Source of the DNA: Streptacidiphilus melanogenes
GTDB taxonomy: Bacteria > Actinomycetota > Actinomycetes > Streptomycetales > Streptomycetaceae
Assembly (NCBI RefSeq): GCF_000787835.1
Contig: NZ_BBPP01000005.1
Span: forward strand, 197,315-261,314
Length of the DNA: 64,000 nt
Direction of reading: 5' to 3'
Shown in pieces: positions 1-64,000 of the stretch. How positions within the stretch are numbered: the stretch's first letter is position 1; the number at the start of each line of letters is the position of its first letter. Both the position numbers and the translations under genes were made by a program. The notes below the pieces were generated by a model. That model saw only the letters and a program-made list of their open reading frames with translations, ran no database searches and had not been told where the DNA came from.

Positions 1-1368
1 TCCGTCACCGAGGCCTCCGTCGTCCTCTCCGTCATGGTCTGCGCCATGGGCGTCGGCTCCCTGCTGGCCAAACGGTTCACTCTGCGGCCGGCCGCCTCCT
101 TCGCCGTGGTGGAGAGCCTGCTCGCGCTCGTCGGCGGCCTCTCCGTGATCGGCCTCTACGGCTGCTATGTCTGGCTCGGCCACTACCAGGCCGCCCTGGT
201 CGGCTTCGCCTCCCTCATCGGTCTGCTGATCGGCGCCGAGATCCCGCTGCTGATGACGCTGATGCAGCGCATCCGCCGGCAGGAGGCGGGCCGCGCGGTC
301 GCCGACCTGTTCGCCGCCGACTACGTCGGCGCGCTCGTCGGCGGGCTCGCCTTCCCGTTCCTGCTGCTGCCCACCCTCGGCCAGCTGACCGGAGCGCTGC
401 TGACCGGCGTCGTCAACACCGTCTCCGGCGGGCTGATCGCCTTCTGGCTGTTCCGTGCCGAGCCGGCGCGGCGGGAGCGGCTGCTGCTCGGACTCTGCAG
501 CGGGGCGGTGGTCCTGGTGCTCGGCGTCGCCTGGGCCGGCAGCGGCGCGTTCGAGCGCGCCGCACAGCGACGGCTGTACGGGGCGCCGGTCCGCGTCAGC
601 GCGCAGAGCAGGTTCCAGCAGATCATCCTCACCGGGGGACCGGGCGGCCCCGGTGGGGGCGAGGACGCGGCCCGTCTCTACCTCGGCGGCCGCCTCGCCG
701 TCTGCGGCCGCGACCAGGCCGCCTACCACGCGGCCCTCACCGACCCGGCACTGAGCGGCGGCCGCCGGGCGCGGGTCCTCGTCCTCGGCGGCGGCGACGG
801 CCTGGCGGCCCGTCACATCCTCGACACGCCAGGCGTCGCCCGGGTCACCGTCGTCGACCAGGACCCGGTCCTGCTGCGCCTCGCCACCGAGGATCCGGTG
901 CTGCACTCCCTGAACGGCGGCGCGTTGGACGATCCGCGGGTGCAGACCGTGACCGCGGACGCCTTCGGCTGGCTCCGCACCGCGCCGCTTCAGGAGCACC
1001 CCTACGACGTCATCGTCGCCGATCTGCCCTCGGCCGGGCTCGACGCGGCGGACAAGCTCTACACCCGCGAGTTCTACGGCCTGGTCCGCCGGATGCTCGC
1101 GCCCGGCGGCCGTCTGGTCGTCCACGCGGGCGACCGCCTCTGGTCCGTCGCGGACACCGTCCGCGCGGTGGGCCTCACCCCGTACGGCTACGAAGCGGTC
1201 GGCCGTGACGCGGCCGCGTGCGGCGAGCCGGCGACGGGAGACGCCTCGTGGCACTTCGTGCTGGCCTCGGCTGCGCCCCTGGCCCCTGGCTCACTGCGCG
1301 GCGTGAAGCGTCTGCGGGAACCCTCGGACGCGCCGCAGCGCGTCGCGACCCTGCTGGGGCCGCTCTGA
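1..1368 (+). CDS. Spermidine synthase-like membrane protein, 5' end outside window
   Basis: The frame is open from base 1, and the residues before the first ATG (base 34) already read as membrane-type sequence, so the true start lies upstream. The first ~170 visible residues form several hydrophobic helices, as in the fused transporter-like/aminopropyltransferase proteins of actinomycetes. The C-terminal half is a SAM-methyltransferase-type fold: glycine-rich VLVLGGGDG at about residue 260 counted from base 1, the acidic VTVVDQD strand after it, and VIVADLPS further on. In this family the domain transfers aminopropyl groups from decarboxylated SAM, but true activity of the membrane-fused subfamily is rarely shown, so polyamine synthesis is inferred from family only. 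It is followed by an independent leaderless promoter. Confidence 0.8.
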   Translation, partial: SVTEASVVLSVMVCAMGVGSLLAKRFTLRPAASFAVVESLLALVGGLSVIGLYGCYVWLGHYQAALVGFASLIGLLIGAEIPLLMTLMQRIRRQEAGRAVADLFAADYVGALVGGLAFPFLLLPTLGQLTGALLTGVVNTVSGGLIAFWLFRAEPARRERLLLGLCSGAVVLVLGVAWAGSGAFERAAQRRLYGAPVRVSAQSRFQQIILTGGPGGPGGGEDAARLYLGGRLAVCGRDQAAYHAALTDPALSGGRRARVLVLGGGDGLAARHILDTPGVARVTVVDQDPVLLRLATEDPVLHSLNGGALDDPRVQTVTADAFGWLRTAPLQEHPYDVIVADLPSAGLDAADKLYTREFYGLVRRMLAPGGRLVVHAGDRLWSVADTVRAVGLTPYGYEAVGRDAAACGEPATGDASWHFVLASAAPLAPGSLRGVKRLREPSDAPQRVATLLGPL

Positions 1369-1446
1369 GGGGAGGCCGACGGCCGGGGTGCGACATCCCC
1401 GCGTGATCCCCGCGTGCGAATCGGCTCCTACGGGCCGAGGGCTCGG

Positions 1447-1452
1447 TAGGCT
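1447..1452 (+). promoter_or_regulatory. TAGGCT -10 box of a leaderless promoter
   Basis: TAGGCT sits 8 nt before the ATG at 1461, so transcription should begin at or next to the start codon. There is no Shine-Dalgarno sequence. The identical hexamer with the identical spacing precedes pyrE and purD in this window. Confidence 0.6.
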
Positions 1453-1460
1453 CACCAGGC

Positions 1461-2369
1461 ATGGAGCATGAGGTACTGGTACCACTCTCGCCGCAGGCCT
1501 TCCGGCGGTCCATGGACCGGCCCGAGCTGCTGGGTGTGTGCATGCCCGGCTTCACGTCCGACGAGGGCGGGGAGAACCCGCTCGAAGGGCGGCTGAAGCT
1601 GCGGATCGGCAGCACCTCCATCACCTACCGCGGCGAGCTGCACCGGCTCGACGCGGGCGACGACCCGGACGAGTTCCTCTTCGCGCTCGACGCCCACCAG
1701 GCCGTCGGCGCCGGGGGCGTCGCGGGGACGGTGCGCCTGCGTCTGGACGCCGACACGACCGAGCCGGGGCTGGAGACGCGCATCCTGTTCCTGACGTCCC
1801 TTCAGGGAACGGGCAGGATCGAGGAGCTGTCCGCCGCTGCCGTCCACACGGCGATCCGCCGTCTGCTGGACCGCTTCTGCCTCGAACTCGCCGAGCGCGC
1901 GGAGGAGGACGTCGCGGTGGAGGACGAGACGGAGGACGGCACGGACGGCTCCGACTTCTTCCTCGTCGAGGGCCTGGGCGACCTCAACGACCTCGGCCCG
2001 CTCGAGGACGAACTCCAGGACCTCGCCGGACTGCCCGAGTTCTCCGAGCTGGACGACCTCCCCGCGCCCGCCGAGGCGACCGCGGACTCCTCGGCCGGCG
2101 CGACCGCCGATCCTGCCCGGCGGCACATCGTGGGCCGCTCCGCCGAGGAGGTGGACCACGCCCCGCCGCGCGGACGCTACGCACCGGCCCTGCCCGCCCG
2201 CAGCGCGCGCTCGCGGGCGTCGGCGCGCTGGGGGAGCCCGGAGCCGAGAATGGGGGAGCCGCCCGTCGTCGCGCCGGAGCGCATCCCGACGCCGTGGCTG
2301 GTCGGCGGCGGGGTCGTCCTGCTCGGCGGAGCCGTGGTGCTCGTCCGGGCCCTGCGCCGCTCCCGCTGA
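1461..2369 (+). CDS. SRPBCC-family membrane-anchored protein
   Basis: 302 residues. Residues 1-150 look like an SRPBCC/CoxG-type lipid- or ligand-binding fold: the opening 'EHEVLVPLSPQAFRRSMDRP', a central GRLKLRIGS strand, and a long terminal amphipathic helix (AAVHTAIRRLLDRFC). Residues ~150-265 are acidic then low complexity, and the last 25 residues form a transmembrane helix (VVLLGGAVVLVRALRR) ending in basic residues. That gives a tail-anchored protein with the folded domain in the cytoplasm. The ATG is the only sensible start, since the -10 box ends 8 nt before it. Related actinobacterial proteins are annotated only as SRPBCC domain proteins; ligand and role are unknown. Confidence 0.7.
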   Translation: MEHEVLVPLSPQAFRRSMDRPELLGVCMPGFTSDEGGENPLEGRLKLRIGSTSITYRGELHRLDAGDDPDEFLFALDAHQAVGAGGVAGTVRLRLDADTTEPGLETRILFLTSLQGTGRIEELSAAAVHTAIRRLLDRFCLELAERAEEDVAVEDETEDGTDGSDFFLVEGLGDLNDLGPLEDELQDLAGLPEFSELDDLPAPAEATADSSAGATADPARRHIVGRSAEEVDHAPPRGRYAPALPARSARSRASARWGSPEPRMGEPPVVAPERIPTPWLVGGGVVLLGGAVVLVRALRRSR

Positions 2370-2400
2370 CACGATGCCGCCCGGCCGACGCGTGCCCGAA

Positions 2401-2436
2401 CCCGTCATGACGCCAGAACCCGTCATGACGCCAGAA
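2401..2436 (+). repeat. Two perfect 18-bp tandem units carrying the palindrome CGTCATGACG
   Basis: The unit CCCGTCATGACGCCAGAA occurs twice without mismatch (2401-2418, 2419-2436). Each copy contains the perfect 10-bp palindrome CGTCATGACG (2403-2412, 2421-2430). The pair lies just before the ribosome binding site of the aldose epimerase gene and could be an operator or simply a small tandem duplication. Confidence 0.7.
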
Positions 2437-2459
2437 CCCTCCGGAAGGAAGAACCACCC

Positions 2460-3305
2460 GTGCTCGACCTCGCCCCCGTCCTGCTCTCCGCGGGCGACGC
2501 GGCCCTGACCGTCCTGCCCGACGCGGGCTGCCGCCTCGGCAGTCTGCGCCTCGGCGATGTGGAACTCCTGCGCACCGCGCAGGACATCGCGGATCCGGCC
2601 GGTGACGTCTTCGGGTACGGCTCCTTCCCGATGGCGCCGTGGGCCGGCCGGACGGACCGCGGCCGGTTCAACAACGGCCCGGTGCGGCACCAACTGCCCC
2701 TCGACCTCGTCCCGCACGCCGCGCACGGCACCGCGCTGCGCGGCCGCTGGCGTGTCGCCGCCGCGCCCGCCGTCACGGACGCGGGCATGACCGCCGCCTT
2801 CGTCCACGAGCTGGCCGAGCCGTGGCCCTACCCCGGCCGGGTGTCCCAGCTGTTCGAGCTCTCGCCGGACCGGCTGCAGATCACGCTCTCGGTCGAGGCG
2901 ACGCGCGACTCGTTCCCGGCGCAGGCCGGCTGGCACCCGTGGTTCCGCAAGTGGCTGCGCGAGGACGGGCCGCAGGCCGCGCTGGACTTCGCGCCCGCCT
3001 GGCAGGAGGAGCGCGGCCCGGACCACCTGCCCACCGGGCGTCGCATCGATCCGGCGCCGGGCCCCTGGGACGACTGCTTCGGCTTCCCCGACGGCATGGA
3101 GGCGACCCTGCGCTGGGGCGACGAGCTGGCGCTGCGCATCTCCAGCGACTGCGCCTTCGCCGTCGTCTTCGACGAGCAGGCCGACGCCCTGTGCGTCGAG
3201 CCCCAGTCCGGCCCGCCCAACGGACTGAACACCGCCCCGCACCTGGTCACCCCGATCGAGCCGCTCGAGGTCACGACCACCTGGAGCTGGACCCGCACCA
3301 GTTAG
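2460..3305 (+). CDS. Aldose 1-epimerase family protein
   Basis: 281 residues, GTG start 9-13 nt after a GGAAGGAAG ribosome binding site. The sequence follows the galactose-mutarotase beta-sandwich: GCRLGSLRLGDVELLR near the N-terminus, then FPMAPWAGRTDRGRF (the RIG-type substrate loop), HGTALRGRWRV with the conserved His around residue 80, and AGWHPWFRKW around 160 in which the second active-site His is expected. Family members interconvert alpha and beta anomers of hexoses in the cytosol; substrate here is not predictable. The stop codon overlaps the -10 box of pyrE, so pyrE has its own promoter even though the genes are 11 bp apart. Confidence 0.8.
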   Translation: MLDLAPVLLSAGDAALTVLPDAGCRLGSLRLGDVELLRTAQDIADPAGDVFGYGSFPMAPWAGRTDRGRFNNGPVRHQLPLDLVPHAAHGTALRGRWRVAAAPAVTDAGMTAAFVHELAEPWPYPGRVSQLFELSPDRLQITLSVEATRDSFPAQAGWHPWFRKWLREDGPQAALDFAPAWQEERGPDHLPTGRRIDPAPGPWDDCFGFPDGMEATLRWGDELALRISSDCAFAVVFDEQADALCVEPQSGPPNGLNTAPHLVTPIEPLEVTTTWSWTRTS

Positions 3306-3308
3306 GCT
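3303..3308 (+). promoter_or_regulatory. TAGGCT -10 box for leaderless pyrE
   Basis: TAGGCT overlaps the TAG stop codon of the preceding gene and ends 8 nt before the pyrE ATG. No Shine-Dalgarno sequence fits in between. Confidence 0.6.
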
Positions 3309-3316
3309 GGAGCCTC

Positions 3317-3853
3317 ATGAGCACCTCACGTGACGCGCTTCTCGAAGAGATCAAGACCAAGGCCGTCGTCCACGGCAAAGTGACCCTGTCCTCCGGCCTC
3401 GAGTCGGACTACTACATCGACCTTCGGCGCGTGACGCTGGACGGCGTGGCCGCGCCGCTGGTCGGCCAGGTCATGCTCGACCTCGCCGCCGACCTCGACT
3501 TCGACGCCGTCGGCGGGCTCACCCTCGGCGCCGACCCGGTCGCCACCGCCATGCTGCACGCCTCGGCCGCGCGCGGTCAGCGGCTGGACGCCTTCGTGGT
3601 GCGCAAGGCGCAGAAGGCCCACGGCATGCAGCGCCGGATCGAGGGCGCCGACGTCAAGGGCCGCCGCGTCCTGGTCGTCGAGGACACCTCCACCACCGGC
3701 GGCTCCCCGCTGACCGCGGTCGAGGCCGTCCGCGAGGCCGGCGGCGAGGTCGTGGCCGTGGCCACCATCGTCGAGCGCAGCGCCGCCCAGGCGATCGCGG
3801 ACGCGGGCCTGCCCTACCTCTTCGCCTACCAGCTGAGCGACCTGGGGCTCTGA
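3317..3853 (+). CDS. pyrE: Orotate phosphoribosyltransferase
   Basis: 178 residues, the usual length. PyrE condenses orotate with PRPP to give OMP in pyrimidine synthesis, acting as a cytosolic dimer. The PRPP-binding loop RRVLVVEDTSTTGGS is intact near residues 115-129, with the acidic pair ED before TSTTGGS, and the dimer-loop region VRKAQKAHGMQRRIEG precedes it. The longer upstream reading frame is a shadow of the epimerase gene; the ATG at 3317 is chosen because it gives the family N-terminus (STSRDALLEEIKTKAVVHG) and sits directly behind the leaderless promoter. It converges on the DedA gene, 19 bp away. Confidence 0.95.
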   Translation: MSTSRDALLEEIKTKAVVHGKVTLSSGLESDYYIDLRRVTLDGVAAPLVGQVMLDLAADLDFDAVGGLTLGADPVATAMLHASAARGQRLDAFVVRKAQKAHGMQRRIEGADVKGRRVLVVEDTSTTGGSPLTAVEAVREAGGEVVAVATIVERSAAQAIADAGLPYLFAYQLSDLGL

Positions 3854-3872
3854 CGCGCGGACGTCCGGGGCG

Positions 3873-4640
3873 TCACCGCCTGCGGTGGCGTCCCCCGCGG
3901 CCCGCACCCTGGCCCGCCGCGACCGAGGACGGGCCCTGCGCCAGGCTCGCGTCGCCGTCGCCCACGGCGGCTGTCTCGGCCACACCGTGCGCGGCCTCGC
4001 GACGGCCGCGCAGCATCTCGATGGCGATCGGGATCACCGAGAGCAGCACGATCAGCAGCACCGCCGGGATCAGGTACTTGTCGATCACGGGCGCCATGGA
4101 GTCGCCGAACTTGTAGCCGATCAGCAGCATGGCCTCGGTCCAGACCAGGCCACCGACCGCGTTCCACAGCAGGAACGTGCGGGCGGGCATCTCCAGCGTC
4201 CCGGCGACCGGGTTGAGGAAGGTGCGCACCACCGGCACGAAGCGCGCCATCACCACGGCCTTGGCCGGGCCGAAGCGGTTGAAGTACTGCTCCGCCTTGA
4301 CCACGTGGTCCCGCTTGAACAGCTTCGAGTTCGGCCGGTCGAACATCCGCGAGCCGACCTTCGCGCCCAGCAGGTGACCCAGCTGCGCGCCCGCGATCGC
4401 GCAGAGCGGCGCGCCGACCAGCAGCGTCCCGATCGACATCTGCGTGCCGAGCAGCGCCTTGCCCGCTCCGGACGCGGCCACGCCGCCCAGGATCAGCAGC
4501 GAGTCGCCGGGCAGGAAGAAGCCGATGAGCAGGCCCGTCTCGGCGAAGACGATCGCCAGCAGCCCGTAGACGCCGACCTGCGCGATCAGCGCCTTGGCGT
4601 CCAGCAGGGTGCTCAGGTTGAGCGCGAGATTCTGGGTCAC
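3873..4640 (-). CDS. DedA family integral membrane protein
   Basis: 255 residues, GTG start. DedA (SNARE-associated/VTT) proteins are polytopic inner-membrane proteins linked to lipid flipping and proton-motive-force homeostasis. Visible signatures: FAETGLLIGFFLPGDSLL at about residue 31, the re-entrant-loop motif RFVPVVRTFLNPVAGTLEM around 135 with the conserved Arg residues, and GGLVWTEAMLLIGYKFG afterwards. The C-terminal 40 residues are a soluble low-complexity tail. A second DedA-type gene lies at 63120, but the two are not close copies. The start is preceded by TACTCT 6 nt upstream, so this mRNA is probably leaderless. Confidence 0.9.
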   Translation of the reverse strand: MTQNLALNLSTLLDAKALIAQVGVYGLLAIVFAETGLLIGFFLPGDSLLILGGVAASGAGKALLGTQMSIGTLLVGAPLCAIAGAQLGHLLGAKVGSRMFDRPNSKLFKRDHVVKAEQYFNRFGPAKAVVMARFVPVVRTFLNPVAGTLEMPARTFLLWNAVGGLVWTEAMLLIGYKFGDSMAPVIDKYLIPAVLLIVLLSVIPIAIEMLRGRREAAHGVAETAAVGDGDASLAQGPSSVAAGQGAGRGGRHRRR

Positions 4641-4646
4641 CCGCGC

Positions 4647-4652
4647 AGAGTA
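4647..4652 (-). promoter_or_regulatory. TACTCT -10 box for leaderless DedA gene
   Basis: Read on the minus strand, TACTCT ends 6 nt before the GTG at 4640 and fits TANNNT. No Shine-Dalgarno sequence is present. Confidence 0.45.
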
Positions 4653-4854
4653 GCGGGCGCAGGTGTCCGGACGCTGTGGCGCCCGTTGCCCCGCAGGGAC
4701 CCTTTCGTCCGCCGGGCTCCCCCCGTGACCTGCCGCCCGGCGTGATGAGGGGCTTGCGCCGCAGTGCGAGAATGGCGCTCGGTGCCCGGTCGACGACGTC
4801 CGGCGTCAGCACCCCATCCCCATGCGTAGACGCCCACGACAGGAGCGGATTCGA

Positions 4855-5877
4855 ATGCCTATCGCAACGCCCGAGGTCTACAACGAGATGCTGGACCGGG
4901 CCAAGGCAGGCAAGTTCGCCTACCCCGCCATCAACGTCACCTCCTCGCAGACCCTGCACGCGGCCCTGCGCGGCTTCGCCGAGGCCGAGAGCGACGGCAT
5001 CATCCAGATCTCGACCGGCGGCGCCGAGTTCCTGGGCGGCCAGCACAGCAAGGACATGGTGACGGGCGCGGTGGCCCTCGCCGAGTTCGCGTACATCGTG
5101 GCCTCGAAGTACGACGTCAACATCGCCCTGCACACGGACCACTGCCCGAAGGACAAGCTGGACGGCTACGTCCGCCCGCTGCTGGCGATCTCCGCCGAGC
5201 GCGTGGCCCGCGGCGAGAACCCGCTGTTCCAGTCGCACATGTGGGACGGCTCCGCCGAGACCCTGAACGACAACCTCGCCATCGCCGAGGAGCTGCTGGC
5301 CCAGGCCCGCGCGGCGAAGATCATCCTCGAGGTCGAGATCACCCCGACCGGCGGTGAGGAGGACGGCGTCTCCCACGAGATCAACGACTCCCTCTACACC
5401 ACGGTCAACGACGCCGTCCGCACCGCCGAGGCTCTGGGCCTGGGCGAGAAGGGCCGCTACCTGCTGGCCGCCTCCTTCGGCAACGTCCACGGCGTCTACA
5501 AGCCGGGCAACGTCGTGCTCAAGCCGGAGCTGCTGCGCGAGCTGCAGGACGCGATCGGCAAGCAGTACGGCAAGACCGACCCGTTCGACTTCGTCTTCCA
5601 CGGCGGCTCCGGCTCGACCACCGAGGAGATCGAGACCGCGCTGGAGAACGGCGTGGTCAAGATGAACCTCGACACCGACACCCAGTACGCCTTCACCCGC
5701 CCCGTGGTGGACCACATGTTCCGGAACTACGACGGTGTCCTGAAGGTCGACGGCGAGGTCGGCAAGAAGTCCACCTACGACCCGCGCACTTGGGGCAAGC
5801 TGGCCGAGGCCGGCATGGCCGCCCGCGTCCTCGAGGCCGCGAAGCAGCTGCGCTCGGCGGGCAACAAGCTGAAGTAA
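4855..5877 (+). CDS. fba: Class II fructose-bisphosphate aldolase
   Basis: 340 residues, within the normal range of class II aldolases. It cleaves fructose 1,6-bisphosphate to DHAP and glyceraldehyde 3-phosphate in glycolysis and catalyses the reverse reaction in gluconeogenesis, using a divalent zinc ion. Zinc/catalytic motifs are intact: NIALHTDHCPKDKL at about residue 90 with the catalytic Asp between two His, the second metal site FGNVHGVYKPG near 208, and the phosphate-binding FHGGSGS near 248. The ATG at 4855 follows AGGAGCGG and gives the standard start PIATPEVYNEML; an in-frame ATG 33 bp upstream lacks a ribosome binding site. A large hairpin terminator follows. Confidence 0.95.
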   Translation: MPIATPEVYNEMLDRAKAGKFAYPAINVTSSQTLHAALRGFAEAESDGIIQISTGGAEFLGGQHSKDMVTGAVALAEFAYIVASKYDVNIALHTDHCPKDKLDGYVRPLLAISAERVARGENPLFQSHMWDGSAETLNDNLAIAEELLAQARAAKIILEVEITPTGGEEDGVSHEINDSLYTTVNDAVRTAEALGLGEKGRYLLAASFGNVHGVYKPGNVVLKPELLRELQDAIGKQYGKTDPFDFVFHGGSGSTTEEIETALENGVVKMNLDTDTQYAFTRPVVDHMFRNYDGVLKVDGEVGKKSTYDPRTWGKLAEAGMAARVLEAAKQLRSAGNKLK

Positions 5878-5902
5878 GCCCGGCGGCACGCACCCCGCGC
5901 AC

Positions 5903-5945
5903 GACGAGGGCCCCGGAACCGCCTGGCGGTTACGGGGCCCTCGTC
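5903..5945. terminator. Bidirectional hairpin between fba and DUF3151 gene
   Basis: 13-bp perfect arms GACGAGGGCCCCG / CGGGGCCCTCGTC enclose a second 7-bp stem (AACCGCC/GGCGGTT). There is no T-tract, as is common in Streptomyces, and the genes on either side converge on it. Confidence 0.75.
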
Positions 5946-5960
5946 CTTGCCGTCGTCCGG

Positions 5961-6380
5961 CTACTGCTTCAGCTCGGTGTAGGCCTCGGGGCTGCTGTCC
6001 TTCAGGAACTGCCAGCAGCGCGCCGCCTCGTCGGTCTCGCCGATGGTGTCGGCGGCGCGGGCCAGCGCGGCCAGGCAGCGCAGGAAGCCGCGGTTGCCGC
6101 GGTGCTCCCACGGGACCGGCCCGTGGCCCTTCCACCCGGCGCGACGCAGCTGGTCCAGGCCGCGGTGGTAGCCGGTGCGGGCGTAGGCGTAGGACTCGAC
6201 GACCCGGCCCGCGGCGAAGGACTCGTCCGCGAGCTGCGCCCAGGCCAGGGAGAAGGTCGGGTGCGCCGCCGCGATCTGCGCGGGGGAGGCGGACTGCTCT
6301 GCCATCTGCTGGTACGGCTGCTCGTCCTCGGGCAGCAGGGTCGGCTCCGGTCCGCCGAGCAGGTTCTCGTGAATGGACAT
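5961..6380 (-). CDS. DUF3151 family protein
   Basis: 139 residues, the usual size of this actinobacterial family. The sequence is helical and soluble and shows features typical of the family: GGPEPTLLP near the N-terminus, HPTFSLAWAQLADE around 40, SYAYARTGYHRGLDQLRRAGWKG around 65-85, and GNRGFLRCLAALARAADTIG. No enzymatic motif is visible; the helix pattern resembles tetratricopeptide-like packing. Function is unknown. It is a recurrent neighbour of fba in Streptomyces (from memory), here convergent with it across a shared terminator and divergent from the gene at 6521. Confidence 0.85.
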   Translation of the reverse strand: MSIHENLLGGPEPTLLPEDEQPYQQMAEQSASPAQIAAAHPTFSLAWAQLADESFAAGRVVESYAYARTGYHRGLDQLRRAGWKGHGPVPWEHRGNRGFLRCLAALARAADTIGETDEAARCWQFLKDSSPEAYTELKQ

Positions 6381-6520
6381 GGCTGCCAGTCTGCCACTTC
6401 GGCAGTCGGCGGATCGATGTCACGGTTCGACGAAGGTTCGCGTGCGGTGGGAACTCCGCAGCGGCGAGAAGGCATCCTCCGTTCCGTCATCACATCACCG
6501 CACGTCACGGGAGGACGACT

Positions 6521-7618
6521 GTGGGCGGGAGGTTCGCCTGGCCGGCGGCGTTCGTTGCCGCGTTCTGTGTGTTCGTGGGCGGGGTCTGGGCTGTCGCGAC
6601 GACCAGCTGGTCCACCGTGGCGGCCGAGGCCGCGGCTCCGACCGCCACGCCCACGACGACGGCGCCCGCACCGGCGCCGTCGTCCAGCGCCACACCGGCG
6701 CTGTGGACCCAGAGCACCCTGCGCACGTACCTCGTCGCCGAGCTGAACCGGACCGATCCCGGTGTCGCCCTCGACGACCTGGAGCACATCACCCGGGTCC
6801 AGCCGCAGGTCAGCCGGTTCTGCCACCCCGTCGCCCACGACCTCGGGCACGCGGCCCTGAAGAAGTACGGCAGCTTCGGCAAGGCCGTGGCCTTCCGCAA
6901 CGACGTCTGCGGCTCCGGCTACCTGCACGGCGTCGTCGAGGAGACGCTGGCGCAGAGCCCCGACCCGGTGGCCGCCGTCACCACGCTGTGCGCCCCGCAG
7001 ATGTCGGCGTCGTGCATCCACGGCATCGGCCACGGCGCGATGTTCGTCTCGCGTCTGAACGTCCCGAAGGCGGAGCGGCTGTGCGACCGCTTCGGGCAGA
7101 CCTACCAGGTGGTGGCCTGCTCCGAGGGTGTGTTCATGCAGCTCTTCGAGCCGGACGAGGACGATCCGGCGGCCCTGGTCCAGCTCCCTTCGGCCCGGCT
7201 CGCGGCGGAGCCGCTGTACCCGTGCCCGGAGCAGCCGTCGATCTTCCAGTCGGCGTGTTACTTCTACGCCCCGATCTACTACCTGCAGACGCACGATTAC
7301 GTGAACCACCCGGAGAGCTTCGTGCAGGCGCTGCGGTGGTGTCTGAAGGCGCCGACGTCGGCAGGGCAGCAGTCGTGCACCCGGGGGACCGGCTCGCGGC
7401 TGATCAAGTACAACATCGACCGGCCCGTGTGGACGGCGGCGCAGTGCGAGGCGGCCCCGCGGGAGTGGCAGCGGCCGGCCTGCGTGGGCGGGATGGTCAG
7501 CTACTGGAACGTCAACTTCCATGACAAGTCCGCGCGGACCAAGCTGTGCCCGCAGCTGTCCGGTGAGGCCGCGGTCGAGTGCCGGGCCTCCTCCGGCGGC
7601 AGCAGCTCCGAGGACTGA
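6521..7618 (+). CDS. Cys/His-rich membrane-anchored extracytoplasmic protein, unknown function
   Basis: 365 residues, GTG start behind GGGAGG. One N-terminal transmembrane helix (residues ~5-27) is followed by a Thr/Ala/Pro linker to about residue 57 and then a ~300-residue domain that should lie outside the membrane. That domain contains about 14 cysteines and recurring short motifs: FCHPVAHDLGHAA, CGSGYLHGVVEE, SCIHGIGHGAMF, CSEGVFMQL, CTRGTGSRL, CVGGMVSYW. They look like degenerate repeats of Cys-x-x-Gly-x-x-(His), suggesting disulfides plus metal- or haem-binding histidines. There is no CxxCH haem-c motif and I recognise no named domain. Twenty-five bp downstream begins a DoxX-Rieske fusion, so an extracytoplasmic redox role is inferred. 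Confidence 0.75.
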   Translation: MGGRFAWPAAFVAAFCVFVGGVWAVATTSWSTVAAEAAAPTATPTTTAPAPAPSSSATPALWTQSTLRTYLVAELNRTDPGVALDDLEHITRVQPQVSRFCHPVAHDLGHAALKKYGSFGKAVAFRNDVCGSGYLHGVVEETLAQSPDPVAAVTTLCAPQMSASCIHGIGHGAMFVSRLNVPKAERLCDRFGQTYQVVACSEGVFMQLFEPDEDDPAALVQLPSARLAAEPLYPCPEQPSIFQSACYFYAPIYYLQTHDYVNHPESFVQALRWCLKAPTSAGQQSCTRGTGSRLIKYNIDRPVWTAAQCEAAPREWQRPACVGGMVSYWNVNFHDKSARTKLCPQLSGEAAVECRASSGGSSSED

Positions 7619-7643
7619 CCGAGACGCGCGGAGAAGAAGGATC

Positions 7644-8708
7644 ATGAACTTGTTTCCCGAGTCGTCCGAGTGGCACGAGGCGCCCGAGTCGCCGGACTGG
7701 CGTGATACGCCCGAGCCGTTCGAGGCGCCGAAGCCGTTCGAGGTGCCCGATGCGTCTGCGTCGTCCGGGTGGCGTGCGACCCTGCGTCGCCAGTCACTGC
7801 TGCCGCTGCGGATCTTCCTCGGCGTCACCTTCTGTTACGCGGGGCTGAACAAGCTCGGCGACCCGCACTACCTGGCCGGGGCGGCCGATCCGGCGTCCTA
7901 TCTGTCCCAGCTCCATGCGGCCCTCGCCGCGCACAGCCCCGCCGCTCCCCTGCTGCGGCTGGCGCAGCACGCGCCGACGGCGACCGGCACGGCGCTGGCC
8001 TTCGGGGAGCTGGCGGTGGGGCTGGGCACCCTGCTCGGGCTGTTCGGCCGGATCGCGGCGGCCGGGGGCGCGTTGCTCAGCCTGACGCTGTTCCTGACGG
8101 TCAGCTGGCGGACCCACCCGTACTTCCTCGGCAACGACCTGGCCTACCTGGCCGCCTGGACCCCGCTGGTCCTGGCCGGGGCGCCGTCGCTGTCGCTCGA
8201 CGCCCGGCTGGCAGCCCGACGCGCGACCCGGCGTGCGGCCAGCATGCTGCCGGGCCGACGCCGGGCGCTGCTCGAAACGGGCACGGCGGCCCTGGCCGTC
8301 GCCGGCGGCGGTCTGCTGGCGGGCGCGCTGACGGCGCGAACCCGCGGCCGGACGACCGCTCCAGCGGCACGCCGACCCGACAGCGGCGACGCGACCAGCG
8401 GTGCGAGCGTCGCCGCCGCGAAGGTGCCGGTCGGCGGGGCGGTCCAGCTCAGCGCACCGGGGAGCGGCGACCCGATCTTCGTCGTCCAGCCGAAGCCGGG
8501 CACGTTCTGCGCGTTCTCCGGGGCGTGCACCCATGCCGGCTGCACCGTCCTGCCCCCGAAGAACGGCTCGTTCGTCTGCCCCTGCCACGACTCCGCCTTC
8601 GACGCCGCGACCGGAGCGGTGCTGCGCGGTCCGGCCACCGAGGCACTGCCCCGCTACGCGGTGACGGAGTCGGGCGGCGTGCTCCGGGTGGCGGCGAAGC
8701 CCGAGTAG
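7644..8708 (+). CDS. DoxX-type membrane domain fused to a Rieske [2Fe-2S] domain
   Basis: 354 residues; ATG 4 nt after GAGAAGAAGG. Residues 1-37 are an acidic repeat-like leader (PDWRDTPEPF, EAPKPFEVPD). Residues ~50-205 form a four-to-five-helix DoxX/TQO-type bundle (LRIFLGVTFCYAGLNKLGD opening). After one more hydrophobic segment (~residues 210-232) a Rieske domain follows, with CTHAGC (C295, H297, C300) and CPCHDS (C312, C314, H315): both Fe-ligand pairs and the two disulfide cysteines are intact. Rieske domains pass electrons from quinols, and DoxD/DoxX proteins of thiosulfate:quinone oxidoreductase touch the same pool, so electron exchange between quinone and an external substrate is inferred. 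It is probably co-transcribed with the Cys/His-rich gene just upstream. Confidence 0.85.
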   Translation: MNLFPESSEWHEAPESPDWRDTPEPFEAPKPFEVPDASASSGWRATLRRQSLLPLRIFLGVTFCYAGLNKLGDPHYLAGAADPASYLSQLHAALAAHSPAAPLLRLAQHAPTATGTALAFGELAVGLGTLLGLFGRIAAAGGALLSLTLFLTVSWRTHPYFLGNDLAYLAAWTPLVLAGAPSLSLDARLAARRATRRAASMLPGRRRALLETGTAALAVAGGGLLAGALTARTRGRTTAPAARRPDSGDATSGASVAAAKVPVGGAVQLSAPGSGDPIFVVQPKPGTFCAFSGACTHAGCTVLPPKNGSFVCPCHDSAFDAATGAVLRGPATEALPRYAVTESGGVLRVAAKPE

Positions 8709-8730
8709 GTCCGGCCGCGGACGCGGCCCG

Positions 8731-9522
8731 CTACCGCGGCACGCGCAGGGACCAGGCGGAGGGCTCCACCGTCCAGGTGCGCTCGCGCACCGGCGCACTC
8801 AGCGCGTGGTCCGCCTCGTAGGTGAAGATCGAACCGCCGACCGTGACGCGGCGCGCCTGGACCGGGACGGCGGCGTCGATGCGCAGTTGGGCCGCGCCGT
8901 CGTGGCTGGAGAGCGCCAGTGCGCGGATGGGGTGTGCGAGATCGGCCAGGACCTGCCCGTCGGCCTCGACGCGGAGGGGTTGCGGCTCCGGGAGCGTGCG
9001 CGTTGCAAGGGCCCTGGCAACCCGCCCGGCGAGATCTGTCCACCAGGTGGACGGCAACATGTTCGCCCTGGGCGAACGCTGCCCCGGGATGCGGACGCCG
9101 CCGAGGACGACCCCGCCGCCGTCGTCGACGAGCAGGTCGAGCGGCCGGTCCGTGCCGCTGACCACGGCGCGCGCCGCCTGCACCGGACGGACCTCCGCGC
9201 CCAGCGCGCGGGCCAGCTCGGTGCGCGGTCCGCGGCCGACGGGGATGACCGCGACGGGGGCGGCGCCCAGCGTGGCCTGCTGATGGAGAAGTTGAACGAC
9301 GAGTTGCAGATATCTGTCATCACCGATCACGACCGGTCGCCTGCGGCCGCGCCGCGCCAGCAGGCGATCAAGGTCGGACAGGCTCTCCGGGACCGCCGTC
9401 TTCACTGTCAGGGCGGCGCCGAGCACGTCCTTGGCGACCCGCACCGACTCGCCGTCCAGGGCCAGCGCCGCGGGGGAGACCAGGACCAACACGGGCTCGC
9501 CCGCCGAACGCTCAGCCGACAC
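8731..9522 (-). CDS. Diacylglycerol/lipid kinase family protein
   Basis: 263 residues, GTG start with AGGAAGG upstream. The order of motifs fits a diacylglycerol kinase-like catalytic domain: RRPVVIGDDRYLQLVVQLLHQ (in place of the GGDGT nucleotide loop), APVAVIPVGRGPRTELARALG (matching the P-x-G-T-x-N-x-x-A region) and a C-terminal beta-rich half. The GGDGT and GTxND signatures are both altered (GDDRY and GRGPRTE), so catalysis is doubtful and the protein may be a degenerate lipid-kinase fold. It is divergent from purA with 132 bp between the start codons. In S. coelicolor a diacylglycerol-kinase-like gene also flanks purA, as I recall. Confidence 0.65.
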   Translation of the reverse strand: MSAERSAGEPVLVLVSPAALALDGESVRVAKDVLGAALTVKTAVPESLSDLDRLLARRGRRRPVVIGDDRYLQLVVQLLHQQATLGAAPVAVIPVGRGPRTELARALGAEVRPVQAARAVVSGTDRPLDLLVDDGGGVVLGGVRIPGQRSPRANMLPSTWWTDLAGRVARALATRTLPEPQPLRVEADGQVLADLAHPIRALALSSHDGAAQLRIDAAVPVQARRVTVGGSIFTYEADHALSAPVRERTWTVEPSAWSLRVPR

Positions 9523-9555
9523 CGTGGTCCTTCCTCGGGTAATCTCTCGGTGTAA

Positions 9556-10938
<1,383 letters not shown>

Positions 10939-10955
10939 CAGTGGCTTCTGATCAA

Positions 10956-10985
10956 GCCCTCGCCCCTTCCGGGCGGGGGCTTTTT
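10956..10985 (+). terminator. Rho-independent terminator of purA
   Basis: 10-bp stem GCCCTCGCCC/GGGCGGGGGC (one T-G pair), loop CTTCC, followed by five T. Confidence 0.9.
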
Positions 10986-11031
10986 CATGTCCAGGACTCC
11001 TCTCTCTGATTTGTACTAAGGCAGATACTGA

Positions 11032-11060
11032 TTGCTTCTAGTGCAAAGCAGGGCTATGTT
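11032..11060 (+). promoter_or_regulatory. Leaderless promoter TTGCTT-N17-TATGTT
   Basis: TTGCTT (11032-11037), 17-bp spacer and TATGTT (11055-11060) fit the housekeeping sigma consensus. The -10 box ends 6 nt before the ATG at 11067, so the mRNA is leaderless. Confidence 0.65.
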
Positions 11061-11066
11061 TCGGGC

Positions 11067-11663
11067 ATGACCGCGAAGACCCCTCTCCCCGTCGTGCTCA
11101 CCGGACGCCACGTCCGGCTCGAGCCGCTCACCCTCGACCACGCGCCCGCTCTGTGGGAAGCGTTGGAGCCGGACGCGGAGGAGGTCTTCCGGTGGATCCG
11201 CCCGGCGCCCCGGAGCGCCGAGGAGCTGGCCGGGTACGCCGACGACCTGCTGCACGGACCCACGCGCTACCTCGCTTTCGCCGTCGTCGACCTGGCGGCC
11301 GGGCACCCCGTCGGCTGGACCACCTACCTGGACATCCAGGAGGAGCACGAGCGCCTGGAGATCGGGTGGACCTGGTACGCCCGCTCCCACTGGCGCACCG
11401 CCGCCAACACCGAGGCCAAGCTGCTCCTGCTCACCCACGCCTTCGAGGAGCTCGGCTACGGCCGGGTCCAGTGGAAGACGGACATCAACAACGAGCGCTC
11501 GCAGCGCGCCATCGCCCGCCTGGGCGCCCGGCGGGAGGGGGTGCTCCGCCGCCAGGTGCGGCGCGGCGACGGCAGCTGGCGCGACAGCGTCTACTTCGGC
11601 ATGAACATCGAGGAGTGGCCCGAGGCGAAGGCGCGCCTGACCGAGCGACTCAGGAAGGGCTGA
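11067..11663 (+). CDS. GNAT acetyltransferase, RimJ/RimL type
   Basis: 198 residues. The GNAT fold is recognisable: LTGRHVRLEPLTLDHAPALW at the N-terminus, substrate strand VGWTTYLDIQEEHERLEIGWTW around residues 85-105, and the acetyl-CoA helix region EAKLLLLTHAFEELGYGRVQWKTD, with NERSQRAIARLGARREGVLR, typical of RimJ/RimL enzymes that acetylate protein N-termini or small amines. The target is unknown. It begins at a leaderless ATG and is followed 11 bp later by a second GNAT gene, so the two probably form an operon. Confidence 0.85.
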   Translation: MTAKTPLPVVLTGRHVRLEPLTLDHAPALWEALEPDAEEVFRWIRPAPRSAEELAGYADDLLHGPTRYLAFAVVDLAAGHPVGWTTYLDIQEEHERLEIGWTWYARSHWRTAANTEAKLLLLTHAFEELGYGRVQWKTDINNERSQRAIARLGARREGVLRRQVRRGDGSWRDSVYFGMNIEEWPEAKARLTERLRKG

Positions 11664-11674
11664 AGGTCATCACC

Positions 11675-12121
11675 ATGGCTGACATCACCATCTCCGCCCC
11701 GACGGAAGCCGACCACCCGCGCTGGCGCGAGCTGTTCACCGGCTATGCCGAGTTCTACCACGTGGAACTGACGGAGGAACGGTTCGCACAGTCCTGGGCC
11801 TGGATCCACGACGCAAACCACCCCGTCGAGTGCCTTCTGGCGCGTGACGCTGACGGTCGGGCGATCGGACTGGCCCACTTCGCCCCGGACCACTCGCCGC
11901 TGCGCGGCACCCGCGGCTTCCTGCACGACCTCTTCGTCGACCCCGCCCACCGCGGCAGCGGGACCGTGGACGCGATCCTCGCCGAGCTTCGCCGGCTCGG
12001 CCGCGAGCGCGGCTGGTACCAGATCCGCTGGAACACCGCCGACGACAACTACCGCGCCCGCGCCGTCTACGACCGCAACGGGGAGAAGACGCCGTTCCTG
12101 CTCTACGTGATGCCCTGCTGA
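11675..12121 (+). CDS. GNAT family N-acetyltransferase
   Basis: 148 residues, ATG start with GGAAGGGCTGAAGG upstream. Compact GNAT fold: ITISAPTEADHPRWREL opening, acceptor-side helix, then GFLHDLFVDPAHRGSG around residue 82-97, the acetyl-CoA pyrophosphate loop (normally R/Q-x-x-G-x-G/A, here H-R-G-S-G), and AILAELRRLGRERGWYQIRWNT with the closing NxxARxxYxRxG (NYRARAVYDRNG). The substrate is unknown. It lies 11 bp behind another, not closely related GNAT gene. Confidence 0.85.
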   Translation: MADITISAPTEADHPRWRELFTGYAEFYHVELTEERFAQSWAWIHDANHPVECLLARDADGRAIGLAHFAPDHSPLRGTRGFLHDLFVDPAHRGSGTVDAILAELRRLGRERGWYQIRWNTADDNYRARAVYDRNGEKTPFLLYVMPC

Positions 12122-12130
12122 CGAGCGACT

Positions 12131-12172
12131 GACAGGCTGTCGCCCTGCCCCCGGATCGCCAGACAGGCTGTC
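12131..12172 (+). promoter_or_regulatory. Two identical palindromes GACAGGCTGTC, 31 bp apart
   Basis: GACAGGCTGTC is a perfect dyad around a central G at 12131-12141 and 12162-12172. The 31-bp spacing is three helical turns. The sites are centred about 75 and 44 bp upstream of the expected transcription start of the aminotransferase gene, positions typical for an activator at a promoter with a poor -35 box. Confidence 0.65.
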
Positions 12173-12198
12173 GGTTCCGGGGGCGACGCGTCCGAAAA

Positions 12199-12204
12199 TA
12201 CGCT
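12199..12204 (+). promoter_or_regulatory. TACGCT -10 box for leaderless aminotransferase gene
   Basis: TACGCT ends 7 nt before the ATG at 12212. The region 17-18 bp upstream (TTCCGG) is a poor -35 box, consistent with dependence on an activator. Confidence 0.55.
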
Positions 12205-12211
12205 GGCCGAC

Positions 12212-13567
12212 ATGACGATCTCCCCAGACCCCGTTGCCGGCCAGGCGGTCAAGGCTGCCGACCGTGCCCACGTCTTCCACTCGTGGTCCGCGCAGTCCCT
12301 GATCGATCCCCTCGCCGTGGCCGGGGCGGAGGGCTCGTACTTCTGGGACTACGAGGGCAAGCGGTACCTCGACTTCTCCTCCCAGCTGGTCAACACCAAC
12401 ATCGGGCACCAGCACCCGAAGGTCGTCGCCGCGATCCAGGAGCAGGCCGCCAAGCTCTGCACCTTCGCGCCGGCCTTCGCCATCGAGGCCCGCTCCGAGG
12501 CCGCGCGCCTGATCGCCGAGCGCACCCCGGGCGACCTCGACAAGATCTTCTTCACCAACGGCGGCGCCGAGGCCAACGAGAACGCCATCCGCATGGCGCG
12601 ACTGCACACCGGCCGCCAGAAGGTGCTCTCCACCTACCGCTCGTACCACGGCGCCACCGCCAACGCGATCGCGCTGACCGGCGACCCGCGCCGCTGGCCC
12701 AACGAGACCGGCGTCTCCGGCATCGTCCACTTCTGGGGTCCGTACCCCTACCGCTCCAACTTCCACGCCGAGAACGAGGCGCAGGAGTGCGAGCGCGCGC
12801 TGGCGCACCTGGAGCAGGTCATCGCGTTCGAGGGTCCGCAGACCGTCGCCGCGATCATCCTGGAGACCGTCGTCGGCACCGCCGGCATCCTGATCCCGCC
12901 GGCGGGCTACCTCGCGGGCGTCCGCGAGATCTGCGACCGCTACGGGATCGTCTTCATCCTGGACGAGGTCATGGCCGGCTTCGGCCGCACCGGTGAGTGG
13001 TTCGCCGCGGACCACTGGGGCGTCACCCCGGACCTGCTGACCTTTGCCAAGGGCGTCAACTCCGGCTACGTGCCGCTGGGCGGTGTCGCCATCAGCGGCA
13101 AGATCGCCGAGACCTTCGCGGAGCGCCCCTTCCCGGGCGGTCTGACCTACTCGGGCCACCCGCTGGCCTGCGCCTCCGCCGTCGCGACCCTCAACGCGAT
13201 GGCCGAGGAGGGCATCGTCGAGAACGCCAAGCACATCGGCGAGACGGTGATCGGCCCCGAGCTGCGCGCCATGGCCGAGCGTCACCCGTCCATCGGCGAG
13301 GTCCGCGGCCTCGGCGTCTTCTGGGCCGTCGAGCTGGTGCGGAACCGTGAGACCCGCGAGCCGCTGACCCCGTACAACGCGGCGGGCCCCGCCAACGCGC
13401 CGATGGCCGAGCTGGCCGCGGAGTGCAAGAAGCGCGGCCTGTGGCCGTTCACCAACATGAACCGGTTCCACGTCGTGCCGCCGTGCAACGTCTCGGAGAC
13501 CGAGGTCAAGGAGGGCCTCGCCATCCTCGACGAGGTGCTGACCTTCACCGACCAGCACACCGCCTGA
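12212..13567 (+). CDS. Class III PLP-dependent aminotransferase
   Basis: 451 residues, normal for class III omega-aminotransferases. PLP-fold landmarks are intact: FFTNGGAEANENAIRMAR at about residue 110, YRSYHGATANAIALTGD around 145, VFILDEVMAGFGRTGEWFA around 248 (Asp binding the PLP pyridine N), and TFAKGVNSGYVPLGGV around 275 with the Schiff-base Lys. Members transfer the terminal amino group of substrates such as taurine, beta-alanine, putrescine or 4-aminobutyrate to pyruvate or 2-oxoglutarate. The substrate here cannot be read from sequence. The paired palindromes upstream and the GntR gene downstream suggest substrate-induced expression. Confidence 0.88.
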   Translation: MTISPDPVAGQAVKAADRAHVFHSWSAQSLIDPLAVAGAEGSYFWDYEGKRYLDFSSQLVNTNIGHQHPKVVAAIQEQAAKLCTFAPAFAIEARSEAARLIAERTPGDLDKIFFTNGGAEANENAIRMARLHTGRQKVLSTYRSYHGATANAIALTGDPRRWPNETGVSGIVHFWGPYPYRSNFHAENEAQECERALAHLEQVIAFEGPQTVAAIILETVVGTAGILIPPAGYLAGVREICDRYGIVFILDEVMAGFGRTGEWFAADHWGVTPDLLTFAKGVNSGYVPLGGVAISGKIAETFAERPFPGGLTYSGHPLACASAVATLNAMAEEGIVENAKHIGETVIGPELRAMAERHPSIGEVRGLGVFWAVELVRNRETREPLTPYNAAGPANAPMAELAAECKKRGLWPFTNMNRFHVVPPCNVSETEVKEGLAILDEVLTFTDQHTA

Positions 13568-13583
13568 CTTGGTCTATACCTTC

Positions 13584-13623
13584 AAGGCCCCGCACCCCCT
13601 CCGATCGGGGGGTGCGGGGCCTT
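13584..13623. terminator. Strong hairpin after aminotransferase gene
   Basis: 15-bp perfect arms AAGGCCCCGCACCCC / GGGGTGCGGGGCCTT around a 10-nt loop (CTCCGATCGG), followed by only a short AT stretch. Confidence 0.85.
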
Positions 13624-13720
13624 ACCATTGGGGGGATCGGACCGGCAGTATGCGGATCAAATCCTGAAATCTGGGACGGAACCCGGTCAGTCCCGACGAA
13701 ACCGGAGTGGAGGATCCGCC

Positions 13721-14527
13721 ATGCCGTTCGGCGCCGCCGCCTCCGGCCGGCACCTCACCGGGTCCCCCGTCGTCCAGCGCAGTTCGCTGCGCGAGCAGGT
13801 CGCGGGCGCGCTGCGCGACGAGTTGATGGCCGGTCGGCTGGCCGCCGGTCGTCACTTCACCGTCAAGGAGATCGCCGAGCTCTACGGCGTCTCCGCGACG
13901 CCCGTGCGCGAGGCCCTGGTGGACCTGGCCGCGCAGGGCATGCTCGTCGTCGACCCCGGCCGCGGCTTCTCCGTGCCCCGCTTCACCTGGGACGACTTCG
14001 TCGACATCGTCGAGGCCCGCTCGCTCGTCATCGACGGCATCTTCCGCCGCCTCACCGGACGCCTCTCCGCCCTCGACGCCGAGGCCGTCGCCTCCCTGCG
14101 GCGCCGCGCCGACGCCGCCGTCCGCGCCGCCCGCGCGGGCCGGCTCGACGTGCTGGTCGGCTGCGACCGCCGCTTCTGGGCCGAGCTCGGTGCGTTCGCC
14201 GGCAACCGCCGCATCGGCGACTATCTGGACTGGCTCCGGGTCCAGTACTGGATCTTCGCGGCCGGCTACCTGCGCGGTCGCGACGACGCGGCGAGCTTCT
14301 GCTGGGCCCGGCACCTGGAACTGGTCGACCTGATCGAGGCCCGCGACCAGCCCGGCGTGCACGCGATGCTCCTCGCCTACAACCAGGAGTCCCTGGAACA
14401 GATGTCCGCGCTCTGCGGGCGTGCTCTGCCCGAGGGGCAGACGACCGCCGGGCCCCCGGCCCGGCAGCAGCCGGGCCAGGTCCCGCCCCCGCGGGAAGCC
14501 GACCCGCGGCCTGCGGCGACGCAGTAG
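13721..14527 (+). CDS. GntR family regulator, FadR/FCD subgroup
   Basis: 268 residues; ATG chosen because GTGGAGGATC lies just upstream, whereas the longer frame begins inside the terminator. Residues ~25-90 are a winged helix (SSLREQVAGALRDELMAGRL, then AELYGVSATPVREALVDLAAQGML for the recognition helix and the GRGFSVPRF wing). Residues ~95-235 are an all-helical FCD ligand domain that in this family binds small acids, often through a metal held by His/Asp residues. The tail after ~240 is a disordered Pro/Gln-rich segment. It could control the aminotransferase gene upstream; that is inferred from proximity only. Confidence 0.88.
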   Translation: MPFGAAASGRHLTGSPVVQRSSLREQVAGALRDELMAGRLAAGRHFTVKEIAELYGVSATPVREALVDLAAQGMLVVDPGRGFSVPRFTWDDFVDIVEARSLVIDGIFRRLTGRLSALDAEAVASLRRRADAAVRAARAGRLDVLVGCDRRFWAELGAFAGNRRIGDYLDWLRVQYWIFAAGYLRGRDDAASFCWARHLELVDLIEARDQPGVHAMLLAYNQESLEQMSALCGRALPEGQTTAGPPARQQPGQVPPPREADPRPAATQ

Positions 14528-14595
14528 GGTGGATCACCCGGAACACCATTGCGCACCCGCGCGACACGCCGCGCACCACTGGTCTGGAGAGTGTC

Positions 14596-15243
14596 TTGGC
14601 TTGTGACATCTGGCTCGTCCCCTTGGTCGACCTGCTGGTGCTCAGCCCGGACAACCCCTTCGCCGAGGACCTGGCGATCTACAACGCCTCGCTGCACGCC
14701 TCGGGCCTGCCGCAGCTCCCGGTCTTCCCGTACATGCCCGGCCTGAGCGGCGACGTCGAGCCGGTCGCGGCCTTCGACTACGACTCGCTGCACTTCCTGC
14801 GCCGTGCCTACCTGCTCCAGCTGACCGGCCTGGACGTCACCCCCGTCGACGAACTGGGCGGCGACTACGAGCAGCTGCTGGAGATGTTCGAGGCCACGGC
14901 GGAGCAGAGCCACCTGGTGTGGCACTTCGACCATGCCGGCGCGTACGTCCCGCTGGACTTCGAGACTCCCGTCGTCGACGACGCCCTGCTGGCGACCGGC
15001 GGCCCGCTGGGCTCGGTGCAGCGGCTCCTCAAGGAGCTGGAGGCAGTCGCCCCGCACATCGGCATCGACTACCAGCTGCCCCCGGTCCCGGTCCGCCCGG
15101 TCGCCCCGACCACGTTGGAGGGCCCGGCCTACCCGCCTCCGGGCCAGGACGGCCCGTACGCCCGCGAGCGCCACGCCTGGGTCGGCCTCTACGCGGCCGC
15201 GACGCGGGCCCTGGCCCAGGGCTCGATGATCGTCTTCGCCTGA
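14596..15243 (+). CDS. Conserved protein of unknown function
   Basis: 215 residues. The likely start is TTG at 14596, 5 nt after GGAGAG, giving an N-terminus ACDIWLVPLVDLLVLSPDNP that I recall as typical of Streptomyces homologues. The protein is acidic and soluble, with the recognisable stretches YDSLHFLRRAYLLQLTGLDV, ELGGDYEQLLEMFEATAEQS and HLVWHFDHAGAYVPLDF, and closes with ARERHAWVGLYAAATRALAQ. No catalytic signature or membrane segment is visible and I know no function. A TAGGGT hexamer at 14526-14531 may be its -10 box, giving a leader of about 60 nt. Frame choice is supported by strong GC bias at third positions. Confidence 0.75.
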   Translation: MACDIWLVPLVDLLVLSPDNPFAEDLAIYNASLHASGLPQLPVFPYMPGLSGDVEPVAAFDYDSLHFLRRAYLLQLTGLDVTPVDELGGDYEQLLEMFEATAEQSHLVWHFDHAGAYVPLDFETPVVDDALLATGGPLGSVQRLLKELEAVAPHIGIDYQLPPVPVRPVAPTTLEGPAYPPPGQDGPYARERHAWVGLYAAATRALAQGSMIVFA

Positions 15244-15269
15244 GACCGCTTTCCCTGCGCCCGCCCCTA

Positions 15270-15328
15270 GGACATCCTTCACGGACATCCTCCGCAGAAA
15301 CCTCCGCGGACATCCTCTGCGGACATCC
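15270..15328 (+). repeat. Four GGACATCC copies in a 13-25-13 bp pattern
   Basis: GGACATCC occurs at 15270, 15283, 15308 and 15321. The two pairs have the same internal spacing of 13 bp and lie 38 bp apart, consistent with duplication of a ~38-bp unit. It sits between convergent genes, just after the stop codon of the gene ending at 15243. Confidence 0.7.
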
Positions 15329-15437
15329 GCGCCCAGCAGCCCGGCGAAGGCCCCAAAAGGTCACCCCCGAAGCCGACTTGGCGGCTGGCGGGGGTGTGGG
15401 TGGCTGTACGGCCGACCAGGCGGATCGTGCCGCGCGC

Positions 15438-16229
15438 TCAGCGCAGCGGGGACTCCGGCGGCCGCTGCCGCGGCATGGTCGGGCGACTGCCGACCGAGGG
15501 GAGCACGCGGACCTGCGCGCCGGTGCCCTCGGCCCGGCCGCCCCACGCGCCCGCGGCCTGGGTCGGGAGTTGGGTCATCGAGGCGCGGAACGCGAGCATC
15601 CACTCCGAGGTCTCGGTGCGGACCATGTCGGAGATGTCCTCGCAGAAGCGGCGCAGGACGCCGAGGCACCGCTCGGCCGCCTCGCTCGCCGTGCCCTCCG
15701 TCGGGCCGAGCACCTCGCGCACGCACTCCGAGGCCCAGTCGAACTGGAACGCCTCGAGCCTGCGCTGCAGCGCCTGGGCGGTCGAGACGTCCCGCATCCA
15801 GCCGCTGGTGAGGCCGAAGACGCGGTCGGCCAGCAGGCAGCACCCGGAGAGCAGCAGCAGCACGTAGCCCCAGTCCTGCCCGGCTTTCCAGATGCCGGTC
15901 AGGGCGACCAGCGGCAGTACCGCTCCGCCCATGCCGAGCAGGGTGGCGAGCACACGCAGCAGCCTCGCTCCACGGCGCTTCCAGCGGCGGTCGCGGTGGT
16001 ACCAGTCGATGGCCTCGACCGCGCGCTCCTCGGACCAGCGGTAGAGCTCCTCCAGCCGCTCGGCCGGCTCGCCCCAGTCGCCCAGCGGGAACTGCCGCAC
16101 ACTCAGATCGCGCCCCGGGCGCGGCTCGCGGGGCGCGGGCACGGCCGGAGCGGCCGTGGCTGATGTGTCCTCAGCCCCGGGCTCCTTGCCCCAGGGTGTC
16201 TCCTCGGGCTGCATCTCCGGCTGGCTCAC
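15438..16229 (-). CDS. SLATT/DUF4231-type two-helix membrane protein
   Basis: 263 residues, GTG start with AGGGAG upstream. The N-terminal 45 residues are acidic and Pro-rich. Then RLEELYRWSEERAVEAIDWY leads into a hairpin of two transmembrane helices (VLATLLGMGGAVLPLVALTG and YVLLLLSGCCLLADRVFG), followed by a cytoplasmic coiled segment (TAQALQRRLEAFQFDWASE). This architecture matches SLATT domains (S2TM plus long helix), proposed from comparative genomics to be pore-forming effectors in nucleotide-signal conflict systems. Here no cyclase, nuclease or CBASS-like partner is adjacent, so the gene stands alone and a housekeeping role is equally possible. It is convergent with the gene ending at 15243. 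Confidence 0.7.
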   Translation of the reverse strand: MSQPEMQPEETPWGKEPGAEDTSATAAPAVPAPREPRPGRDLSVRQFPLGDWGEPAERLEELYRWSEERAVEAIDWYHRDRRWKRRGARLLRVLATLLGMGGAVLPLVALTGIWKAGQDWGYVLLLLSGCCLLADRVFGLTSGWMRDVSTAQALQRRLEAFQFDWASECVREVLGPTEGTASEAAERCLGVLRRFCEDISDMVRTETSEWMLAFRASMTQLPTQAAGAWGGRAEGTGAQVRVLPSVGSRPTMPRQRPPESPLR

Positions 16230-16336
16230 CGTGGAACTCCCTGTCCTTCGGCCGGTCCTTCGGCCCTGCTGGCTTCCAAGAGCTACTTCTTACCGCCAAA
16301 TGGCTGACCGTGGTGGCGGTTCGAGCCGGATTGTTG

Positions 16337-16359
16337 TGCGAAACGGTGAGGGTTTCGCA
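16337..16359. promoter_or_regulatory. Inverted repeat TGCGAAAC-N7-GTTTCGCA
   Basis: Perfect 8-bp arms with a 7-bp spacer, a size typical of a dimeric repressor site. It lies about 110 bp upstream of the SLATT start codon and 236 bp upstream of purD. The regulator is unknown. Confidence 0.55.
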
Positions 16360-16580
16360 AGTGGGCGGCCGTTTCCGGCCCTCCGCCGCCGATTCAAATC
16401 TCACTCCTACGGGTGGGTGCTTCCGGGGAGCCGATCTGACCTGTGGTCGAATTGTTGCCAAATATGGCATTCGCCGTTACTGATCCGTTTCGGGCGTCTG
16501 GCCCTCGGCCGCGGCCTGTCCGGTGGTCCGCCCTGCGGTCCGGCCTGTGGTCCGCGCAAGCCCTCCCCGGGGGCAGGCAC

Positions 16581-16586
16581 TAGGCT
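16581..16586 (+). promoter_or_regulatory. TAGGCT -10 box for leaderless purD
   Basis: TAGGCT ends 8 nt before the GTG at 16595, the same hexamer and distance as at 1447 and 3303. No Shine-Dalgarno sequence is present. Confidence 0.6.
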
Positions 16587-16594
16587 CTAGAACC

Positions 16595-17851
16595 GTGAAG
16601 GTCCTTGTCATCGGCGGCGGCGCCCGCGAACACGCCCTGTGCCGAGCGCTCTCGCTCGATCCCGAAGTCACCTCTCTGCACTGCGCGCCCGGCAACGCCG
16701 GCATCGCGTCGGTCGCCCAGGTCCACCCCGTCGACCAGCTCGACGGCCGAGCCGTGGCCGACCTGGCCGTCGAACTCGGCGCCGAGTTCGTCGTCGTCGG
16801 CCCGGAGGCCCCCCTCGTCGCCGGCGTCGCGGACGCCGTGCGCGAGCGCGGCATCCCCGTCTTCGGCCCGGGCGCGGAGGCAGCCCAGCTGGAGGGCAGC
16901 AAGGCGTTCGCCAAGGACGTCATGGCCGCAGCCGGCGTCCCCACCGCGCGCTCCTACGTCTGCACCACCCCCGAGGAGGTCGCCGAGGCGCTGGACGCCT
17001 TCGGCGCGCCCTACGTCGTCAAGGACGACGGCCTCGCCGCCGGCAAGGGCGTCGTCGTGACGGACGACCTCCAGGCCGCCGTCGACCACGCCGCCGCCTG
17101 CGACCGCGTGGTCATCGAGGAGTACCTCGACGGTCCCGAGGTCTCCCTCTTCGCGGTCACCGACGGTACGACGGTCGTGCCGCTTTCACCTGCGCAGGAC
17201 TTCAAGCGCGTCGGCGACGACGACGCCGGCCCGAACACCGGCGGCATGGGCGCCTACTCGCCGCTGCCCTGGGCCGACCCGAAGCTGGTCGAGGAGGTCC
17301 TCGACACCGTCCTGCAGCCCACCGTCGACGAGCTGCGGCGCCGTGGCACGCCCTTCTCGGGCCTGCTCTACGCCGGTCTGGCGATCACGTCGCGCGGCGT
17401 GCGGGTGATCGAGTTCAACGCGCGGTTCGGCGACCCGGAGACGCAGGTCGTCCTCGCCCGCCTGCGGACCCCTCTCTGCGGCCTGCTGCACGCGGCGGCC
17501 ACGGGCCACCTGGCGGACTTCCCCGAGCTGCGCTGGCGCGACGGTGCGGCGGTCACCGTCGTCGTCGCCTCCGAGGGCTACCCGGCCGCGCCCGTCTCCG
17601 GCGACCCGATCCTCGGCCTCGCCGAGGCGGAGGCCGAGGACGGCACGGCCTACGTCCTCCACGCGGGCACCCGACTCGCGGACGACGGCGAGACCGTGCT
17701 CAGCGCCGGCGGCCGCGTCCTCTCCGTCACGGCCACCGGCTCGGACCTCACCCAGGCCCGGGACCGCGCCTATGCGGCCGTCGACAAGATCACCCTCCGC
17801 GGCAGCCACCACCGCGGCGACATCGCCCTGAAGGCGGCCCAGGCGGAGTAG
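16595..17851 (+). CDS. purD: Phosphoribosylamine-glycine ligase (GAR synthetase)
   Basis: 418 residues. PurD ligates glycine to 5-phosphoribosylamine with ATP, the second step of purine synthesis. It has the ATP-grasp plan: VLVIGGGAREHALCRAL at the N-terminus, FGPGAEAAQLEGSKAFAKD around residue 88-106, YVVKDDGLAAGKGVVV around 140-155 (ATP-lysines), the NTGGMGAYSP loop around 212, and FNARFGDPETQ near 272 for Mg-ATP. GTG at 16595 gives the family start KVLVIGGG and lies directly behind a leaderless promoter. It is probably monocistronic, with a long inverted repeat downstream. Confidence 0.97.
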   Translation: MKVLVIGGGAREHALCRALSLDPEVTSLHCAPGNAGIASVAQVHPVDQLDGRAVADLAVELGAEFVVVGPEAPLVAGVADAVRERGIPVFGPGAEAAQLEGSKAFAKDVMAAAGVPTARSYVCTTPEEVAEALDAFGAPYVVKDDGLAAGKGVVVTDDLQAAVDHAAACDRVVIEEYLDGPEVSLFAVTDGTTVVPLSPAQDFKRVGDDDAGPNTGGMGAYSPLPWADPKLVEEVLDTVLQPTVDELRRRGTPFSGLLYAGLAITSRGVRVIEFNARFGDPETQVVLARLRTPLCGLLHAAATGHLADFPELRWRDGAAVTVVVASEGYPAAPVSGDPILGLAEAEAEDGTAYVLHAGTRLADDGETVLSAGGRVLSVTATGSDLTQARDRAYAAVDKITLRGSHHRGDIALKAAQAE

Positions 17852-17870
17852 GGCGCACACAGCACCGCCC

Positions 17871-17944
17871 GAGGGGCGCGGGAGCCGCGCGACGAGCCAC
17901 CACCGGTGGCGACTCGCACGGACCCGCGCCCCTCAGCGTTATGG
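17871..17944. terminator. Long inverted repeat after purD
   Basis: 12-bp perfect arms GAGGGGCGCGGG (17871-17882) and CCCGCGCCCCTC (17933-17944) enclose a smaller CCACC/GGTGG hairpin. This resembles a widespread Streptomyces intergenic repeat and probably ends purD transcription. Confidence 0.6.
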
Positions 17945-18447
17945 GTCCTGCGCTCTGGGCCCTTGGGTCTGAGCTCTCCGGTCTGAGCTCTTCGCTCCGG
18001 GCTCTTCGCACTCGGCTCCGCGGTATGGGCTCTGCGTGATGGCCGGGGTCACCTCGACCTCTCACCATTCGGCCATGGCAGCCGTTCGCCCGTGCGGAGG
18101 GGCGCACCCCGCACGGCTCAATCGTCACGACCCAAGCAGATTCGCTGCCCTCGCGCAGCGTTTGCCGTACCCGCACATTCCTTCGGGTGATGGCGGGGGC
18201 ATCCACCTGACGTATCCCGGCCTCCGGTCGTATCGTGCCCAGGACCGGCGCACTCGTCCCAGGAGTGCGCAGGCGCTGCGCGGGTGCGGCCACCTGCCAA
18301 GGGGGAAGCTGCGGTCCACGGGGAATCACCGATCCGAGTGGTTCCGGACCTCGGCAGGAACACCGGACGGGGCTCGTGCGTCGGACCGGACAGGGGCTGA
18401 ACAAGTGCGGAAGTTCGACAGCGGTCGGATTCGGTAGGCGACAGGGG
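17945..18447. other. Intergenic region with low-complexity direct repeats
   Basis: The stretch 17945-18035 is built from imperfect repeats of a GGTCTGAGCTCTTCG-like unit and is not coding. The rest up to 18447 shows no ORF with good codon bias. I see no clear promoter, though a leader for the gene at 18448 must lie here. Confidence 0.55.
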
Positions 18448-19998
18448 GTGAACCGATCCATGCGAGGAGACTCGGAGGTCGACACGGTCGCGGACGCCGC
18501 CGGCGCCCGCGCCGCGGCGATCCTGCGGCTGCGCGGGTTCGCGCTCGCCGTGGCCGCCCTGCCGGCGGCCGTCGCGGCCGTGCTGTGGGCGGGCCGGTTC
18601 ACGGGTCGCCTGGGCGCGTCCGGGGCGCCGGACGCCGGGGTCTGGGACGCGGCCCGCTGGGCCGTCACCGGCGTGGCCCTGCTGACGCTCGCCTGGGCCG
18701 CCGCCTTCGCCGTCGCGCTGCGCCGCGCCCGGCCGCACCGGACGCCCAACGTCCCGCTCGCCGAGCGGGACGCCCCGGAGCTCTACCGGCTGGTGCGGGA
18801 CCTCGCGGGGCGGATGGAGGCGCCGTCGCCCGGCGCCATCGCGCTCACGCCGGACTGCGACAGCTGGCTCGAGGACGAGAGCACGCCCGCCGGGCGCGAG
18901 CCCGCGCCGCCGACGCTGGTGGTCGGCTCCCCGTTCCTGTGGTGGATGCGCGTCGCCGAGCTGCGCGCCCTGCTCGCGCCCGTCGTGGCCGGCGCGGCCT
19001 GCGCGATGGATCCGGAGATCTCCGCGGCCCGGCGTTTCACGCACGGCCTCGACGCGGTCATCGCCGCGCACCCGGGGCGGCGTGGTGCCTGGGCCTCCAT
19101 ACCCGCGGCGTCGCTGCTGCGCCGCTCGCGCGGCCACGCGGCGGAGATGGAGCGCGCCGTCGCGGCCTGGGCGTCCGAGCGCGCACGGCAGGTCGACTAC
19201 GGGCAGCGGATCGTGGCACAGGAGCAGGTCGGCCTCGCCTACGCGGGGTGGGACCGGCTGCTGACCAGGGTCGCCCTGCCCGCCTGGCGGCTCGGCCGGA
19301 CGCCGACGAGGCTCAATGCGGGCGTGGTCTCCGCGCTCACCGAGCTCTCCCGGCGCGACCGGCTCGCGGCCGAGGGCTTCGAGACGCGCCTCGGCGAGCG
19401 CCCGGCCTGCGATCTGCTGGAGGAGCCCGGCCGGATCGACGAGGCCGCCTCGCGGCTGGCCGCCCGTCTCTTCTACGCCGGCCCGCCGGCCGCGCCCCCG
19501 TCGGCCGGCGGTGAGACGGCGCTGGACTGGGCCGCCTACCCGGACGAGGTCGTGGTGGGCCAGTGGCGTCACCAGTCCTCCGCGCTGCTCGCCGTGCTGC
19601 GGCTCCCCCCGGAGACCGCCCCGCTGGCCGCCCTGGGGGCAGCGCTGCGGACGCTGCGCGAGCCCGGCGCACGGCTCGGCGCCGAGACGCTCGCAGCCCG
19701 GCTGGAGGCACAGGCCCAGGCGCAACGCGGAGCCCTCGCCGTGCGCACCGGCAGAGACGCGCTCGGCGACGGCCTGTACGCGCTGGTCTGCCGCGCGGCC
19801 GTCGCATCGGGCCGAGCCGAGCCAGGGCTGGACTGGCTGGACGGGCCGGTGCTGCTGGTGGACGGGGTCCGCTGCACGGATCTCGGGGCGCCCATCGCGC
19901 TCGCGGTCGAGCACGGCGACGAACAGCCGCTGCGCGCCTGGCTGGAGGAGTTCGGCATCCCGGTGGACCGGTTCGACCGGCCGGCCCGGCTGCGGTGA
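18448..19998 (+). CDS. Membrane protein resembling an M48 peptidase without the zinc motif
   Basis: 516 residues from GTG 18448 (preceded by CAGGGG); an ATG at 18460 is an alternative start. Two N-terminal membrane helices (~residues 28-48 and 70-92) are followed by LAERDAPELYRLVRDLAGRM and LVVGSPFLWWMRVAELRALL. The layout of helices, a 'mature enzyme' strand and an 'ELRALLA' helix is that of M48 (HtpX/Ste24-like) peptidases, but the expected HELGH after ELRAVLA reads APVVAGAA, so the zinc site is absent. The ~220 C-terminal residues are helical and Ala-rich. I infer an inactive M48-like scaffold; function is unknown. It lies between purD and purC with another uncharacterised gene. Confidence 0.65.
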   Translation: MNRSMRGDSEVDTVADAAGARAAAILRLRGFALAVAALPAAVAAVLWAGRFTGRLGASGAPDAGVWDAARWAVTGVALLTLAWAAAFAVALRRARPHRTPNVPLAERDAPELYRLVRDLAGRMEAPSPGAIALTPDCDSWLEDESTPAGREPAPPTLVVGSPFLWWMRVAELRALLAPVVAGAACAMDPEISAARRFTHGLDAVIAAHPGRRGAWASIPAASLLRRSRGHAAEMERAVAAWASERARQVDYGQRIVAQEQVGLAYAGWDRLLTRVALPAWRLGRTPTRLNAGVVSALTELSRRDRLAAEGFETRLGERPACDLLEEPGRIDEAASRLAARLFYAGPPAAPPSAGGETALDWAAYPDEVVVGQWRHQSSALLAVLRLPPETAPLAALGAALRTLREPGARLGAETLAARLEAQAQAQRGALAVRTGRDALGDGLYALVCRAAVASGRAEPGLDWLDGPVLLVDGVRCTDLGAPIALAVEHGDEQPLRAWLEEFGIPVDRFDRPARLR

Positions 19999-20133
19999 GG
20001 GGCCGGTGGCCGGGGTGGGGGATCCCGGTGGCGGCTGCGGTGACGGAGCAGCGGTTGCCACGGCGGGCAGCGAACGATCATGACGGAGCGTCAACGACCG
20101 AACCGACCCCTGCTGCGATGACGTGCCAGTGCC

Positions 20134-20139
20134 TACGAT
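20134..20139 (+). promoter_or_regulatory. TACGAT -10 box candidate
   Basis: TACGAT fits TANNNT and lies about 145 bp before the preferred start of the next gene. The -35 region is weak. Confidence 0.35.
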
Positions 20140-20283
20140 GGTGATGCACGTCCGGTGAGATTCCGGACGCGCACCGTGACGGAGCGCGGGACGGCAGTTC
20201 GGTCGCAGGCCGAGCCGGTCGGTACCGTGACGACTCGTCAGCAGGCAGGTCCGGCAGGCAGTCCCAGGAGGGGGTCGGGGGCA

Positions 20284-21780
20284 TTGGGTGCAGAGCAGAC
20301 CCGCCGTTGGGAGTCCGGCGCGCTCGCACACGGGGTGACCGACCCGTTCGGCCTCGGCCCGCTGCCGTGGCTGCGGGGCACCGACCAGTACTTCGACGAC
20401 ACCGGCCTGATGGTGCCCTGGTACGTCGACCCGGCGCTGCTGCCGGGCGCCCGGCGGGCACCGGAACAGGACCCCCGGCCCGCTCTCGGGCGGCCGCGCA
20501 CCTCCGAGGACGTGGGCGGTCAGATCAAGGGATTCGCGGCCGGGGCCACCGACCTCGGCGGCTCGCTGGACCTGAGGGTCAGCGTGAACCCGCCGCAGGA
20601 GTTCACCGTCGACGTCTACCGCATCGGCCACTACGGCGGGGCCGGCGCCCGGCACGTCGCCGCGAGTCCGCGTGTCTCCGGGCTGGTCCAGCAGGCCCCG
20701 CTGGTCGCCGGCCGGACGGTCTCCTGCCACCACTGGTGGATGTCCTGGCGGCTGCAGATCCCCGTGCACTGGACGCCCGGCGCGCACGTCGCCGTGCTGA
20801 CCACGGCCGACCACCGGTACCGCAGCCACATCCCGTTCACCGTCCGCGCCGGGCGGGCGGCCGACCTGCTGCTGCTCCTGCCGGACGTGACCTGGCAGGC
20901 CTACAACCTCTACCCCGAGGACGGCCGCACCGGCGCCAGCCTCTACCACGCCTGGAACGAGAAGGGCGAGCTGCTCGGCGAGGAGGCGGCGGCCACCACC
21001 GTCTCCTTCGACCGCCCCTACGCGGGCGCGGGTCTGCCCCTGCACATCGGCCACGCCTACGACTTCATCCGCTGGGCCGAGCGCTACGGCTACGACATCG
21101 CCTACGCCAACGCCACCGACCTGCACGCGGGCCGGATCGACCCGACCCGCTACCGGGGCATCGTCTTCCCCGGCCACGACGAGTACTGGTCCGTGCCGAT
21201 GCGCAGGGCCGTCGAGCGAGCCCGCGACGGCGGCACCTCGCTCGTGTTCCTCTCCGCCAACACCATGTACTGGCAGGTCCAGCTCTATCCCGGCCCCGAC
21301 GGCCAGCCCGACCGGCTGCTCAGCTGCACCAAGCGCCAGGCCGACACCCCGGCGAGCGTGCTGTGGCGCGAGCTGGGCGAGCCGGAGCAGCAGCTCCTGG
21401 GCATCCAGTATTCGGGCCGGGTGCCGGAGCCGGTGCCGATGATCGTCCACAACACCGACCACTGGCTGTGGGAGGGCACCGGCCTGCGTGACGGCGACCC
21501 GGTGCCTGGCCTGGTGGCGGGGGAGTCGGACCGCTACTTCCCCCGGGTCCCGCTGCCGGAGTCGACGGAGCGGGTCCTGCTCGCGCACTCGCCCTACCGG
21601 GATGCGAAAGGCGCGCCGCGACATCAGGAGACGTCGCTCTACCGTGCGCCCAGCGGCGCCCACGTTTTCGCCAGCGGCACCTTCGCCTGGTCCCCGGCGC
21701 TGGACCGCCCGGGACATACCGACGAGCGCATTCAACGAGCCACGGCCAACCTGCTGGATCGTATCTGCAAGGTGCACTGA
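20284..21780 (+). CDS. N,N-dimethylformamidase beta-subunit-like protein
   Basis: 498 residues from a TTG at 20284, 9 nt after AGGAGGGGG; GTG at 20227 would add 19 residues. The N-terminal third is a beta-sandwich (FTVDVYRIGHYGGAGARHV), followed by an alpha/beta domain with LLLLLPDVTWQAYNLY, SFDRPYAGAG, RYRGIVFPGHDEYWS and LVFLSANTMYWQV. These are landmarks of the large-subunit C-terminal domain of dimethylformamidase, whose iron site uses two Tyr and one Glu; the Y/E-rich VFPGHDEYWS region fits that pattern. No small subunit is present, so the natural reaction is unknown. Streptomyces genomes keep such a gene near purC (from memory). No signal peptide is seen. Confidence 0.78.
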   Translation: MGAEQTRRWESGALAHGVTDPFGLGPLPWLRGTDQYFDDTGLMVPWYVDPALLPGARRAPEQDPRPALGRPRTSEDVGGQIKGFAAGATDLGGSLDLRVSVNPPQEFTVDVYRIGHYGGAGARHVAASPRVSGLVQQAPLVAGRTVSCHHWWMSWRLQIPVHWTPGAHVAVLTTADHRYRSHIPFTVRAGRAADLLLLLPDVTWQAYNLYPEDGRTGASLYHAWNEKGELLGEEAAATTVSFDRPYAGAGLPLHIGHAYDFIRWAERYGYDIAYANATDLHAGRIDPTRYRGIVFPGHDEYWSVPMRRAVERARDGGTSLVFLSANTMYWQVQLYPGPDGQPDRLLSCTKRQADTPASVLWRELGEPEQQLLGIQYSGRVPEPVPMIVHNTDHWLWEGTGLRDGDPVPGLVAGESDRYFPRVPLPESTERVLLAHSPYRDAKGAPRHQETSLYRAPSGAHVFASGTFAWSPALDRPGHTDERIQRATANLLDRICKVH

Positions 21781-21886
21781 ATCCGTCCGGACGGCCTCAT
21801 GAAAGACTCGGTGTGGTCACCACTCTCCCCCAGCTTCGGCCGGGGGCCCCCAAGACGGCCACGTCGCGAAGTCCGAGGGAACCACC

Positions 21887-22810
21887 TTGAGCGGATTTGT
21901 CGAGAAGCCCCAGCCGGTGCAGGTGCCCGGCCTGATCCACCTGCACACAGGAAAGGTGCGCGACCTTTATCGGGACGAGGCGGGCCTGCTGGTGATGGTC
22001 GCCAGTGACCGCACCTCCGCTTTCGACTGGGTGCTGCCGACGGACATCCCCGACAAGGGCAAGATCCTCACCCAGCTCTCGCTCTGGTGGTTCGAGCGTC
22101 TGGCCGACCTGGTGCCCAACCATGTCGTCTCCACCGAGGTCCCGGCCGGCGCCCCTGCCGACTGGGAGGGGCGCACACTCATCTGCCGCAACCTGCGCAT
22201 GCTGCCCGTCGAGTGCGTCGCCCGCGGCTACCTGACCGGTTCCGGCCTGCTGGAGTACGACGAGCAGCGCACGGTCTGCGGCATCACCCTCCCCGAGGGC
22301 CTGGTCGACGGCTCGGAGCTGCCCGCCCCGATCTTCACACCGGCCCTGAAGGCCGAGGTCGGCGAGCACGACGAGAACGTCCCCTACGAGGAGGTCGCCC
22401 GCCGCGTCGGCGCGGAGACCGCCGCCCAGCTGCGGCAGACCACGCTGGCCGTCTACGGCCGTGCTCGGGACATCGCCCGGGAGCGGGGGATCATCCTGGC
22501 GGACACGAAGTTCGAGTTCGGCCTCGACGAGGACGGCGAGAGCGCCGAGGCAGGGCCGACGCTGGTCATCGGCGACGAGGTGCTGACGCCGGACTCCTCC
22601 CGCTTCTGGCCCGCGGACGAGTGGGAGCCGGGCCGGACCCAGCCCTCCTTCGACAAGCAGATCATCCGCAACTGGCTGAAGTCCCCGGAGTCCGGCTGGG
22701 ACCCGGCCGGCGAGACGCCGCCCCCCGCGTTGCCCGCGGAGATCGTGGAGCGGGTCCAGGCCCGCTACGTCGAGGCCTACGAGCGTCTGACCGGGCTGGC
22801 CTGGTCCTAG
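21887..22810 (+). CDS. purC: SAICAR synthetase
   Basis: 307 residues, of the longer PurC type. The enzyme joins aspartate to CAIR using ATP. It shows LIHLHTGKVRDLYRDEAG at residue ~14 (ATP-binding), ASDRTSAFDWVLPTDIPDKG around 44, NLRMLPVECVARGYLTGSGL around 103-122 and ADTKFEFGLDED around 206, ending with the SRFWPADEW stretch. The start is TTG at 21887, 5-6 nt after GAGGGA, and gives the family N-terminus. It lies 106 bp after the dimethylformamidase-like gene, and a 19-bp-stem terminator follows. Confidence 0.95.
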   Translation: MSGFVEKPQPVQVPGLIHLHTGKVRDLYRDEAGLLVMVASDRTSAFDWVLPTDIPDKGKILTQLSLWWFERLADLVPNHVVSTEVPAGAPADWEGRTLICRNLRMLPVECVARGYLTGSGLLEYDEQRTVCGITLPEGLVDGSELPAPIFTPALKAEVGEHDENVPYEEVARRVGAETAAQLRQTTLAVYGRARDIARERGIILADTKFEFGLDEDGESAEAGPTLVIGDEVLTPDSSRFWPADEWEPGRTQPSFDKQIIRNWLKSPESGWDPAGETPPPALPAEIVERVQARYVEAYERLTGLAWS

Positions 22811-22811
22811 T

Positions 22812-22859
22812 CGTACGGGCTGAGGGGCGCAGCGCTTCCCGCGCCCCTCAGCCCGTACG
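22812..22859 (+). terminator. purC terminator hairpin
   Basis: 19-bp perfect arms (22812-22830 and 22841-22859), beginning CGTACGGGCTGAGGGGCGC, with a 10-nt loop. No T-tract. Confidence 0.8.
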
Positions 22860-22895
22860 TCAGCCCGTCGTCGTGCCGGGAAACCGGAAAACGAT

Positions 22896-22923
22896 GAAGG
22901 GCGCCTCCGAAGAGGCGCCCTTC
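22896..22923 (-). terminator. Terminator of the glycine tRNA operon
   Basis: 12-bp stem GAAGGGCGCCTC/GAGGCGCCCTTC with a 4-nt loop. Read on the minus strand it is followed by ATCGTTTTCC. Confidence 0.8.
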
Positions 22924-22926
22924 ACG

Positions 22927-23002
22927 TGGAGCGGACGACGAGATTCGAACTCGCGACCCTCACCTTGGCAAGGTGATGCTCTACCAACTGAGCCACGTCC
23001 GC
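22927..23002 (-). tRNA. tRNA-Gly(GCC), copy 1
   Basis: 76 nt including an encoded CCA end. Standard cloverleaf: acceptor GCGGACG/CGTCCGC, D loop AGTTGGTA with GG, anticodon loop TTGCCAA, and T arm with TTCGAAT. Discriminator T. Identical to the copy at 23044-23119. Confidence 0.97.
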
Positions 23003-23043
23003 ACGATATGAACGGCAACACCGCCAGAGGGGTGCTCCCGAAT

Positions 23044-23119
23044 TGGAGCGGACGACGAGATTCGAACTCGCGACCCTCACCTTGGCAAGGTGATGCTCTA
23101 CCAACTGAGCCACGTCCGC
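23044..23119 (-). tRNA. tRNA-Gly(GCC), copy 2
   Basis: Same 76-nt sequence as the neighbouring copy, with encoded CCA and anticodon GCC. It is transcribed leftward, 41 bp before copy 1. Confidence 0.97.
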
Positions 23120-23215
23120 ATGTGCCCCGGGACCCTTGGGCCTCGGTGTGCAGTCCACTCTACCTCATCGCCAGGAGTGCTTTCGCCACCCTTTTGGTGA
23201 GACCGAGCGGACAAG

Positions 23216-23287
23216 AGCAGGTGACAGGGATCGCACGCTGTGCCTTCCCTCTGGAAGAGGGACGCTCTACTACTGAGCTACACCTGC
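23216..23287 (-). tRNA. Atypical tRNA-Gly(UCC) with altered D and T loops
   Basis: About 72 nt, no encoded CCA. The acceptor GCAGGTG/CACCTGC pairs perfectly; the anticodon arm TCCCT-CTTCCAG-AGGGA presents UCC with U33 and A37; the discriminator is U and the top pairs are G1-C72 and C2-G71, the bacterial glycine identity set. The D loop is AGTAGTA, one nt short and without the GG that docks into the T loop. The T arm reads ACAG-C-G-TGCGATC-C-CTGT: a bulged C in the stem and GTGC where normal tRNAs have GTTC. Both interacting elements of the tertiary elbow are thus changed while glycine identity is kept. It is first in an operon with two ordinary tRNA-Gly genes. It may be a specialised non-ribosomal tRNA or a decaying gene. 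Confidence 0.75.
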
Positions 23288-23442
23288 GAGAGCCGCCCCG
23301 CTGACCTGGCCTTTCGGCTCGTGCCTGCGGTGCGTTCCGCTGAGAAGAACATTAGCCCATCTCGCGGGCCGTGATCACCACGGCGGGGCGGTATGTCCGC
23401 ATTGCCCCGAAAAGTCATAGACGAGGACGCGGAGAGATTGCG

Positions 23443-23772
23443 TCAGCTCGCCTGGGCGAAGGCCTCGTAGACGTGCTTGGGCAGGCGTCCGCGGGCCGGC
23501 AGGTCGATTCCGCGCGACTGGGCCCAGGCGCGGACCGTCGCGGGGTCGGGTGCGATCTCGGTCCGGCGCGGGTGGGCCTTCAGGGCCGCGGCGGCGCGGG
23601 CCTGCTTCCGGCCCGCCTGCACATACGGAGCGAGGGCGGAGCGGAGTTTTTCCGCGTTCTGGGCCGACAGGTCGATCTCGTACGACTTTCCGTCGAGACC
23701 GAACTGAACCGTTTCCTCGGCGACGCCTCCGTCCAGATCGTCGGAGAGCGTGACCACAACGCGCTGAGCCAT
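23443..23772 (-). CDS. lsr2: Lsr2-type nucleoid protein (xenogeneic silencer)
   Basis: 109 residues. Lsr2 is the actinobacterial H-NS analogue that coats AT-rich DNA and silences acquired genes. The N-terminal dimerisation domain AQRVVVTLSDDLDGG...VQFGLDGKSYEIDLS is intact; the linker is basic (AGRKQARAAAALKAHPRR); the C-terminal DNA-binding domain DPATVRAWAQSRGIDLPARGRLPKHVYEAF includes the RGR motif that inserts into the minor groove. The ATG at 23772 is used; a TTG 9 bp upstream is less likely, and GAGAGGA precedes both. It is divergent from purS. Streptomyces usually carry two Lsr2 paralogues. Confidence 0.93.
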   Translation of the reverse strand: MAQRVVVTLSDDLDGGVAEETVQFGLDGKSYEIDLSAQNAEKLRSALAPYVQAGRKQARAAAALKAHPRRTEIAPDPATVRAWAQSRGIDLPARGRLPKHVYEAFAQAS

Positions 23773-24124
23773 GGAAGCCAATCCTCTCGGGCTTTGCCGT
23801 GCGACCGCAGGTGCTGGCCGCGACCGGCGTTGCCATTCTGCCCTCCGGGGGCCCCGGAATCGAAGAGGCAGGTTTTTCGGTCTCTATTTCCGTGTCGTTT
23901 CGGTACCGCGCCGATACCGGTGCGAAACCTCAGAATCGTGCATTTTCGGCAGGCGTGTCGCCGCACTTCGGCGGCCGCGGGGCGACAGGCCGGCGGTGGG
24001 GTCTTTGTGTGAACCTCCGCACGATCCGCAGATCTACGCGCGTCACGCTGGATGAGTCTCCAAGATCGCATTTTCGTCCCGGTAGGCTGGGAAGTCCCCG
24101 CACCACTTATCACCGGGAGTACCC
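23773..24124. other. Divergent lsr2-purS intergenic region
   Basis: 352 bp, notably more AT-rich than the genome around 23860-23950, where Lsr2 itself could bind. It includes an imperfect dyad at 23896-23930 (GTTTCG ... CGAAAC with CGGTA/TACCG inside). The purS -10 box is at 24083. Confidence 0.6.
24083..24088 (+). promoter_or_regulatory. TAGGCT -10 box of purSQL
   Basis: TAGGCT, 36 nt before the purS GTG, implies a leader of about 30 nt containing the GGGAGT ribosome binding site. Confidence 0.55.
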
Positions 24125-24376
24125 GTGGCACGCGTCGTGGTCGACGTCATGCTCAAGCCCGAGATCCTCGACCCGCAGGGCCAGGCGGTGCAGCGCGCAC
24201 TGCCGCGGCTGGGCTTCGAGGGGATCGCCGACGTCCGTCAGGGCAAGCGCTTCGAGCTGGAGGTGGAGGGTCCGGTCGACGCGGCCGCGCTCGCCCGCAT
24301 CCACCAGGCAGCCGAGACCTTCCTCGCCAACACCGTCATCGAGGACTTCACGGTCCACGTCGAGGAGGGCCAGTGA
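24125..24376 (+). CDS. purS: FGAM synthase subunit PurS
   Basis: 83 residues, typical size. PurS is the small structural subunit that bridges PurQ and PurL in the three-part formylglycinamidine ribonucleotide synthase. The sequence matches the family fold throughout: [38 protein letters not shown] and [18 protein letters not shown] start after GGGAGT. Its TGA overlaps the GTG of purQ by 4 nt, indicating translational coupling. Confidence 0.95.
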
Positions 24377-25052
24377 CCGCCCGCGTCGGCGTCGTCACCT
24401 TCCCCGGCAGTCTCGACGACCGTGACGCACTGCGCGCGGTGAAGCTGGCCGGCGCCGAGCCGGTCGCGCTGTGGCACCGCGACAAGGACCTGCACCAGGT
24501 CGACGCCGTGGTCCTGCCCGGCGGCTTCTCCTACGGCGACTACCTGCGTGCCGGTGCCATCTCCCGCTTCTCGCCGGTGATGGAGACGATCATCGAGCAG
24601 GCCAGGGGCGGCATGCCGGTCCTGGGCATCTGCAACGGCTTCCAGGTGCTGACCGAGTCGCACCTGCTGCCCGGCGCCATGCTGCGCAACAACCACCTGC
24701 ACTTCGTCTGCAAGGACCAGAAGCTGCGGGTGGAGAACAACGGGACGGCCTGGACCAGCGACTACGCGCCGGGCCAGGAGATCATGATCCCGCTGAAGAA
24801 CATGGACGGCCGCTTCACCGCCGACCGCCGCACCATCGACGAGCTCGAGGCCGAGGGCCGGGTCGTCTTCCGCTACCTGGACGGCAACCCGAACGGCTCG
24901 ATCGACGACATCGCCGGCATCACCAACGCCGCCGGCAACGTCGTCGGCCTGATGCCGCACCCGGAGCACGCGGTCGACCCGATCGTCGGCACCGGCGGCA
25001 CGGACGGCACCGGCTTCTTCACCTCGATCCTCAAGCGGCTGGTGAATGCGTA

Positions 25053-25053
<1 letters not shown>
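24373..25053 (+). CDS. purQ: FGAM synthase glutaminase subunit PurQ
   Basis: 226 residues. PurQ hydrolyses glutamine and channels ammonia to PurL. Class I glutamine amidotransferase motifs: [18 protein letters not shown] opening, [17 protein letters not shown] around 46-62, nucleophile Cys in [12 protein letters not shown] around 88, and the His-x-Glu of [12 protein letters not shown] around 195. It overlaps purS by 4 nt, and its TAA shares one base with the purL ATG. Confidence 0.96.
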
Positions 25054-27308
<2,255 letters not shown>

Positions 27309-27319
27309 GTCCTTTCGCG

Positions 27320-27364
27320 TACGCCCAGGGCCCGGTGACGTTCCGTCACCGGGCCCTGGGCGTA
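27320..27364 (+). terminator. purL terminator, 21-bp perfect hairpin
   Basis: Arms 27320-27340 and 27344-27364, starting TACGCCCAGGGCCCGG, with loop TTC. No T-tract. Confidence 0.85.
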
Positions 27365-27822
27365 TTGCGCCAAGAGGTGACCTCGGGTCACCCGGAGCGG
27401 TTGAGCGGCAGGTGGCGCACCACGTTTTCGTCGACGAGGTCGAGCACCGGGGTTACGGGGTGGCGGCGGCCTACGTGCCGACCGGACAGTTGATCCCCGC
27501 GTGCAGGGCGATGAGCCGCCGTCTGCTGCCGGGGCAGCGTCGTTTTGGTCGCGGGGGCGACGCGGATGGTGCTCGAACTGGATGAGGTGGCCGAGGATCG
27601 GGACCGTCGCCTGCTCTTCTCGTCCGCCTGCTCTTCTCGTCGAGGTTCGCCAGGTTTGACCCTGGACAGTGGGAAACCCGGCGGGCCGACCGTCCGGATG
27701 GCTGCTGGGTTCACTTCGCGGCGCTATTGCCCCGCCCCCGTCGCTATTGCCCCGCCCCCGTGACGAGTGCCGAAGCGACGGCTGCCGCCAACTCATGGTT
27801 CGCGGGGTGCTGCACAGCGCGA
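27365..27822. other. Non-coding stretch with short repeats after purL
   Basis: No frame here has convincing codon bias or a recognisable product. It contains the duplicated CTGCTCTTCTCGTC words near 27611-27643 and a 20-bp tandem repeat at 27722-27761, which suggest sequence decay rather than a gene. Confidence 0.55.
27722..27761 (+). repeat. Perfect 2 x 20-bp tandem repeat
   Basis: The unit CGCTATTGCCCCGCCCCCGT is repeated exactly at 27722-27741 and 27742-27761, about 60 bp upstream of the ECF41-type promoter. Confidence 0.85.
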
Positions 27823-27849
27823 TGTCACGTTCTCGGCCGCCCGCCTGTC
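27823..27849 (+). promoter_or_regulatory. ECF41-type promoter TGTCACG-N16-TGTC
   Basis: TGTCACG (27823-27829), 16-bp spacer, TGTC (27846-27849) differs by two bases from the TGTCACA-N16-CGTC motif described for ECF41 sigma factors. It lies about 50 bp before the decarboxylase start codon, and the sigma gene is second in the operon, so it is probably autoregulated. Confidence 0.7.
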
Positions 27850-27897
27850 TCCTCTCTGGAAGCCCGAATACCGGCTCGCAGGAAGGCGGAAACGACC

Positions 27898-28455
27898 ATG
27901 GCCCGCATCTCGCTCACCCCGCCCCGGACGATCGTCTACCGGATCGCGGAGTGGTACTCCAAGCGCATGTACGGCGACGTGCTCGACCCCGGGAAGGTGT
28001 ACGGGCACAACACCAAGGTGCTGCTCGCCTACGCAGGGTTCGAGCGCAAGGTCGCCAGGTGGAAGGCGCTCGACCCGCAACTCAAGGAGCTGGCCGTGAT
28101 GGCGGCGGCGGCGCGGATCGGGTGTTCGTGGTGCATGGACTTCGGTTACTGGGAGGCGCACAGGCTGGGCATCCCGCAGGAGAAGCTGCGGGCTGTGCCG
28201 ATGTGGCGGGAACAGCCGGAGCTGTTCGCGCCCCTGGAGCTGTCCGTGCTGGAGTATGCCGAGGCGATGACCGAGACGGAGCCCACCGTCACCGATGAGA
28301 TGGCACAGAAGCTGATCAAGCTGCTGGGCGAGAAGGCCTTCGTCGAGCTGACCGCGATCGTGGCCGTGGAGAACCTCCGATCCCGCGTCAACTCCGCTGT
28401 CGGGCTCGTGGGGCAGGGATTCAAGGACCGATGCGCGGTACCGTCGAAAGCGTGA
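27898..28455 (+). CDS. Carboxymuconolactone decarboxylase/AhpD-like protein
   Basis: 185 residues; ATG behind AGGAAGGCGG. The CMD fold is seen from LLAYAGFERKVARWKALD onward, with the redox pair CSWC at residues 76-79 in AARIGCSWCMDFGYWEAHRLG, the arrangement of AhpD-type thiol peroxidase/alkylhydroperoxidase enzymes, followed by a helical C-terminal half (VLEYAEAMTETEPTVTDEM). It overlaps the ECF41 sigma gene by 4 nt (GTGA). CMD proteins are a standard genomic partner of ECF41 sigma factors, probably as their output, but the physiological substrate is unknown. Confidence 0.88.
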   Translation: MARISLTPPRTIVYRIAEWYSKRMYGDVLDPGKVYGHNTKVLLAYAGFERKVARWKALDPQLKELAVMAAAARIGCSWCMDFGYWEAHRLGIPQEKLRAVPMWREQPELFAPLELSVLEYAEAMTETEPTVTDEMAQKLIKLLGEKAFVELTAIVAVENLRSRVNSAVGLVGQGFKDRCAVPSKA

Positions 28456-29357
28456 CCGACAGCGCTGTCCTTACGACCTTCGAGGAGCACCGTCCCACGC
28501 TCTTCGGCATCGCCTACCGCATGCTCAGCAGCGTGGCCGATGCCGAGGACATCGTGCAGGACGCGTGGCTGAAGTGGAGCGCCGTCGATGTCGGGAAGAT
28601 CTCCCAGCCGCGCGCCTACCTGGCGCGGACCGTCACCAACCTCTCCCTCAACCGCCTTCGGTCCGCGGCCGTGCAGCGTGAGTCCTACGTCGGCCCGTGG
28701 CTGCCGGAGCCCCTGGTGACCGCGCCGGATGCCGCCGGCGGCGTCGAGCAGGAGGAGACCGTCTCGCTGGCCATGCTCGTCGTGCTGGAGACGCTCTCGC
28801 CGTTGGAGCGGGCCGTGTTCCTGCTCAAGGAGGTCTTCGGGTTCTCCTACGCCGAGATCGGCGAGATGACGGACCGCTCCGAGGCGGCGGTCCGCCAGGT
28901 CGGCAGCCGCGCCCGTTCCCACGTGCAGGCGCGGCGCCCCCGTTACGACGCCCCGGCGGAGACGCGGAGGCAGGCGACGGAGGAGTTCCTCGCCGCCTGC
29001 CTCGGCGGCGACCTGAACCGGATGATGGAGCTGCTCGCCCCCGACGTCACGGTCTGGTCCGACGGCGGCGGCAAGATCCGCGCCGCGCTGCGCCCCCTGC
29101 ACGGCGCGGACAAGGTCTCCCGCTGGATCCTGGGCATTCTCGAGCGCTACATGCCGCAGGACCTCGGTGCGCACCCGGTGGACGTCAACGGCAGGTTCGG
29201 CCTGTTGCTCACCACGGCGGGAGTCCCCGACGACGTGATCACCGTCGAGCTGGACGAGGCGGGGCTGATCACGGAGGTGCGTCTGGTCCGCAACCCGGAC
29301 AAGCTCCGGCACGTCACCGTGCCGGACGAGGGCCGGCCGGGCGGCCGAGAAGGGTGA
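28452..29357 (+). CDS. ECF41-family sigma factor with SnoaL-like C-terminal domain
   Basis: 301 residues from GTG 28452; an in-frame ATG at 28431 is an alternative. Sigma-2 (FEEHRPTLFGIAYRMLSSVADAEDIVQDAWLKW, split here as residues 8-41) and sigma-4 (LSPLERAVFLLKEVFGFSYAEIGEM, ~114-138) are complete. The C-terminal ~120 residues form the SnoaL-like domain with both ECF41 hallmarks: DGGGK at 204-208 and NPDKL at 281-285. ECF41 factors have no anti-sigma factor; the C-terminal domain regulates the sigma domains directly. The neighbouring CMD gene and the matching promoter complete the standard ECF41 arrangement. Confidence 0.92.
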   Translation: MTDSAVLTTFEEHRPTLFGIAYRMLSSVADAEDIVQDAWLKWSAVDVGKISQPRAYLARTVTNLSLNRLRSAAVQRESYVGPWLPEPLVTAPDAAGGVEQEETVSLAMLVVLETLSPLERAVFLLKEVFGFSYAEIGEMTDRSEAAVRQVGSRARSHVQARRPRYDAPAETRRQATEEFLAACLGGDLNRMMELLAPDVTVWSDGGGKIRAALRPLHGADKVSRWILGILERYMPQDLGAHPVDVNGRFGLLLTTAGVPDDVITVELDEAGLITEVRLVRNPDKLRHVTVPDEGRPGGREG

Positions 29358-29413
29358 GACGCGGCGCAGGGTGAACTCCGGCGCCGCGTGAGACCCCGTG
29401 CAGGTCGGAGGGT

Positions 29414-30343
29414 TCAGCGCCGGGTGAAGCGGGCCACCGCCACGCCGCCGAGGCACAGCACGCCTCCGCCGACCGCCATCCAGGTCGGCGTCTCGCCGAG
29501 CATCAGCCAGCCGAGGAGGATCGAGATCGGCGGCACCAGGTAGGTCGTCACGCCCAGCTTGCCCGCCTTGGTGCGGGCGAGCGCGTAGGCCCAGGTGGTG
29601 AACGCGATCGCGGTCGGCACCGCGCCGAGGTAGACCGCCCAGGCGATCGCCGAGGCGGGTGCCTTGGGCATCTCGTGCGCCAGCTGCGGCGCGAACGGCA
29701 GGCACGCGATCATGCCGACGGCGCAGGCGAGGAACGTCATCTGCAGCGCGGAGACCCGGCTCAGCACCGGCTTCTGGATGATCGTCGCGGTGGCGTAGGC
29801 GACGGCCGAGGCGAAGCAGAGCAGCGCCCCGAGGAAGTCGGCTCCGCCGTGGTGCGAGGACCCGAAGCCGATGACGAGAACGCCGCTGAACGAGACCAGC
29901 ATGCCGAGCAGCAGCGACCTGGGCAGGCCCTCCTTGAGCACCAGCCCGGCGATGACCGCGATCAGGATCGGGCTCACGTTCACCAGCATCGACGCGGTCC
30001 CCGCGTCCACCCGCTGCTCGGCGGCGTTCAGCATCACGTTGTACGCGCCGAACCACAGCACGCCGACGATCACGATGCGCGGCAGATCGCGCCGCGCGGG
30101 CCAGGCCTCGCGCCGGACCAGCACCATCGCGCCGAGCAGCACCGTCCCGACGGCGAGCCGCAGCAGGGCCAGCGGCCCGGCGGAGAGGTCGTGACCCGCC
30201 GACCGGATCCCGACGAAGGCGGAGGCCCACAGCACGACGGTCACGCCCGCCGCGACGGCGGCGAGACGCGCGGACCTGGGGGAGGCGGGGGAGGCGACGG
30301 CGGATTCGGCGACGGTCGGTGCGGCGGTGCTTTCGGTGGTCAC
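29414..30343 (-). CDS. EamA/DMT-family transporter
   Basis: 309 residues with ten predicted membrane helices in two EamA repeats. Typical elements: VVLWASAFVGIRSAG in helix 1, NAAEQRVDAGTASMLVNVSPIL at the end of the first repeat and VYLGAVPTAIAFTTWAYAL with PPISILLGWLMLGE in the second. The family exports amino acids, purine derivatives or other metabolites. The substrate is unknown. The N-terminal 25 residues are an Ala/Thr/Ser-rich cytosolic tail. It is convergent with the ECF41 sigma gene. Confidence 0.88.
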   Translation of the reverse strand: MTTESTAAPTVAESAVASPASPRSARLAAVAAGVTVVLWASAFVGIRSAGHDLSAGPLALLRLAVGTVLLGAMVLVRREAWPARRDLPRIVIVGVLWFGAYNVMLNAAEQRVDAGTASMLVNVSPILIAVIAGLVLKEGLPRSLLLGMLVSFSGVLVIGFGSSHHGGADFLGALLCFASAVAYATATIIQKPVLSRVSALQMTFLACAVGMIACLPFAPQLAHEMPKAPASAIAWAVYLGAVPTAIAFTTWAYALARTKAGKLGVTTYLVPPISILLGWLMLGETPTWMAVGGGVLCLGGVAVARFTRR

Positions 30344-30479
30344 GCCTCAAGGGTTCCGGCGAGGGGAGGGGTGCGGCAAGCGGTAAACCGCCATGACACT
30401 ACTGACATCCCGCCAACCTCACCCTGCGCCCACCCGCGTCCGGGCCTGCGGTTCCCGTCCCCGTGTCGGTGCGGGTCAC

Positions 30480-30485
30480 TAGAGT
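30480..30485 (+). promoter_or_regulatory. TAGAGT -10 box for leaderless SCP-type gene
   Basis: TAGAGT ends 7 nt before the ATG at 30493. Confidence 0.5.
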
Positions 30486-30492
30486 GCCGGGC

Positions 30493-31296
30493 ATGCCGCC
30501 AGTCTCGCGTTCCCGTGCCCGCACCTACGACCGGCTCAAGTCCCGCGCCGCGCTGCGCGCGGAGGCAGGGGCGATCGGGGCCGTCGTCGCGGGGCTGGAC
30601 GACGCTTCGCTGGACCTGCCGACCCGGCTCGGGGGATGGCGGGTGCGGGAGCTGGTCGTGCACCTGGCCGGCGCGCTGGACGCGCTGCCGCGGTTCCTGG
30701 CCGCGCCCGACGACGGGGGGCCCACGTCCACGATCGGGGACTGGGCCGCCGGCACCCGTGCGGGGGCCGCGGCGATCGAGGAGGACGCCTTCGAGCGGGC
30801 CGCCGCCGCGGGCGACCCACGGGAGGTGTTCGCAGGGGCCGTCGACGCCGCGCTGGCCGTCGTGGACGCCGACCATGCGCCGGAACGGCGGATCGTCCAC
30901 CGCCGCGGCGCCATGCTGCTGGACGACTACCTGGTCACCCGCCTGGTCGAGACGGTGGTCCACGCCGACGACCTCGCCGACGCGCTCGCGCTGGACGCCT
31001 TCCCGCACGACCGGCACGCCCTCGCGACCACCTGCCGGGTCCTCGCCGACGCCCTCGCGACCAAGGCCCCCGGCGGGGCCGTGGAGCTCCGGGTCCCGCC
31101 CTTCGCGGTCGTGCAGTGCGTCGAGGGCCCCCGGCACACCCGGGGCACGCCGCCCAATGTCGTCGAGACCATGCCGCTGCCCTGGATCCGGCTCGCGACC
31201 GGGCGTCTGACCTGGGCGGACGCGCTGGACGTGGCGGAACTCACGGCCAGTGGTGAGCGCAGTGATCTGTCATCGCTACTGCCCGTGATGACCTGA
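30493..31296 (+). CDS. Maleylpyruvate-isomerase/SCP-type conserved protein
   Basis: 267 residues; the ATG at 30493 is supported by the adjacent -10 box. Residues 1-150 resemble the DinB-like mycothiol-dependent maleylpyruvate isomerase N-terminal bundle (RAEAGAIGAVVAGLDDASLD, LGGWRVRELVVHLAGALDALP with the helix carrying the metal-binding His, and TRLVETVVHADDLADAL). The C-terminal ~90 residues (VELRVPPFAVVQC ... PPNVVETMPLPWIRLATGRLTWADAL) match the SCP-like wHTH/sterol-carrier tail. The protein is a known neighbour of purF in Streptomyces (from memory). The reaction is unknown. Confidence 0.8.
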   Translation: MPPVSRSRARTYDRLKSRAALRAEAGAIGAVVAGLDDASLDLPTRLGGWRVRELVVHLAGALDALPRFLAAPDDGGPTSTIGDWAAGTRAGAAAIEEDAFERAAAAGDPREVFAGAVDAALAVVDADHAPERRIVHRRGAMLLDDYLVTRLVETVVHADDLADALALDAFPHDRHALATTCRVLADALATKAPGGAVELRVPPFAVVQCVEGPRHTRGTPPNVVETMPLPWIRLATGRLTWADALDVAELTASGERSDLSSLLPVMT

Positions 31297-31373
31297 GGTC
31301 GGTCTACGCGCGTCCGGGGCGGCTCCGGGTCCACGGCGACCATCGCTCGTCGGCCCGGCGTGTCGACCTGCCC

Positions 31374-31379
31374 TAGACT
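31374..31379 (+). promoter_or_regulatory. TAGACT -10 box for leaderless purF
   Basis: TAGACT ends 7 nt before the GTG at 31387. An in-frame ATG upstream at 31360 would start inside the promoter and is rejected. Confidence 0.6.
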
Positions 31380-31386
31380 CGATGTC

Positions 31387-32964
31387 GTGCCACGCGGTGA
31401 CGGACGACTCAGCCATGACCTCCTCCCCGGCGAGAAGGGCCCGCAGGACGCCTGCGGAGTCTTCGGAGTCTGGGCCCCCGGTGAAGAGGTAGCCAAGCTC
31501 TCTTATTTCGCCCTTTACGCTCTGCAGCACCGCGGACAGGAGTCCGCGGGCATCGCGGTGAGCAACGGCTCCCAGATCCTGGTCTACAAGGACATGGGCC
31601 TGGTCTCCCAGGTGTTCGACGAGACCTCGCTGAACTCCCTCCAGGGCCACATCGCGGTCGGCCACTGCCGCTACTCCACGACCGGCTCCTCGGTGTGGGA
31701 GAACGCCCAGCCGACCTTCCGCGCGACCGCCCACGGCAGTCTCGCGCTCGGCCACAACGGCAACCTGGTCAACACCGCCGAGCTGGCCAAGCTGGTCTCC
31801 GAGCTGCCCGGCGAGGAGCACGTCTCCCGCTCCGGCCGCCCGGTCGTCACCAACGACACCGACCTGCTGACCGCCCTGATCGCGGGCCAGCCGGACCTCT
31901 CCGTCGAGGAGACCGCGCGCGCGGTCCTGCCGAAGGTCAAGGGCGCCTTCTCGCTGGTCTTCATGGACGAGCAGACCCTCTACGCAGCCCGCGACCCGCA
32001 GGGCATCCGTCCGCTGGTCCTCGGCCGCCTGGAGCGCGGCTGGGTCGTGGCGTCGGAGACCGCCGCCCTCGACATCGTCGGCGCCTCCTTCATCCGCGAG
32101 GTCGAGCCGGGCGAGCTCATCGCCGTCGACGAGAACGGCCTGCGCACCTCCCGCTTCGCCGAGGCCGCGCCCAAGGGCTGCGTCTTCGAGTACGTCTACC
32201 TGGCCCGGCCGGACACCACCATCGCCGGCCGCAACGTGCACCTCTCCCGTGTGGAGATGGGCCGCACGCTCGCCAAGGAGTCCCCGGTCGAGGCCGACCT
32301 GGTGATAGCGACGCCGGAGTCCGGCACCCCGGCCGCGATCGGCTACGCCGAGGCCAGCGGCATCCCGTTCGGCTCCGGCCTGGTCAAGAACGCCTACGTG
32401 GGCCGGACCTTCATCCAGCCCAACCAGACCATCCGCCAGCTCGGCATCCGGCTCAAGCTGAACCCGCTGAAGGACGTCATCCGGGGCAAGCGCCTCGTCG
32501 TCGTGGACGACTCGATCGTGCGCGGCAACACCCAGCGCGCCCTGGTCCGCATGCTGCGCGAGGCGGGCGCGGCCGAGGTCCACATCCGGATCTCCTCGCC
32601 GCCGGTCAAGTGGCCCTGCTTCTACGGCATCGACTTCGCCACCCGCGCGGAGCTGATCGCCAACGGCCTGTCCGTCGACGAGATCGCCGCCTCGCTGGGC
32701 GCGGACTCGCTGGCCTACATCTCCATCGACGGCATGATCGCCGCCACCGACCAGCCCAAGGACCGGCTCTGCCGGGCCTGCTTCGACGGGGAGTACCCCG
32801 TCGAGCTGCCCGACCCCGAGCTGCTGGGCAAGCACCTGCTGGAGGCGGAGATCTCCGCCGCGAAGCAGCCCCCGGCCACCCGTGGCGGCAACCGCTCGGA
32901 CGTCGACGGCGTGCAGACGCTGCTCGGCGGCCCCGGCGCGGCGGACGCCCTGCGGCGTCCGTGA
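31387..32964 (+). CDS. purF: Amidophosphoribosyltransferase
   Basis: 525 residues. PurF commits PRPP to purine synthesis by transferring ammonia from glutamine. A 22-residue propeptide precedes the nucleophile Cys23 (GPQDACGVFGVW), so the protein should be processed. The N-terminal Ntn glutaminase domain includes ALQHRGQESAGI and GHCRYSTTG. The PRPP loop VVVDDSIVRGNTQRA is at about residues 370-384. Cysteines at 265 (GCVFEY), 411 (PCFYG), 462 and 465 (LCRAC) match the four ligands of the [4Fe-4S]-containing Bacillus-type enzyme. The C-terminal 40 residues are a poorly conserved tail. purM follows after 48 bp. Confidence 0.96.
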   Translation: MPRGDGRLSHDLLPGEKGPQDACGVFGVWAPGEEVAKLSYFALYALQHRGQESAGIAVSNGSQILVYKDMGLVSQVFDETSLNSLQGHIAVGHCRYSTTGSSVWENAQPTFRATAHGSLALGHNGNLVNTAELAKLVSELPGEEHVSRSGRPVVTNDTDLLTALIAGQPDLSVEETARAVLPKVKGAFSLVFMDEQTLYAARDPQGIRPLVLGRLERGWVVASETAALDIVGASFIREVEPGELIAVDENGLRTSRFAEAAPKGCVFEYVYLARPDTTIAGRNVHLSRVEMGRTLAKESPVEADLVIATPESGTPAAIGYAEASGIPFGSGLVKNAYVGRTFIQPNQTIRQLGIRLKLNPLKDVIRGKRLVVVDDSIVRGNTQRALVRMLREAGAAEVHIRISSPPVKWPCFYGIDFATRAELIANGLSVDEIAASLGADSLAYISIDGMIAATDQPKDRLCRACFDGEYPVELPDPELLGKHLLEAEISAAKQPPATRGGNRSDVDGVQTLLGGPGAADALRRP

Positions 32965-33012
32965 GCCCTGCGAGTTTTCCCGTAACAAGCTCTGACCCGA
33001 AAGGGCCGTCCC

Positions 33013-34089
33013 GTGTCTGACCAGTCCACCGGTGCCACCTACGCCGCCGCCGGCGTCTCCATCGAGGCCGGGGACCTGGCCGTCGAGCTGATGAAGAAGT
33101 GGGTCGGCAAGACCAAGCGTCCCGAGGTCGTCGGCGGCCTCGGCGGCTTCGCCGGCCTCTTCGACGCCAGCGCGTTCAAGCGCTACGAGCGCCCGCTCCT
33201 CGCGACGGCCACCGACGGCGTCGGCACCAAGGTCGCGCTGGCCGCGGCCATGGACAAGCACGACACCATCGGCCACGACCTGGTCGGCATGGTCGTCGAC
33301 GACCTCGTGGTCTGCGGTGCCGAGCCGCTGTTCATGACCGACTACATCTGCGTCGGCAAGGTCCACCCGGAGCGGGTCGCGCAGATCGTCAAGGGCATCG
33401 CCGAGGGCTGCGTGCTCGCCGGCTGCGCGCTGGTCGGCGGCGAGACCGCGGAGCACCCCGGCCTGCTCGGACCGGACGAGTACGACGTGGCGGGCGCCGG
33501 CACGGGCGTGGTCGAGGCCGACCGGCTGCTCGGCCCGGACCGGGTCCGCGCGGGCGACGTGGTCATCGCCATGGCGGCCTCCGGGCTGCACTCCAACGGC
33601 TACTCGCTGGTCCGCCACGTCCTGCTGAACCAGGCCGGCTGGCAGCTGGACCGGGAGGTCCCGGAGTTCGGCCGCACGCTGGGCGAGGAGCTGCTGGAGC
33701 CCACCCGCATCTACTCGCTCGACTGCCTGGCGCTGGCGCGGGCCACCGAGATCCACGCCTTCTCCCACGTCACCGGCGGCGGCCTGGCGGCCAACCTGGC
33801 CCGGGTCATCCCCGACACCCTCCACGCCCGCCTGGACCGCGGCACGTGGACCCCGATGCCGGTCTTCCAGACGGTGGCCGGGGTCGGCCGGATGGAGACG
33901 CTGGAGATCGAGAAGACGCTCAACATGGGCATCGGCATGGTCGCCGTGGTGCCGCAGGAGTCCGTCGACGCCGTCCTCGCCATCCTGGAGGACCGCGACG
34001 TGGAGGCCTGGATCCTCGGCGACATCGTCGAGCGCGCCGGCGACTACGCGAAGGCCGACGGCGCGGCCCTGTACGGCGCGTACGCCTAG
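33013..34089 (+). CDS. purM: AIR synthetase (FGAM cyclo-ligase)
   Basis: 358 residues. PurM closes the imidazole ring of AIR from FGAM and ATP. It shows LATATDGVGTKVALA around residues 63-77, the dimer glycine loop VCGAEPLFMTDYI, LVGGETAEHPG around 143, GLHSNGYSLVR around 195 and the C-terminal NMGIGMV motif. GTG start behind GAAAGGG. It is probably cotranscribed with purF. Confidence 0.96.
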   Translation: MSDQSTGATYAAAGVSIEAGDLAVELMKKWVGKTKRPEVVGGLGGFAGLFDASAFKRYERPLLATATDGVGTKVALAAAMDKHDTIGHDLVGMVVDDLVVCGAEPLFMTDYICVGKVHPERVAQIVKGIAEGCVLAGCALVGGETAEHPGLLGPDEYDVAGAGTGVVEADRLLGPDRVRAGDVVIAMAASGLHSNGYSLVRHVLLNQAGWQLDREVPEFGRTLGEELLEPTRIYSLDCLALARATEIHAFSHVTGGGLAANLARVIPDTLHARLDRGTWTPMPVFQTVAGVGRMETLEIEKTLNMGIGMVAVVPQESVDAVLAILEDRDVEAWILGDIVERAGDYAKADGAALYGAYA

Positions 34090-34146
34090 CACCGACCCCC
34101 TCCGGGGCGCGGACCACTCCCGTGCCCCGGAACGGGCGGCAGAACC

Positions 34147-34200
34147 GAACCTGGTGACGACGCCGAACCTGGTGACGACGCCGATCGTGGTGACGACGAA
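34147..34200 (+). repeat. Three 18-bp tandem units after purM
   Basis: GAACCTGGTGACGACGCC at 34147-34164 and again at 34165-34182, then a diverged third copy (GATCGTGGTGACGACGAA) to 34200. It lies between convergent purM and DUF3073 genes. Confidence 0.85.
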
Positions 34201-34202
34201 AG

Positions 34203-34227
34203 GCCGACCCGGTCAGACCGGATCGGC
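34203..34227. terminator. Hairpin between purM and DUF3073 gene
   Basis: GCCGACCCGGTC / GACCGGATCGGC, 12-bp arms with one mismatch and almost no loop as drawn (the apex must open). TTCGTCGTTTTC follows on the plus strand. Confidence 0.7.
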
Positions 34228-34253
34228 TTCGTCGTTTTCAGGGTGTGGTGACG

Positions 34254-34502
34254 TCAGGCCCGTTTGCGCGAGGGACTCTCGTCCACGTCCTCGTCGTCGT
34301 CCACGTCGTTGTATAGCTGTGCGTACGAGGCGTACGGATCGTCGTCCTCGTCCTCGTCGTCGAACGGCTCCGGATTGACCGTGTCGTTCGTATCCGACAC
34401 GCCCAGCTCATTAGCCAGGCGTGACGCGTCGAAGCCGCCGCTGTTGTACTTCAGCTGGCGGGCGACCTTTGTCTGCTTGGCCTTGGCCCGGCCGCGCCCC
34501 AT
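34254..34502 (-). CDS. DUF3073 family protein
   Basis: 82 residues; ATG with GAGGGGG upstream. The basic N-terminus GRGRAKAKQTKVARQLKYNS and the acidic middle DDEDEDDDPY...NDVDDDEDVDE are the family signature. It is a small, probably disordered, nucleic-acid-binding-like protein of unknown function, nearly universal in actinobacteria. A small ORF and a hairpin (CGGAGCC-AGA-GGCTCCG) precede it on the same strand. Confidence 0.9.
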   Translation of the reverse strand: MGRGRAKAKQTKVARQLKYNSGGFDASRLANELGVSDTNDTVNPEPFDDEDEDDDPYASYAQLYNDVDDDEDVDESPSRKRA

Positions 34503-34545
34503 GGCTCGACCCCCTCAACGACGGAGCCTCTGGCTCCGAGTCTTG

Positions 34546-34683
34546 TCACGCGTTCATGATTCGGAACGGCTCCTCGCCGAAGATGAGAGAGCCGGTCCTT
34601 AGAGCAACAACGGTACCTGCTTCCAGCGCCGTACGGTACGCCGCCTGTGCGACGTGGCGCACGCCACCCTTGGTTGTGACCAT
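34546..34683 (-). CDS. Possible 45-residue upstream ORF in DUF3073 leader
   Basis: An ATG frame on the same strand ends 43 bp before the DUF3073 start. The product (VRHVAQAAYRTALEAGTVVA, then LRTGSLIFGEEPFRIMNA) looks protein-like, but codon bias is weaker than in neighbours and no Shine-Dalgarno sequence precedes the ATG. It may be a real small protein or a chance frame in a leader RNA. Confidence 0.35.
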   Translation of the reverse strand: MVTTKGGVRHVAQAAYRTALEAGTVVALRTGSLIFGEEPFRIMNA

Positions 34684-34763
34684 ATTGATGCAGGTCAGGG
34701 CCGCAAAATGGGCGATGAGCGGCGGTGTGGACCGCGTGCCCCAAGTGACCGTTCCGACACGAT

Positions 34764-34840
34764 TATCCCCCGTACGGGCAAGGGGTATCCCCCGGACGGG
34801 GGCTTCAGGTGAGAACGCCGTTCCCGTCCGGGGGTATCCC
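34764..34840. repeat. Complex direct and inverted GC repeat behind valine dehydrogenase gene
   Basis: TATCCCCCGTACGGG (34764-34778) and TATCCCCCGGACGGG (34786-34800) are direct copies. CCCCCGGACGGG (34789-34800) pairs perfectly with CCCGTCCGGGGG (34823-34834) across a 22-nt loop. It probably ends transcription of the dehydrogenase gene; the first copy is an extra arm that could compete for pairing. Confidence 0.65.
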
Positions 34841-34865
34841 TTCAAGGGGATTCGTGACGCCGAAG

Positions 34866-35993
34866 TCAGCGCGAACGCGGCAGCAGGATCGTCCGGAGGC
34901 GGCCGACCTCGGCCATCCGGCGCTCGGCGAGGCGGTCCGCGGCGACGGCCGGCGGGACGCCGTCCGAGTCGGCAAGGGCGAAGATCTCCAGGGTGGTGTC
35001 GAAGATCTTCGACGCCTTGGCCTTGGCCCGGTCGAAGTTGAAGCCCTCGATCTCGTCCGCGACCTGGATCACGCCACCAGCGTTGATCACGTAGTCCGGG
35101 GCGTAGAGGATGCCGCGGTCCGCGAGGTCCTTCTCGACGCCCGGGTGCGCCAGCTGGTTGTTCGCGGCGCCGGCGACGATCTTCGCGGTCAGGGCCGGGA
35201 CGGTCACGTCGTCGAGCGCGCCACCGAGCGCGCAGGGGGCGTAGACGTCCAGGTTCGCGCGGATCAGCGCGTCGGTGTCGGCGGCGACCTCGACGCCCGG
35301 GTGCGCGGCGCGCACGCGGTTGACCGCGTCCTCGCGCACGTCGGTGACGACGACCTGCGCGCCGTCCTCGATCAGGTGCTCGACCAGGTAGTGGCCGACC
35401 TTGCCGATGCCGGCCACGCCGACGCGGCGGCCCTGGAGCGAGGGGGAGCCCCACTTGTGCTGCGCGGCGGCGCGCATGCCCTGGAAGACGCCGAAGGAGG
35501 TGAGGACGGAGGAGTCGCCGGCGCCGCCGTACTCGGGGGAGCGGCCGGTGACGAAGTCGCACTCGCGGGCGATCACGTCCATGTCGGCGACGTAGGTGCC
35601 GACGTCGCAGGCGGTGACGTAGCGGCCGCCGAGGGACTGCACGAAGCGGCCGTAGGCGCGCAGCAGGGCCTCGGTCTTGATCTTGTTCGGGTCGCCGATG
35701 ATGACGGCCTTGCCGCCGCCGAGGTCGAGCCCGGCCATGGCGTTCTTGTAGGACATGCCGCGGGAGAGGTTCAGGGCGTCCTGGACGGCCTCTTCCTCGG
35801 TCGCGTAGGGGTGGAACCGGGTGCCGCCGAGGGCGGGGCCCAGAGCGGTCGAGTGGATCGCGATCACGGCCTTGAGGCCGGTGTCGCGATCGTGGCACAG
35901 GACGACCTGCTCATGGCTGTCGCCGGGCGCCGCATCGGGGTCGCTCGCGAAGATCCGGCTGAGTACGCCGGAACGCTCACTGACATCAGTCAC
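34866..35993 (-). CDS. vdh: Valine (Glu/Leu/Phe/Val family) dehydrogenase
   Basis: 375 residues from GTG 35993, with GGAG 8 nt upstream; longer upstream frames have no ribosome site. It deaminates branched-chain amino acids with NAD+. The N-terminal catalytic domain shows [14 protein letters not shown] around 50-63, [20 protein letters not shown] around 78-97 with the catalytic Lys, and the substrate loop [12 protein letters not shown]. The NAD domain is [20 protein letters not shown] around 190-210, followed by [10 protein letters not shown] and [10 protein letters not shown]. Streptomyces Vdh supplies acyl-CoA precursors from valine. The neighbourhood DUF3073-vdh-hypothetical-bldC matches S. 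coelicolor as I recall it. Confidence 0.92.
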
Positions 35994-36351
35994 GGTGGTG
36001 ACTCCATTGTCGACTGGCGTCCGCTTGCTGTGGTGCGGACGTTCTGTCTGAAGCGTAGGACGGCCGCCCGGCCGCGCGGTACGGGGTCCGGCTGGCGGAC
36101 AGTCGTGCCGCGGTCGCGAGCCGGTCGCTGCGCTGCTCGCGCGGCGTTCCGGGCGGTCGGCGGCCGGTCGGTGCGGGCTCGACGAGGCGGTCGCGCGGGG
36201 CCCGCTCGTGGGCGGCCTGTGCCCGGCCGGCGGTGGGGCACAGGCTCGGGCGGAGGCCGGGGGAGCAGGCCGGACGCCGCCGGGCCGGGCGGCGGGAACG
36301 GACCTCGTGCTTCCGGGGCGCCGGAGGGGTGGGGCGTGCGACGATGCCAAG

Positions 36352-37374
36352 GTGCCTACCTTGCGGACCTCGGTGCATCCTCCTTACGCCGCCTACTTGC
36401 GCGTCTACGAGCCGCTGGCCGCCTTCGCGGAGCCGGAGCGCTCGTACTGGCAGAGCTACGCCGCCGAGGGCCCGAGACTCACCGCGGTGGACGAGCACCG
36501 GGCCCGGCTGGCCGACCTGACCGCCGTGCCGCCGCTGGCCGTCCCGGAGCAGGAGAGCCGCGACGCGTTCGTGCACGAGGCCGACGGCGTCCTCTACCTC
36601 TGCCCCTGGCGCACCCGGCTGCGCAGCTGGCTCGCGCTGGCGGAGCTGCGCGAGGAGCTGCCCGCGCCGTTGCTGGACGCGGCGGTGCCGCCGGTGGTGC
36701 GGGCCCAGGCCGAGGCGGACTGGGACAGCTGGCGGGCCCGGCATCCCGACGGCCGCCCGTGGATCCTGACGAGCACCTGGAGCATCCCGGTGCGCTGGTT
36801 CCTGCTCTTCGGTGACGAGGAGCGCGAGTACATCCCCTCCGGCTCCGAGCTGGCGGTCGAGGGCACGGACGGCTATCCCGACGGCCTGCCGGACGGTCAC
36901 AGCGGTGGCGGTTACGACGGAGGCTTGGACACGGGCTTCGGCGACACAGGCCCGGAGGGCCCGGACGACCCGGCCGAGGGCGCGGCGGCGGACGCGCGGC
37001 AGGAGAGCGCGAGCGCGAAGCGGCGACCCGCGCCGGTGCTGCGCTACCGCACGCCCATGGCCCAGGCCCGTCGCCGCGTGGCCCGGGGCTTCCGGGTCCT
37101 GCGCGAGACGCTCGACGCCGGCCCGCTGGTCGACGGTGTCGAGGAGGTCGGGCGCTGGTTGGAGGAGTTCCACCCGCGCTCGCTGGTCGAGCTGGACTAC
37201 GGCGGCCTGGTCCACGCGATCCCGGAGCAGGGGCTGGCGGGGGACCGCTCTGCGGAGGAGGTGGCGGAGGGCGTCGCCGCGCTGCGCGCCGGCGACCCGG
37301 TCCGGGCCGGACGCTGCTACCGCGCGCTGACCGATCGGTGGCGTCGGGTCCAGGAGCTGCAGTACGCGAACTGA
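36352..37374 (+). CDS. Conserved actinobacterial protein of unknown function
   Basis: 340 residues from GTG 36352; a GACGAT box 6 nt upstream suggests a leaderless message. Residues ~1-170 form a folded domain ([58 protein letters not shown]). Residues ~180-225 are a Gly/Asp-rich linker, and the C-terminal ~110 residues are helical ([33 protein letters not shown]). I recognise no enzymatic motif. Homologues sit between vdh and bldC in Streptomyces (from memory), with no function I know. Confidence 0.78.
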
Positions 37375-37827
37375 TCCCGCTGAGCTGCGAGAGCCCTCTC
37401 CGGAAGTACTCCTGAGGAGCTGTCACCACTCCCAATGGTCACAGCAACAGCACAGCTCAGAGGCGGGTCGGCCACGGCCGACGGGTCTACGCGCGTCCAG
37501 TCCTGGCGGAGTTCCGCCACGACGGATCACGCCATGGACGGCCCCCGGACCAGTCGGACATGCGTGGCACCATCTCCTCAGACGTCACAGGGGTGCTTAT
37601 CCCGTCTCCACATGGGACCTAGGTCCCAGATCGGGTCAATCCCCCATCAACGTGATGTGACTCACCGTTGACGCGAAGGTCGCACTGGGTGTCAAAATAG
37701 GACAACCAGCCTCACTCAGGACTGCTCTGCCCACGTAAGGGTGGTTCTGCGGACATCGGGGGCCTTCGCGGGGGAAGCGGGGGTTCTTGATGCCGTGACG
37801 GGGGGTCGCTTTGCGGTGACTGTCCGT

Positions 37828-37847
37828 TATGACATGGTCCATTGTCA
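37828..37847. promoter_or_regulatory. Dyad ATGACA-N8-TGTCAT upstream of bldC
   Basis: Perfect 6-bp arms flank TGGTCCAT. It lies about 200 bp before the bldC ATG. Could be an operator; no regulator can be named. Confidence 0.45.
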
Positions 37848-38011
37848 TCCGTCGACCTTGGCCCCCCAGGGGTCAATTCCGCCGGTTTGGCTGATTGGAC
37901 TGGACGGATGGTGTAGTTGTAGTGCCAAGGACAAGCCGTTCGTCCTATTACCGACTTGGTAGGCGGTGGCCATTTCGGACATCGCACACCAAGGTGCAGA
38001 ATTTCTAGGAA

Positions 38012-38033
38012 AGAACCGTGTTGGTTCGGTTCT
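38012..38033 (+). promoter_or_regulatory. Leader hairpin just before the bldC ribosome site
   Basis: AGAACCG / CGGTTCT, 7-bp arms, 8-nt loop, ending 3 nt before GAGGAGG (38037-38043). Confidence 0.5.
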
Positions 38034-38049
38034 CCCGAGGAGGCCGCTC

Positions 38050-38256
38050 ATGACCGCTCGTACCCCTGATGCCGAACCCCTGCTGACGCCGGCCGAGGTC
38101 GCCACCATGTTCCGCGTTGACCCGAAGACGGTCACTCGCTGGGCCAAGGCTGGCAAGCTCACCTCGATCCGGACGCTGGGGGGTCACCGCCGCTACCGCG
38201 AGGCGGAGGTGCGCGCCCTGCTTGCGGGCATTCCGCAGCAGCGCACGGAGGCCTGA
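38050..38256 (+). CDS. bldC: BldC, MerR-like developmental DNA-binding protein
   Basis: 68 residues, the exact length of BldC. It is a single winged HTH of the MerR type without an effector domain: LLTPAEVATMFRVDPKTVTR (HTH) and WAKAGKLTSIRTLGGHRRYR (wing), ending EVRALLAGIPQQ. BldC binds direct repeats cooperatively and holds back sporulation genes, keeping vegetative growth long enough. The ATG is 6 nt after GAGGAGG. A rho-independent terminator follows. Confidence 0.97.
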   Translation: MTARTPDAEPLLTPAEVATMFRVDPKTVTRWAKAGKLTSIRTLGGHRRYREAEVRALLAGIPQQRTEA

Positions 38257-38278
38257 GAGGGCTTCGAGTAACAGCTTT

Positions 38279-38320
38279 GAACTGCACCGGACTCCGCCGG
38301 GTCCGGTGCAGTTCTTTTTT
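38279..38320 (+). terminator. Rho-independent terminator of bldC
   Basis: 13-bp stem GAACTGCACCGGA/TCCGGTGCAGTTC, 10-nt loop, then six T. Confidence 0.95.
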
Positions 38321-38539
38321 GTTTTCGGGTTCCTTTTTCGGGATGTGCAATTTTACATATAAAATGAGCAGGTGTCCCGGCGTGCCGAACGTGAGCAGTC
38401 GTCAAGAAAAAGGACGTGACTCGCGTCACATGCGCCACATCCCCCACGCCGAACGCACGTGGGACCCACGTGGGACCCACACATCGTGCGGAGAAACAGA
38501 TCAGCCCGGATCCGATTGGATCCGGGCTGATCGTGCAAG

Positions 38540-38613
38540 CGACCCCGACGGGACTTGAACCCGCGACCTCCACCTTGACAGGGTGGCGAGCTAACCAACT
38601 GCTCCACGGGGCC
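38540..38613 (-). tRNA. tRNA-Asp(GUC), copy 1
   Basis: 74 nt without encoded CCA. Acceptor GGCCCCG/CGGGGTC, anticodon loop CTGTCAA, T loop TTCAAGT, discriminator G. It has the same tRNA body as the copy at 46177. The BldC-to-tRNA gap contains an AT-rich stretch (38325-38420) without a gene. Confidence 0.97.
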
Positions 38614-38709
38614 TTGTGCGAGTGAGACTCTACTGCATGCCGACCGCCCCGGTCGAATCGCCCTTCGAGCGCTGTTCCGGCGGTGCGCCGCAGGTGAGCG
38701 GGGTCGTCC

Positions 38710-39447
38710 TCAGGCCGCGTGGAGCAGCACCCCCGCCGTGTAGGTGATCGCCATCGCGATCGCACCCCCGAGGACGTTCCGGGCCACCGCAGGGGCGACC
38801 TTGGCCGCGCCGAGCCTGGCGCTCAGCCACCCCGTCAGCACGAGCGCGGCGATCACCGAGCCGACGGTCACCGGCACCCGGATCGAGGACGGGGGCAGCA
38901 CGATCGCCAGCAGTGGCAGCAACGCCCCCACGGTGAAGGCCACGAAGGAGGCCCCGGCGGCGTGCCAGGGGTTGGTCAGCTCCTCGGGATCGATGCCCAG
39001 CTCCGTCTCCGCGTGCGCCGCGAGCGCGTCGTGCTCGGTCAGCTGCACCGCGACGTCGTGCGCCAGTTCTCGGGGGAGCCCCTTCGCCATGTAGAGGCCC
39101 GTCAGCTCCTCCAGCTCCGCCTCGGGCGTGTGGGCCAGCTCGCGGCGCTCCTGGTCCAGGGCGGCGAGCTCGGAGTCCCGCTGGGTGCTGACGGACACGT
39201 ACTCGCCCGTCGCCATCGACATCGACCCCGCGAGGAGGCCGGCGAGGCCGGCCGTCAGCAGCTCGGCGGAGGTCGCTGCGGCTCCGGCGACGCCCACGAC
39301 CAGACCCGCCGTCGACACCACCCCGTCGTTCGCCCCGAGCACCCCGGCCCGCAGCCAGTTCAGCCGCGACCCCAACTCCCCCTGCCGATGCGGCTCCCCC
39401 TCATGCCCACGATCCCCCGCGGAGGACCGGTCCTCGTCGCTGCTCAC
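38710..39447 (-). CDS. VIT1/CCC1 family membrane protein
   Basis: 245 residues from GTG 39447; other in-frame GTGs upstream make the exact start uncertain. Family landmarks: NWLRAGVLGANDGVVSTAGLVVGVAGA at the start of the first helices, GSMSMATGEYVSVSTQRDSE around 85-104, a soluble helical metal-binding-type segment (ELEELTGLYMAKGLPRELA), then three further helices (VAFTVGALLPLLAIVL and others). Relatives move Fe2+ or Mn2+ across membranes. Actinobacterial members are little studied, so metal transport is inferred. Confidence 0.85.
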   Translation of the reverse strand: MSSDEDRSSAGDRGHEGEPHRQGELGSRLNWLRAGVLGANDGVVSTAGLVVGVAGAAATSAELLTAGLAGLLAGSMSMATGEYVSVSTQRDSELAALDQERRELAHTPEAELEELTGLYMAKGLPRELAHDVAVQLTEHDALAAHAETELGIDPEELTNPWHAAGASFVAFTVGALLPLLAIVLPPSSIRVPVTVGSVIAALVLTGWLSARLGAAKVAPAVARNVLGGAIAMAITYTAGVLLHAA

Positions 39448-39832
39448 GTCCGCAGTCTTTGCCACCCGCCCGGTTGTTGCACCCACGACGCGCGGGGGAG
39501 ACCCCACGTCCTCCGCCTCGACCGCGGTCACGCGGCGGAAGGCGGTCCCTGCGTGGGCCACTTCGCAGCTGTGCTGCTGCGCTGCTGCGTCGGCCGGGCG
39601 GCCGGGGCGCCTGAGGCGGTGTCACCCGGCGCCTGGCCCGGCGCGCGAGGTGGCGGCGGGAGCCCGCCGTCCGGGGGAGCCCCCCGCGGAAGGGCCCGCC
39701 TCCGGGAGCGGAGCCTCGGGCGTTGGCGGGAGGGGGAGTTGTCGTCGCGGAGACGATCCGCGCTGGTGGGGGCTGCGCCGAACGGGTGGCGGGGCGTTGG
39801 TGCCGCAGGTGTGCGGCGGGTACACGTGTGCC
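39448..39832. other. Divergent intergenic region, VIT gene to M23 peptidase
   Basis: 385 bp, very GC-rich and low in complexity. No frame with a recognisable product. TACACG at 39821-39826, 6 nt before the peptidase GTG, may be a leaderless -10 box. Confidence 0.5.
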
Positions 39833-40561
39833 GTGGCACGACTCGTGGGTCCCCTGGGGACCTCCTCGCGGACCGGGTGGGGTGCGCTCCTCGGCCTCTG
39901 CCTCGGTGCGCTGCTGCCGGTCGCGCTCGCGCCCGGCAGCGCGCTGCACGCGGGTGGGCGAGCCCAGTGGGTGCCGAGGCTCGCGCAGGATGCCGTGGTG
40001 CGGCAGGTGGGCCCGGAGTGGCTCGCCTTCGGGCGCGGACGGCTGCGGCTCACTCCGGCGCGGCTGCTCGCGTACGCGGACGCGCCACGGCCCGCGCCGA
40101 GCACGGTCCCGGCCGCGTCGGCCCCGTCGCTCGCCCCGGGTTCCTGCGGAGTGGCAGGGTGGTTCAGCCCGGCGCCCGGAGCGGTGATCAGTCAGATCTT
40201 CGGCAACCCCGACCCCGAGTACGCCGCCGGCTATCACACCGGTGTCGATTTCGCCGTCTTCAGCGGCACGCCGCTGCTCGCGATCGCCGACGCGGTCGTC
40301 GAGGTCGCCGGCTGGGGCGGCGCGTACGGCCACTGGATCGTGCTGCGGCTGCCGGACGGTCACTTCGCCCTGTACGCGCACATGTCCCACCTCGACGTGC
40401 ACGCGGGCGACCGCGTGGCGGCCGGCAGCCGGCTCGGGCTCTCCGGGGAGTCGGGGAACGCGCGCGGGCCGCATCTGCACTTCGAGATCCGCACCGAGAA
40501 CCACTACGGCGCGGTCATCGACCCGCTGCCGTATCTGCGGGCCCACGGCTGCCGGGTATGA
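39833..40561 (+). CDS. Secreted M23 (LytM-type) metallopeptidase
   Basis: 242 residues from GTG 39833. An N-terminal signal-type helix (WGALLGLCLGALLPVALAPG) ends near ALHA around residue 40. After a ~60-residue variable segment the M23 beta-domain follows: SQIFGNPDPEYAAGYHTGVDF (zinc His and Asp), APVYA-type strands, and the final HLHFEI motif with active His residues. Enzymes of this type cut peptide cross-links of peptidoglycan; those lacking residues act as activators. All metal ligands are visible, so it is probably active. It is outside the cell and acts on the wall. Confidence 0.88.
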   Translation: MARLVGPLGTSSRTGWGALLGLCLGALLPVALAPGSALHAGGRAQWVPRLAQDAVVRQVGPEWLAFGRGRLRLTPARLLAYADAPRPAPSTVPAASAPSLAPGSCGVAGWFSPAPGAVISQIFGNPDPEYAAGYHTGVDFAVFSGTPLLAIADAVVEVAGWGGAYGHWIVLRLPDGHFALYAHMSHLDVHAGDRVAAGSRLGLSGESGNARGPHLHFEIRTENHYGAVIDPLPYLRAHGCRV

Positions 40562-40643
40562 GTCGCCCGGGTCCGGACCCGGGTGGGTGAAGAAGTCGGC
40601 AAGAGTTTCCGGTCGTGCAGGAAACACCCAGCATTCGCACAGA

Positions 40644-40649
40644 TAGGCT
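40644..40649 (+). promoter_or_regulatory. TAGGCT -10 box candidate for esterase gene
   Basis: TAGGCT 76 nt before the ATG at 40726, so a leader of about 70 nt. Confidence 0.45.
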
Positions 40650-40725
40650 GCGTTCGGCGTGGACACGGCACATCACGCCCGTACATGAACGAAAGCGCAC
40701 GGAAGCCACGGAGCACAGACCGACC

Positions 40726-41802
40726 ATGAGCCTCACCGGCACGCCGTTCTTCGTCCTCACCGTGGCGCTGATGATCGGGGCCATGGCCCTGCTCGCCCTG
40801 GTCTGGAACCGAATACCCGGGCCACGGCCGGTCCGCTACGCGGGCCGGATGGGCGCGACGATGCTCAGTCAGATCACCGCCGTCCTCGTGGTGCTGGTCT
40901 ACGTGAACAACACGATGGGGCCGTTCTACGACAGCTGGCAGGACCTCTTCGGCGGGGACGCGAACCAGTCGGCCACGGCGACCGACGTCTCCGGCGGCGC
41001 GACGCACGAGAGGCTCACGTTCACGAACTACCTGCCCGGCGTGCGGACGACCGTCGCCCACGGGCCCGCGTCCGGCATCGACGGCAGTCTCTACGTCTGG
41101 CTGCCGCCGCAGTACGAAGACCCGGCCTATGCGAACACCGCCTTCCCCGTCGTGGAGCTGCTGCCCGGGACGCCCGGCACGCCGCAGGCGTGGTTCGGGT
41201 CGATGAAGGTGCAGGACGAGATGGCCCAGCTGATGGCGCAGGGCAAGGTCAAGCCGATGATCCTGGTCGCAGCCAAGCTCAACGTCATCCCGGGCGGCGT
41301 CGACCCCGGCTGCGCGGACACACCGGCTCCGGGCGGGGCCAGGACGGCGACGTGGCTGTACCGGGACGTGCCGAGCCTGATCGCGGCCAACTTCCGTACC
41401 GCGAAGAACCCGCGCAAGTGGGCGATCATGGGTTACTCGGCCGGTGCCTACTGCGCCGTCAACCTCACTGTCCAGCACCCGGACGTCTTCCACGCGGCCG
41501 TGAGCCTCTCCGGATACAACGGCCCCGAGGCTCCGCTGGTCGCCAGGAACCCGGCGCTGAGGAACGCCAACGACCCGTACCTGGTCCTGCGGGGAGAGAA
41601 GCACCAGCCCGACATCGCCGTGCTGATGGCCGGCAGCGCCCAGGACCCGGGAACGATCCCGGCGGCCAGGAAGCTGCTGTCCGTCCTGCACACCCGAGGT
41701 CCCAACCAGCTGCTGACGGTCCAGTTCGGCGGACACACGACCAACGTCTGGCGCACCATGCAGCCCGGCGCCCTGCTCTGGCTCTCAGCCCGGCTGAACT
41801 GA
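40726..41802 (+). CDS. Membrane-anchored esterase, antigen 85/esterase D-like
   Basis: 358 residues. The N-terminal region has two membrane helices (LTVALMIGAMALLALVWNRI and MLSQITAVLVVLVYVNN), then an alpha/beta-hydrolase domain that should face outwards. The nucleophile elbow is MGYSAGAYCAVNLT near residue 240 (G-x-S-x-G), and the C-terminal FGGHTTNVW supplies the His. The domain resembles the esterase D/mycolyltransferase superfamily, which acts on carbohydrate or lipid esters. The substrate is unknown. The ATG is chosen as it follows GGAAGCCACGGAG; earlier in-frame ATGs extend into the promoter. Confidence 0.83.
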   Translation: MSLTGTPFFVLTVALMIGAMALLALVWNRIPGPRPVRYAGRMGATMLSQITAVLVVLVYVNNTMGPFYDSWQDLFGGDANQSATATDVSGGATHERLTFTNYLPGVRTTVAHGPASGIDGSLYVWLPPQYEDPAYANTAFPVVELLPGTPGTPQAWFGSMKVQDEMAQLMAQGKVKPMILVAAKLNVIPGGVDPGCADTPAPGGARTATWLYRDVPSLIAANFRTAKNPRKWAIMGYSAGAYCAVNLTVQHPDVFHAAVSLSGYNGPEAPLVARNPALRNANDPYLVLRGEKHQPDIAVLMAGSAQDPGTIPAARKLLSVLHTRGPNQLLTVQFGGHTTNVWRTMQPGALLWLSARLN

Positions 41803-41857
41803 CCAGCCCCGCCCGTCGTCGCCTTGCCGTCGCCGTCGCGTCCCCGCCGCTCCCTGT

Positions 41858-42550
41858 TCAGCGCTTCCGCAGGACCTCCTCGCGCAGCAGCCTGAGGAAG
41901 CCGGGCCGGGCGTCGACGGTGACCACACCCATCGCGCCCCGCAGGTGGGCCTTCTCCGCCGTCTCGCGCAGCATCGCGGCGGCGAGGTCGGCGCGAGCGG
42001 TGTAGAGGCCGTCGGCGCTCCGGGGCGCAGTCCGGTAGGAGGTGACGGAGGCGTGGTCGAAGAGTCCGGAGGGGCGGACGACGGTCCAGTCCAGGGTGCT
42101 GTCCGCGAGCACGGCCTCCATCCGGCGCATGTCCTCGTGGGCGCTCCGCGCGACGACGCGGTTCACGTACGGGTCGAGCACGTGGTTGAAGAAGAACTCG
42201 CCGCTGGGCCGCCAGGCCGGGTCGAGCGCGGCGGAACTGACGGCCAGGAGGCGCTTGACCCCCTGCCGCTCCATCGCGGCGACGGCGTTGGCGATTCCCG
42301 TCGAGTAGAGCGAGACCGGCGCGCGGCTCGGCTGCACGCCGAGCGCCGACAGGACCGCGTCCGCGTCCGCGACGACGGCGTCGAGCACGCCCTCGCGGGT
42401 CGCGTCGGCGGCGACGGTCGCGAGGCCCGGGCGCGCCGGCAGCGTGTCCGCGCGCCGGGCGACGGCGGTGACGCGGTGGCCTGCGGCGAGGGCCTGGTCG
42501 GTGAGGGCACGGCCGGTCGGTCCGGTGGCGCCGAGGACGACGAGATGCAC
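41858..42550 (-). CDS. NAD(P)H-binding NmrA/atypical SDR-like protein
   Basis: 230 residues from GTG 42550, 5 nt after AAGGGAG. Rossmann start HLVVLGATGPTGRALTDQAL, then VLSALGV, LAVSSAALDPAW (in place of the classical Tyr-x-x-x-Lys region), and WTVVRPSGLFD. The family includes NAD(P)H sensors and quinone reductases, many regulated by a neighbouring TetR or HxlR factor. It is divergently paired with a TetR gene across 74 bp, so it is probably the repressor's target. Confidence 0.85.
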   Translation of the reverse strand: MHLVVLGATGPTGRALTDQALAAGHRVTAVARRADTLPARPGLATVAADATREGVLDAVVADADAVLSALGVQPSRAPVSLYSTGIANAVAAMERQGVKRLLAVSSAALDPAWRPSGEFFFNHVLDPYVNRVVARSAHEDMRRMEAVLADSTLDWTVVRPSGLFDHASVTSYRTAPRSADGLYTARADLAAAMLRETAEKAHLRGAMGVVTVDARPGFLRLLREEVLRKR

Positions 42551-42613
42551 GGAGACTCCCTTGGTTCGTGGCGAACGGGTGAGGGCTTGACCGTCGCACC
42601 GCGGAGCGCAGAT

Positions 42614-42630
42614 ATTCAACACTGATGAAT
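42614..42630. promoter_or_regulatory. Operator candidate ATTCA-N7-TGAAT over the tetR start
   Basis: Perfect 5-bp arms flanking ACACTGA. The right arm overlaps the ATG of the TetR gene at 42625, and the site lies between two divergent genes, the usual place for TetR autoregulation. TATTCA at 42613 may be a leaderless -10 box inside the same site. Confidence 0.6.
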
Positions 42631-43269
42631 AAAACCCAGACCCCCGCGCGCCAGGCGACGGGCGCCGTCCGCCGTCGTGGACGGCCGCACGGGCACCCGC
42701 AGACCAAGGCCCGGATCGTCGCCGCGGCCGAGCCGCTCTTCCTCGAACACGGTTACCGGGCCACCACCCTGCGCGCCGTCGCGGCCGCGGCCGGGGTCGA
42801 CTCGGCCCTGATCGGCTATCACTTCGGGTCCAAGCGCGGCCTGTTCGGCGAAGTCACGCAGATCCAGTGCGCCCGGGCGCTGGACCTCACGCGGGCGTTC
42901 ACGGGCAGCCGCGAGGGCCTCGCCGACCGTCTGCTGGCCGTCGTCACCGAGCTCTGGGACGCGGCCGAGGTGAACCGCCTGGCGGTGGAGAACGAGGAGG
43001 TGATGCGCGCCTTCCGCGAGTACCTGGAAGGGGAGGTGCTGGCGCGCCTTGCCGAATATCTCGGCGGCCACGACGCGACCCGGCGCGCGCTCGCCGCGGT
43101 GACGCTGATCGGCGGACTGATCTTCACCCGCTACCTCAACCCGCTGCCCCTGGCGGCGGCGCTCCCTTCCGAGGAGATCCGCCGGACCCTCGCCCCGGCG
43201 CTGCGCGCGGCGCTCGCCCCGGCCGCCGGCGGTCCCCGTACTGCACGCGCCACCCGCCCCGGGGTGTAG
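42625..43269 (+). CDS. TetR family transcriptional regulator
   Basis: 214 residues. The HTH is typical: TKARIVAAAEPLFLEHGYRATTLRAVAAAAGVDSALIGYHFGSKRGLF (residues ~27-75), followed by a helical ligand domain ending in LALIGGLIFTRY-like sequence and a Pro/Ala-rich tail. The ligand is unknown. The start codon sits in the operator dyad, so it is probably leaderless and self-repressed, also controlling the divergent NAD(P)H-binding gene. Confidence 0.9.
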   Translation: MNKTQTPARQATGAVRRRGRPHGHPQTKARIVAAAEPLFLEHGYRATTLRAVAAAAGVDSALIGYHFGSKRGLFGEVTQIQCARALDLTRAFTGSREGLADRLLAVVTELWDAAEVNRLAVENEEVMRAFREYLEGEVLARLAEYLGGHDATRRALAAVTLIGGLIFTRYLNPLPLAAALPSEEIRRTLAPALRAALAPAAGGPRTARATRPGV

Positions 43270-43386
43270 TCGGCACCACCCCCGATTCGGCTGTTGGAGC
43301 TACCGACTCGGCCAGCGTTTCCCGGAAGGCTGAGTCCGTGCCCGAGAGGCCTCGGGCAGGGGAGAGTCGGGGACTCAGGGGGAGCC

Positions 43387-43812
43387 ATGGCGAGCACGTT
43401 CGCACTGCACAGCGGGGCCTGGACCGGAGCCGGGCACCGGAACGGTCGGATCCGTCCGGGCGTGGGGGGCCGGGCTCGGGCTCGGCGGGTGACCTTGCCG
43501 GTCGCGCTGGTCGGCATGGGCATAGCGCTGATCCCCTGGATGCTCCTGCTGGCCTCACAGGGGGAGTGGCCGTGGGTGGGCCTCGACGTGCTGGAGTCGA
43601 CGGGCCTGATCGGCACCGGTCTGCTGTTGCGTCGCGGGGATGCCCGCTCCGCCTCCACGGCGGGGGCCACGGCCGCGCTGCTGCTGACCGACGCCTGGTT
43701 CGACGTCACCACCTCGCACGGGGCGGAGCTGGCCCAGGCGTGGGTGCTGGCCCTGCTGCTGGAGCTGCCGATCGCGGCGCTCTGCGGGCGACTGGCCCTA
43801 CGGCGCGGCTGA
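43387..43812 (+). CDS. Small integral membrane protein, unknown function
   Basis: 141 residues, ATG after CAGGGGGAG. Four hydrophobic segments: LPVALVGMGIALIPWMLLLA, VLESTGLIGTGLLL, GATAALLLTDAWFDVTTS and AWVLALLLELPIAALC. The acidic residues in DAWFD and LE inside predicted helices suggest a functional core. The N-terminal 40 residues are basic and cytosolic. I recall similar hypothetical membrane proteins in Streptomyces, with no assigned role. Confidence 0.7.
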   Translation: MASTFALHSGAWTGAGHRNGRIRPGVGGRARARRVTLPVALVGMGIALIPWMLLLASQGEWPWVGLDVLESTGLIGTGLLLRRGDARSASTAGATAALLLTDAWFDVTTSHGAELAQAWVLALLLELPIAALCGRLALRRG

Positions 43813-44065
43813 ACCCGCGGGGTCCTGTGGTCGGCGGAGTTCTCGGTCGCCGGAGTTCTCGCGGTGGCGGATTTCCCGGGGCGGCGGGTTCTGTGACCGG
43901 CCCGGCACCGTCGGTTCCGGGGAGCCGACGGGACCGCGGCGTTAACCGGTAGTGCGGCGAGTCAACCGAACGGATGAGTGACCCGTGCCGCATCCTGGCG
44001 TTGATCAGGTCGAGGGCGGCCTCCTACGGTCGCCCGTCCGCAGTCCCGCCACGCCGGAGCACGCC

Positions 44066-45052
44066 ATGGCCGTCCCCGCCTCTGCCCACGACTCGTCCCT
44101 CGCCTCCACTGCCGCCGCCGATCCCGTCCTCGATCCGGACGCGCCCCGTCCGGCCACCCTTGAGGACGTACCGGGGTGGTTCCCCGTCACCGACCACCGT
44201 CTGTTCTGCTGGCTGCTGGAGCACCAGCGCGAGCGGAAGATCCCGGGCGACATCCTGGAGATCGGCGTCTACCTCGGGCGCAGCGCCATCCTCCTGGGCC
44301 AGCACATGCGTGAGGGCGAGACCTTCACCGTCTGCGACCTCTTCGAATCCGAGGCCACGGACAGCGCGAACTCGGCCGAGATGAGCGGCAGTTACCGGGG
44401 CAAGCTGACGCGTCGCGCCTTCGAGGCCAACTACCTCGCGTTCCACGACACGCTGCCGCGCATCCACCAGGGCCCCAGCGAGGAGCTGGCCGACACGAAG
44501 CTGATCGCGCCGGGCAGCCAGCGCTTCATCCACGTCGACGCCTCGCACCTGTACGAGCACGTCGCCGCCGACCTGCGGTTCGCCCGCGAGGCGCTGCGCG
44601 AGGACGGCATCGTCGCCCTGGACGACTACCGCTCCGAGCACACTCCCGGCGTCGCCGCCGCGACGTGGGAGGCGGTCCGGTTGCACGGGCTGCGGCCGGT
44701 GGCGCTCACGCCGCAGAAGTTCTACGGCACCTGGGGCGATCCGGAGTCCACCCGGCAGGCACTCATCGAGCAGTGCCGCCGCCGCGATCCGCGGGCGCCC
44801 GACCTGCAGGTCGTCTACGAGGAGCAGGTCCCGCGTCTGTGGGCGGGAGCACTGCCGGCCCAGGAGCAGCCCCGCTCGCGCTGGTTTGCCCAGCACCAGG
44901 CCGAGCAGGAGGCGCGCAAGCGCGCCGAGCGCGCCGCCCAGCAGCGCCTCCCGGCCCGCGCCCGCCGCCTCGCCGCCGACCTCACCCCGCCGATGGCAGC
45001 CCGTGCCCTGCGCAAACTCCGCGCCCGCGCCCGGTCCCGTGCCCAGGCGTAG
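44066..45052 (+). CDS. Class I SAM-dependent methyltransferase
   Basis: 328 residues; ATG at 44066 with GGAG 6 nt upstream. The start is followed by a disordered ~35 residues, then LEHQRERKIPGDILEIGVYLGRSAILLGQH (motif I around residue 70-80), GETFTVCDLFES (acidic loop) and QRFIHVDASHLYEHVAADLRFAREALREDGIVALDDYRSE near 155-195. This is the TylF/macrocin-O-methyltransferase-like class, with an Asp-rich region for metal. The last 60 residues are a basic helix (RKRAERAAQQRLPARARR) that could bind nucleic acid or membrane. The substrate is unknown. Confidence 0.82.
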   Translation: MAVPASAHDSSLASTAAADPVLDPDAPRPATLEDVPGWFPVTDHRLFCWLLEHQRERKIPGDILEIGVYLGRSAILLGQHMREGETFTVCDLFESEATDSANSAEMSGSYRGKLTRRAFEANYLAFHDTLPRIHQGPSEELADTKLIAPGSQRFIHVDASHLYEHVAADLRFAREALREDGIVALDDYRSEHTPGVAAATWEAVRLHGLRPVALTPQKFYGTWGDPESTRQALIEQCRRRDPRAPDLQVVYEEQVPRLWAGALPAQEQPRSRWFAQHQAEQEARKRAERAAQQRLPARARRLAADLTPPMAARALRKLRARARSRAQA

Positions 45053-45366
45053 CGTCCGTCCTTGGGGCCGGGCCAACCCGCCGGGATTCACGCCGGCCAA
45101 AATCGCTTCACCGGGGTGATGCGCTACTCCTCCACGTGACACCGGCTTCCTACGGGGCTCTGGTCGACCCCGCGGTCGCCCCGCCGTACCGTCGCGCGTC
45201 GCGACTGTTCGGGCGCAGGCAGGCAACAGAGCATGACCGTCGACCACTGGCGGCTCGCGCTCACGGCTTCGAGTTCAAGCCTCGCCCGTGCGCCGGTTAC
45301 GGCGGGCCGGCGCTGACCCGAGCCCCGGGGGGCTCGGGTCAGCGGCGCGCTGCCTGGACCTCGCTC
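45053..45366. other. Intergenic region before the gene remnants
   Basis: 314 bp without a convincing gene. It contains imperfect inverted repeats around 45073-45115 and 45300-45345 (GCTCGGGTCAGCG-like words), perhaps terminators for the converging genes. Confidence 0.45.
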
Positions 45367-45798
45367 TCACATCCGTCGGTCCCACCATCCAGGACTGGCA
45401 GGTTCCTCGCCGTAGGTCGCGGCCAGGACCCGCGCGTCGATCGCTCCCACGACTGCGGCAAGTTCACGGCGGCTGCGCCGACCGAGAGCGTGCATCGCCC
45501 TTTCAAGGCCGAGGCGGCCCTCCGGGGGGTCGTCGTCGCAGCATGGGCATGTGAGACAGCTGCCGTCGTAGGTGCCCACCGGCAGACCGAGCCAACGGCG
45601 GCTGCACATCCGAGCGGCCTGCCCTCTCCACCAGAGAAGGTCCAGCTCGACCTTGCCGGGGCACCCCGCTGCGCGCTCCCAAGCGCGGATCTCGCCCAAC
45701 GTGCGGGCGGACACGCCGTCAATCACTGACAGTCGCCGCCCCAGGCGTGGGCGCAAAGGAAGTGCGGCTCGTACGGCCGCAGGCCGTCTACGCGGCAT
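45367..45798 (-). CDS. Small Cys-rich protein of probable mobile-element origin
   Basis: 143 residues. Basic N-terminus (RRRPAAVRAALPLRPRLGRR), then AWERAAGCPGKVELDLLWWRGQ, a possible zinc knuckle CLTCPCC around residue 80, and the closing YGEEPASPGWWDRR. Paralogues ending in '-x-WW-x-RR' are common in Streptomyces integrative elements and prophages as I remember them; none has a known role. It has weaker codon bias than housekeeping neighbours. It stands next to a truncated primase-like frame and tRNA genes. Confidence 0.55.
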   Translation of the reverse strand: MPRRRPAAVRAALPLRPRLGRRLSVIDGVSARTLGEIRAWERAAGCPGKVELDLLWWRGQAARMCSRRWLGLPVGTYDGSCLTCPCCDDDPPEGRLGLERAMHALGRRSRRELAAVVGAIDARVLAATYGEEPASPGWWDRRM

Positions 45799-45902
45799 CG
45801 CTCCCGAGAGATGTCGTCATGGGCCGCACGCTTCCACGTGCCTGCCCGCCCCCGCCACCGATTTCAGGTCCCTGGGAAGCGCCATCCGCTGTCCCGCAAG
45901 GG

Positions 45903-46052
45903 GTGTCCACGACGCCAGCCTCCCAACTCATCGACACCGCCCTGTTCCTGGCAAGGCACGGTGCCCCGGTCCTGCCGCTCGCAGAGCTGAGCTGTTCTCG
46001 AACCGGTTGTCGTGGTGGACACGAAAAAGCCCCTGGCGGATTACTCCGCTAG
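45903..46052 (+). pseudogene. Truncated N-terminus of a bifunctional primase/polymerase
   Basis: GTG 45903 behind AAGGG begins a frame with ASQLIDTALFLARHGAPVLPL, the conserved start of the Prim-Pol domain used for replication by actinomycete integrative elements. After ~27 residues the similarity stops and the frame ends at 46052, inside the tRNA terminator. It is a remnant, directly beyond the 3' end of tRNA-Phe. Confidence 0.5.
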
Positions 46053-46058
46053 GGGCTT
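46024..46058 (-). terminator. Rho-independent terminator of the Glu-Asp-Phe tRNA operon
   Basis: 13-bp stem AAGCCCCTGGCGG/CCGCTAGGGGCTT with one G-T pair. On the minus strand it ends in TTTTT. Confidence 0.9.
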
Positions 46059-46075
46059 CCTGCTGGTCAAACGAG

Positions 46076-46149
46076 TGGCCAGGGCCGGGGTCGAACCGGC
46101 GACCTTCCGCTTTTCAGGCGGACGCTCGTACCAACTGAGCTACCTGGCC
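46076..46149 (-). tRNA. tRNA-Phe(GAA)
   Basis: 74 nt, no encoded CCA. Acceptor GGCCAGG/CCTGGCC, anticodon loop CTGAAAA, T loop TTCGACC, discriminator A. Last gene of a three-tRNA operon. Confidence 0.97.
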
Positions 46150-46176
46150 AGGATCCCTCGTGAGAGGGAGCCTGAG

Positions 46177-46250
46177 CGACCCCGACGGGACTTGAACCCG
46201 CGACCTCCACCTTGACAGGGTGGCGAGCTAACCAACTGCTCCACGGGGCC
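46177..46250 (-). tRNA. tRNA-Asp(GUC), copy 2
   Basis: Same 74-nt body as the copy at 38540. It lies between tRNA-Glu and tRNA-Phe. Confidence 0.97.
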
Positions 46251-46306
46251 ATGCACACAAACCGCGTGTGTAGGCCTGCTGTACTGCTTGCACTGCTGTT
46301 ACTACG

Positions 46307-46379
46307 TGCCCCCAACGGGATTCGAACCCGTGCTACCGCCTTGAAAGGGCGGCGTCCTGGGCCACTAGACGATGAGGGC
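46307..46379 (-). tRNA. tRNA-Glu(UUC)
   Basis: 73 nt. Acceptor GCCCTCA/TGGGGGC, anticodon loop CTTTCAA, T loop TTCGAAT, discriminator A, no encoded CCA. First gene of the operon. Confidence 0.97.
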
Positions 46380-46493
46380 TGGTGGACCGTACCGGCTTCC
46401 TTGCGGCCGTCGGGGACGTTCAGAAGCATATGGGATGGGAGCGGGAACACCAAAATCGGTTTCGCGGGCAGGCGACGAGGTCAGGGGTACGGC

Positions 46494-46844
46494 GTGCTGT
46501 GGATGGGCCGGGAACGGTTCGAAGAGCTGGTCGGGGACGCACTGGACCGGATTCCGACCGAGCTCACCCGTTTGATGGACAACGTGGTGATCTTCGTCGA
46601 GGACGAGCCGCCCGGCGGCGGTCCGGAGCTGCTCGGGCTGTACGAGGGAACGCCGCTGACCGAGCGCGGTGAGTGGTACGCCGGGGTGCTGCCGGACCGG
46701 ATCACCGTCTACCGGTATCCGACCCTGCGGATGTGTGCGAGCGAGGACGAGGTGGTGCGGGAGGTCGCGGTGACGGTCGCGCACGAGATCGGACACCACT
46801 TCGGCATCCCGGACGAGCGGCTGCACGAGCTCGGCTACGGGTGA
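46494..46844 (+). CDS. Zincin-like metallopeptidase
   Basis: 116 residues, usual length of the family (PF06262-like). GTG 46494, 6-7 nt after AGGGG, gives the family start LWMGRERFEELVGDALDRIP; ATG 46503 is the alternative. DNVVIFVEDEPP and LLGLYEGTPLTERGEWYAG precede the zinc motif AHEIGHHFGIPD (HExxHHFGxxD) near residue 100. It is a small cytosolic zincin whose substrate is unknown. Confidence 0.9.
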   Translation: MLWMGRERFEELVGDALDRIPTELTRLMDNVVIFVEDEPPGGGPELLGLYEGTPLTERGEWYAGVLPDRITVYRYPTLRMCASEDEVVREVAVTVAHEIGHHFGIPDERLHELGYG

Positions 46845-46970
46845 GCGCCGGGTCCCTGGGTGGCGGAACGTTCGTGTCCGGTGCGGCCGTGTCCTTTGCC
46901 TGGCCGTCGCGTTGAGAGGGATGAGGGGGCGGGAAGCAGCACGTCAGGCGAGGAAGCGGGGCCGGTCGCG

Positions 46971-47444
46971 ATGGGCAAGGTCGGAGCGGGGGCGTGTCGG
47001 GTCGCGGTGTGGGCGCTGATGACCGGGGCCGCGGTCGGCGCGCTGTCCGGGTGCATGGAGGTCGGGCCGGCCGCGGCGCCGGTCGGCGCGGACGGAGCGA
47101 CGGTGGGCCCCGGAGGCGAGGGTGGCACCTCGCAGGACGGCGCGGGCGGCCACCACGCGGGTCTGCGGCACTACGCGGGTGGGGGGCTCGACGCCGGGGC
47201 GAGCCCGAGCGCGGGGGAGAGCGCGGCACGACCCAGCTCCGGGCCGTCGGCGGCGGTGCCGGTGCCCGTCGTGGTCAGCCCACCCGTGAGCACGCCGACG
47301 CCTGCGGGCCCGACGACTCCGCCGGCGCAGCCCAGCAGTGGGCCCACCGAACACCCCACGCCCACGCCCACCGTGGTGACGAGCCCACCGGCGTCCCCGA
47401 GCCCGTCGTCGCCCGCGCCGTCGGCAAGCCCTTCCGCAGGCTGA
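46971..47444 (+). CDS. Lipoprotein with Pro/Thr/Ser-rich tail
   Basis: 157 residues. Signal peptide GKVGAGACRVAVWALMTGA with lipobox ALSGC (Cys at about residue 27). The rest is low complexity: a Gly/His/Ala-rich part (GGHHAGLRHYAGGG) and then Pro-Thr-Ser repeats (VSTPTPAGPTTPPAQPSSGP), like a wall-spanning stalk without a domain. Function unknown. It lies upstream of the helicase gene, with a promoter between. Confidence 0.7.
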   Translation: MGKVGAGACRVAVWALMTGAAVGALSGCMEVGPAAAPVGADGATVGPGGEGGTSQDGAGGHHAGLRHYAGGGLDAGASPSAGESAARPSSGPSAAVPVPVVVSPPVSTPTPAGPTTPPAQPSSGPTEHPTPTPTVVTSPPASPSPSSPAPSASPSAG

Positions 47445-47479
47445 TCCGGCGGGGTAATGTGACGCCTTTGGCGCACCAT

Positions 47480-47509
47480 TTGGCAGTCGTGTCCTCGCTG
47501 CGCTATCTT
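47480..47509 (+). promoter_or_regulatory. Helicase promoter TTGGCA-N18-TATCTT
   Basis: Good match to the housekeeping sigma consensus; expected start near 47516, giving a leader of about 137 nt before the ATG at 47653, long enough for autoregulation. Confidence 0.7.
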
Positions 47510-47652
47510 GGTAGATCGTTGTGTTCAATTTGCCCGGCGCCGTACTGATCTAAGGCGCACCTGGCGCGTTCCGGTACTCCGTGGCTGACCGCATTGAGGC
47601 GGTCTGGGAAATCCGCGGGTGTGGGCGCGTGCCGACACCCGGAAGGTTTTTC

Positions 47653-49785
47653 ATGTCCCTCGTTGACGACGCCCGCTTCGCCATGCCCGAAAACGACCAG
47701 GATGCCCTGGTTGAGATCGAGGCCGCCGAGGTCGAGGCCGACGCCGCCACCCCCGCCGCCGAGACCGAGAAGACGCTCACCTTCGGTGACCTCGGTCTGC
47801 CCGACGAGGTCGTCCGCGGCCTCGCCAAGCGCGGCGTGACCACCCCGTTCCCGATCCAGGCCGCCACCATCCCGGACGCGCTGGCCGGCAAGGACGTCCT
47901 CGGCCGCGGCCGCACCGGCTCCGGCAAGACCCTGAGCTTCGGCCTCCCGCTGCTGACCCGCCTGGAGCAGGGCCGCACCCGGCCCAAGCGCCCCCGCGGT
48001 CTGATCCTGGTCCCGACCCGCGAGCTGGCCATGCAGGTCTCCGACGCGCTCGAGCCGTACGGCACCGTGCTCGGCCTGAACCTCAAGGTCGTCTGCGGCG
48101 GTACCTCCATGCCGAAGCAGATCTGGGCGCTGGAGCGCGGCGTCGACGTCCTCGTCGCCACCCCCGGCCGCCTGCGCGACCTGATCGACCGCGGCGCCTG
48201 CACCCTCGACGAGGTCGAGATCGTCGTCCTCGACGAGGCCGACCAGATGGCCGACATGGGCTTCCTGCCCGAGGTCACCGAGATCCTCGACAAGGTCCCC
48301 TCCGGCGGCCAGCGGATGCTCTTCTCCGCCACCCTGGAGAACGAGATCGACACCCTGGTGAAGCGCTACCTGGTGGACCCGGTCACCCACGAGGTCGACC
48401 CCTCCGCCGGTGCGGTCACCACCATGACCCACCACGTCCTGGTCGTGAAGCCCAAGGACAAGGCCCCGGTCACCAACGCCATCTCCGCCCGCAAGGGCCG
48501 CACGATCGTCTTCGTCCGTACCCAGATGGGCGCCGACCGCGTCGCCGAGCAGCTGCGCGACTCCGGCGTGAAGGCGGACGCGCTGCACGGCGGCATGACC
48601 CAGGGCGCCCGCACCCGGACCCTGGGCGACTTCAAGGACGGCTACGTCAACGTCCTGGTCGCCACGGACGTCGCCGCCCGCGGCATCCACGTCGACGGCA
48701 TCGACCTGGTGCTCAACGTGGACCCGGCCGGCGACCACAAGGACTACCTGCACCGCTCCGGCCGCACCGCCCGTGCCGGCCGCTCCGGCACGGTCGTCAC
48801 GCTGATCCTGCCGCACCAGCGCCGTTCCACCTTCCGTCTGCTGGAGGACGCCGGCGTCGAGGCCACCCGCCACATCGTCGGCGGCTCCTTCGACGCGGAC
48901 CTCGTCCGTATCACCGGTGCCCGCTCGCTGACGGAGGTTCAGGCCGAGTCCGCCGCGACCCAGGCCAAGCAGGCCGAGCGCGACGTCACCGCCCTGACCA
49001 AGGAGCTGGAGCGGGCCACCCGCCACGCCGCCAACCTCCGCGAGGAGGCCGACCGACTCGCGGCCCGCGCCGCGAACGAGCGGGCCGAGCTCGGCCTGGA
49101 CGACGAGGAGGCCACCGAGGCCGAGGCCGTCGTCGCGGGCGAGACCGTCGAGGAGACCGCGGTGGCGGTCGAGGCCGGTGACGCTCCGGTCGTCGTCGAG
49201 GCCCGTGCCCCGCGCGCCGACCGCGGCTACTCCGCCCGCGAGGAGCGCTCCCGCGAGCCGCGCGGCGACTTCCGTCGCGACGACCGCCGCGACGACCGTG
49301 GTGGCTTCCAGCGTCGGGATGACCGTCGTGACGACCGTGGCGGTTTCCAGCGTCGGGATGACCGTCGCGATGACCGTGGTGGTTTCCAGCGTCGTGACGA
49401 CCGCGAGGGCTTCCGTCGGGATGACCGTCGTGACGACCGCGGTGGTTTCCAGCGTCGGGATGACCGTCGCGATGACCGTGGTGGTTTCCAGCGTCGTGAC
49501 GACCGCGAGGGCTTCCGCCGTGACGACCGTCGTGACGACCGCGGTGGTTTCCAGCGCCGCGACGACCGCCCGTCCTTCGGCGGCGGCCGCTCCTTCGGTG
49601 ACCGTGACCGGGACCGTCGTCCGTCCTTCGGCGCGCGCCGCGACGACCACCGTCCGGCCTCCGGCAACTTCCGCCGCGACGACCGTCGTGACGACCGCGG
49701 GGGCTTCCAGCGCCGTGACGACCGCGGCCCCGCCGGCTACGGCCGCGCCGGCTCCGCCGAGCGCAAGCCGCGCTGGAAGAACTGA
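47653..49785 (+). CDS. DEAD-box ATP-dependent RNA helicase
   Basis: 710 residues; ATG after GGAAGG. After an acidic N-terminus the helicase core shows the Q motif (FGDLGLPDEVVRGLAKRGV), motif I GRGRTGSGKT, Ia VPTRELAMQV, Ib TPGR, motif II VLDEADQMADM, motif III SAT, and in domain 2 VATDVAARGIHVDGIDLV with HRSGRTARAG. Residues ~410-500 are a coiled coil-like linker (TKELERATRHAANLREEADRL); from ~545 on, an Arg/Asp/Gly tail with at least ten RDDRRDDRGGF-type repeats binds RNA non-specifically. Such enzymes serve ribosome assembly, mRNA turnover and cold growth. The motif II sequence is DEAD. Confidence 0.95.
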   Translation: MSLVDDARFAMPENDQDALVEIEAAEVEADAATPAAETEKTLTFGDLGLPDEVVRGLAKRGVTTPFPIQAATIPDALAGKDVLGRGRTGSGKTLSFGLPLLTRLEQGRTRPKRPRGLILVPTRELAMQVSDALEPYGTVLGLNLKVVCGGTSMPKQIWALERGVDVLVATPGRLRDLIDRGACTLDEVEIVVLDEADQMADMGFLPEVTEILDKVPSGGQRMLFSATLENEIDTLVKRYLVDPVTHEVDPSAGAVTTMTHHVLVVKPKDKAPVTNAISARKGRTIVFVRTQMGADRVAEQLRDSGVKADALHGGMTQGARTRTLGDFKDGYVNVLVATDVAARGIHVDGIDLVLNVDPAGDHKDYLHRSGRTARAGRSGTVVTLILPHQRRSTFRLLEDAGVEATRHIVGGSFDADLVRITGARSLTEVQAESAATQAKQAERDVTALTKELERATRHAANLREEADRLAARAANERAELGLDDEEATEAEAVVAGETVEETAVAVEAGDAPVVVEARAPRADRGYSAREERSREPRGDFRRDDRRDDRGGFQRRDDRRDDRGGFQRRDDRRDDRGGFQRRDDREGFRRDDRRDDRGGFQRRDDRRDDRGGFQRRDDREGFRRDDRRDDRGGFQRRDDRPSFGGGRSFGDRDRDRRPSFGARRDDHRPASGNFRRDDRRDDRGGFQRRDDRGPAGYGRAGSAERKPRWKN
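49265..49720 (+). repeat. Arg-Asp-rich repeats coding the helicase tail
   Basis: Near-identical ~39-bp words encoding RRDDRRDDRGGFQ alternate with DDREGFRRDDR units. DNA identity between units is high, suggesting recent unequal crossing-over. Confidence 0.85.
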
Positions 49786-49792
49786 ATCAACT

Positions 49793-49811
49793 GCTGACCG
49801 CTGAGCGGTCA
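49793..49811 (+). terminator. Hairpin at the end of the helicase gene
   Basis: CTGACCGC-TGA-GCGGTCAG, 8-bp perfect stem, 7 bp after the stop codon. A second, stronger hairpin follows at 49825. Confidence 0.65.
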
Positions 49812-49824
49812 GACCGGCTCAGCC

Positions 49825-49857
49825 GACAGGCCGCCCCCGACCCGGGGGCGGCCTGTC
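49825..49857. terminator. 14-bp GC hairpin, shared by both strands
   Basis: GACAGGCCGCCCCC / GGGGGCGGCCTGTC with a 5-nt loop. No T-tract on either strand. It would end the helicase transcript and the minus-strand RNA candidate. Confidence 0.75.
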
Positions 49858-50146
49858 GCCGTTTCGGCCTGCCGCGCCTTCCGGACTGTTCCGGGCCTTC
49901 CGGCTGGAACGGCCCGGAAACGCAGAACGGCCCGCAGGCTGTTCCGCGGTCCCTGCGTCCAGGGGCCGGGGCATCGGGGACGATCCGATGAGCCTGCGGG
50001 CCGGGTGACTGCTCTGGATTGCGCTTGCGCGCCAGTGTTGGAGTGTCCGCTGCCGGGAGCTACCCGTCACGGACGGGGCAGCGCTAGCGCGCAGCCACCT
50101 CACGCGTCCTGGTAGTACTCAACTCAGGATCACCTCCTTTCAGTGT
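49825..50146 (-). ncRNA. Candidate structured RNA starting with a 16S-complementary element
   Basis: Expected start ~50146 from the promoter at 50153-50182. The first ~20 nt contain GAAAGGAGGTGATCC (50141-50127), fully complementary to the last 15 nt before the final base of Streptomyces 16S rRNA. Then come a hairpin (CGCTGC/GCAGCG with CCCGTC/GACGGG, 50048-50083), a GCGC-GCAA-GCGC hairpin with a GNRA loop (50032-50021), a 12-bp closing stem (GGCCCGCAGGCT at 50002-49991 with AGCCTGCGGGCC at 49940-49929) enclosing two small hairpins, and a terminator hairpin. A TTG-started 12-codon frame follows the complement at 10 nt; a 94-codon GTG frame (50103-49819) has weak codon bias and runs into the terminator. 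It may be an sRNA, a leader-peptide RNA or an unusual mRNA. Confidence 0.5.
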
Positions 50147-50152
50147 GCGAAC

Positions 50153-50182
50153 ACAGTAGGCAGACGCTCCCACCACCCGCAA
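50153..50182 (-). promoter_or_regulatory. Promoter TTGCGG-N18-TACTGT on the minus strand
   Basis: Read leftward: TTGCGG at 50182-50177, 18-bp spacer, TACTGT at 50158-50153. It points away from the gene at 50260 and toward the 16S-complementary element 12 bp further. Confidence 0.6.
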
Positions 50183-50259
50183 TGGCTTTTTTCGCGGCCC
50201 CGCGCAGGCCGCCGCAAATCCGGTGGCTGTGCGCGGGGCGAGCCCGGGAGACTCGAACG

Positions 50260-50937
50260 ATGAACGCGGTTTCGAACACTGTCCTGCTCGAAGGGGTCGT
50301 CGGCTCGACGGCGTACGGCCTCGCCCACGCGGGTTCCGACGTGGACCGGCTGGGCCTGTTCGCCGTGCCGACGGAGCGGCTCTTCGGGCTGCACCGGCCC
50401 GGCGAGTCGGTGGTGAGCACCGCGCCCGACCGCACCCTGCACGAGGCGGCCAAGTGGTGCCGTCTCGCGCTGAGCGCCAACCCGACCGCCTCCGAGCTGG
50501 TGTGGCTGCCGGACGACTGCTACCTGGTGCGCACCCCGCTGGGCGAGGAGCTCATGGCCGTCCGGCGGTCGTTCCTGAGCGAGCGCGCCGTCCGGAACGC
50601 GTACCTCGGCTACGCCACGCAGCAGTTCCGCAAGCTGGTCGCCAAGGACGGCCGCGGCGAAACGCCGCCCGCGCGGTTGGCCAAGCACGCCCGCCACCTG
50701 CTGCGGCTGCTGGAGCAGGGCGTCCACCTGCACCGCAGCGGCGAGCTGCGGGTGCGGGTGGACGATCCTGAGCGGCTGCGCGCGGAGGGCGAGCACCTGG
50801 CCTCGCGTCCGGCCGAGGCCGAAGCGCGGCTGGCCGAGGCGGAGGCCGCCTTCGACCGCCCCGGTGCCCTCCCGGCGACGCCCGACGAGCGCCCCGTCGA
50901 GGCGTGGCTGGCGCGGGTCCGCCGGGCGCTGCTGTGA
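50260..50937 (+). CDS. Nucleotidyltransferase superfamily protein (RlaP-like)
   Basis: 225 residues; ATG after CGGGAGACTCG. The pol-beta-type active-site strand is VVGSTAYGLAHAGSDVDRLGLF (the G-S-x-x-x-G-x-x-x-x-G-S-D-x-D pattern), with two Asp as metal ligands and a later helical half (LHEAAKWCRLALSANPTASELVWLP, RLAKHARHLLRLLEQG). Similar proteins are linked to RNA repair by genome context; here no RNA ligase is adjacent, so the role is open. The upstream region holds the minus-strand RNA candidate. Confidence 0.8.
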   Translation: MNAVSNTVLLEGVVGSTAYGLAHAGSDVDRLGLFAVPTERLFGLHRPGESVVSTAPDRTLHEAAKWCRLALSANPTASELVWLPDDCYLVRTPLGEELMAVRRSFLSERAVRNAYLGYATQQFRKLVAKDGRGETPPARLAKHARHLLRLLEQGVHLHRSGELRVRVDDPERLRAEGEHLASRPAEAEARLAEAEAAFDRPGALPATPDERPVEAWLARVRRALL

Positions 50938-50961
50938 GCCGTGCCGACAGGGCCGCCGGGC

Positions 50962-51015
50962 GGCGGGTTCCCTCCTGGCGGCGGGTTCCCTTCCGGCGGC
51001 CCGTTCCCTCCCGGC
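50962..51015 (+). repeat. Three 18-bp repeats after the SPFH gene
   Basis: GGCGGGTTCCCTCCTGGC-like units at 50962, 50980 and 50998, between the nucleotidyltransferase and SPFH stop codons. On the plus strand they would read GGFPPG repeats, but no gene uses them. Confidence 0.75.
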
Positions 51016-51017
51016 GG

Positions 51018-52010
51018 TTACTTGCCGCCGGGCTGCGTGACCGCGAACCCGGAGCCGGGCGCGAAGGTGGTGACGTTCGGCGGGATGGCCTTCATCTCGT
51101 CGATCGTCGCGCAGGCCGGGCAGGCCGAGTAGCCCTGCTGCCGGATCTCGTTCGCCTGCGCGTTCGCCTTGGCCTGGGCCACCTGGGCCTGCGCCTCGGA
51201 CACCGCAGCGAAGGCGGCCTGCGCCTTGTCGACGGCGGCCTGCACGTCGTCCGGCAGGGTCACCCGGACCAGGTCGAAGTGCAGGTTGATCAGGAACTTG
51301 TCGCCGAGTGTGCTCTGCAGGTCCTGGGTGAGGGAGGTGTTGATCGCGTTCTGGACCGCCGCGATGTTGGAGTTGTTCGTCGTGGCCGCGCTTCCCGTGG
51401 ACGCGGTGGCGCTGCTGTTGTTCTGCACCAGCGCACAGGACGAGACCAGCTGTGCGCAGCGGAAGTTGCCGATCTGCTGCCGCAGGTCGTTGTCGATCAC
51501 CGGCCGGACGATCTCGTCCAGGAAGGCGGACCAGCCGGCGTCGCCGTCGTAGGCGTGGTAGGCGTGGCCGTCGACGGAGTTGAAGGTCCGGGTGCCGAAC
51601 TTGTCGTCGAAGTCGCGCAGGGTCTTGTCGTCCAGGTTGAGCGAGAAGTAGAGCGTGCCCTCGATGCCCATCTGCACGCCGTCGGCGGACGGCGTGGACA
51701 CCACGTCCACGCCGGGCCGGTCGCCGCGCTTGGGGTCGGACGTGATCGTGTAGAACCGCTGCTGCGCAGGGTACTTGTGGCTCTCGGAGTACCAGCCGAT
51801 CCAGGTCAGCCCGGAGGCCGGCTGGATCACCTGCCGAATGTTCCGGTCGTCGAACGGCCCGCCGTTGCGGACCACCGCGACCTCTCCGGCGTCCGTCCGG
51901 TCGAACGCGTCCGAGAACGACACCCCCACGTTGATCAGCACGATCGCGGCGACTGCCGCAGCAGCACCGAAGACGATCCGCTTGTGCTTGATCTGCCGTA
52001 TCAGCCTCAT
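51018..52010 (-). CDS. SPFH/band 7 family membrane protein
   Basis: 330 residues; ATG after GGGGGAC. A short basic N-terminus and one transmembrane helix (RIVFGAAAAVAAIVLINVGV, ~12-32) precede the band-7/SPFH domain (GEVAVVRNGGPFDDRNIRQV, ...DGVQMGIEGTLYFSLN...). A Ser/Asn-rich insertion (~210-230) is followed by the oligomerisation helix (AAVDKAQAAFAAVSEAQAQVAQAKANAQAN split over residues ~255-295), and a tail with a CPAC pair near residue 303. SPFH proteins form large oligomeric rings on membrane microdomains. The cargo is unknown. Confidence 0.85.
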   Translation of the reverse strand: MRLIRQIKHKRIVFGAAAAVAAIVLINVGVSFSDAFDRTDAGEVAVVRNGGPFDDRNIRQVIQPASGLTWIGWYSESHKYPAQQRFYTITSDPKRGDRPGVDVVSTPSADGVQMGIEGTLYFSLNLDDKTLRDFDDKFGTRTFNSVDGHAYHAYDGDAGWSAFLDEIVRPVIDNDLRQQIGNFRCAQLVSSCALVQNNSSATASTGSAATTNNSNIAAVQNAINTSLTQDLQSTLGDKFLINLHFDLVRVTLPDDVQAAVDKAQAAFAAVSEAQAQVAQAKANAQANEIRQQGYSACPACATIDEMKAIPPNVTTFAPGSGFAVTQPGGK

Positions 52011-52070
52011 GTCCCCCACCACACCGAACCACCCCCGGGCGGTTCCGTACGACGGACACGCTGCACCAGG

Positions 52071-52076
52071 TAGGCT
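52071..52076 (+). promoter_or_regulatory. TAGGCT -10 box of tRNA-Lys
   Basis: TAGGCT about 41 bp before the mature 5' end; transcription start expected near 52083. Confidence 0.55.
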
Positions 52077-52117
52077 ACGCCTGGCCGGTCCTCACCGGCC
52101 GGGCCGCACGCGGTCCC

Positions 52118-52190
52118 GGGGCGCTAGCTCAATTGGCAGAGCTGCGGACTTTTAATCCGTAGGTTGTGGGTTCGAGCCCCACGCGCCCCA
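52118..52190 (+). tRNA. tRNA-Lys(UUU)
   Basis: 73 nt, no encoded CCA. Acceptor GGGGCGC/GCGCCCC, anticodon loop CTTTTAA, T arm GTGGG-TTCGAGC-CCCAC, discriminator A. Confidence 0.97.
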
Positions 52191-52202
52191 CCGAACGATC
52201 AC

Positions 52203-52241
52203 GCCCCAGCCAGGCAAGGTGCCGACGGCTGGGGCTTCTTT
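52203..52241 (+). terminator. Terminator of tRNA-Lys
   Basis: GCCCCAGCC / GGCTGGGGC, 9-bp stem, followed by TTCTTTCT. Confidence 0.85.
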
Positions 52242-52344
52242 CTGTGTCTCTGGGGAACGGTCAAAACAGGAGCTGCTCGCTCGCTGCTCGCTCGAAGCGC
52301 AGGCGATCATGAATTCTGCGCGGCTGCTTGCTCCACCGCGTCGC

Positions 52345-52485
52345 GGCCGGCCGTCTCGCGAGCTGCGCCCCGAGGTGTACGGCGGCCGGAAGGCCGGGAC
52401 CGTCACCGCCGCCCTGAGGCCGTTCGGGATCAACGTGATGGACGTGTGGTCCGCCCCGGACGGCGGCGGCAAGTCAACCACCTGA
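52345..52485 (+). pseudogene. C-terminal fragment of a mobile-element-type protein
   Basis: The frame ending at 52485 contains RPEVYGGRKAGTVTAALRPF and GINVMDVWSAPDGGGKSTT, a pattern I associate with C-terminal segments of replication or transfer proteins of actinomycete integrative elements. There is no start codon with a ribosome site and nothing upstream in frame but tRNA terminator, so it looks truncated. It lies 155 bp past the tRNA-Lys 3' end. Confidence 0.4.
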
Positions 52486-52549
52486 CGGGGCATCGAGCGC
52501 CGCGAGAGTGGCCTGGGCGGTCTCATTCCGCTGCCCTGACCGCGAAGGA

Positions 52550-52581
52550 AGCCCCCGTGCACGGACCGGTGCACGGGGGCT
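52550..52581 (-). terminator. Hairpin after the secreted-protein gene
   Basis: AGCCCCCGTGCAC / GTGCACGGGGGCT, 13-bp stem, followed on the minus strand by TCCTTCG. Confidence 0.75.
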
Positions 52582-52591
52582 CTGTCCTGGC

Positions 52592-52918
52592 TTAGGAGAA
52601 GATCACGGATCGGAGCTTCAGCCTGTCGCCGAGCTTCTTGCCCGGGTTCATCACGTAGTAGGTGTCACCCTCGCAGTCGGCGTCGAGGAAGACCGTGGCG
52701 GTTGCATCGGTGTAGTTCTCCGGTGCGAACCCCGGGGCATCCTCGGTGGCGAACGGCAGGTTGATGCACTTGCCGCTGTCGGGGTTGGCGATGCCGGTCG
52801 GCACCCCGGGTCCGACCTTGTAGAGGAAGTCGCCTGTCGCCGCGGATGCGGGGCTGGAGGCTGACAAAGTGAAGGCGAGCACGCCGACGGCAGTGACCGC
52901 GGCCTGGCGGAGACGCAT
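52592..52918 (-). CDS. Small secreted protein, unknown function
   Basis: 108 residues; ATG 5 nt after GAAGGG. Signal peptide RLRQAAVTAVGVLAFTLSA with an ASA-type cleavage near residue 27. The mature ~80 residues (YKVGPGVPTGIANPDSGKCI, NLPFATEDAPGFAPENYTDA, TATVFLDADCEGDTYYVM) contain two cysteines that could form one disulfide, and look like a small beta-rich fold found in many Streptomyces secreted hypotheticals. No role is known. Confidence 0.8.
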   Translation of the reverse strand: MRLRQAAVTAVGVLAFTLSASSPASAATGDFLYKVGPGVPTGIANPDSGKCINLPFATEDAPGFAPENYTDATATVFLDADCEGDTYYVMNPGKKLGDRLKLRSVIFS

Positions 52919-53481
52919 GGGTAACCCTTCGGGGCAGGCACCGTACGGTGCCGTCTGATTGATGCGGGATCACCATAGATTTCGCAAAAATGCAGAAACG
53001 GTTCGTTTGGTACATGTCTTCGATCGTGTCGTCCCGACAGAACACCCCGTGCAAGGGCCCCCGACGCTTGAGTCCGAAGCGTCGGGGGCCTTCTGCTGTC
53101 CACCTCCTGCACAGCATGTGGACAGCAGTCCCGCCCGGAGCGGGCAGCGGCACGGAGAATCCCCGGGGCAGGCAGCTCTACTTCGTGCCGCGCCTCCGGT
53201 CGCGGCAGGGGCAGTCGCAGCCGTTCGGCCCGCTGCCGAGCGTGGTGACCACACCCACGGGGCAGGCGCCCCCGCTCGAACAGCTCGGTGCTCCGGTGCA
53301 CGCGCCGAAGAACGACCGCTCCGGCGGCGTCCACGTCCGCTGTCCGGGCTCGGGCCTCAGGATCAGTAGCAGGGGCGGGGCGGCGACACGGCCGCAGCGG
53401 AGGATGCGGTGACTGCCATGCTTCGGAAGGTAGGAGCGGCCAGAACACGCCCTCAACGAACTTGCGGAGACTTGCGCAGCG
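52919..53481. other. 563-bp region without a clear gene
   Basis: It contains an AT-rich segment (52970-53040) that may hold the promoter of the secreted-protein gene, a strong hairpin (GGCCCCCGACGCTT/AAGCGTCGGGGGCC, 53056-53090), and a Cys-rich minus-strand frame around 53178-53400 whose codon bias I do not find convincing. Confidence 0.5.
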
Positions 53482-53652
53482 TCACCCCAGCGCATGGATA
53501 GCCGCCCCGATCAACTTGCGGGCGTTCCCGCCGTAGACGGCCATCCTGGCCATGTCCGAGAACGTCGAGGTGTGCATCTCGACCTCGTGCGGCTGCGTGA
53601 TCGTCAGGAACGCCGACACCAGCTCGACGTTCACCTGCTCCTGGTCGAACAC
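53482..53652 (-). pseudogene. C-terminal fragment of a helix-turn-helix/DUF5753-like regulator
   Basis: 56 residues before the stop read VNVELVSAFLTITQPHEVEM and FSDMARMAVYGGNARKLIGA, a helical tail like that after DUF5753-type domains of XRE regulators. No in-frame N-terminal HTH or start lies upstream, so I call a remnant. Confidence 0.4.
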
Positions 53653-53678
53653 CCAACGGCTGACCCCAACTCCCCCGG

Positions 53679-54020
53679 CTAGCAGGCCGGCCCGATCCTC
53701 ACGACGGCGTCCCTCAGGTGCTTGGCCGGGGTCGCGTGCTCGTTGTAGCCGGGGTTGTCCCACGCCCACGCCGCCTCGGTGCAGTAGCCCGGGTCGGTGG
53801 GGGAGGTTTCCTGGATCATGTCGAAGGTGGCCGCGCAGTCCGGGTACTCGTCGCTGCCGAGGCGCTGGGCGGTGTCGGGCAGGGTGGGGACGCGATACCA
53901 GACAAGGACATCGAGACCGGGGTCGCACGCGTTGTCGCTCCGGGGGCTGGCTGTCGTCGCGCACCCGGCGAGGCCGAGGGTGAGGGCGGTGGCAAGGCCG
54001 AGGGCGACGAGGCGGTTCAT
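53679..54020 (-). CDS. Small lipoprotein, unknown function
   Basis: 113 residues from ATG 54020. Signal peptide NRLVALGLATALTLGLAGC with the lipobox Cys at about residue 20. The mature part has four further cysteines (NACDPG, YPDCAATF, GYCTEA and the C-terminal GPAC) and is acidic. No domain is recognised. It lies in a region of broken genes. Confidence 0.7.
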   Translation of the reverse strand: MNRLVALGLATALTLGLAGCATTASPRSDNACDPGLDVLVWYRVPTLPDTAQRLGSDEYPDCAATFDMIQETSPTDPGYCTEAAWAWDNPGYNEHATPAKHLRDAVVRIGPAC

Positions 54021-54488
54021 GGCGCCAGCGTTCCGCACCTGTTGAGGCCTTGTGATGGGAGTTGCCGGGCTGTGACCCGCTCGTCCGCTTTGTCGTCCCA
54101 GCTGAGCTCTGCCGCCCGCTTCCGGGCCGCTGCGACCCACCGGCGCACTGTCGTGTCGGAGACGTCGATCTGAGGCTGGGACACGGTCCACTGGATTGGC
54201 GCCCGCGGCGACACCTCCTGAGCCTGCACCCGCAGGTCCCCGCCGAGTTCCACTTCACGAGCTCGCCCGACGTGTGGAACTCGAGCAGCGACCCCCACGA
54301 GCGACCGGGCGTACTACGCGAGCTTCCACCTGGACAACAACGGCAGCATCATCTGCCAAGGTGAGGCCGGCTGGGGACTTCTCCGGCCACCAGTTCCACC
54401 CGACCTTGGTCGGCTGCCAGAACCCGTGAACATGAATCGGCCCCGGCGCGCCCGTGGTGGGCGGCCGGGGCCGATTGCGTTGCTGAGG
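54021..54488. other. 468-bp region of gene fragments
   Basis: A minus-strand frame around 54062-54200 reads DVSDTTVRRWVAAARKRAAE, like part of an HTH protein, and a plus-strand frame before 54429 reads YYASFHLDNNGSIICQGEAG. Neither has a start with a ribosome site or full length. They look like debris of accessory genes. Confidence 0.45.
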
Positions 54489-54692
54489 TCAGCCGCGGAC
54501 GATGTTCGCGGCCTGCGGGCCCTTGGGGCCCTGCTCGACGTCGAAGCTGACGGTCTCGCCCTCGACGAGCTCGCGGTAGCCGTTGCCGGTGATCGCGCTG
54601 TAGTGGGCGAAGACGTCCGGGCCGCCGCCGGCCTGCTCGATGAAGCCGAAGCCCTTCTCGGAGTTGAACCACTTCACGGTGCCCTGAGCCAT
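54489..54692 (-). CDS. Cold-shock protein, CspA family
   Basis: 67 residues, a complete cold-shock domain. RNP1 KGFGFIEQ and RNP2 DVFAHYSAI are intact, as is the opening [17 protein letters not shown]. Csp proteins are single-stranded nucleic-acid binders that melt mRNA structure. The start is preceded by GGGAG, whose leader hairpin is described separately. About 85% identical to the product at 56558. Confidence 0.97.
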
Positions 54693-54699
54693 GCTGATC

Positions 54700-54808
54700 T
54701 CCCGTTCGGGACGGAGGGGCCAGCAGATGGTGCTGACCCCTTGGGTTGGTCGCGTCCTCGAACAGCGGGTGAAGCGGTACGGCGGACAGCGAATACGGGA
54801 TCACGCTA
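54700..54808 (-). promoter_or_regulatory. Csp leader and promoter, copy A
   Basis: -10 TAGCGT (54808-54803) gives a leader of about 104 nt. TCCCGAACGGGA (54711-54700) can pair with itself and hide the GGGAG ribosome site, a possible temperature switch. The block is duplicated upstream of the csp gene at 56558. Confidence 0.5.
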
Positions 54809-54884
54809 CGCCGGATGGACGCCGATCGCGATCAGTCGAGCGATACGACATGCGGGCGGACCCGATTCGGTGCCTGCTGGAGTC

Positions 54885-55037
54885 ATGGAACACCCAATCG
54901 TCAGGTTCACGAACGAGCTGATGCGCCTCACCAACGACCTCGACCAGGCAACGGCCGCAGAGTTCGTCAGTCACGTCTACAAGGCCGGCTACGAAGAAGG
55001 ACGCGCCTGGGAGCCGGCCAGCGACTTCGATGAATGA
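54885..55037 (+). CDS. Small protein of 50 residues, unknown function
   Basis: ATG after CTGGAG (4 nt). The product is acidic and helical: EHPIVRFTNELMRLTNDLDQ, then ATAAEFVSHVYKAGYEEGRA and WEPASDFDE. Codon bias is good for a short frame and similar small proteins exist in Streptomyces as I remember. It is divergent from csp copy A; its 5' end overlaps the csp promoter region. Confidence 0.55.
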   Translation: MEHPIVRFTNELMRLTNDLDQATAAEFVSHVYKAGYEEGRAWEPASDFDE

Positions 55038-55248
55038 CACGACCCCGGCGCCCGTAGCGGGCCCCGAGGCCTGCTGAACCCTGCAGGGACGTCATACCTG
55101 CCTCCACCGTGCTACCAGAAGGATCACCTGCCACGGGGGTGGTGCCTGCGCCACCCCGAGTCGGGTCCTGGCGTCAGAGACGGGCGCGGCGCGTTGGGGG
55201 AGGGTGGTCGGTGTCCGGAGCGGAGGCGTGCGGGCATCGGGAGGGGTT

Positions 55249-56474
55249 GTGTCGAGGTTCAGGGAAACGTCGCGGGTGGGTGGCCGGGCGGCAGCGGTCG
55301 TGGTTGCTGCGGTGGTGGCCGTGGCGGTCGCGGTGAGTCCGGCGGCGGCGACGGACCGAACCGGGGCTGGGTTCGGTGGCGGGTCCGGGGGCGGGTTCGG
55401 GCCGCCGAATGCTTCGGCGTTGCAGGCGTCGATCAGCGGTCTGCCGAACCCGGTCATCACCGGCTCGGTGGTCGACGTCGGTGGCACGGACGGAAGTTGG
55501 AGCGGTGTCTCCGGTCTCGGCGACGTGGCCAGGGGGACCGCGCCCACGCCGGACGCGCGGTTCAGGATCGGCAGTGTGACCAAGGTGTTCACCGCGGTCG
55601 TCACGCTGCAACTGGTCGCCGAGCACCGGATCTCGCTCGACCGGAGCATCCAGCACTACCTGCCGGGCGTCCTGCCGGCCGACTTCCCGCCGATCAGCGT
55701 CGCGCAGTTGCTCGACCACACCAGCGGGCTGCCGGGCGTGGACGTCGGCGACGACGAGAACGACCCGGCCGGGTTCGTCGCGCACCGGTTCGACCATCCG
55801 ACGACCGCCCAGATCGAGGCGGCACTCGGCGGGCTGCGGATGAGCTTCGCGCCGGGCACCGCGCAGCAGTACAACGGCATCAACTACTTCCTGCTCGGCA
55901 CGCTCATCGAGCAGGTCACGGGGCACAGCTACGCGGCCGAGGTCGACCGGCGGGTCATCCGCCCGTTGCGGCTGGGCGACACGGAGGCCCCGCCGCGACC
56001 GACTACGACATCCGCGGGCCGCGGCTGCACGGGTACCTGGCCGTCGACACGGACGGCACCGGGACCAAGGACCTCGTCGACGTGACGCGGCAGAGCCCCT
56101 ACCCCTGGGCCGAGGGCGGCATGATCTCGTCGGCCCGCGATCTGGAGGCGCTGATGGAGGGACTGCTGGCCGGACGGCTGCTGCCGCGCGCCGAGCTGAA
56201 CGACATGTTCACCGTCCCTGACGTCGCCTACCTGGGCACCAACCAGTGCCAACTGGGCAGCCCCGGCCGGGCCTGCTTCGGCATGGGCCTGATGAGCGCG
56301 ACGATCGACGGCGTCACCGTCTGGGGCAAGACGGGCTCGCGACCGGGCTACACCGACGGCGTGTTCGCGACCAGGAACAGTGGACGGATCCTGGTGTACG
56401 CGTTCACACCCACCAGCGAGGCCGCCGACACGAACGCGTTCGTTCTCGGCATCGCCCGGGCCGCACTGAGCTGA
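55249..56474 (+). pseudogene. Serine hydrolase (beta-lactamase/DD-peptidase family), frameshifted
   Basis: Two frames together give one full protein. The first (to ~55990) has a signal peptide (AAAVVVAAVVAVAVAV), the active-site SxxK as RIGSVTKVFTAVV, and QYNGINYFLLGTLIEQVTG with the YxN equivalent. The second frame (from ~55990) has TDYDIRGPRLHGYL, WAEGGMISSARDLEALM and WGKTGSRPGYTDGV with the KTG motif. Adding one G in GGAGGCCCCGCCGCG near 55990 restores EAPAATDYDIRG, so a single-base deletion (or sequencing error) splits the gene. Intact members are secreted or membrane-bound penicillin-recognising enzymes. The GTG start is uncertain. It separates the two csp genes. Confidence 0.8.
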
Positions 56475-56477
56475 GCG

Positions 56478-56522
56478 CGCGCAGGCCCCGTACCCCGGTC
56501 CCCCGGGGACGGGGCCTGCGCG
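56478..56522. terminator. Hairpin between serine hydrolase and csp genes
   Basis: CGCGCAGGCCCCG / CGGGGCCTGCGCG, 13-bp perfect arms, with further GC pairing in the loop. Serves both convergent genes. Confidence 0.8.
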
Positions 56523-56557
56523 TGATGCCTGGTGCTTGCCGTGCGTGGTGCGGAAGG

Positions 56558-56761
56558 TCAGCCGCGGGTGACGTTGGCGGCCTGGGGGCCCTTCGGGCCC
56601 TGCTCGACGTCGAAGCTGACCGGCTCGCCCTCTATGAGCTCGCGGTAGCCGTTGGAGTTGATGGCGCTGTAGTGGACGAACACGTCCGGGCCGCCGCCCT
56701 CCTGCGCGATGAAGCCGTAGCCCTTTTCGGAGTTGAACCACTTCACAGTGCCCGTTGCCAT
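56558..56761 (-). CDS. Cold-shock protein, CspA family (second copy)
   Basis: 67 residues: [20 protein letters not shown] opening, DVFVHYSAI as RNP2. It differs from the 54489 copy at about ten positions, mostly conservative, so the genes arose by duplication. A longer in-frame start upstream lies in the leader and is rejected in favour of the ATG behind CGGGAGA. Confidence 0.97.
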
Positions 56762-56888
56762 GCAGGTCTCCCGTTCGGAACGAAGGGCACGCGCGGTGCG
56801 TGCCCTTGCAGCGGTCGCGTCCTCGAACGGCTCGAACAGCAGGGTGCAGCGGCAGTACGGGGGACAGCGAACTACGGTGATCACGCTA
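56762..56888 (-). promoter_or_regulatory. Csp leader and promoter, copy B
   Basis: -10 TAGCGT (56888-56883), leader ~115 nt. Blocks GTCGCGTCCTCGAAC and GGACAGCGAA ... ACGG are shared with copy A (plus-strand reading). The hairpin arm has one change (TTCCGAACGGGA). Confidence 0.5.
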
Positions 56889-56958
56889 CCCGCCACGCCC
56901 CCTCCACGAACCGGTTCCCTTGCAGAACATTCGCCGGAAGCCCGGGGACACTAGGCCC

Positions 56959-57468
56959 ATGAGTGAACGGATCGGGATCAGTTGGGCAGAGATGCGCGTC
57001 CGTCTGGCCGGCGCGCGGAGCTACTGGGTGTGCACGGCGTCCCCGGCCGGGGTGCCGCACGCCATGCCGGTGTGGGGCGTCTGGCTCGGCGAGCGGCTCT
57101 GGTTCAGCACCGGGAGCGGAACGGCCAAGGCCCGGAACCTGACCGCCAACCCGCGGGTGAGCGTGCATCTGGAGAGCGCGGCGGAGGTCGTCTCGGTCAG
57201 TGGCGTCGCGGCGGTCGTGCCCGAGGCCGCGCGGCCGCCGGAGGTGGACGCCGCGTACGCCGCCAAGTACGCGCTGCCGCGGACCGGTGAGCCCGCCACC
57301 ATCGTGATCGGCGGCTCACCCGTCTTCGCGGTGACGCCGCGTCGCGCCCACGGGTGGTTCGAGGGCGCCTTCGCGGAGTCGATGACGCGCTGGCGGTTCC
57401 CGGAGACGGGAGGGGAGCCGGTCGCGGAGGCGATGACCTACCCCGCCGACGCGGTGGAGCCGTCGTAG
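56959..57468 (+). CDS. PPOX-class flavin/F420-binding protein
   Basis: 169 residues. Split-barrel fold: SWAEMRVRLAGARSYWVCTA, SPAGVPHAMPVWGVWLGERL, WFSTGSGTAKARNLTANPRV and VSVHLESAAEVVSVSGVAAV. The K-A-R-N-L and W-F-S-T sites match the F420/FMN phosphate-binding positions. Related enzymes reduce enones, biliverdin or nitro compounds with F420H2 or FMN. The actual cofactor is not decided by sequence. The ATG at 56959 is directly behind CACTAGGCCC, a weak leaderless context. Confidence 0.83.
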   Translation: MSERIGISWAEMRVRLAGARSYWVCTASPAGVPHAMPVWGVWLGERLWFSTGSGTAKARNLTANPRVSVHLESAAEVVSVSGVAAVVPEAARPPEVDAAYAAKYALPRTGEPATIVIGGSPVFAVTPRRAHGWFEGAFAESMTRWRFPETGGEPVAEAMTYPADAVEPS

Positions 57469-57644
57469 CAGCCAAGCCGTCCTCACGCCGAGCCGCAGCC
57501 GCAGCCGCAGTCGCAACTGCCGGGCTGCCGAGCCGCCACAGAGAAACCACAAAGAGGCTTCCTACGCTCGCCGAGCCAGCGGGCGAAGCCCACCGCGCGT
57601 GCCGACGCGCACCCGCCCGCTGCGGAGCTCGGAAGGAGACGACC

Positions 57645-58064
57645 ATGCCCCTCGTCATGCCCAAGCGCGCCCGTCTCGCGGTGGTCGGAATCGCCGTCGC
57701 CGGCACGCTGCTCGCCGGAGGCCCGGCGTTCGCCGCGTCCGGCGGCACGGCGAGCCCGGCCGCGCAGGCCCCGAAGGGCGACGGCGCGCACGCGCTGTGC
57801 CTGCGCGTGCCCAAGCTGCAGCGGCGCATCGAGCGCGACCTGACGCGACTGGCCGGCGGCCAGAACGTGCGCGGCTCGGTCGCCCGCCTGGAGGCGCGCG
57901 TCGCCAACGCGAAGAAGCTGGACCACACCGCGATCGCGACCTACCTGCAGGATCGCCTCAACACCCGTGAGGCGCTGGTCGGCACCCTGAAGCAGCGCCA
58001 GACGGACCTCCAGGGCGTCCAGGCCTGGTGCGGCGCGAACGACAACGGCAAGGGGGCCAAGTGA
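57645..58064 (+). CDS. Secreted helical protein, unknown function
   Basis: 139 residues; ATG 6 nt after GGAAGGAG. Signal peptide (RARLAVVGIAVAGTLLAGGP, cleavage near AFA, residue ~30), then a ~100-residue helical bundle with LCLRVPKLQRRIERDLTRLA and RLEARVANAKKLDHTAIATY, and a second Cys near the C-terminus (QAWCGAND) that may pair with LCLRV. It overlaps the following lipoprotein gene by 4 nt (GTGA), so the two are coupled. Confidence 0.78.
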   Translation: MPLVMPKRARLAVVGIAVAGTLLAGGPAFAASGGTASPAAQAPKGDGAHALCLRVPKLQRRIERDLTRLAGGQNVRGSVARLEARVANAKKLDHTAIATYLQDRLNTREALVGTLKQRQTDLQGVQAWCGANDNGKGAK

Positions 58065-58327
58065 GCACGGGCGCACCCCGCCTTCGGGTCGGCCTCGCCG
58101 CGGCTGCGGTCGCGGCGGCTGCACTCCTCTCCCTGACCGCCTGCGGTGGGGGGAGCGGCAGTGCCGCCGCTCCTGCGGGGGCCGCGTCCAACCCCGCGGC
58201 GTCCGCCCCCGCCGCGGCGCCCTCCGGGGCGACCGGCACGCTGCAGCAGGAGCAGGCGAAGGTCGACGCCGCGCAGTCCGCGGCCGCGGCCGCCGACTCG
58301 GACGCGGCGACCGACCCGAACGAGTAG
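58061..58327 (+). CDS. Small Ala-rich lipoprotein
   Basis: 88 residues from GTG 58061. Signal peptide with lipobox SLTAC (Cys at ~28), then Gly/Ser/Ala-rich sequence and a helical end (LQQEQAKVDAAQSAAAAADS). The short, periodic Ala/Gln helix could pair with the helical secreted protein encoded just upstream. Function is unknown. Confidence 0.68.
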   Translation: MSTGAPRLRVGLAAAAVAAAALLSLTACGGGSGSAAAPAGAASNPAASAPAAAPSGATGTLQQEQAKVDAAQSAAAAADSDAATDPNE

Positions 58328-58385
58328 CCCCGAAGACCGGAAAAGGACGGGGCAGGCCAGGTGAGGCTGTGTCAGGCTGCGCCGC

Positions 58386-60479
58386 ATGGCCTCCTCCGCA
58401 CCGCTCCCGCCCGCACCCGGCCCCGATTCGCTGCCGCGTCAGCTCGCGCGGACGCGGCGTCTCACCCTCGGCGCGCCCACCCGCCTCACCGTGACCGCCG
58501 ATGGCGGGACCGTGCTGTTCCTGCGCGGCCGGGACGGCGCGGACGCGCGCACCTGCCTGTGGGCGCGCGAGCTCGCCACGGGGGAGGAGCGCGTCGTCGC
58601 GGACGGCGCGGACGGAGCCGTCACCGCCTACGGGACCGACGCGACCGGTCGCCGCGCCGCCTTCGTGCGGGCCGGGCGGCTGTGGGTCGCCGACCTCGGG
58701 ACCGGCCCGTCGGGTCCGGCCGCGGCGGACACGGTCCGACCCGTGGCCGGTCCGGTCCGCGTGCACGGCGTGCACGGCGGGGACGGCGGGGAAGCCCGGG
58801 ACGGCGTGGCCGGACCGGTGTCCGATCCGCGGCCGGATCCGACGGGTCGGCGGATCGCCTACCTGAGCGGTCGTGCGCTGCGGGTCGTCGACGTGGACGG
58901 CGGCGGCGACCGCCCGATCGCCGCGCCGGGGCCAGGGGACGGAGCCGAGGTCTCCTACGGGGCGCCGGAGCACGTCGCCCGGGAGTCGATGCTCCGCCAC
59001 CGTGGCTTCTGGTGGTCGCCCGACGGCGAGCGGCTCCTCGTCGCCCGGGTCGACGAGGAGCCCGTCGCCGTCCGGTACGTCGCCGACCCGGCGAACCCGG
59101 CCGTGCCGCCGCGCGCCGTCCGCTACCCGTCCGTCGGAACGGCCAACGCGGACGTGCGGCTCGGGATCGTCGACGCGGTTCGGGGAGGTTGGACCGAGGT
59201 GGCGTGGGACCGGGCCGCCTTCGAGTACCTGACGGGCGCCGGATGGGACGAGCACGGCCCGTTCGCGTCCGTGCAGAGCCGGGACCAGCGGACCGTGCGC
59301 GTCCTCGGCGTCGACGGGTCCAGCGGCGGGACCACGCTGCTGGCCGAACAGCGGGACGACGCGTGGGTGCAGCTCGTGTGGGGCCTGCCGGCGCGGACCG
59401 CCTCCGGTGCGCTGCTCACCCACCTGGACCTCGGTGACACCCGGCATCTCGCCGCCGACGGCGAGCCGCTGACCCCGCCCGGCCTCAACCTGCGCGAGGT
59501 GCTGTGCGTCGACGGCGACGAGGTCCTGTTCAGTGCCACGCCGGAGAGCGACCCGTTCTCGACCCACCTGTGGCGCTGCCGCGTCCCCGGCGGCACGTTG
59601 GAGCGGCTCAGCGAGGAGCCGGGCGTGCACGACGGCGTGCAGCGCGGCGGCACGCTGGTCCGACCGGGCGACGTGGACGACCTCTCCGAGACGCCGGTCG
59701 TGCCGCTGCGGCGGAGGCTGCACCGGGTCGGCGAGCGGCGGCTCTGCACGGCCGTGCACCTGCCGTCCTGGCACACGCCCGGCACCCGGCTGCCGGTGCT
59801 GCTCGACCCGTACGCAGGTCCGGCGATGCAGCGAGTCACCGCGGGTGGCGGCTGGGCGACGCATCTGTCCCAGTGGTTCGCCGAGCAGGGCTTCGTCGTG
59901 CTGGTCGTCGACGGTGTGGGCACACCGGGCCGCGGTCCGCGCTGGGAGCGCGAGGTCCACGGAGACGTCTTCGCGGGTCCGCTGCGGGACCAGATCGACG
60001 CGCTGCACGCGGTCGCCGAGACGTACCCCGAGTACGGGCTGGACCTGGAGCGGGTCGCCATCCGCGGCTGGTCCTACAGCGGCTCGCTCGCCGAGGTCGC
60101 GGTGCTGCGCCGGCCGGACGTGTTCCATGCGGCGGTCGCCGGCGCGGGCGTGACCGACCAGCTGCTCTACGACACGCACTGGCGCGAGCGGTTCCTCGGC
60201 CGGCCGGAAGGCTCACCCGAGGCCTACGCCGCCTGCGACATCCTCCGCGACGCGCCGAAGCTGCGCCGCCCGCTGCTGTTGATGCACGGCCTGGGCGACG
60301 ACAACGTCTTCCCGGTCAGCACACTGCGGCTCTCCCAGGCCCTGCTGGCGGCGGGCCGCCCGCACGAGGTCCTGCCGCTGAGCGGCGCGGGACACCGGGT
60401 GACGCAGGAGGCCGCCGCCGAGAACCTGATCCTGCACCAGCTGGACTTCCTGCGGCGGGCGCTGCGGCTGAAGGACTGA
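58386..60479 (+). CDS. Prolyl oligopeptidase family S9 peptidase (DPP IV-like)
   Basis: 697 residues without signal peptide. The N-terminal ~420 residues form the beta-propeller of the DPP4 type (SYGAPEHVARESMLRHRGFW with WSPDGERLLVARVDE), and the C-terminal alpha/beta-hydrolase domain carries the catalytic Ser at 563 in RGWSYSGSLAEV (G-W-S-Y-S-G; most relatives have G-W-S-Y-G-G), the Asp in LLMHGLGDDNVF and the His in SGAGHRVT. Family enzymes release X-Pro dipeptides in the cytosol. The E-x-E region for N-terminal recognition is not obvious, so specificity is uncertain. Confidence 0.88.
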   Translation: MASSAPLPPAPGPDSLPRQLARTRRLTLGAPTRLTVTADGGTVLFLRGRDGADARTCLWARELATGEERVVADGADGAVTAYGTDATGRRAAFVRAGRLWVADLGTGPSGPAAADTVRPVAGPVRVHGVHGGDGGEARDGVAGPVSDPRPDPTGRRIAYLSGRALRVVDVDGGGDRPIAAPGPGDGAEVSYGAPEHVARESMLRHRGFWWSPDGERLLVARVDEEPVAVRYVADPANPAVPPRAVRYPSVGTANADVRLGIVDAVRGGWTEVAWDRAAFEYLTGAGWDEHGPFASVQSRDQRTVRVLGVDGSSGGTTLLAEQRDDAWVQLVWGLPARTASGALLTHLDLGDTRHLAADGEPLTPPGLNLREVLCVDGDEVLFSATPESDPFSTHLWRCRVPGGTLERLSEEPGVHDGVQRGGTLVRPGDVDDLSETPVVPLRRRLHRVGERRLCTAVHLPSWHTPGTRLPVLLDPYAGPAMQRVTAGGGWATHLSQWFAEQGFVVLVVDGVGTPGRGPRWEREVHGDVFAGPLRDQIDALHAVAETYPEYGLDLERVAIRGWSYSGSLAEVAVLRRPDVFHAAVAGAGVTDQLLYDTHWRERFLGRPEGSPEAYAACDILRDAPKLRRPLLLMHGLGDDNVFPVSTLRLSQALLAAGRPHEVLPLSGAGHRVTQEAAAENLILHQLDFLRRALRLKD

Positions 60480-60497
60480 GCCGGCCCGGAGGAGCGG

Positions 60498-60821
60498 TCA
60501 GACGCCGGTGACGGTGGTCAGCAGGACGACGGCGTCGCTCAGCGCCATCAGGTCGTGCCGCTCCTGCGGAACCTCGGCGAGCTCCCCCGCGCCGAGCGAG
60601 ACCATCCCCCCGGACTCCGTGCTGATCTGCACGCTTCCGGCCAGCACCAGCACGCTGGCCGCGTGCGGGGCGTCGTGCTCACCCAAGACGGACCCCTGGG
60701 TCAGCGCGATGAGGGACTGGCGCAGCATGTTCAGATGCAGCAGCAGCCGCGCGGCGCGTCCGTTGGGCGACTGCCGCGCCTGCTCGAGCTGTCCGCGGGC
60801 GACGAGGGTGAGTTCGTCCAT
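60498..60821 (-). CDS. Cupin-like small protein
   Basis: 107 residues. After a helical start (DELTLVARGQLEQARQSPNG) the rest is a single jelly-roll: RQSLIALTQGSVLGEHDAPH, AASVLVLAGSVQISTESGGM and ELAEVPQERHDLMALSDAVV. The two His/Glu-containing cupin motifs are partly kept (EHDAPH; RHDLMAL), so metal binding is possible. Members with this N-terminal extension usually act as sensors of small ligands or are of unknown use. It is convergent with the S9 peptidase and divergent from argS. Confidence 0.7.
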   Translation of the reverse strand: MDELTLVARGQLEQARQSPNGRAARLLLHLNMLRQSLIALTQGSVLGEHDAPHAASVLVLAGSVQISTESGGMVSLGAGELAEVPQERHDLMALSDAVVLLTTVTGV

Positions 60822-60944
60822 GGGATCAGTGTGGGGTCGACGCCTGCCCTTCGCACGGCGAGGTCCGACCGGACCGGCGTGCGACAGGGCCGGGGCGCCG
60901 CCTAAACCAGGTGCCGGTTGTCGCCTGCTCGGCGAGAATGCCGT

Positions 60945-62741
60945 ATGACCACCACCGCAGCCGCGCCGGAGTGCGCGCACGCCGTCGCCCATACGCCCGT
61001 CGAGTCGCTCGCGGTCGTGGTGGAGCGCCGCGTCGCGGACGCGCTGGGTGGGGCGGAACCCCTGCTGCGGCGGAGCGAGCGGGCGGACTTCCAAGCCAAC
61101 GGTGTGCTGCCGCTGGCCAAGGCGCGGGGGACGAATCCGGCCGCGCTGGCGGCGAACGTCGCCGCGCAGGTCGGGGCGCTGGACGTGGTGGCGCGGTGCG
61201 CCGTCTCGGGGCCGGGGTTCCTCAACATCGACATCGCGGACCGGGCGCTGCTGGAGAACCTGGCCGCGCGGGCGGCCGATCCGCGGCTCGGGGTGCCGCT
61301 GATCGCCGCGCCCGGCGTGACCGTCGTCGACTACAGCTCGCCCAACGTCGCCAAGGAGATGCACGTCGGCCACGTGCGGTCGACGGTGATCGGCGACGCG
61401 CTGGCCCGGGTGTTCGAGTTCACCGGGGAGACCGTGGTCCGGCGGAACCATGTCGGCGACTGGGGCACCTCCTTCGGCATGCTCATCGAGCAGCTCTTCG
61501 AGGAGGGGGAGACCCCGGCGGACATCCTCGCGCTCGGCGCGGCGTACCGGCGGGCGCGGGCGCGGTTCGACGCCGAGGCGGACTTCGCCGAGCGGGCGAG
61601 GCTGCGGGTCGTCGCACTGCAGGCGGGTGACGAGCGGACGCTGGTGGCCTGGCGGGAGCTGGTGGCGGTGTCCCAGCGGCACTTCCAGGAGACCTACGCC
61701 CAGCTGGGGGTGCTGCTCCAGGAGTCCGACGCGGTCGGCGAGAGCCACTACAACCCGAAGCTCCCACAGGTCTGCGCGGACCTGGAGGCGGCGGGCATCG
61801 CGGTCGCCTCGGAGGGCGCCCTCTGCGTCTTCCCCGAGAACGCGGGCGAGGGCGGGGGCGACGGGGGCGCGCCGCTGATCGTCCGGAAGGGCGACGGCGG
61901 CTACGGCTACGCGGTGACGGACCTCGCCGCGATCCGGGAGCGGGTCGGCGGGCTGGGCGCGCGGCGGCTGCTGTATCTGGTGGACGCGCGGCAGGCGCGG
62001 CACTTCGCACAGGTCTTCGCGACGGCGCGGCGGGCCGGCTGGCTGCCGGAGGGGGTGACCGCGCGGCACCTCCCCTTCGGCATGGTGCTCGGACCGGACG
62101 GGCGGCCGTTCCGGACCCGGTCGGGTGACACCGTCGCGCTGCAGGAGCTGCTCGATCAGGCGACGGCGAAGGCGGCGGAGATCGTCGCCGCCAAGAACCC
62201 GGGGCTGAGCACCGAGGAGCTGGCGGATCGGGCGCGGCAGGTCGGTATGGGCGCGCTCAAGTACGCGGACCTGTCCAACAACCGGATCAAGGACTACGTC
62301 TTCGACCCGGACCGGATGCTCTCGCTCACCGGCGACACCGCGACCTACCTCCAGTACGCGCATGCCCGGATGCGGTCGGTCCTGCGGAAGGCCGAGGCGG
62401 CCGATCCCGCAGGTGAGGCGGGTGACGCGGGTGAGACGGGTGAGCGGCTCGCCGCCGCGCCCGGTCTGCCGTTGCAGCCCGCCGAGCGGGCGCTCGGACT
62501 GCTGCTGGACGAGTTCGGCGCCGCGGTTGCGGCGGTGGCGGAGACGTGCGAGCCGCACCGGCTCTGCGCCTACCTGCACGCGCTGGCCACGGCTTTTTCT
62601 GCGTTCTGGGAGCGCTGCCCGGTACTGAAGGCCGAGGACGCCGCGGTGCGGCGGAACCGGCTGCTGCTGTGCGCGCTCAGCGCGCGGACGCTGGAGCTCG
62701 GCATGGGCCTGCTGGGGATCGAGGCCCCACCCCGGTTGTAG
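60945..62741 (+). CDS. argS: Arginyl-tRNA synthetase
   Basis: 598 residues, class I. An N-terminal additional domain (ADFQANGVLPLAKARGTNPA, GPGFLNIDIAD) contacts the tRNA D loop. The active site has VDYSSPNVAKEMHVGHVRST with HVGH near residue 142, and the KMSK equivalent is the degenerate DGRPFRTRSGDT near 388, as normal for ArgRS. The anticodon domain (LQYAHARMRSVLRKAE ... ALGLLLDEFG) closes the protein. ATG 60945 is preferred over the upstream ATG 60918 as it gives the usual N-terminus length. Some actinomycetes have two ArgRS genes; whether this is the only one cannot be seen here. Confidence 0.93.
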   Translation: MTTTAAAPECAHAVAHTPVESLAVVVERRVADALGGAEPLLRRSERADFQANGVLPLAKARGTNPAALAANVAAQVGALDVVARCAVSGPGFLNIDIADRALLENLAARAADPRLGVPLIAAPGVTVVDYSSPNVAKEMHVGHVRSTVIGDALARVFEFTGETVVRRNHVGDWGTSFGMLIEQLFEEGETPADILALGAAYRRARARFDAEADFAERARLRVVALQAGDERTLVAWRELVAVSQRHFQETYAQLGVLLQESDAVGESHYNPKLPQVCADLEAAGIAVASEGALCVFPENAGEGGGDGGAPLIVRKGDGGYGYAVTDLAAIRERVGGLGARRLLYLVDARQARHFAQVFATARRAGWLPEGVTARHLPFGMVLGPDGRPFRTRSGDTVALQELLDQATAKAAEIVAAKNPGLSTEELADRARQVGMGALKYADLSNNRIKDYVFDPDRMLSLTGDTATYLQYAHARMRSVLRKAEAADPAGEAGDAGETGERLAAAPGLPLQPAERALGLLLDEFGAAVAAVAETCEPHRLCAYLHALATAFSAFWERCPVLKAEDAAVRRNRLLLCALSARTLELGMGLLGIEAPPRL

Positions 62742-62743
62742 TG

Positions 62744-62763
62744 ATCCCCAGGCGCCTGGGGAT
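62744..62763. promoter_or_regulatory. Perfect 20-bp palindrome after argS
   Basis: ATCCCCAGGCGCCTGGGGAT, without spacer, overlapping the base after the argS stop. It could be an operator for the small ORF at 62799 or part of termination. Confidence 0.6.
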
Positions 62764-62798
62764 AACGCCATCCCTCTTGGCAGGAAAGGAGATTCGAC

Positions 62799-62918
62799 GT
62801 GCAGGCCGAGCTCGAAGTGCTGCGCTCCATACTGCCAAGCAGATATGTCGATGCATCAGTTAGCTTGCTGACATGGCAAGTTGACCGACTCTGTGAGGAG
62901 CCTGTCAGTGCGCCGTGA
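62799..62918 (+). CDS. Possible 39-residue small protein
   Basis: GTG 7 nt after GGAAAGGAG, an unusually strong ribosome site. The product reads QAELEVLRSILPSRYVDASV and SLLTWQVDRLCEEPVSAP. Codons from 62835 on are AT-richer than the genome. It may be a genuine small protein or the 5' remnant of a longer gene. Confidence 0.45.
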   Translation: MQAELEVLRSILPSRYVDASVSLLTWQVDRLCEEPVSAP

Positions 62919-62969
62919 GGACGGCGGGGCCCGCCGTGAGCCGGTCGGGCAGGTCGCCCGGCCGGAGAG

Positions 62970-63013
62970 TTATCCACAGAGCCGGGCGCTCCCACTCCGG
63001 TTTCTGTGGATAA
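62970..63013. promoter_or_regulatory. Two perfect inverted DnaA boxes TTATCCACA
   Basis: TTATCCACA at 62970-62978 and its exact reverse complement at 63005-63013, 26 bp apart, about 110 bp upstream of the DedA gene start. Each is a full match to the consensus used by DnaA in many bacteria; Streptomyces origins mostly use TTGTCCACA. Confidence 0.7.
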
Positions 63014-63119
63014 CGGCGGTCGCCTACTCCGTGAGGATGACTTTTCCCTCATCCGGGCCCAGGGCCGATCAGGACCAGGGGCTGATGAACCTCATACCTG
63101 GCCAGGCTACGGTGCAGTT

Positions 63120-63752
63120 GTGTTGACCCACCTGCTCGCAGCGGTGGACCCGATGAACGGGTCCTCCCTGCTGTCCGCGTTCGGCGCGCTCGCCGTGCTG
63201 GTCGTGACGTTCGCCGAATCGGGCTTGCTGATCGTCGGCTTCTTCCTGCCCGGGGACACGCTGCTCTTCCCGGCCGGCGTGCTGTGCGCGGCGCCGGCCG
63301 CGCACGGGGGCACGAACCTGGCGCTGTGGCAGGTGCTGGTCGGCGCGGCGGTGGGCACCTGCCTGGGCAGTCAGCTGGGCTTCCTCATCGGCCGCCGCGG
63401 CGGCGGGGCCATGCTCGCCCGCTCGCGCAGCGCGCGCCTGAAATCCACGGTGGCCCACGGCGAGGAACTGCTGGCCAGGTACGGGCAGCGCAAGGCGATC
63501 TTCATCGGGCGCTTCATCCCGCTGGTCCGCACCGTCCTCGGCCCGGTCGCCGGCGTCCTGCAGGTCCCGACGCGGACGTTCACCGTGTGGCAGGTCGCGG
63601 GCGGCATCGTCTGGTCGCAGTCGCTGGTCCTGCTCGGCTACTGGCTCGGCGCGGCGATCCCCGGCGTGGACAACTACCTGCTGCCGCTGGTTGCCGTCGT
63701 GGTGGTGCTGTCGTTCCTGCCGGTGCTGCTCGAGCGGCGGAGAAAGTCCTAG
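63120..63752 (+). CDS. DedA family membrane protein (second copy)
   Basis: 210 residues from GTG 63120 (TACGGT 7 nt upstream suggests a leaderless message); TTG 63123 is equally possible. Landmarks: VTFAESGLLIVGFFLPGDTL near residue 35-54, RYGQRKAIFIGRFIPLVRTV with the re-entrant loop, GPVAGVLQVPTRTFTVWQV and a final pair of helices. The family is linked to lipid transfer across the membrane. It is clearly divergent from the DedA protein at 3873, so the two are unlikely to be recent duplicates. Confidence 0.88.
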   Translation: MLTHLLAAVDPMNGSSLLSAFGALAVLVVTFAESGLLIVGFFLPGDTLLFPAGVLCAAPAAHGGTNLALWQVLVGAAVGTCLGSQLGFLIGRRGGGAMLARSRSARLKSTVAHGEELLARYGQRKAIFIGRFIPLVRTVLGPVAGVLQVPTRTFTVWQVAGGIVWSQSLVLLGYWLGAAIPGVDNYLLPLVAVVVVLSFLPVLLERRRKS

Positions 63753-63792
63753 GGCCCAGCCCCCGGCCGGGTCAGGCAGCCGGCTCCGGCTC

Positions 63793-64000
63793 CTACAGGG
63801 CGGAGACCAGCGCCCAGCCCGCCGCCGCGGCGGCGAGGCCGGCCGCCAGGGAACCGAGCACGTTCAGCGCGGCGAAGCGCACCGCTCCGGAGTTGAGAAG
63901 CCGTACCGTCTCGTAGCCGAAGGTCGAGAACGTCGTCAGGCCGCCGCAGACACCCGTGCCGACGAACAGGGACACGTCGGTCGGCCAGCCCTGCCGGGCC
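63793..64000 (-). CDS. crcB: Fluoride channel CrcB/FluC, 3' part
   Basis: The gene continues beyond the window edge; the visible ~69 residues include [20 protein letters not shown] and [16 protein letters not shown], the conserved polar track (G-x-x-G-G-x-T-T-F-S-T-F) through which fluoride passes, and a final helix ([20 protein letters not shown]). Family members are dual-topology dimers exporting fluoride. The internal GTG at 63975 is not the start. Confidence 0.88.

Follow-up and report, generated by a model that had tools for sequence, protein, structure and literature searches.

The window analyzed here, a stretch of 64,000 nucleotides from Streptacidiphilus melanogenes, contains a tRNA-Gly(UCC) gene of unusual sequence (in the following, the odd tRNA). 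It sits between an lsr2-type gene and two canonical tRNA-Gly(GCC) genes, with purC converging from the opposite side (Table 1). The name purC is presumptive, being taken from the first-pass annotation of this DNA and from the sequence of the gene, and the lsr2-type designation is likewise assumed from that annotation. The named purC loci nearest to that of the window belong to Streptacidiphilus anmyonensis (93%) and Streptacidiphilus neutrinimicus (92%). A further Rfam hit of the window, on the minus strand at 49922-50146, is to the actinobacterial sRNA Ms_IGR-5; it scores 72 bits, against a gathering score of 45, and carries long insertions compared with the model.

Table 1. Features of the odd tRNA locus (window coordinates unless stated otherwise).
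Feature	Position	Strand	Basis
purC, convergent neighbor, synteny anchor and marker	21887..22810	(+)	ORF; conserved neighborhood
Canonical tRNA-Gly(GCC), copy 2	22927..23002	(-)	ARAGORN
Canonical tRNA-Gly(GCC), copy 1	23044..23119	(-)	ARAGORN; own upstream GTAGAGT box
Odd tRNA-Gly(UCC)	23215..23287	(-)	ARAGORN, Rfam, alignment of 41 distinct orthologs
Rival hairpin GCRC-AGY-GUGC	alignment A2 columns 45-55; window 23215-23287	(-)	nearest-neighbor energies
Putative -10-like box of the odd tRNA, TAATGT	23349..23354	(-)	cross-species comparison
lsr2-type gene, upstream of the odd tRNA, synteny anchor	23443..23781	(-)	ORF; tblastn matches in relatives

ARAGORN calls the odd gene, on the minus strand, as tRNA-Gly(tcc), with purC lying on the plus strand. 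It is a tRNA of family RF00005, with a full-length match (positions 1-71) of 52.1 bits, above the gathering score of 29; this is the lowest value among the eight tRNAs of the window, of which the other seven reach 65-72 bits. The features on which glycyl-tRNA synthetase (GlyRS) relies, G1-C72, C2-G71, U73 and the anticodon UCC, are intact, and the acceptor and anticodon stems are perfect. The D loop reads AGTAGTA (A14 G15 U16 A18 G19 U20 A21). The T arm is ACAG[C]G-UGCGAUC-CCUGU, the bracketed base being bulged, with A49 C50 A51 G52 [C] G53 on the 5' side of the stem, C61 C62 U63 G64 U65 on the 3' side, and a loop of U54 G55 C56 G57 A58 U59 C60. A18, G55, the T-stem bulge, A49-U65, A51-U63 and C32-G38 are thus combined in one gene. 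The glycine identity, the stems, the D-loop sequence and the bulged T arm had all been described in the first-pass annotation and are borne out by ARAGORN, Rfam and the sequence. Its statement that the D loop has lost GG holds for G18, which is replaced by A, but not for G19, which remains and has C56 as partner.

A normal tRNA-Gly(UCC) is encoded on another contig of the host genome (L025), so that the host can read GGA without the odd gene, and a canonical UCC gene accompanies the odd one in 20 further genomes of the family. These 21 canonical paralogs keep GG, GTTC, G49-U65 and G51-C63 (or a close equivalent), and all of them have C.A at positions 32-38. Canonical and odd tRNAs belong to the same isoacceptor class, with the same anticodon, acceptor end and discriminator and with similar acceptor and D stems; they differ in that the canonical form has AATGGTA in the D loop, GTTC, an unbulged T stem, G49-U65, G51-C63 and C32.A38. 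A role of the odd tRNA as sole decoder of GGA was rejected, as all genomes examined for it also have a canonical UCC tRNA.

Alignment of 41 distinct orthologs from Streptomycetaceae shows that the cloverleaf is kept, with 99.9% of stem cells paired. Compensatory double changes are found at nine pairs, some of them in the acceptor stem; the covariation score lies above all 500 shuffles, and sliding the stem partners reduces pairing to about half. The T stem is nearly invariant and hence outside what covariation can test. The anticodon UCC, G19-C56 and U54-A58 are invariant (41/41), and G15-C48 is kept in 40 of the 41 variants. A51-U63 and the T-stem bulge are likewise universal. The bulged C noted in the first-pass annotation is, as a base, specific to the host genome, the bulged base being U in 39 of 41 variants. 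Positions 32-38 always form a Watson-Crick pair (C-G in 22 variants, U-A in 19). A49-U65 occurs in seven variants including the window gene, and G49-U65 is kept in the other 34. The annotation had proposed aligning orthologs and looking for compensating changes, and had argued against decay; pairing, compensation, fixed unusual bases and the normal UCC isoacceptor alongside all agree with that view.

Positions 18 and 55 are A/G in 36 variants and G/U in five, and are never mixed. GUGC is present in 36 of 41 variants, the window gene included, and without exception in the crown of the family. The basal genera g2 and g4 account for the five G18/U55 variants, which keep GUUC and have D loops reading AGTGGTA or AGTGGCA, from which it follows that AGTAGTA represents a single change of G18 to A. 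Orthologs with normal GG and GTTC, which the first-pass annotation had regarded as evidence against its proposal, are thus confined to two basal genera, and these copies, in which the bulge, A51-U63 and U32-A38 are already in place, have the appearance of an intermediate. On the best reading, the odd tRNA arose in Streptomycetaceae by duplication and rebuilding of the UCC isoacceptor, apparently within the family and from a form with G18 and U55.

A covariance model of the odd tRNA (R1) tells the two kinds apart, giving 79-107 bits to odd genes and at most 68 bits to canonical ones. With this model, the gene was detected in 90 of 121 sampled Streptomycetaceae genomes and in all 132 sampled genomes of g9, the largest genus, which we take to be Streptomyces; the names given to genera are inferred unless backed by synteny with named loci. 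It occupies the same place in all 14 genomes of the window's genus, and named loci with the gene belong to Streptacidiphilus, Actinacidiphila, Streptomyces and Wenjunlia. One to three tandem copies occur per genome, with two or three adjacent copies at L094, L097, L122, L127, L136, L137 and L138, and some tandem copies differ from each other in the anticodon stem. Outside the family, the model found the odd tRNA in none of about 280 sampled genomes (15 from two sister families and about 269 others of the class), the best matches being 72-nt genes without a bulge. A pattern search for GUGC-bearing tRNA-Gly(UCC) elsewhere in the class recovered the known genes of the family, and its hits in other taxa looked like chance matches; no convergent GUGC form was found there.

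Within the family, the odd tRNA is absent from all 27 sampled genomes of g14, which is Kitasatospora by synteny with named strains across as much as 3.9 kb, and from the three sampled genomes of g11. In g11 and in one Kitasatospora (G038, L113) the order of purC, two tRNA-Gly(GCC) genes and lsr2 is intact and the odd gene is cleanly absent. Kitasatospora nests together with Streptacidiphilus in a tree built from purC as the single gene, the backbone of which is unresolved in part; the absence is therefore read as loss. In most sampled Kitasatospora (L105-L119) the tRNA-Gly cluster no longer adjoins purC; loss thus goes with rearrangement of the locus, G038 having kept the order. In a further genome, G039, the absence is probably an assembly gap, because purC is missing there as well. 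An explanation of the Kitasatospora loss by meso-DAP wall chemistry was not adopted, since DL-A2pm is also present in Streptacidiphilus (PMC6113628), which has the tRNA.

A TANWGT box lies upstream of the odd gene in 100 of 105 orthologous regions, against 2.3% in shuffled sequence, at a distance of mostly 53-57 nt and of about 66-67 nt in the window's genus. A generic sigma-70 promoter scan called no consensus site, the -10-like box of the odd tRNA included. The comparison nevertheless suggests that the gene has its own conserved promoter-like box. The GTAGAGT box of the tRNA-Gly(GCC) genes is also kept in lineages without the odd gene. The earlier proposal that the odd tRNA is first in an operon with these genes appears doubtful, because each side has a box of its own.

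By nearest-neighbor energies, which ignore tertiary contacts and modifications, the hairpin GCRC-AGY-GUGC is more stable than the T arm in 35 of 36 crown variants, by 1.4-5.7 kcal/mol, and less stable in the five basal variants, by 1.4-6.1 kcal/mol. The retention of G15-C48 argues for a normal L shape. In a speculative and rather doubtful model, the concerted change to A18/G55 (with G46) would let GUGC pair with the upstream GCRC, and the crown RNA would have, or could change into, a fold that lacks a normal T arm and cannot be held by EF-Tu, making it a family-wide glycine carrier set aside for wall synthesis or for an unknown acceptor.

Staphylococcal wall tRNA-Gly carries GUGC in place of GUUC. 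The wall tRNA-Gly(UCC) species of S. aureus and S. epidermidis share with the odd tRNA the anticodon UCC, GUGC, A51-U63 and, in the window gene, A49-U65; they too are extra to a normal isoacceptor, in hosts whose Fem enzymes build glycine into the wall. Non-proteinogenic tRNA-Gly of S. aureus, with A49-U65, A51-U63 and no G18G19, is thought to evade EF-Tu (PMC4052509), and one S. aureus isoacceptor is charged but poorly recognized by EF-Tu (PMC8007984). Whereas both G18 and G19 are replaced in S. aureus (UU or CU), all crown variants of the odd tRNA have A18 and keep G19. The T-stem bulge and the always-paired positions 32-38 are peculiar to the odd tRNA, whose host belongs to a different phylum. 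The likeness is convergent, given the different phylum and the intermediate steps seen in basal orthologs inside the family. By analogy, the odd tRNA may work like a staphylococcal wall tRNA as a convergent variant; we do not file it as a member, because G19 is kept, the T stem is bulged, 32-38 is closed and the origin lies within the family. The pseudo-tRNA of Bacillus cereus (tRNA-Other) reportedly has a wall phenotype (PMC3399842); it would be comparable as a tRNA-like gene outside translation with a link to the wall, which for the odd tRNA is a proposed one, but it flanks a pathogenicity island in one strain, whereas the odd tRNA is part of the core gene set across the family and its glycine identity is intact.

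In Streptomyces coelicolor, FemX or VanK attaches the one glycine that makes up the wall branch (PMC4790382). A FemAB gene is present in the host genome (G000:C85) and in 120 of 121 family genomes, those without the odd tRNA included, as well as in 78 of 148 Actinomycetes genomes, the odd tRNA never being found outside the family. Kitasatospora (27 sampled genomes) and g11 (3) keep FemAB and lack the tRNA. Strict co-occurrence with FemX/FemAB was thus not found across family and class genomes, nor was genomic linkage of the odd tRNA to wall genes. As FemAB is widespread where the odd tRNA is absent, the tRNA is not required for FemAB function.

Taken together, we consider the odd tRNA a dedicated non-ribosomal tRNA-Gly of Streptomycetaceae, kept from EF-Tu and the ribosome and most likely serving as glycine donor for FemX, with a probability of roughly 0.5. 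A duplicated and rebuilt UCC isoacceptor would have given rise to it. GlyRS would charge it, judging from the intact G1-C72, C2-G71, C35, C36 and U73. Weak binding of the charged form by EF-Tu would be expected from the bulged T stem, from A51-U63 and from the replacement of the G18-Psi55 contact by A18/G55; the T arm may in addition refold. Against escape from EF-Tu stands G49-U65, a strong EF-Tu pair that most genera keep. Pairing of 32-38 alters A-site binding and decoding by tRNA-Gly(UCC) (PMC10853795), and the closed pair would make the odd tRNA a poor decoder. Avoidance of translation is the best-supported step and quite probable, since A51-U63, the lost G18 and the closed 32-38 pair are combined in one molecule. 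The charged tRNA would then be available to FemX for the single glycine branch on the wall precursor. By analogy, FemX is the most likely user, and the tRNA would improve glycine supply rather than be a requirement. The first-pass proposal of a dedicated wall donor accordingly fares well where it touches the tRNA itself (no decay, a normal UCC isoacceptor beside it, GUGC fixed in the crown, A51-U63 throughout). The closed 32-38 pair and the possible rival T-arm fold, which that annotation had not noticed, likewise point away from translation. What speaks against exclusivity is that FemAB genes occur in Kitasatospora and in roughly half of the other Actinomycetes genomes, all of them lacking the odd tRNA.

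Three other explanations were weighed. Decay of a duplicate would fit the lower tRNA score, the bulged T stem and the loss in two genera, yet a pseudogene with broken stems and drifting sequence is refuted by the near-perfect pairing, and the compensatory changes, the fixed unusual bases, the conserved promoter-like box, the tandem copies and the presence throughout the largest genus make this reading extremely improbable. Continued service in translation as a weak or conditional decoder, for example to tune the reading of GGA codons, which are rare, by analogy with the bldA tRNA, seems unlikely. GGA is rare in high-GC genomes, other tRNAs decode with U32-A38, the pair found in about half of the variants, and the invariant anticodon, G19-C56 and U54-A58 together with the nearly constant G15-C48 make an L shape likely. 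However, the anticodon is a GlyRS determinant too, so that decoding need not be the reason why it is conserved; all genomes examined for it have a canonical UCC tRNA, Kitasatospora manages without the odd one, C32-G38 (22 variants) would shorten the anticodon loop, and the bulge and loss of G18-Psi55, universal in the crown, should weaken function with EF-Tu and the ribosome.

The odd tRNA might instead be a glycine donor or regulatory RNA for a use other than FemX: it could supply another aminoacyl-tRNA enzyme, act as a decoy in its uncharged form or give rise to tRNA fragments. The same signs of translation avoidance apply here, FemAB presence does not track the tRNA, and the rival hairpin, which in 35 of 36 crown variants would take the T arm apart, is what one might expect of an RNA that has acquired a new partner. 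The fully kept GlyRS determinants and the compensatory changes in the acceptor stem favor charging, and we know of no universal core user of glycyl-tRNA besides FemX in Streptomycetaceae; such a use is therefore a minor possibility.

If the preferred reading of a dedicated FemX donor is true, the main antibiotic-producing family would have reached, through a conserved additional tRNA-Gly, its own solution to sharing glycyl-tRNA between ribosome and wall, independent of the staphylococcal one and convergent with it, and the odd tRNA would tell what a tRNA must lose to leave translation. Our search of the open-access literature found no published description of this tRNA in Streptomycetaceae. 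ARAGORN failed on, or misnamed, 6 of the 24 odd-tRNA orthologs in named loci (missed at L180, L192, L196, L242 and L253; called tRNA-Trp(cca) at L202), and standard annotation may hide the gene.
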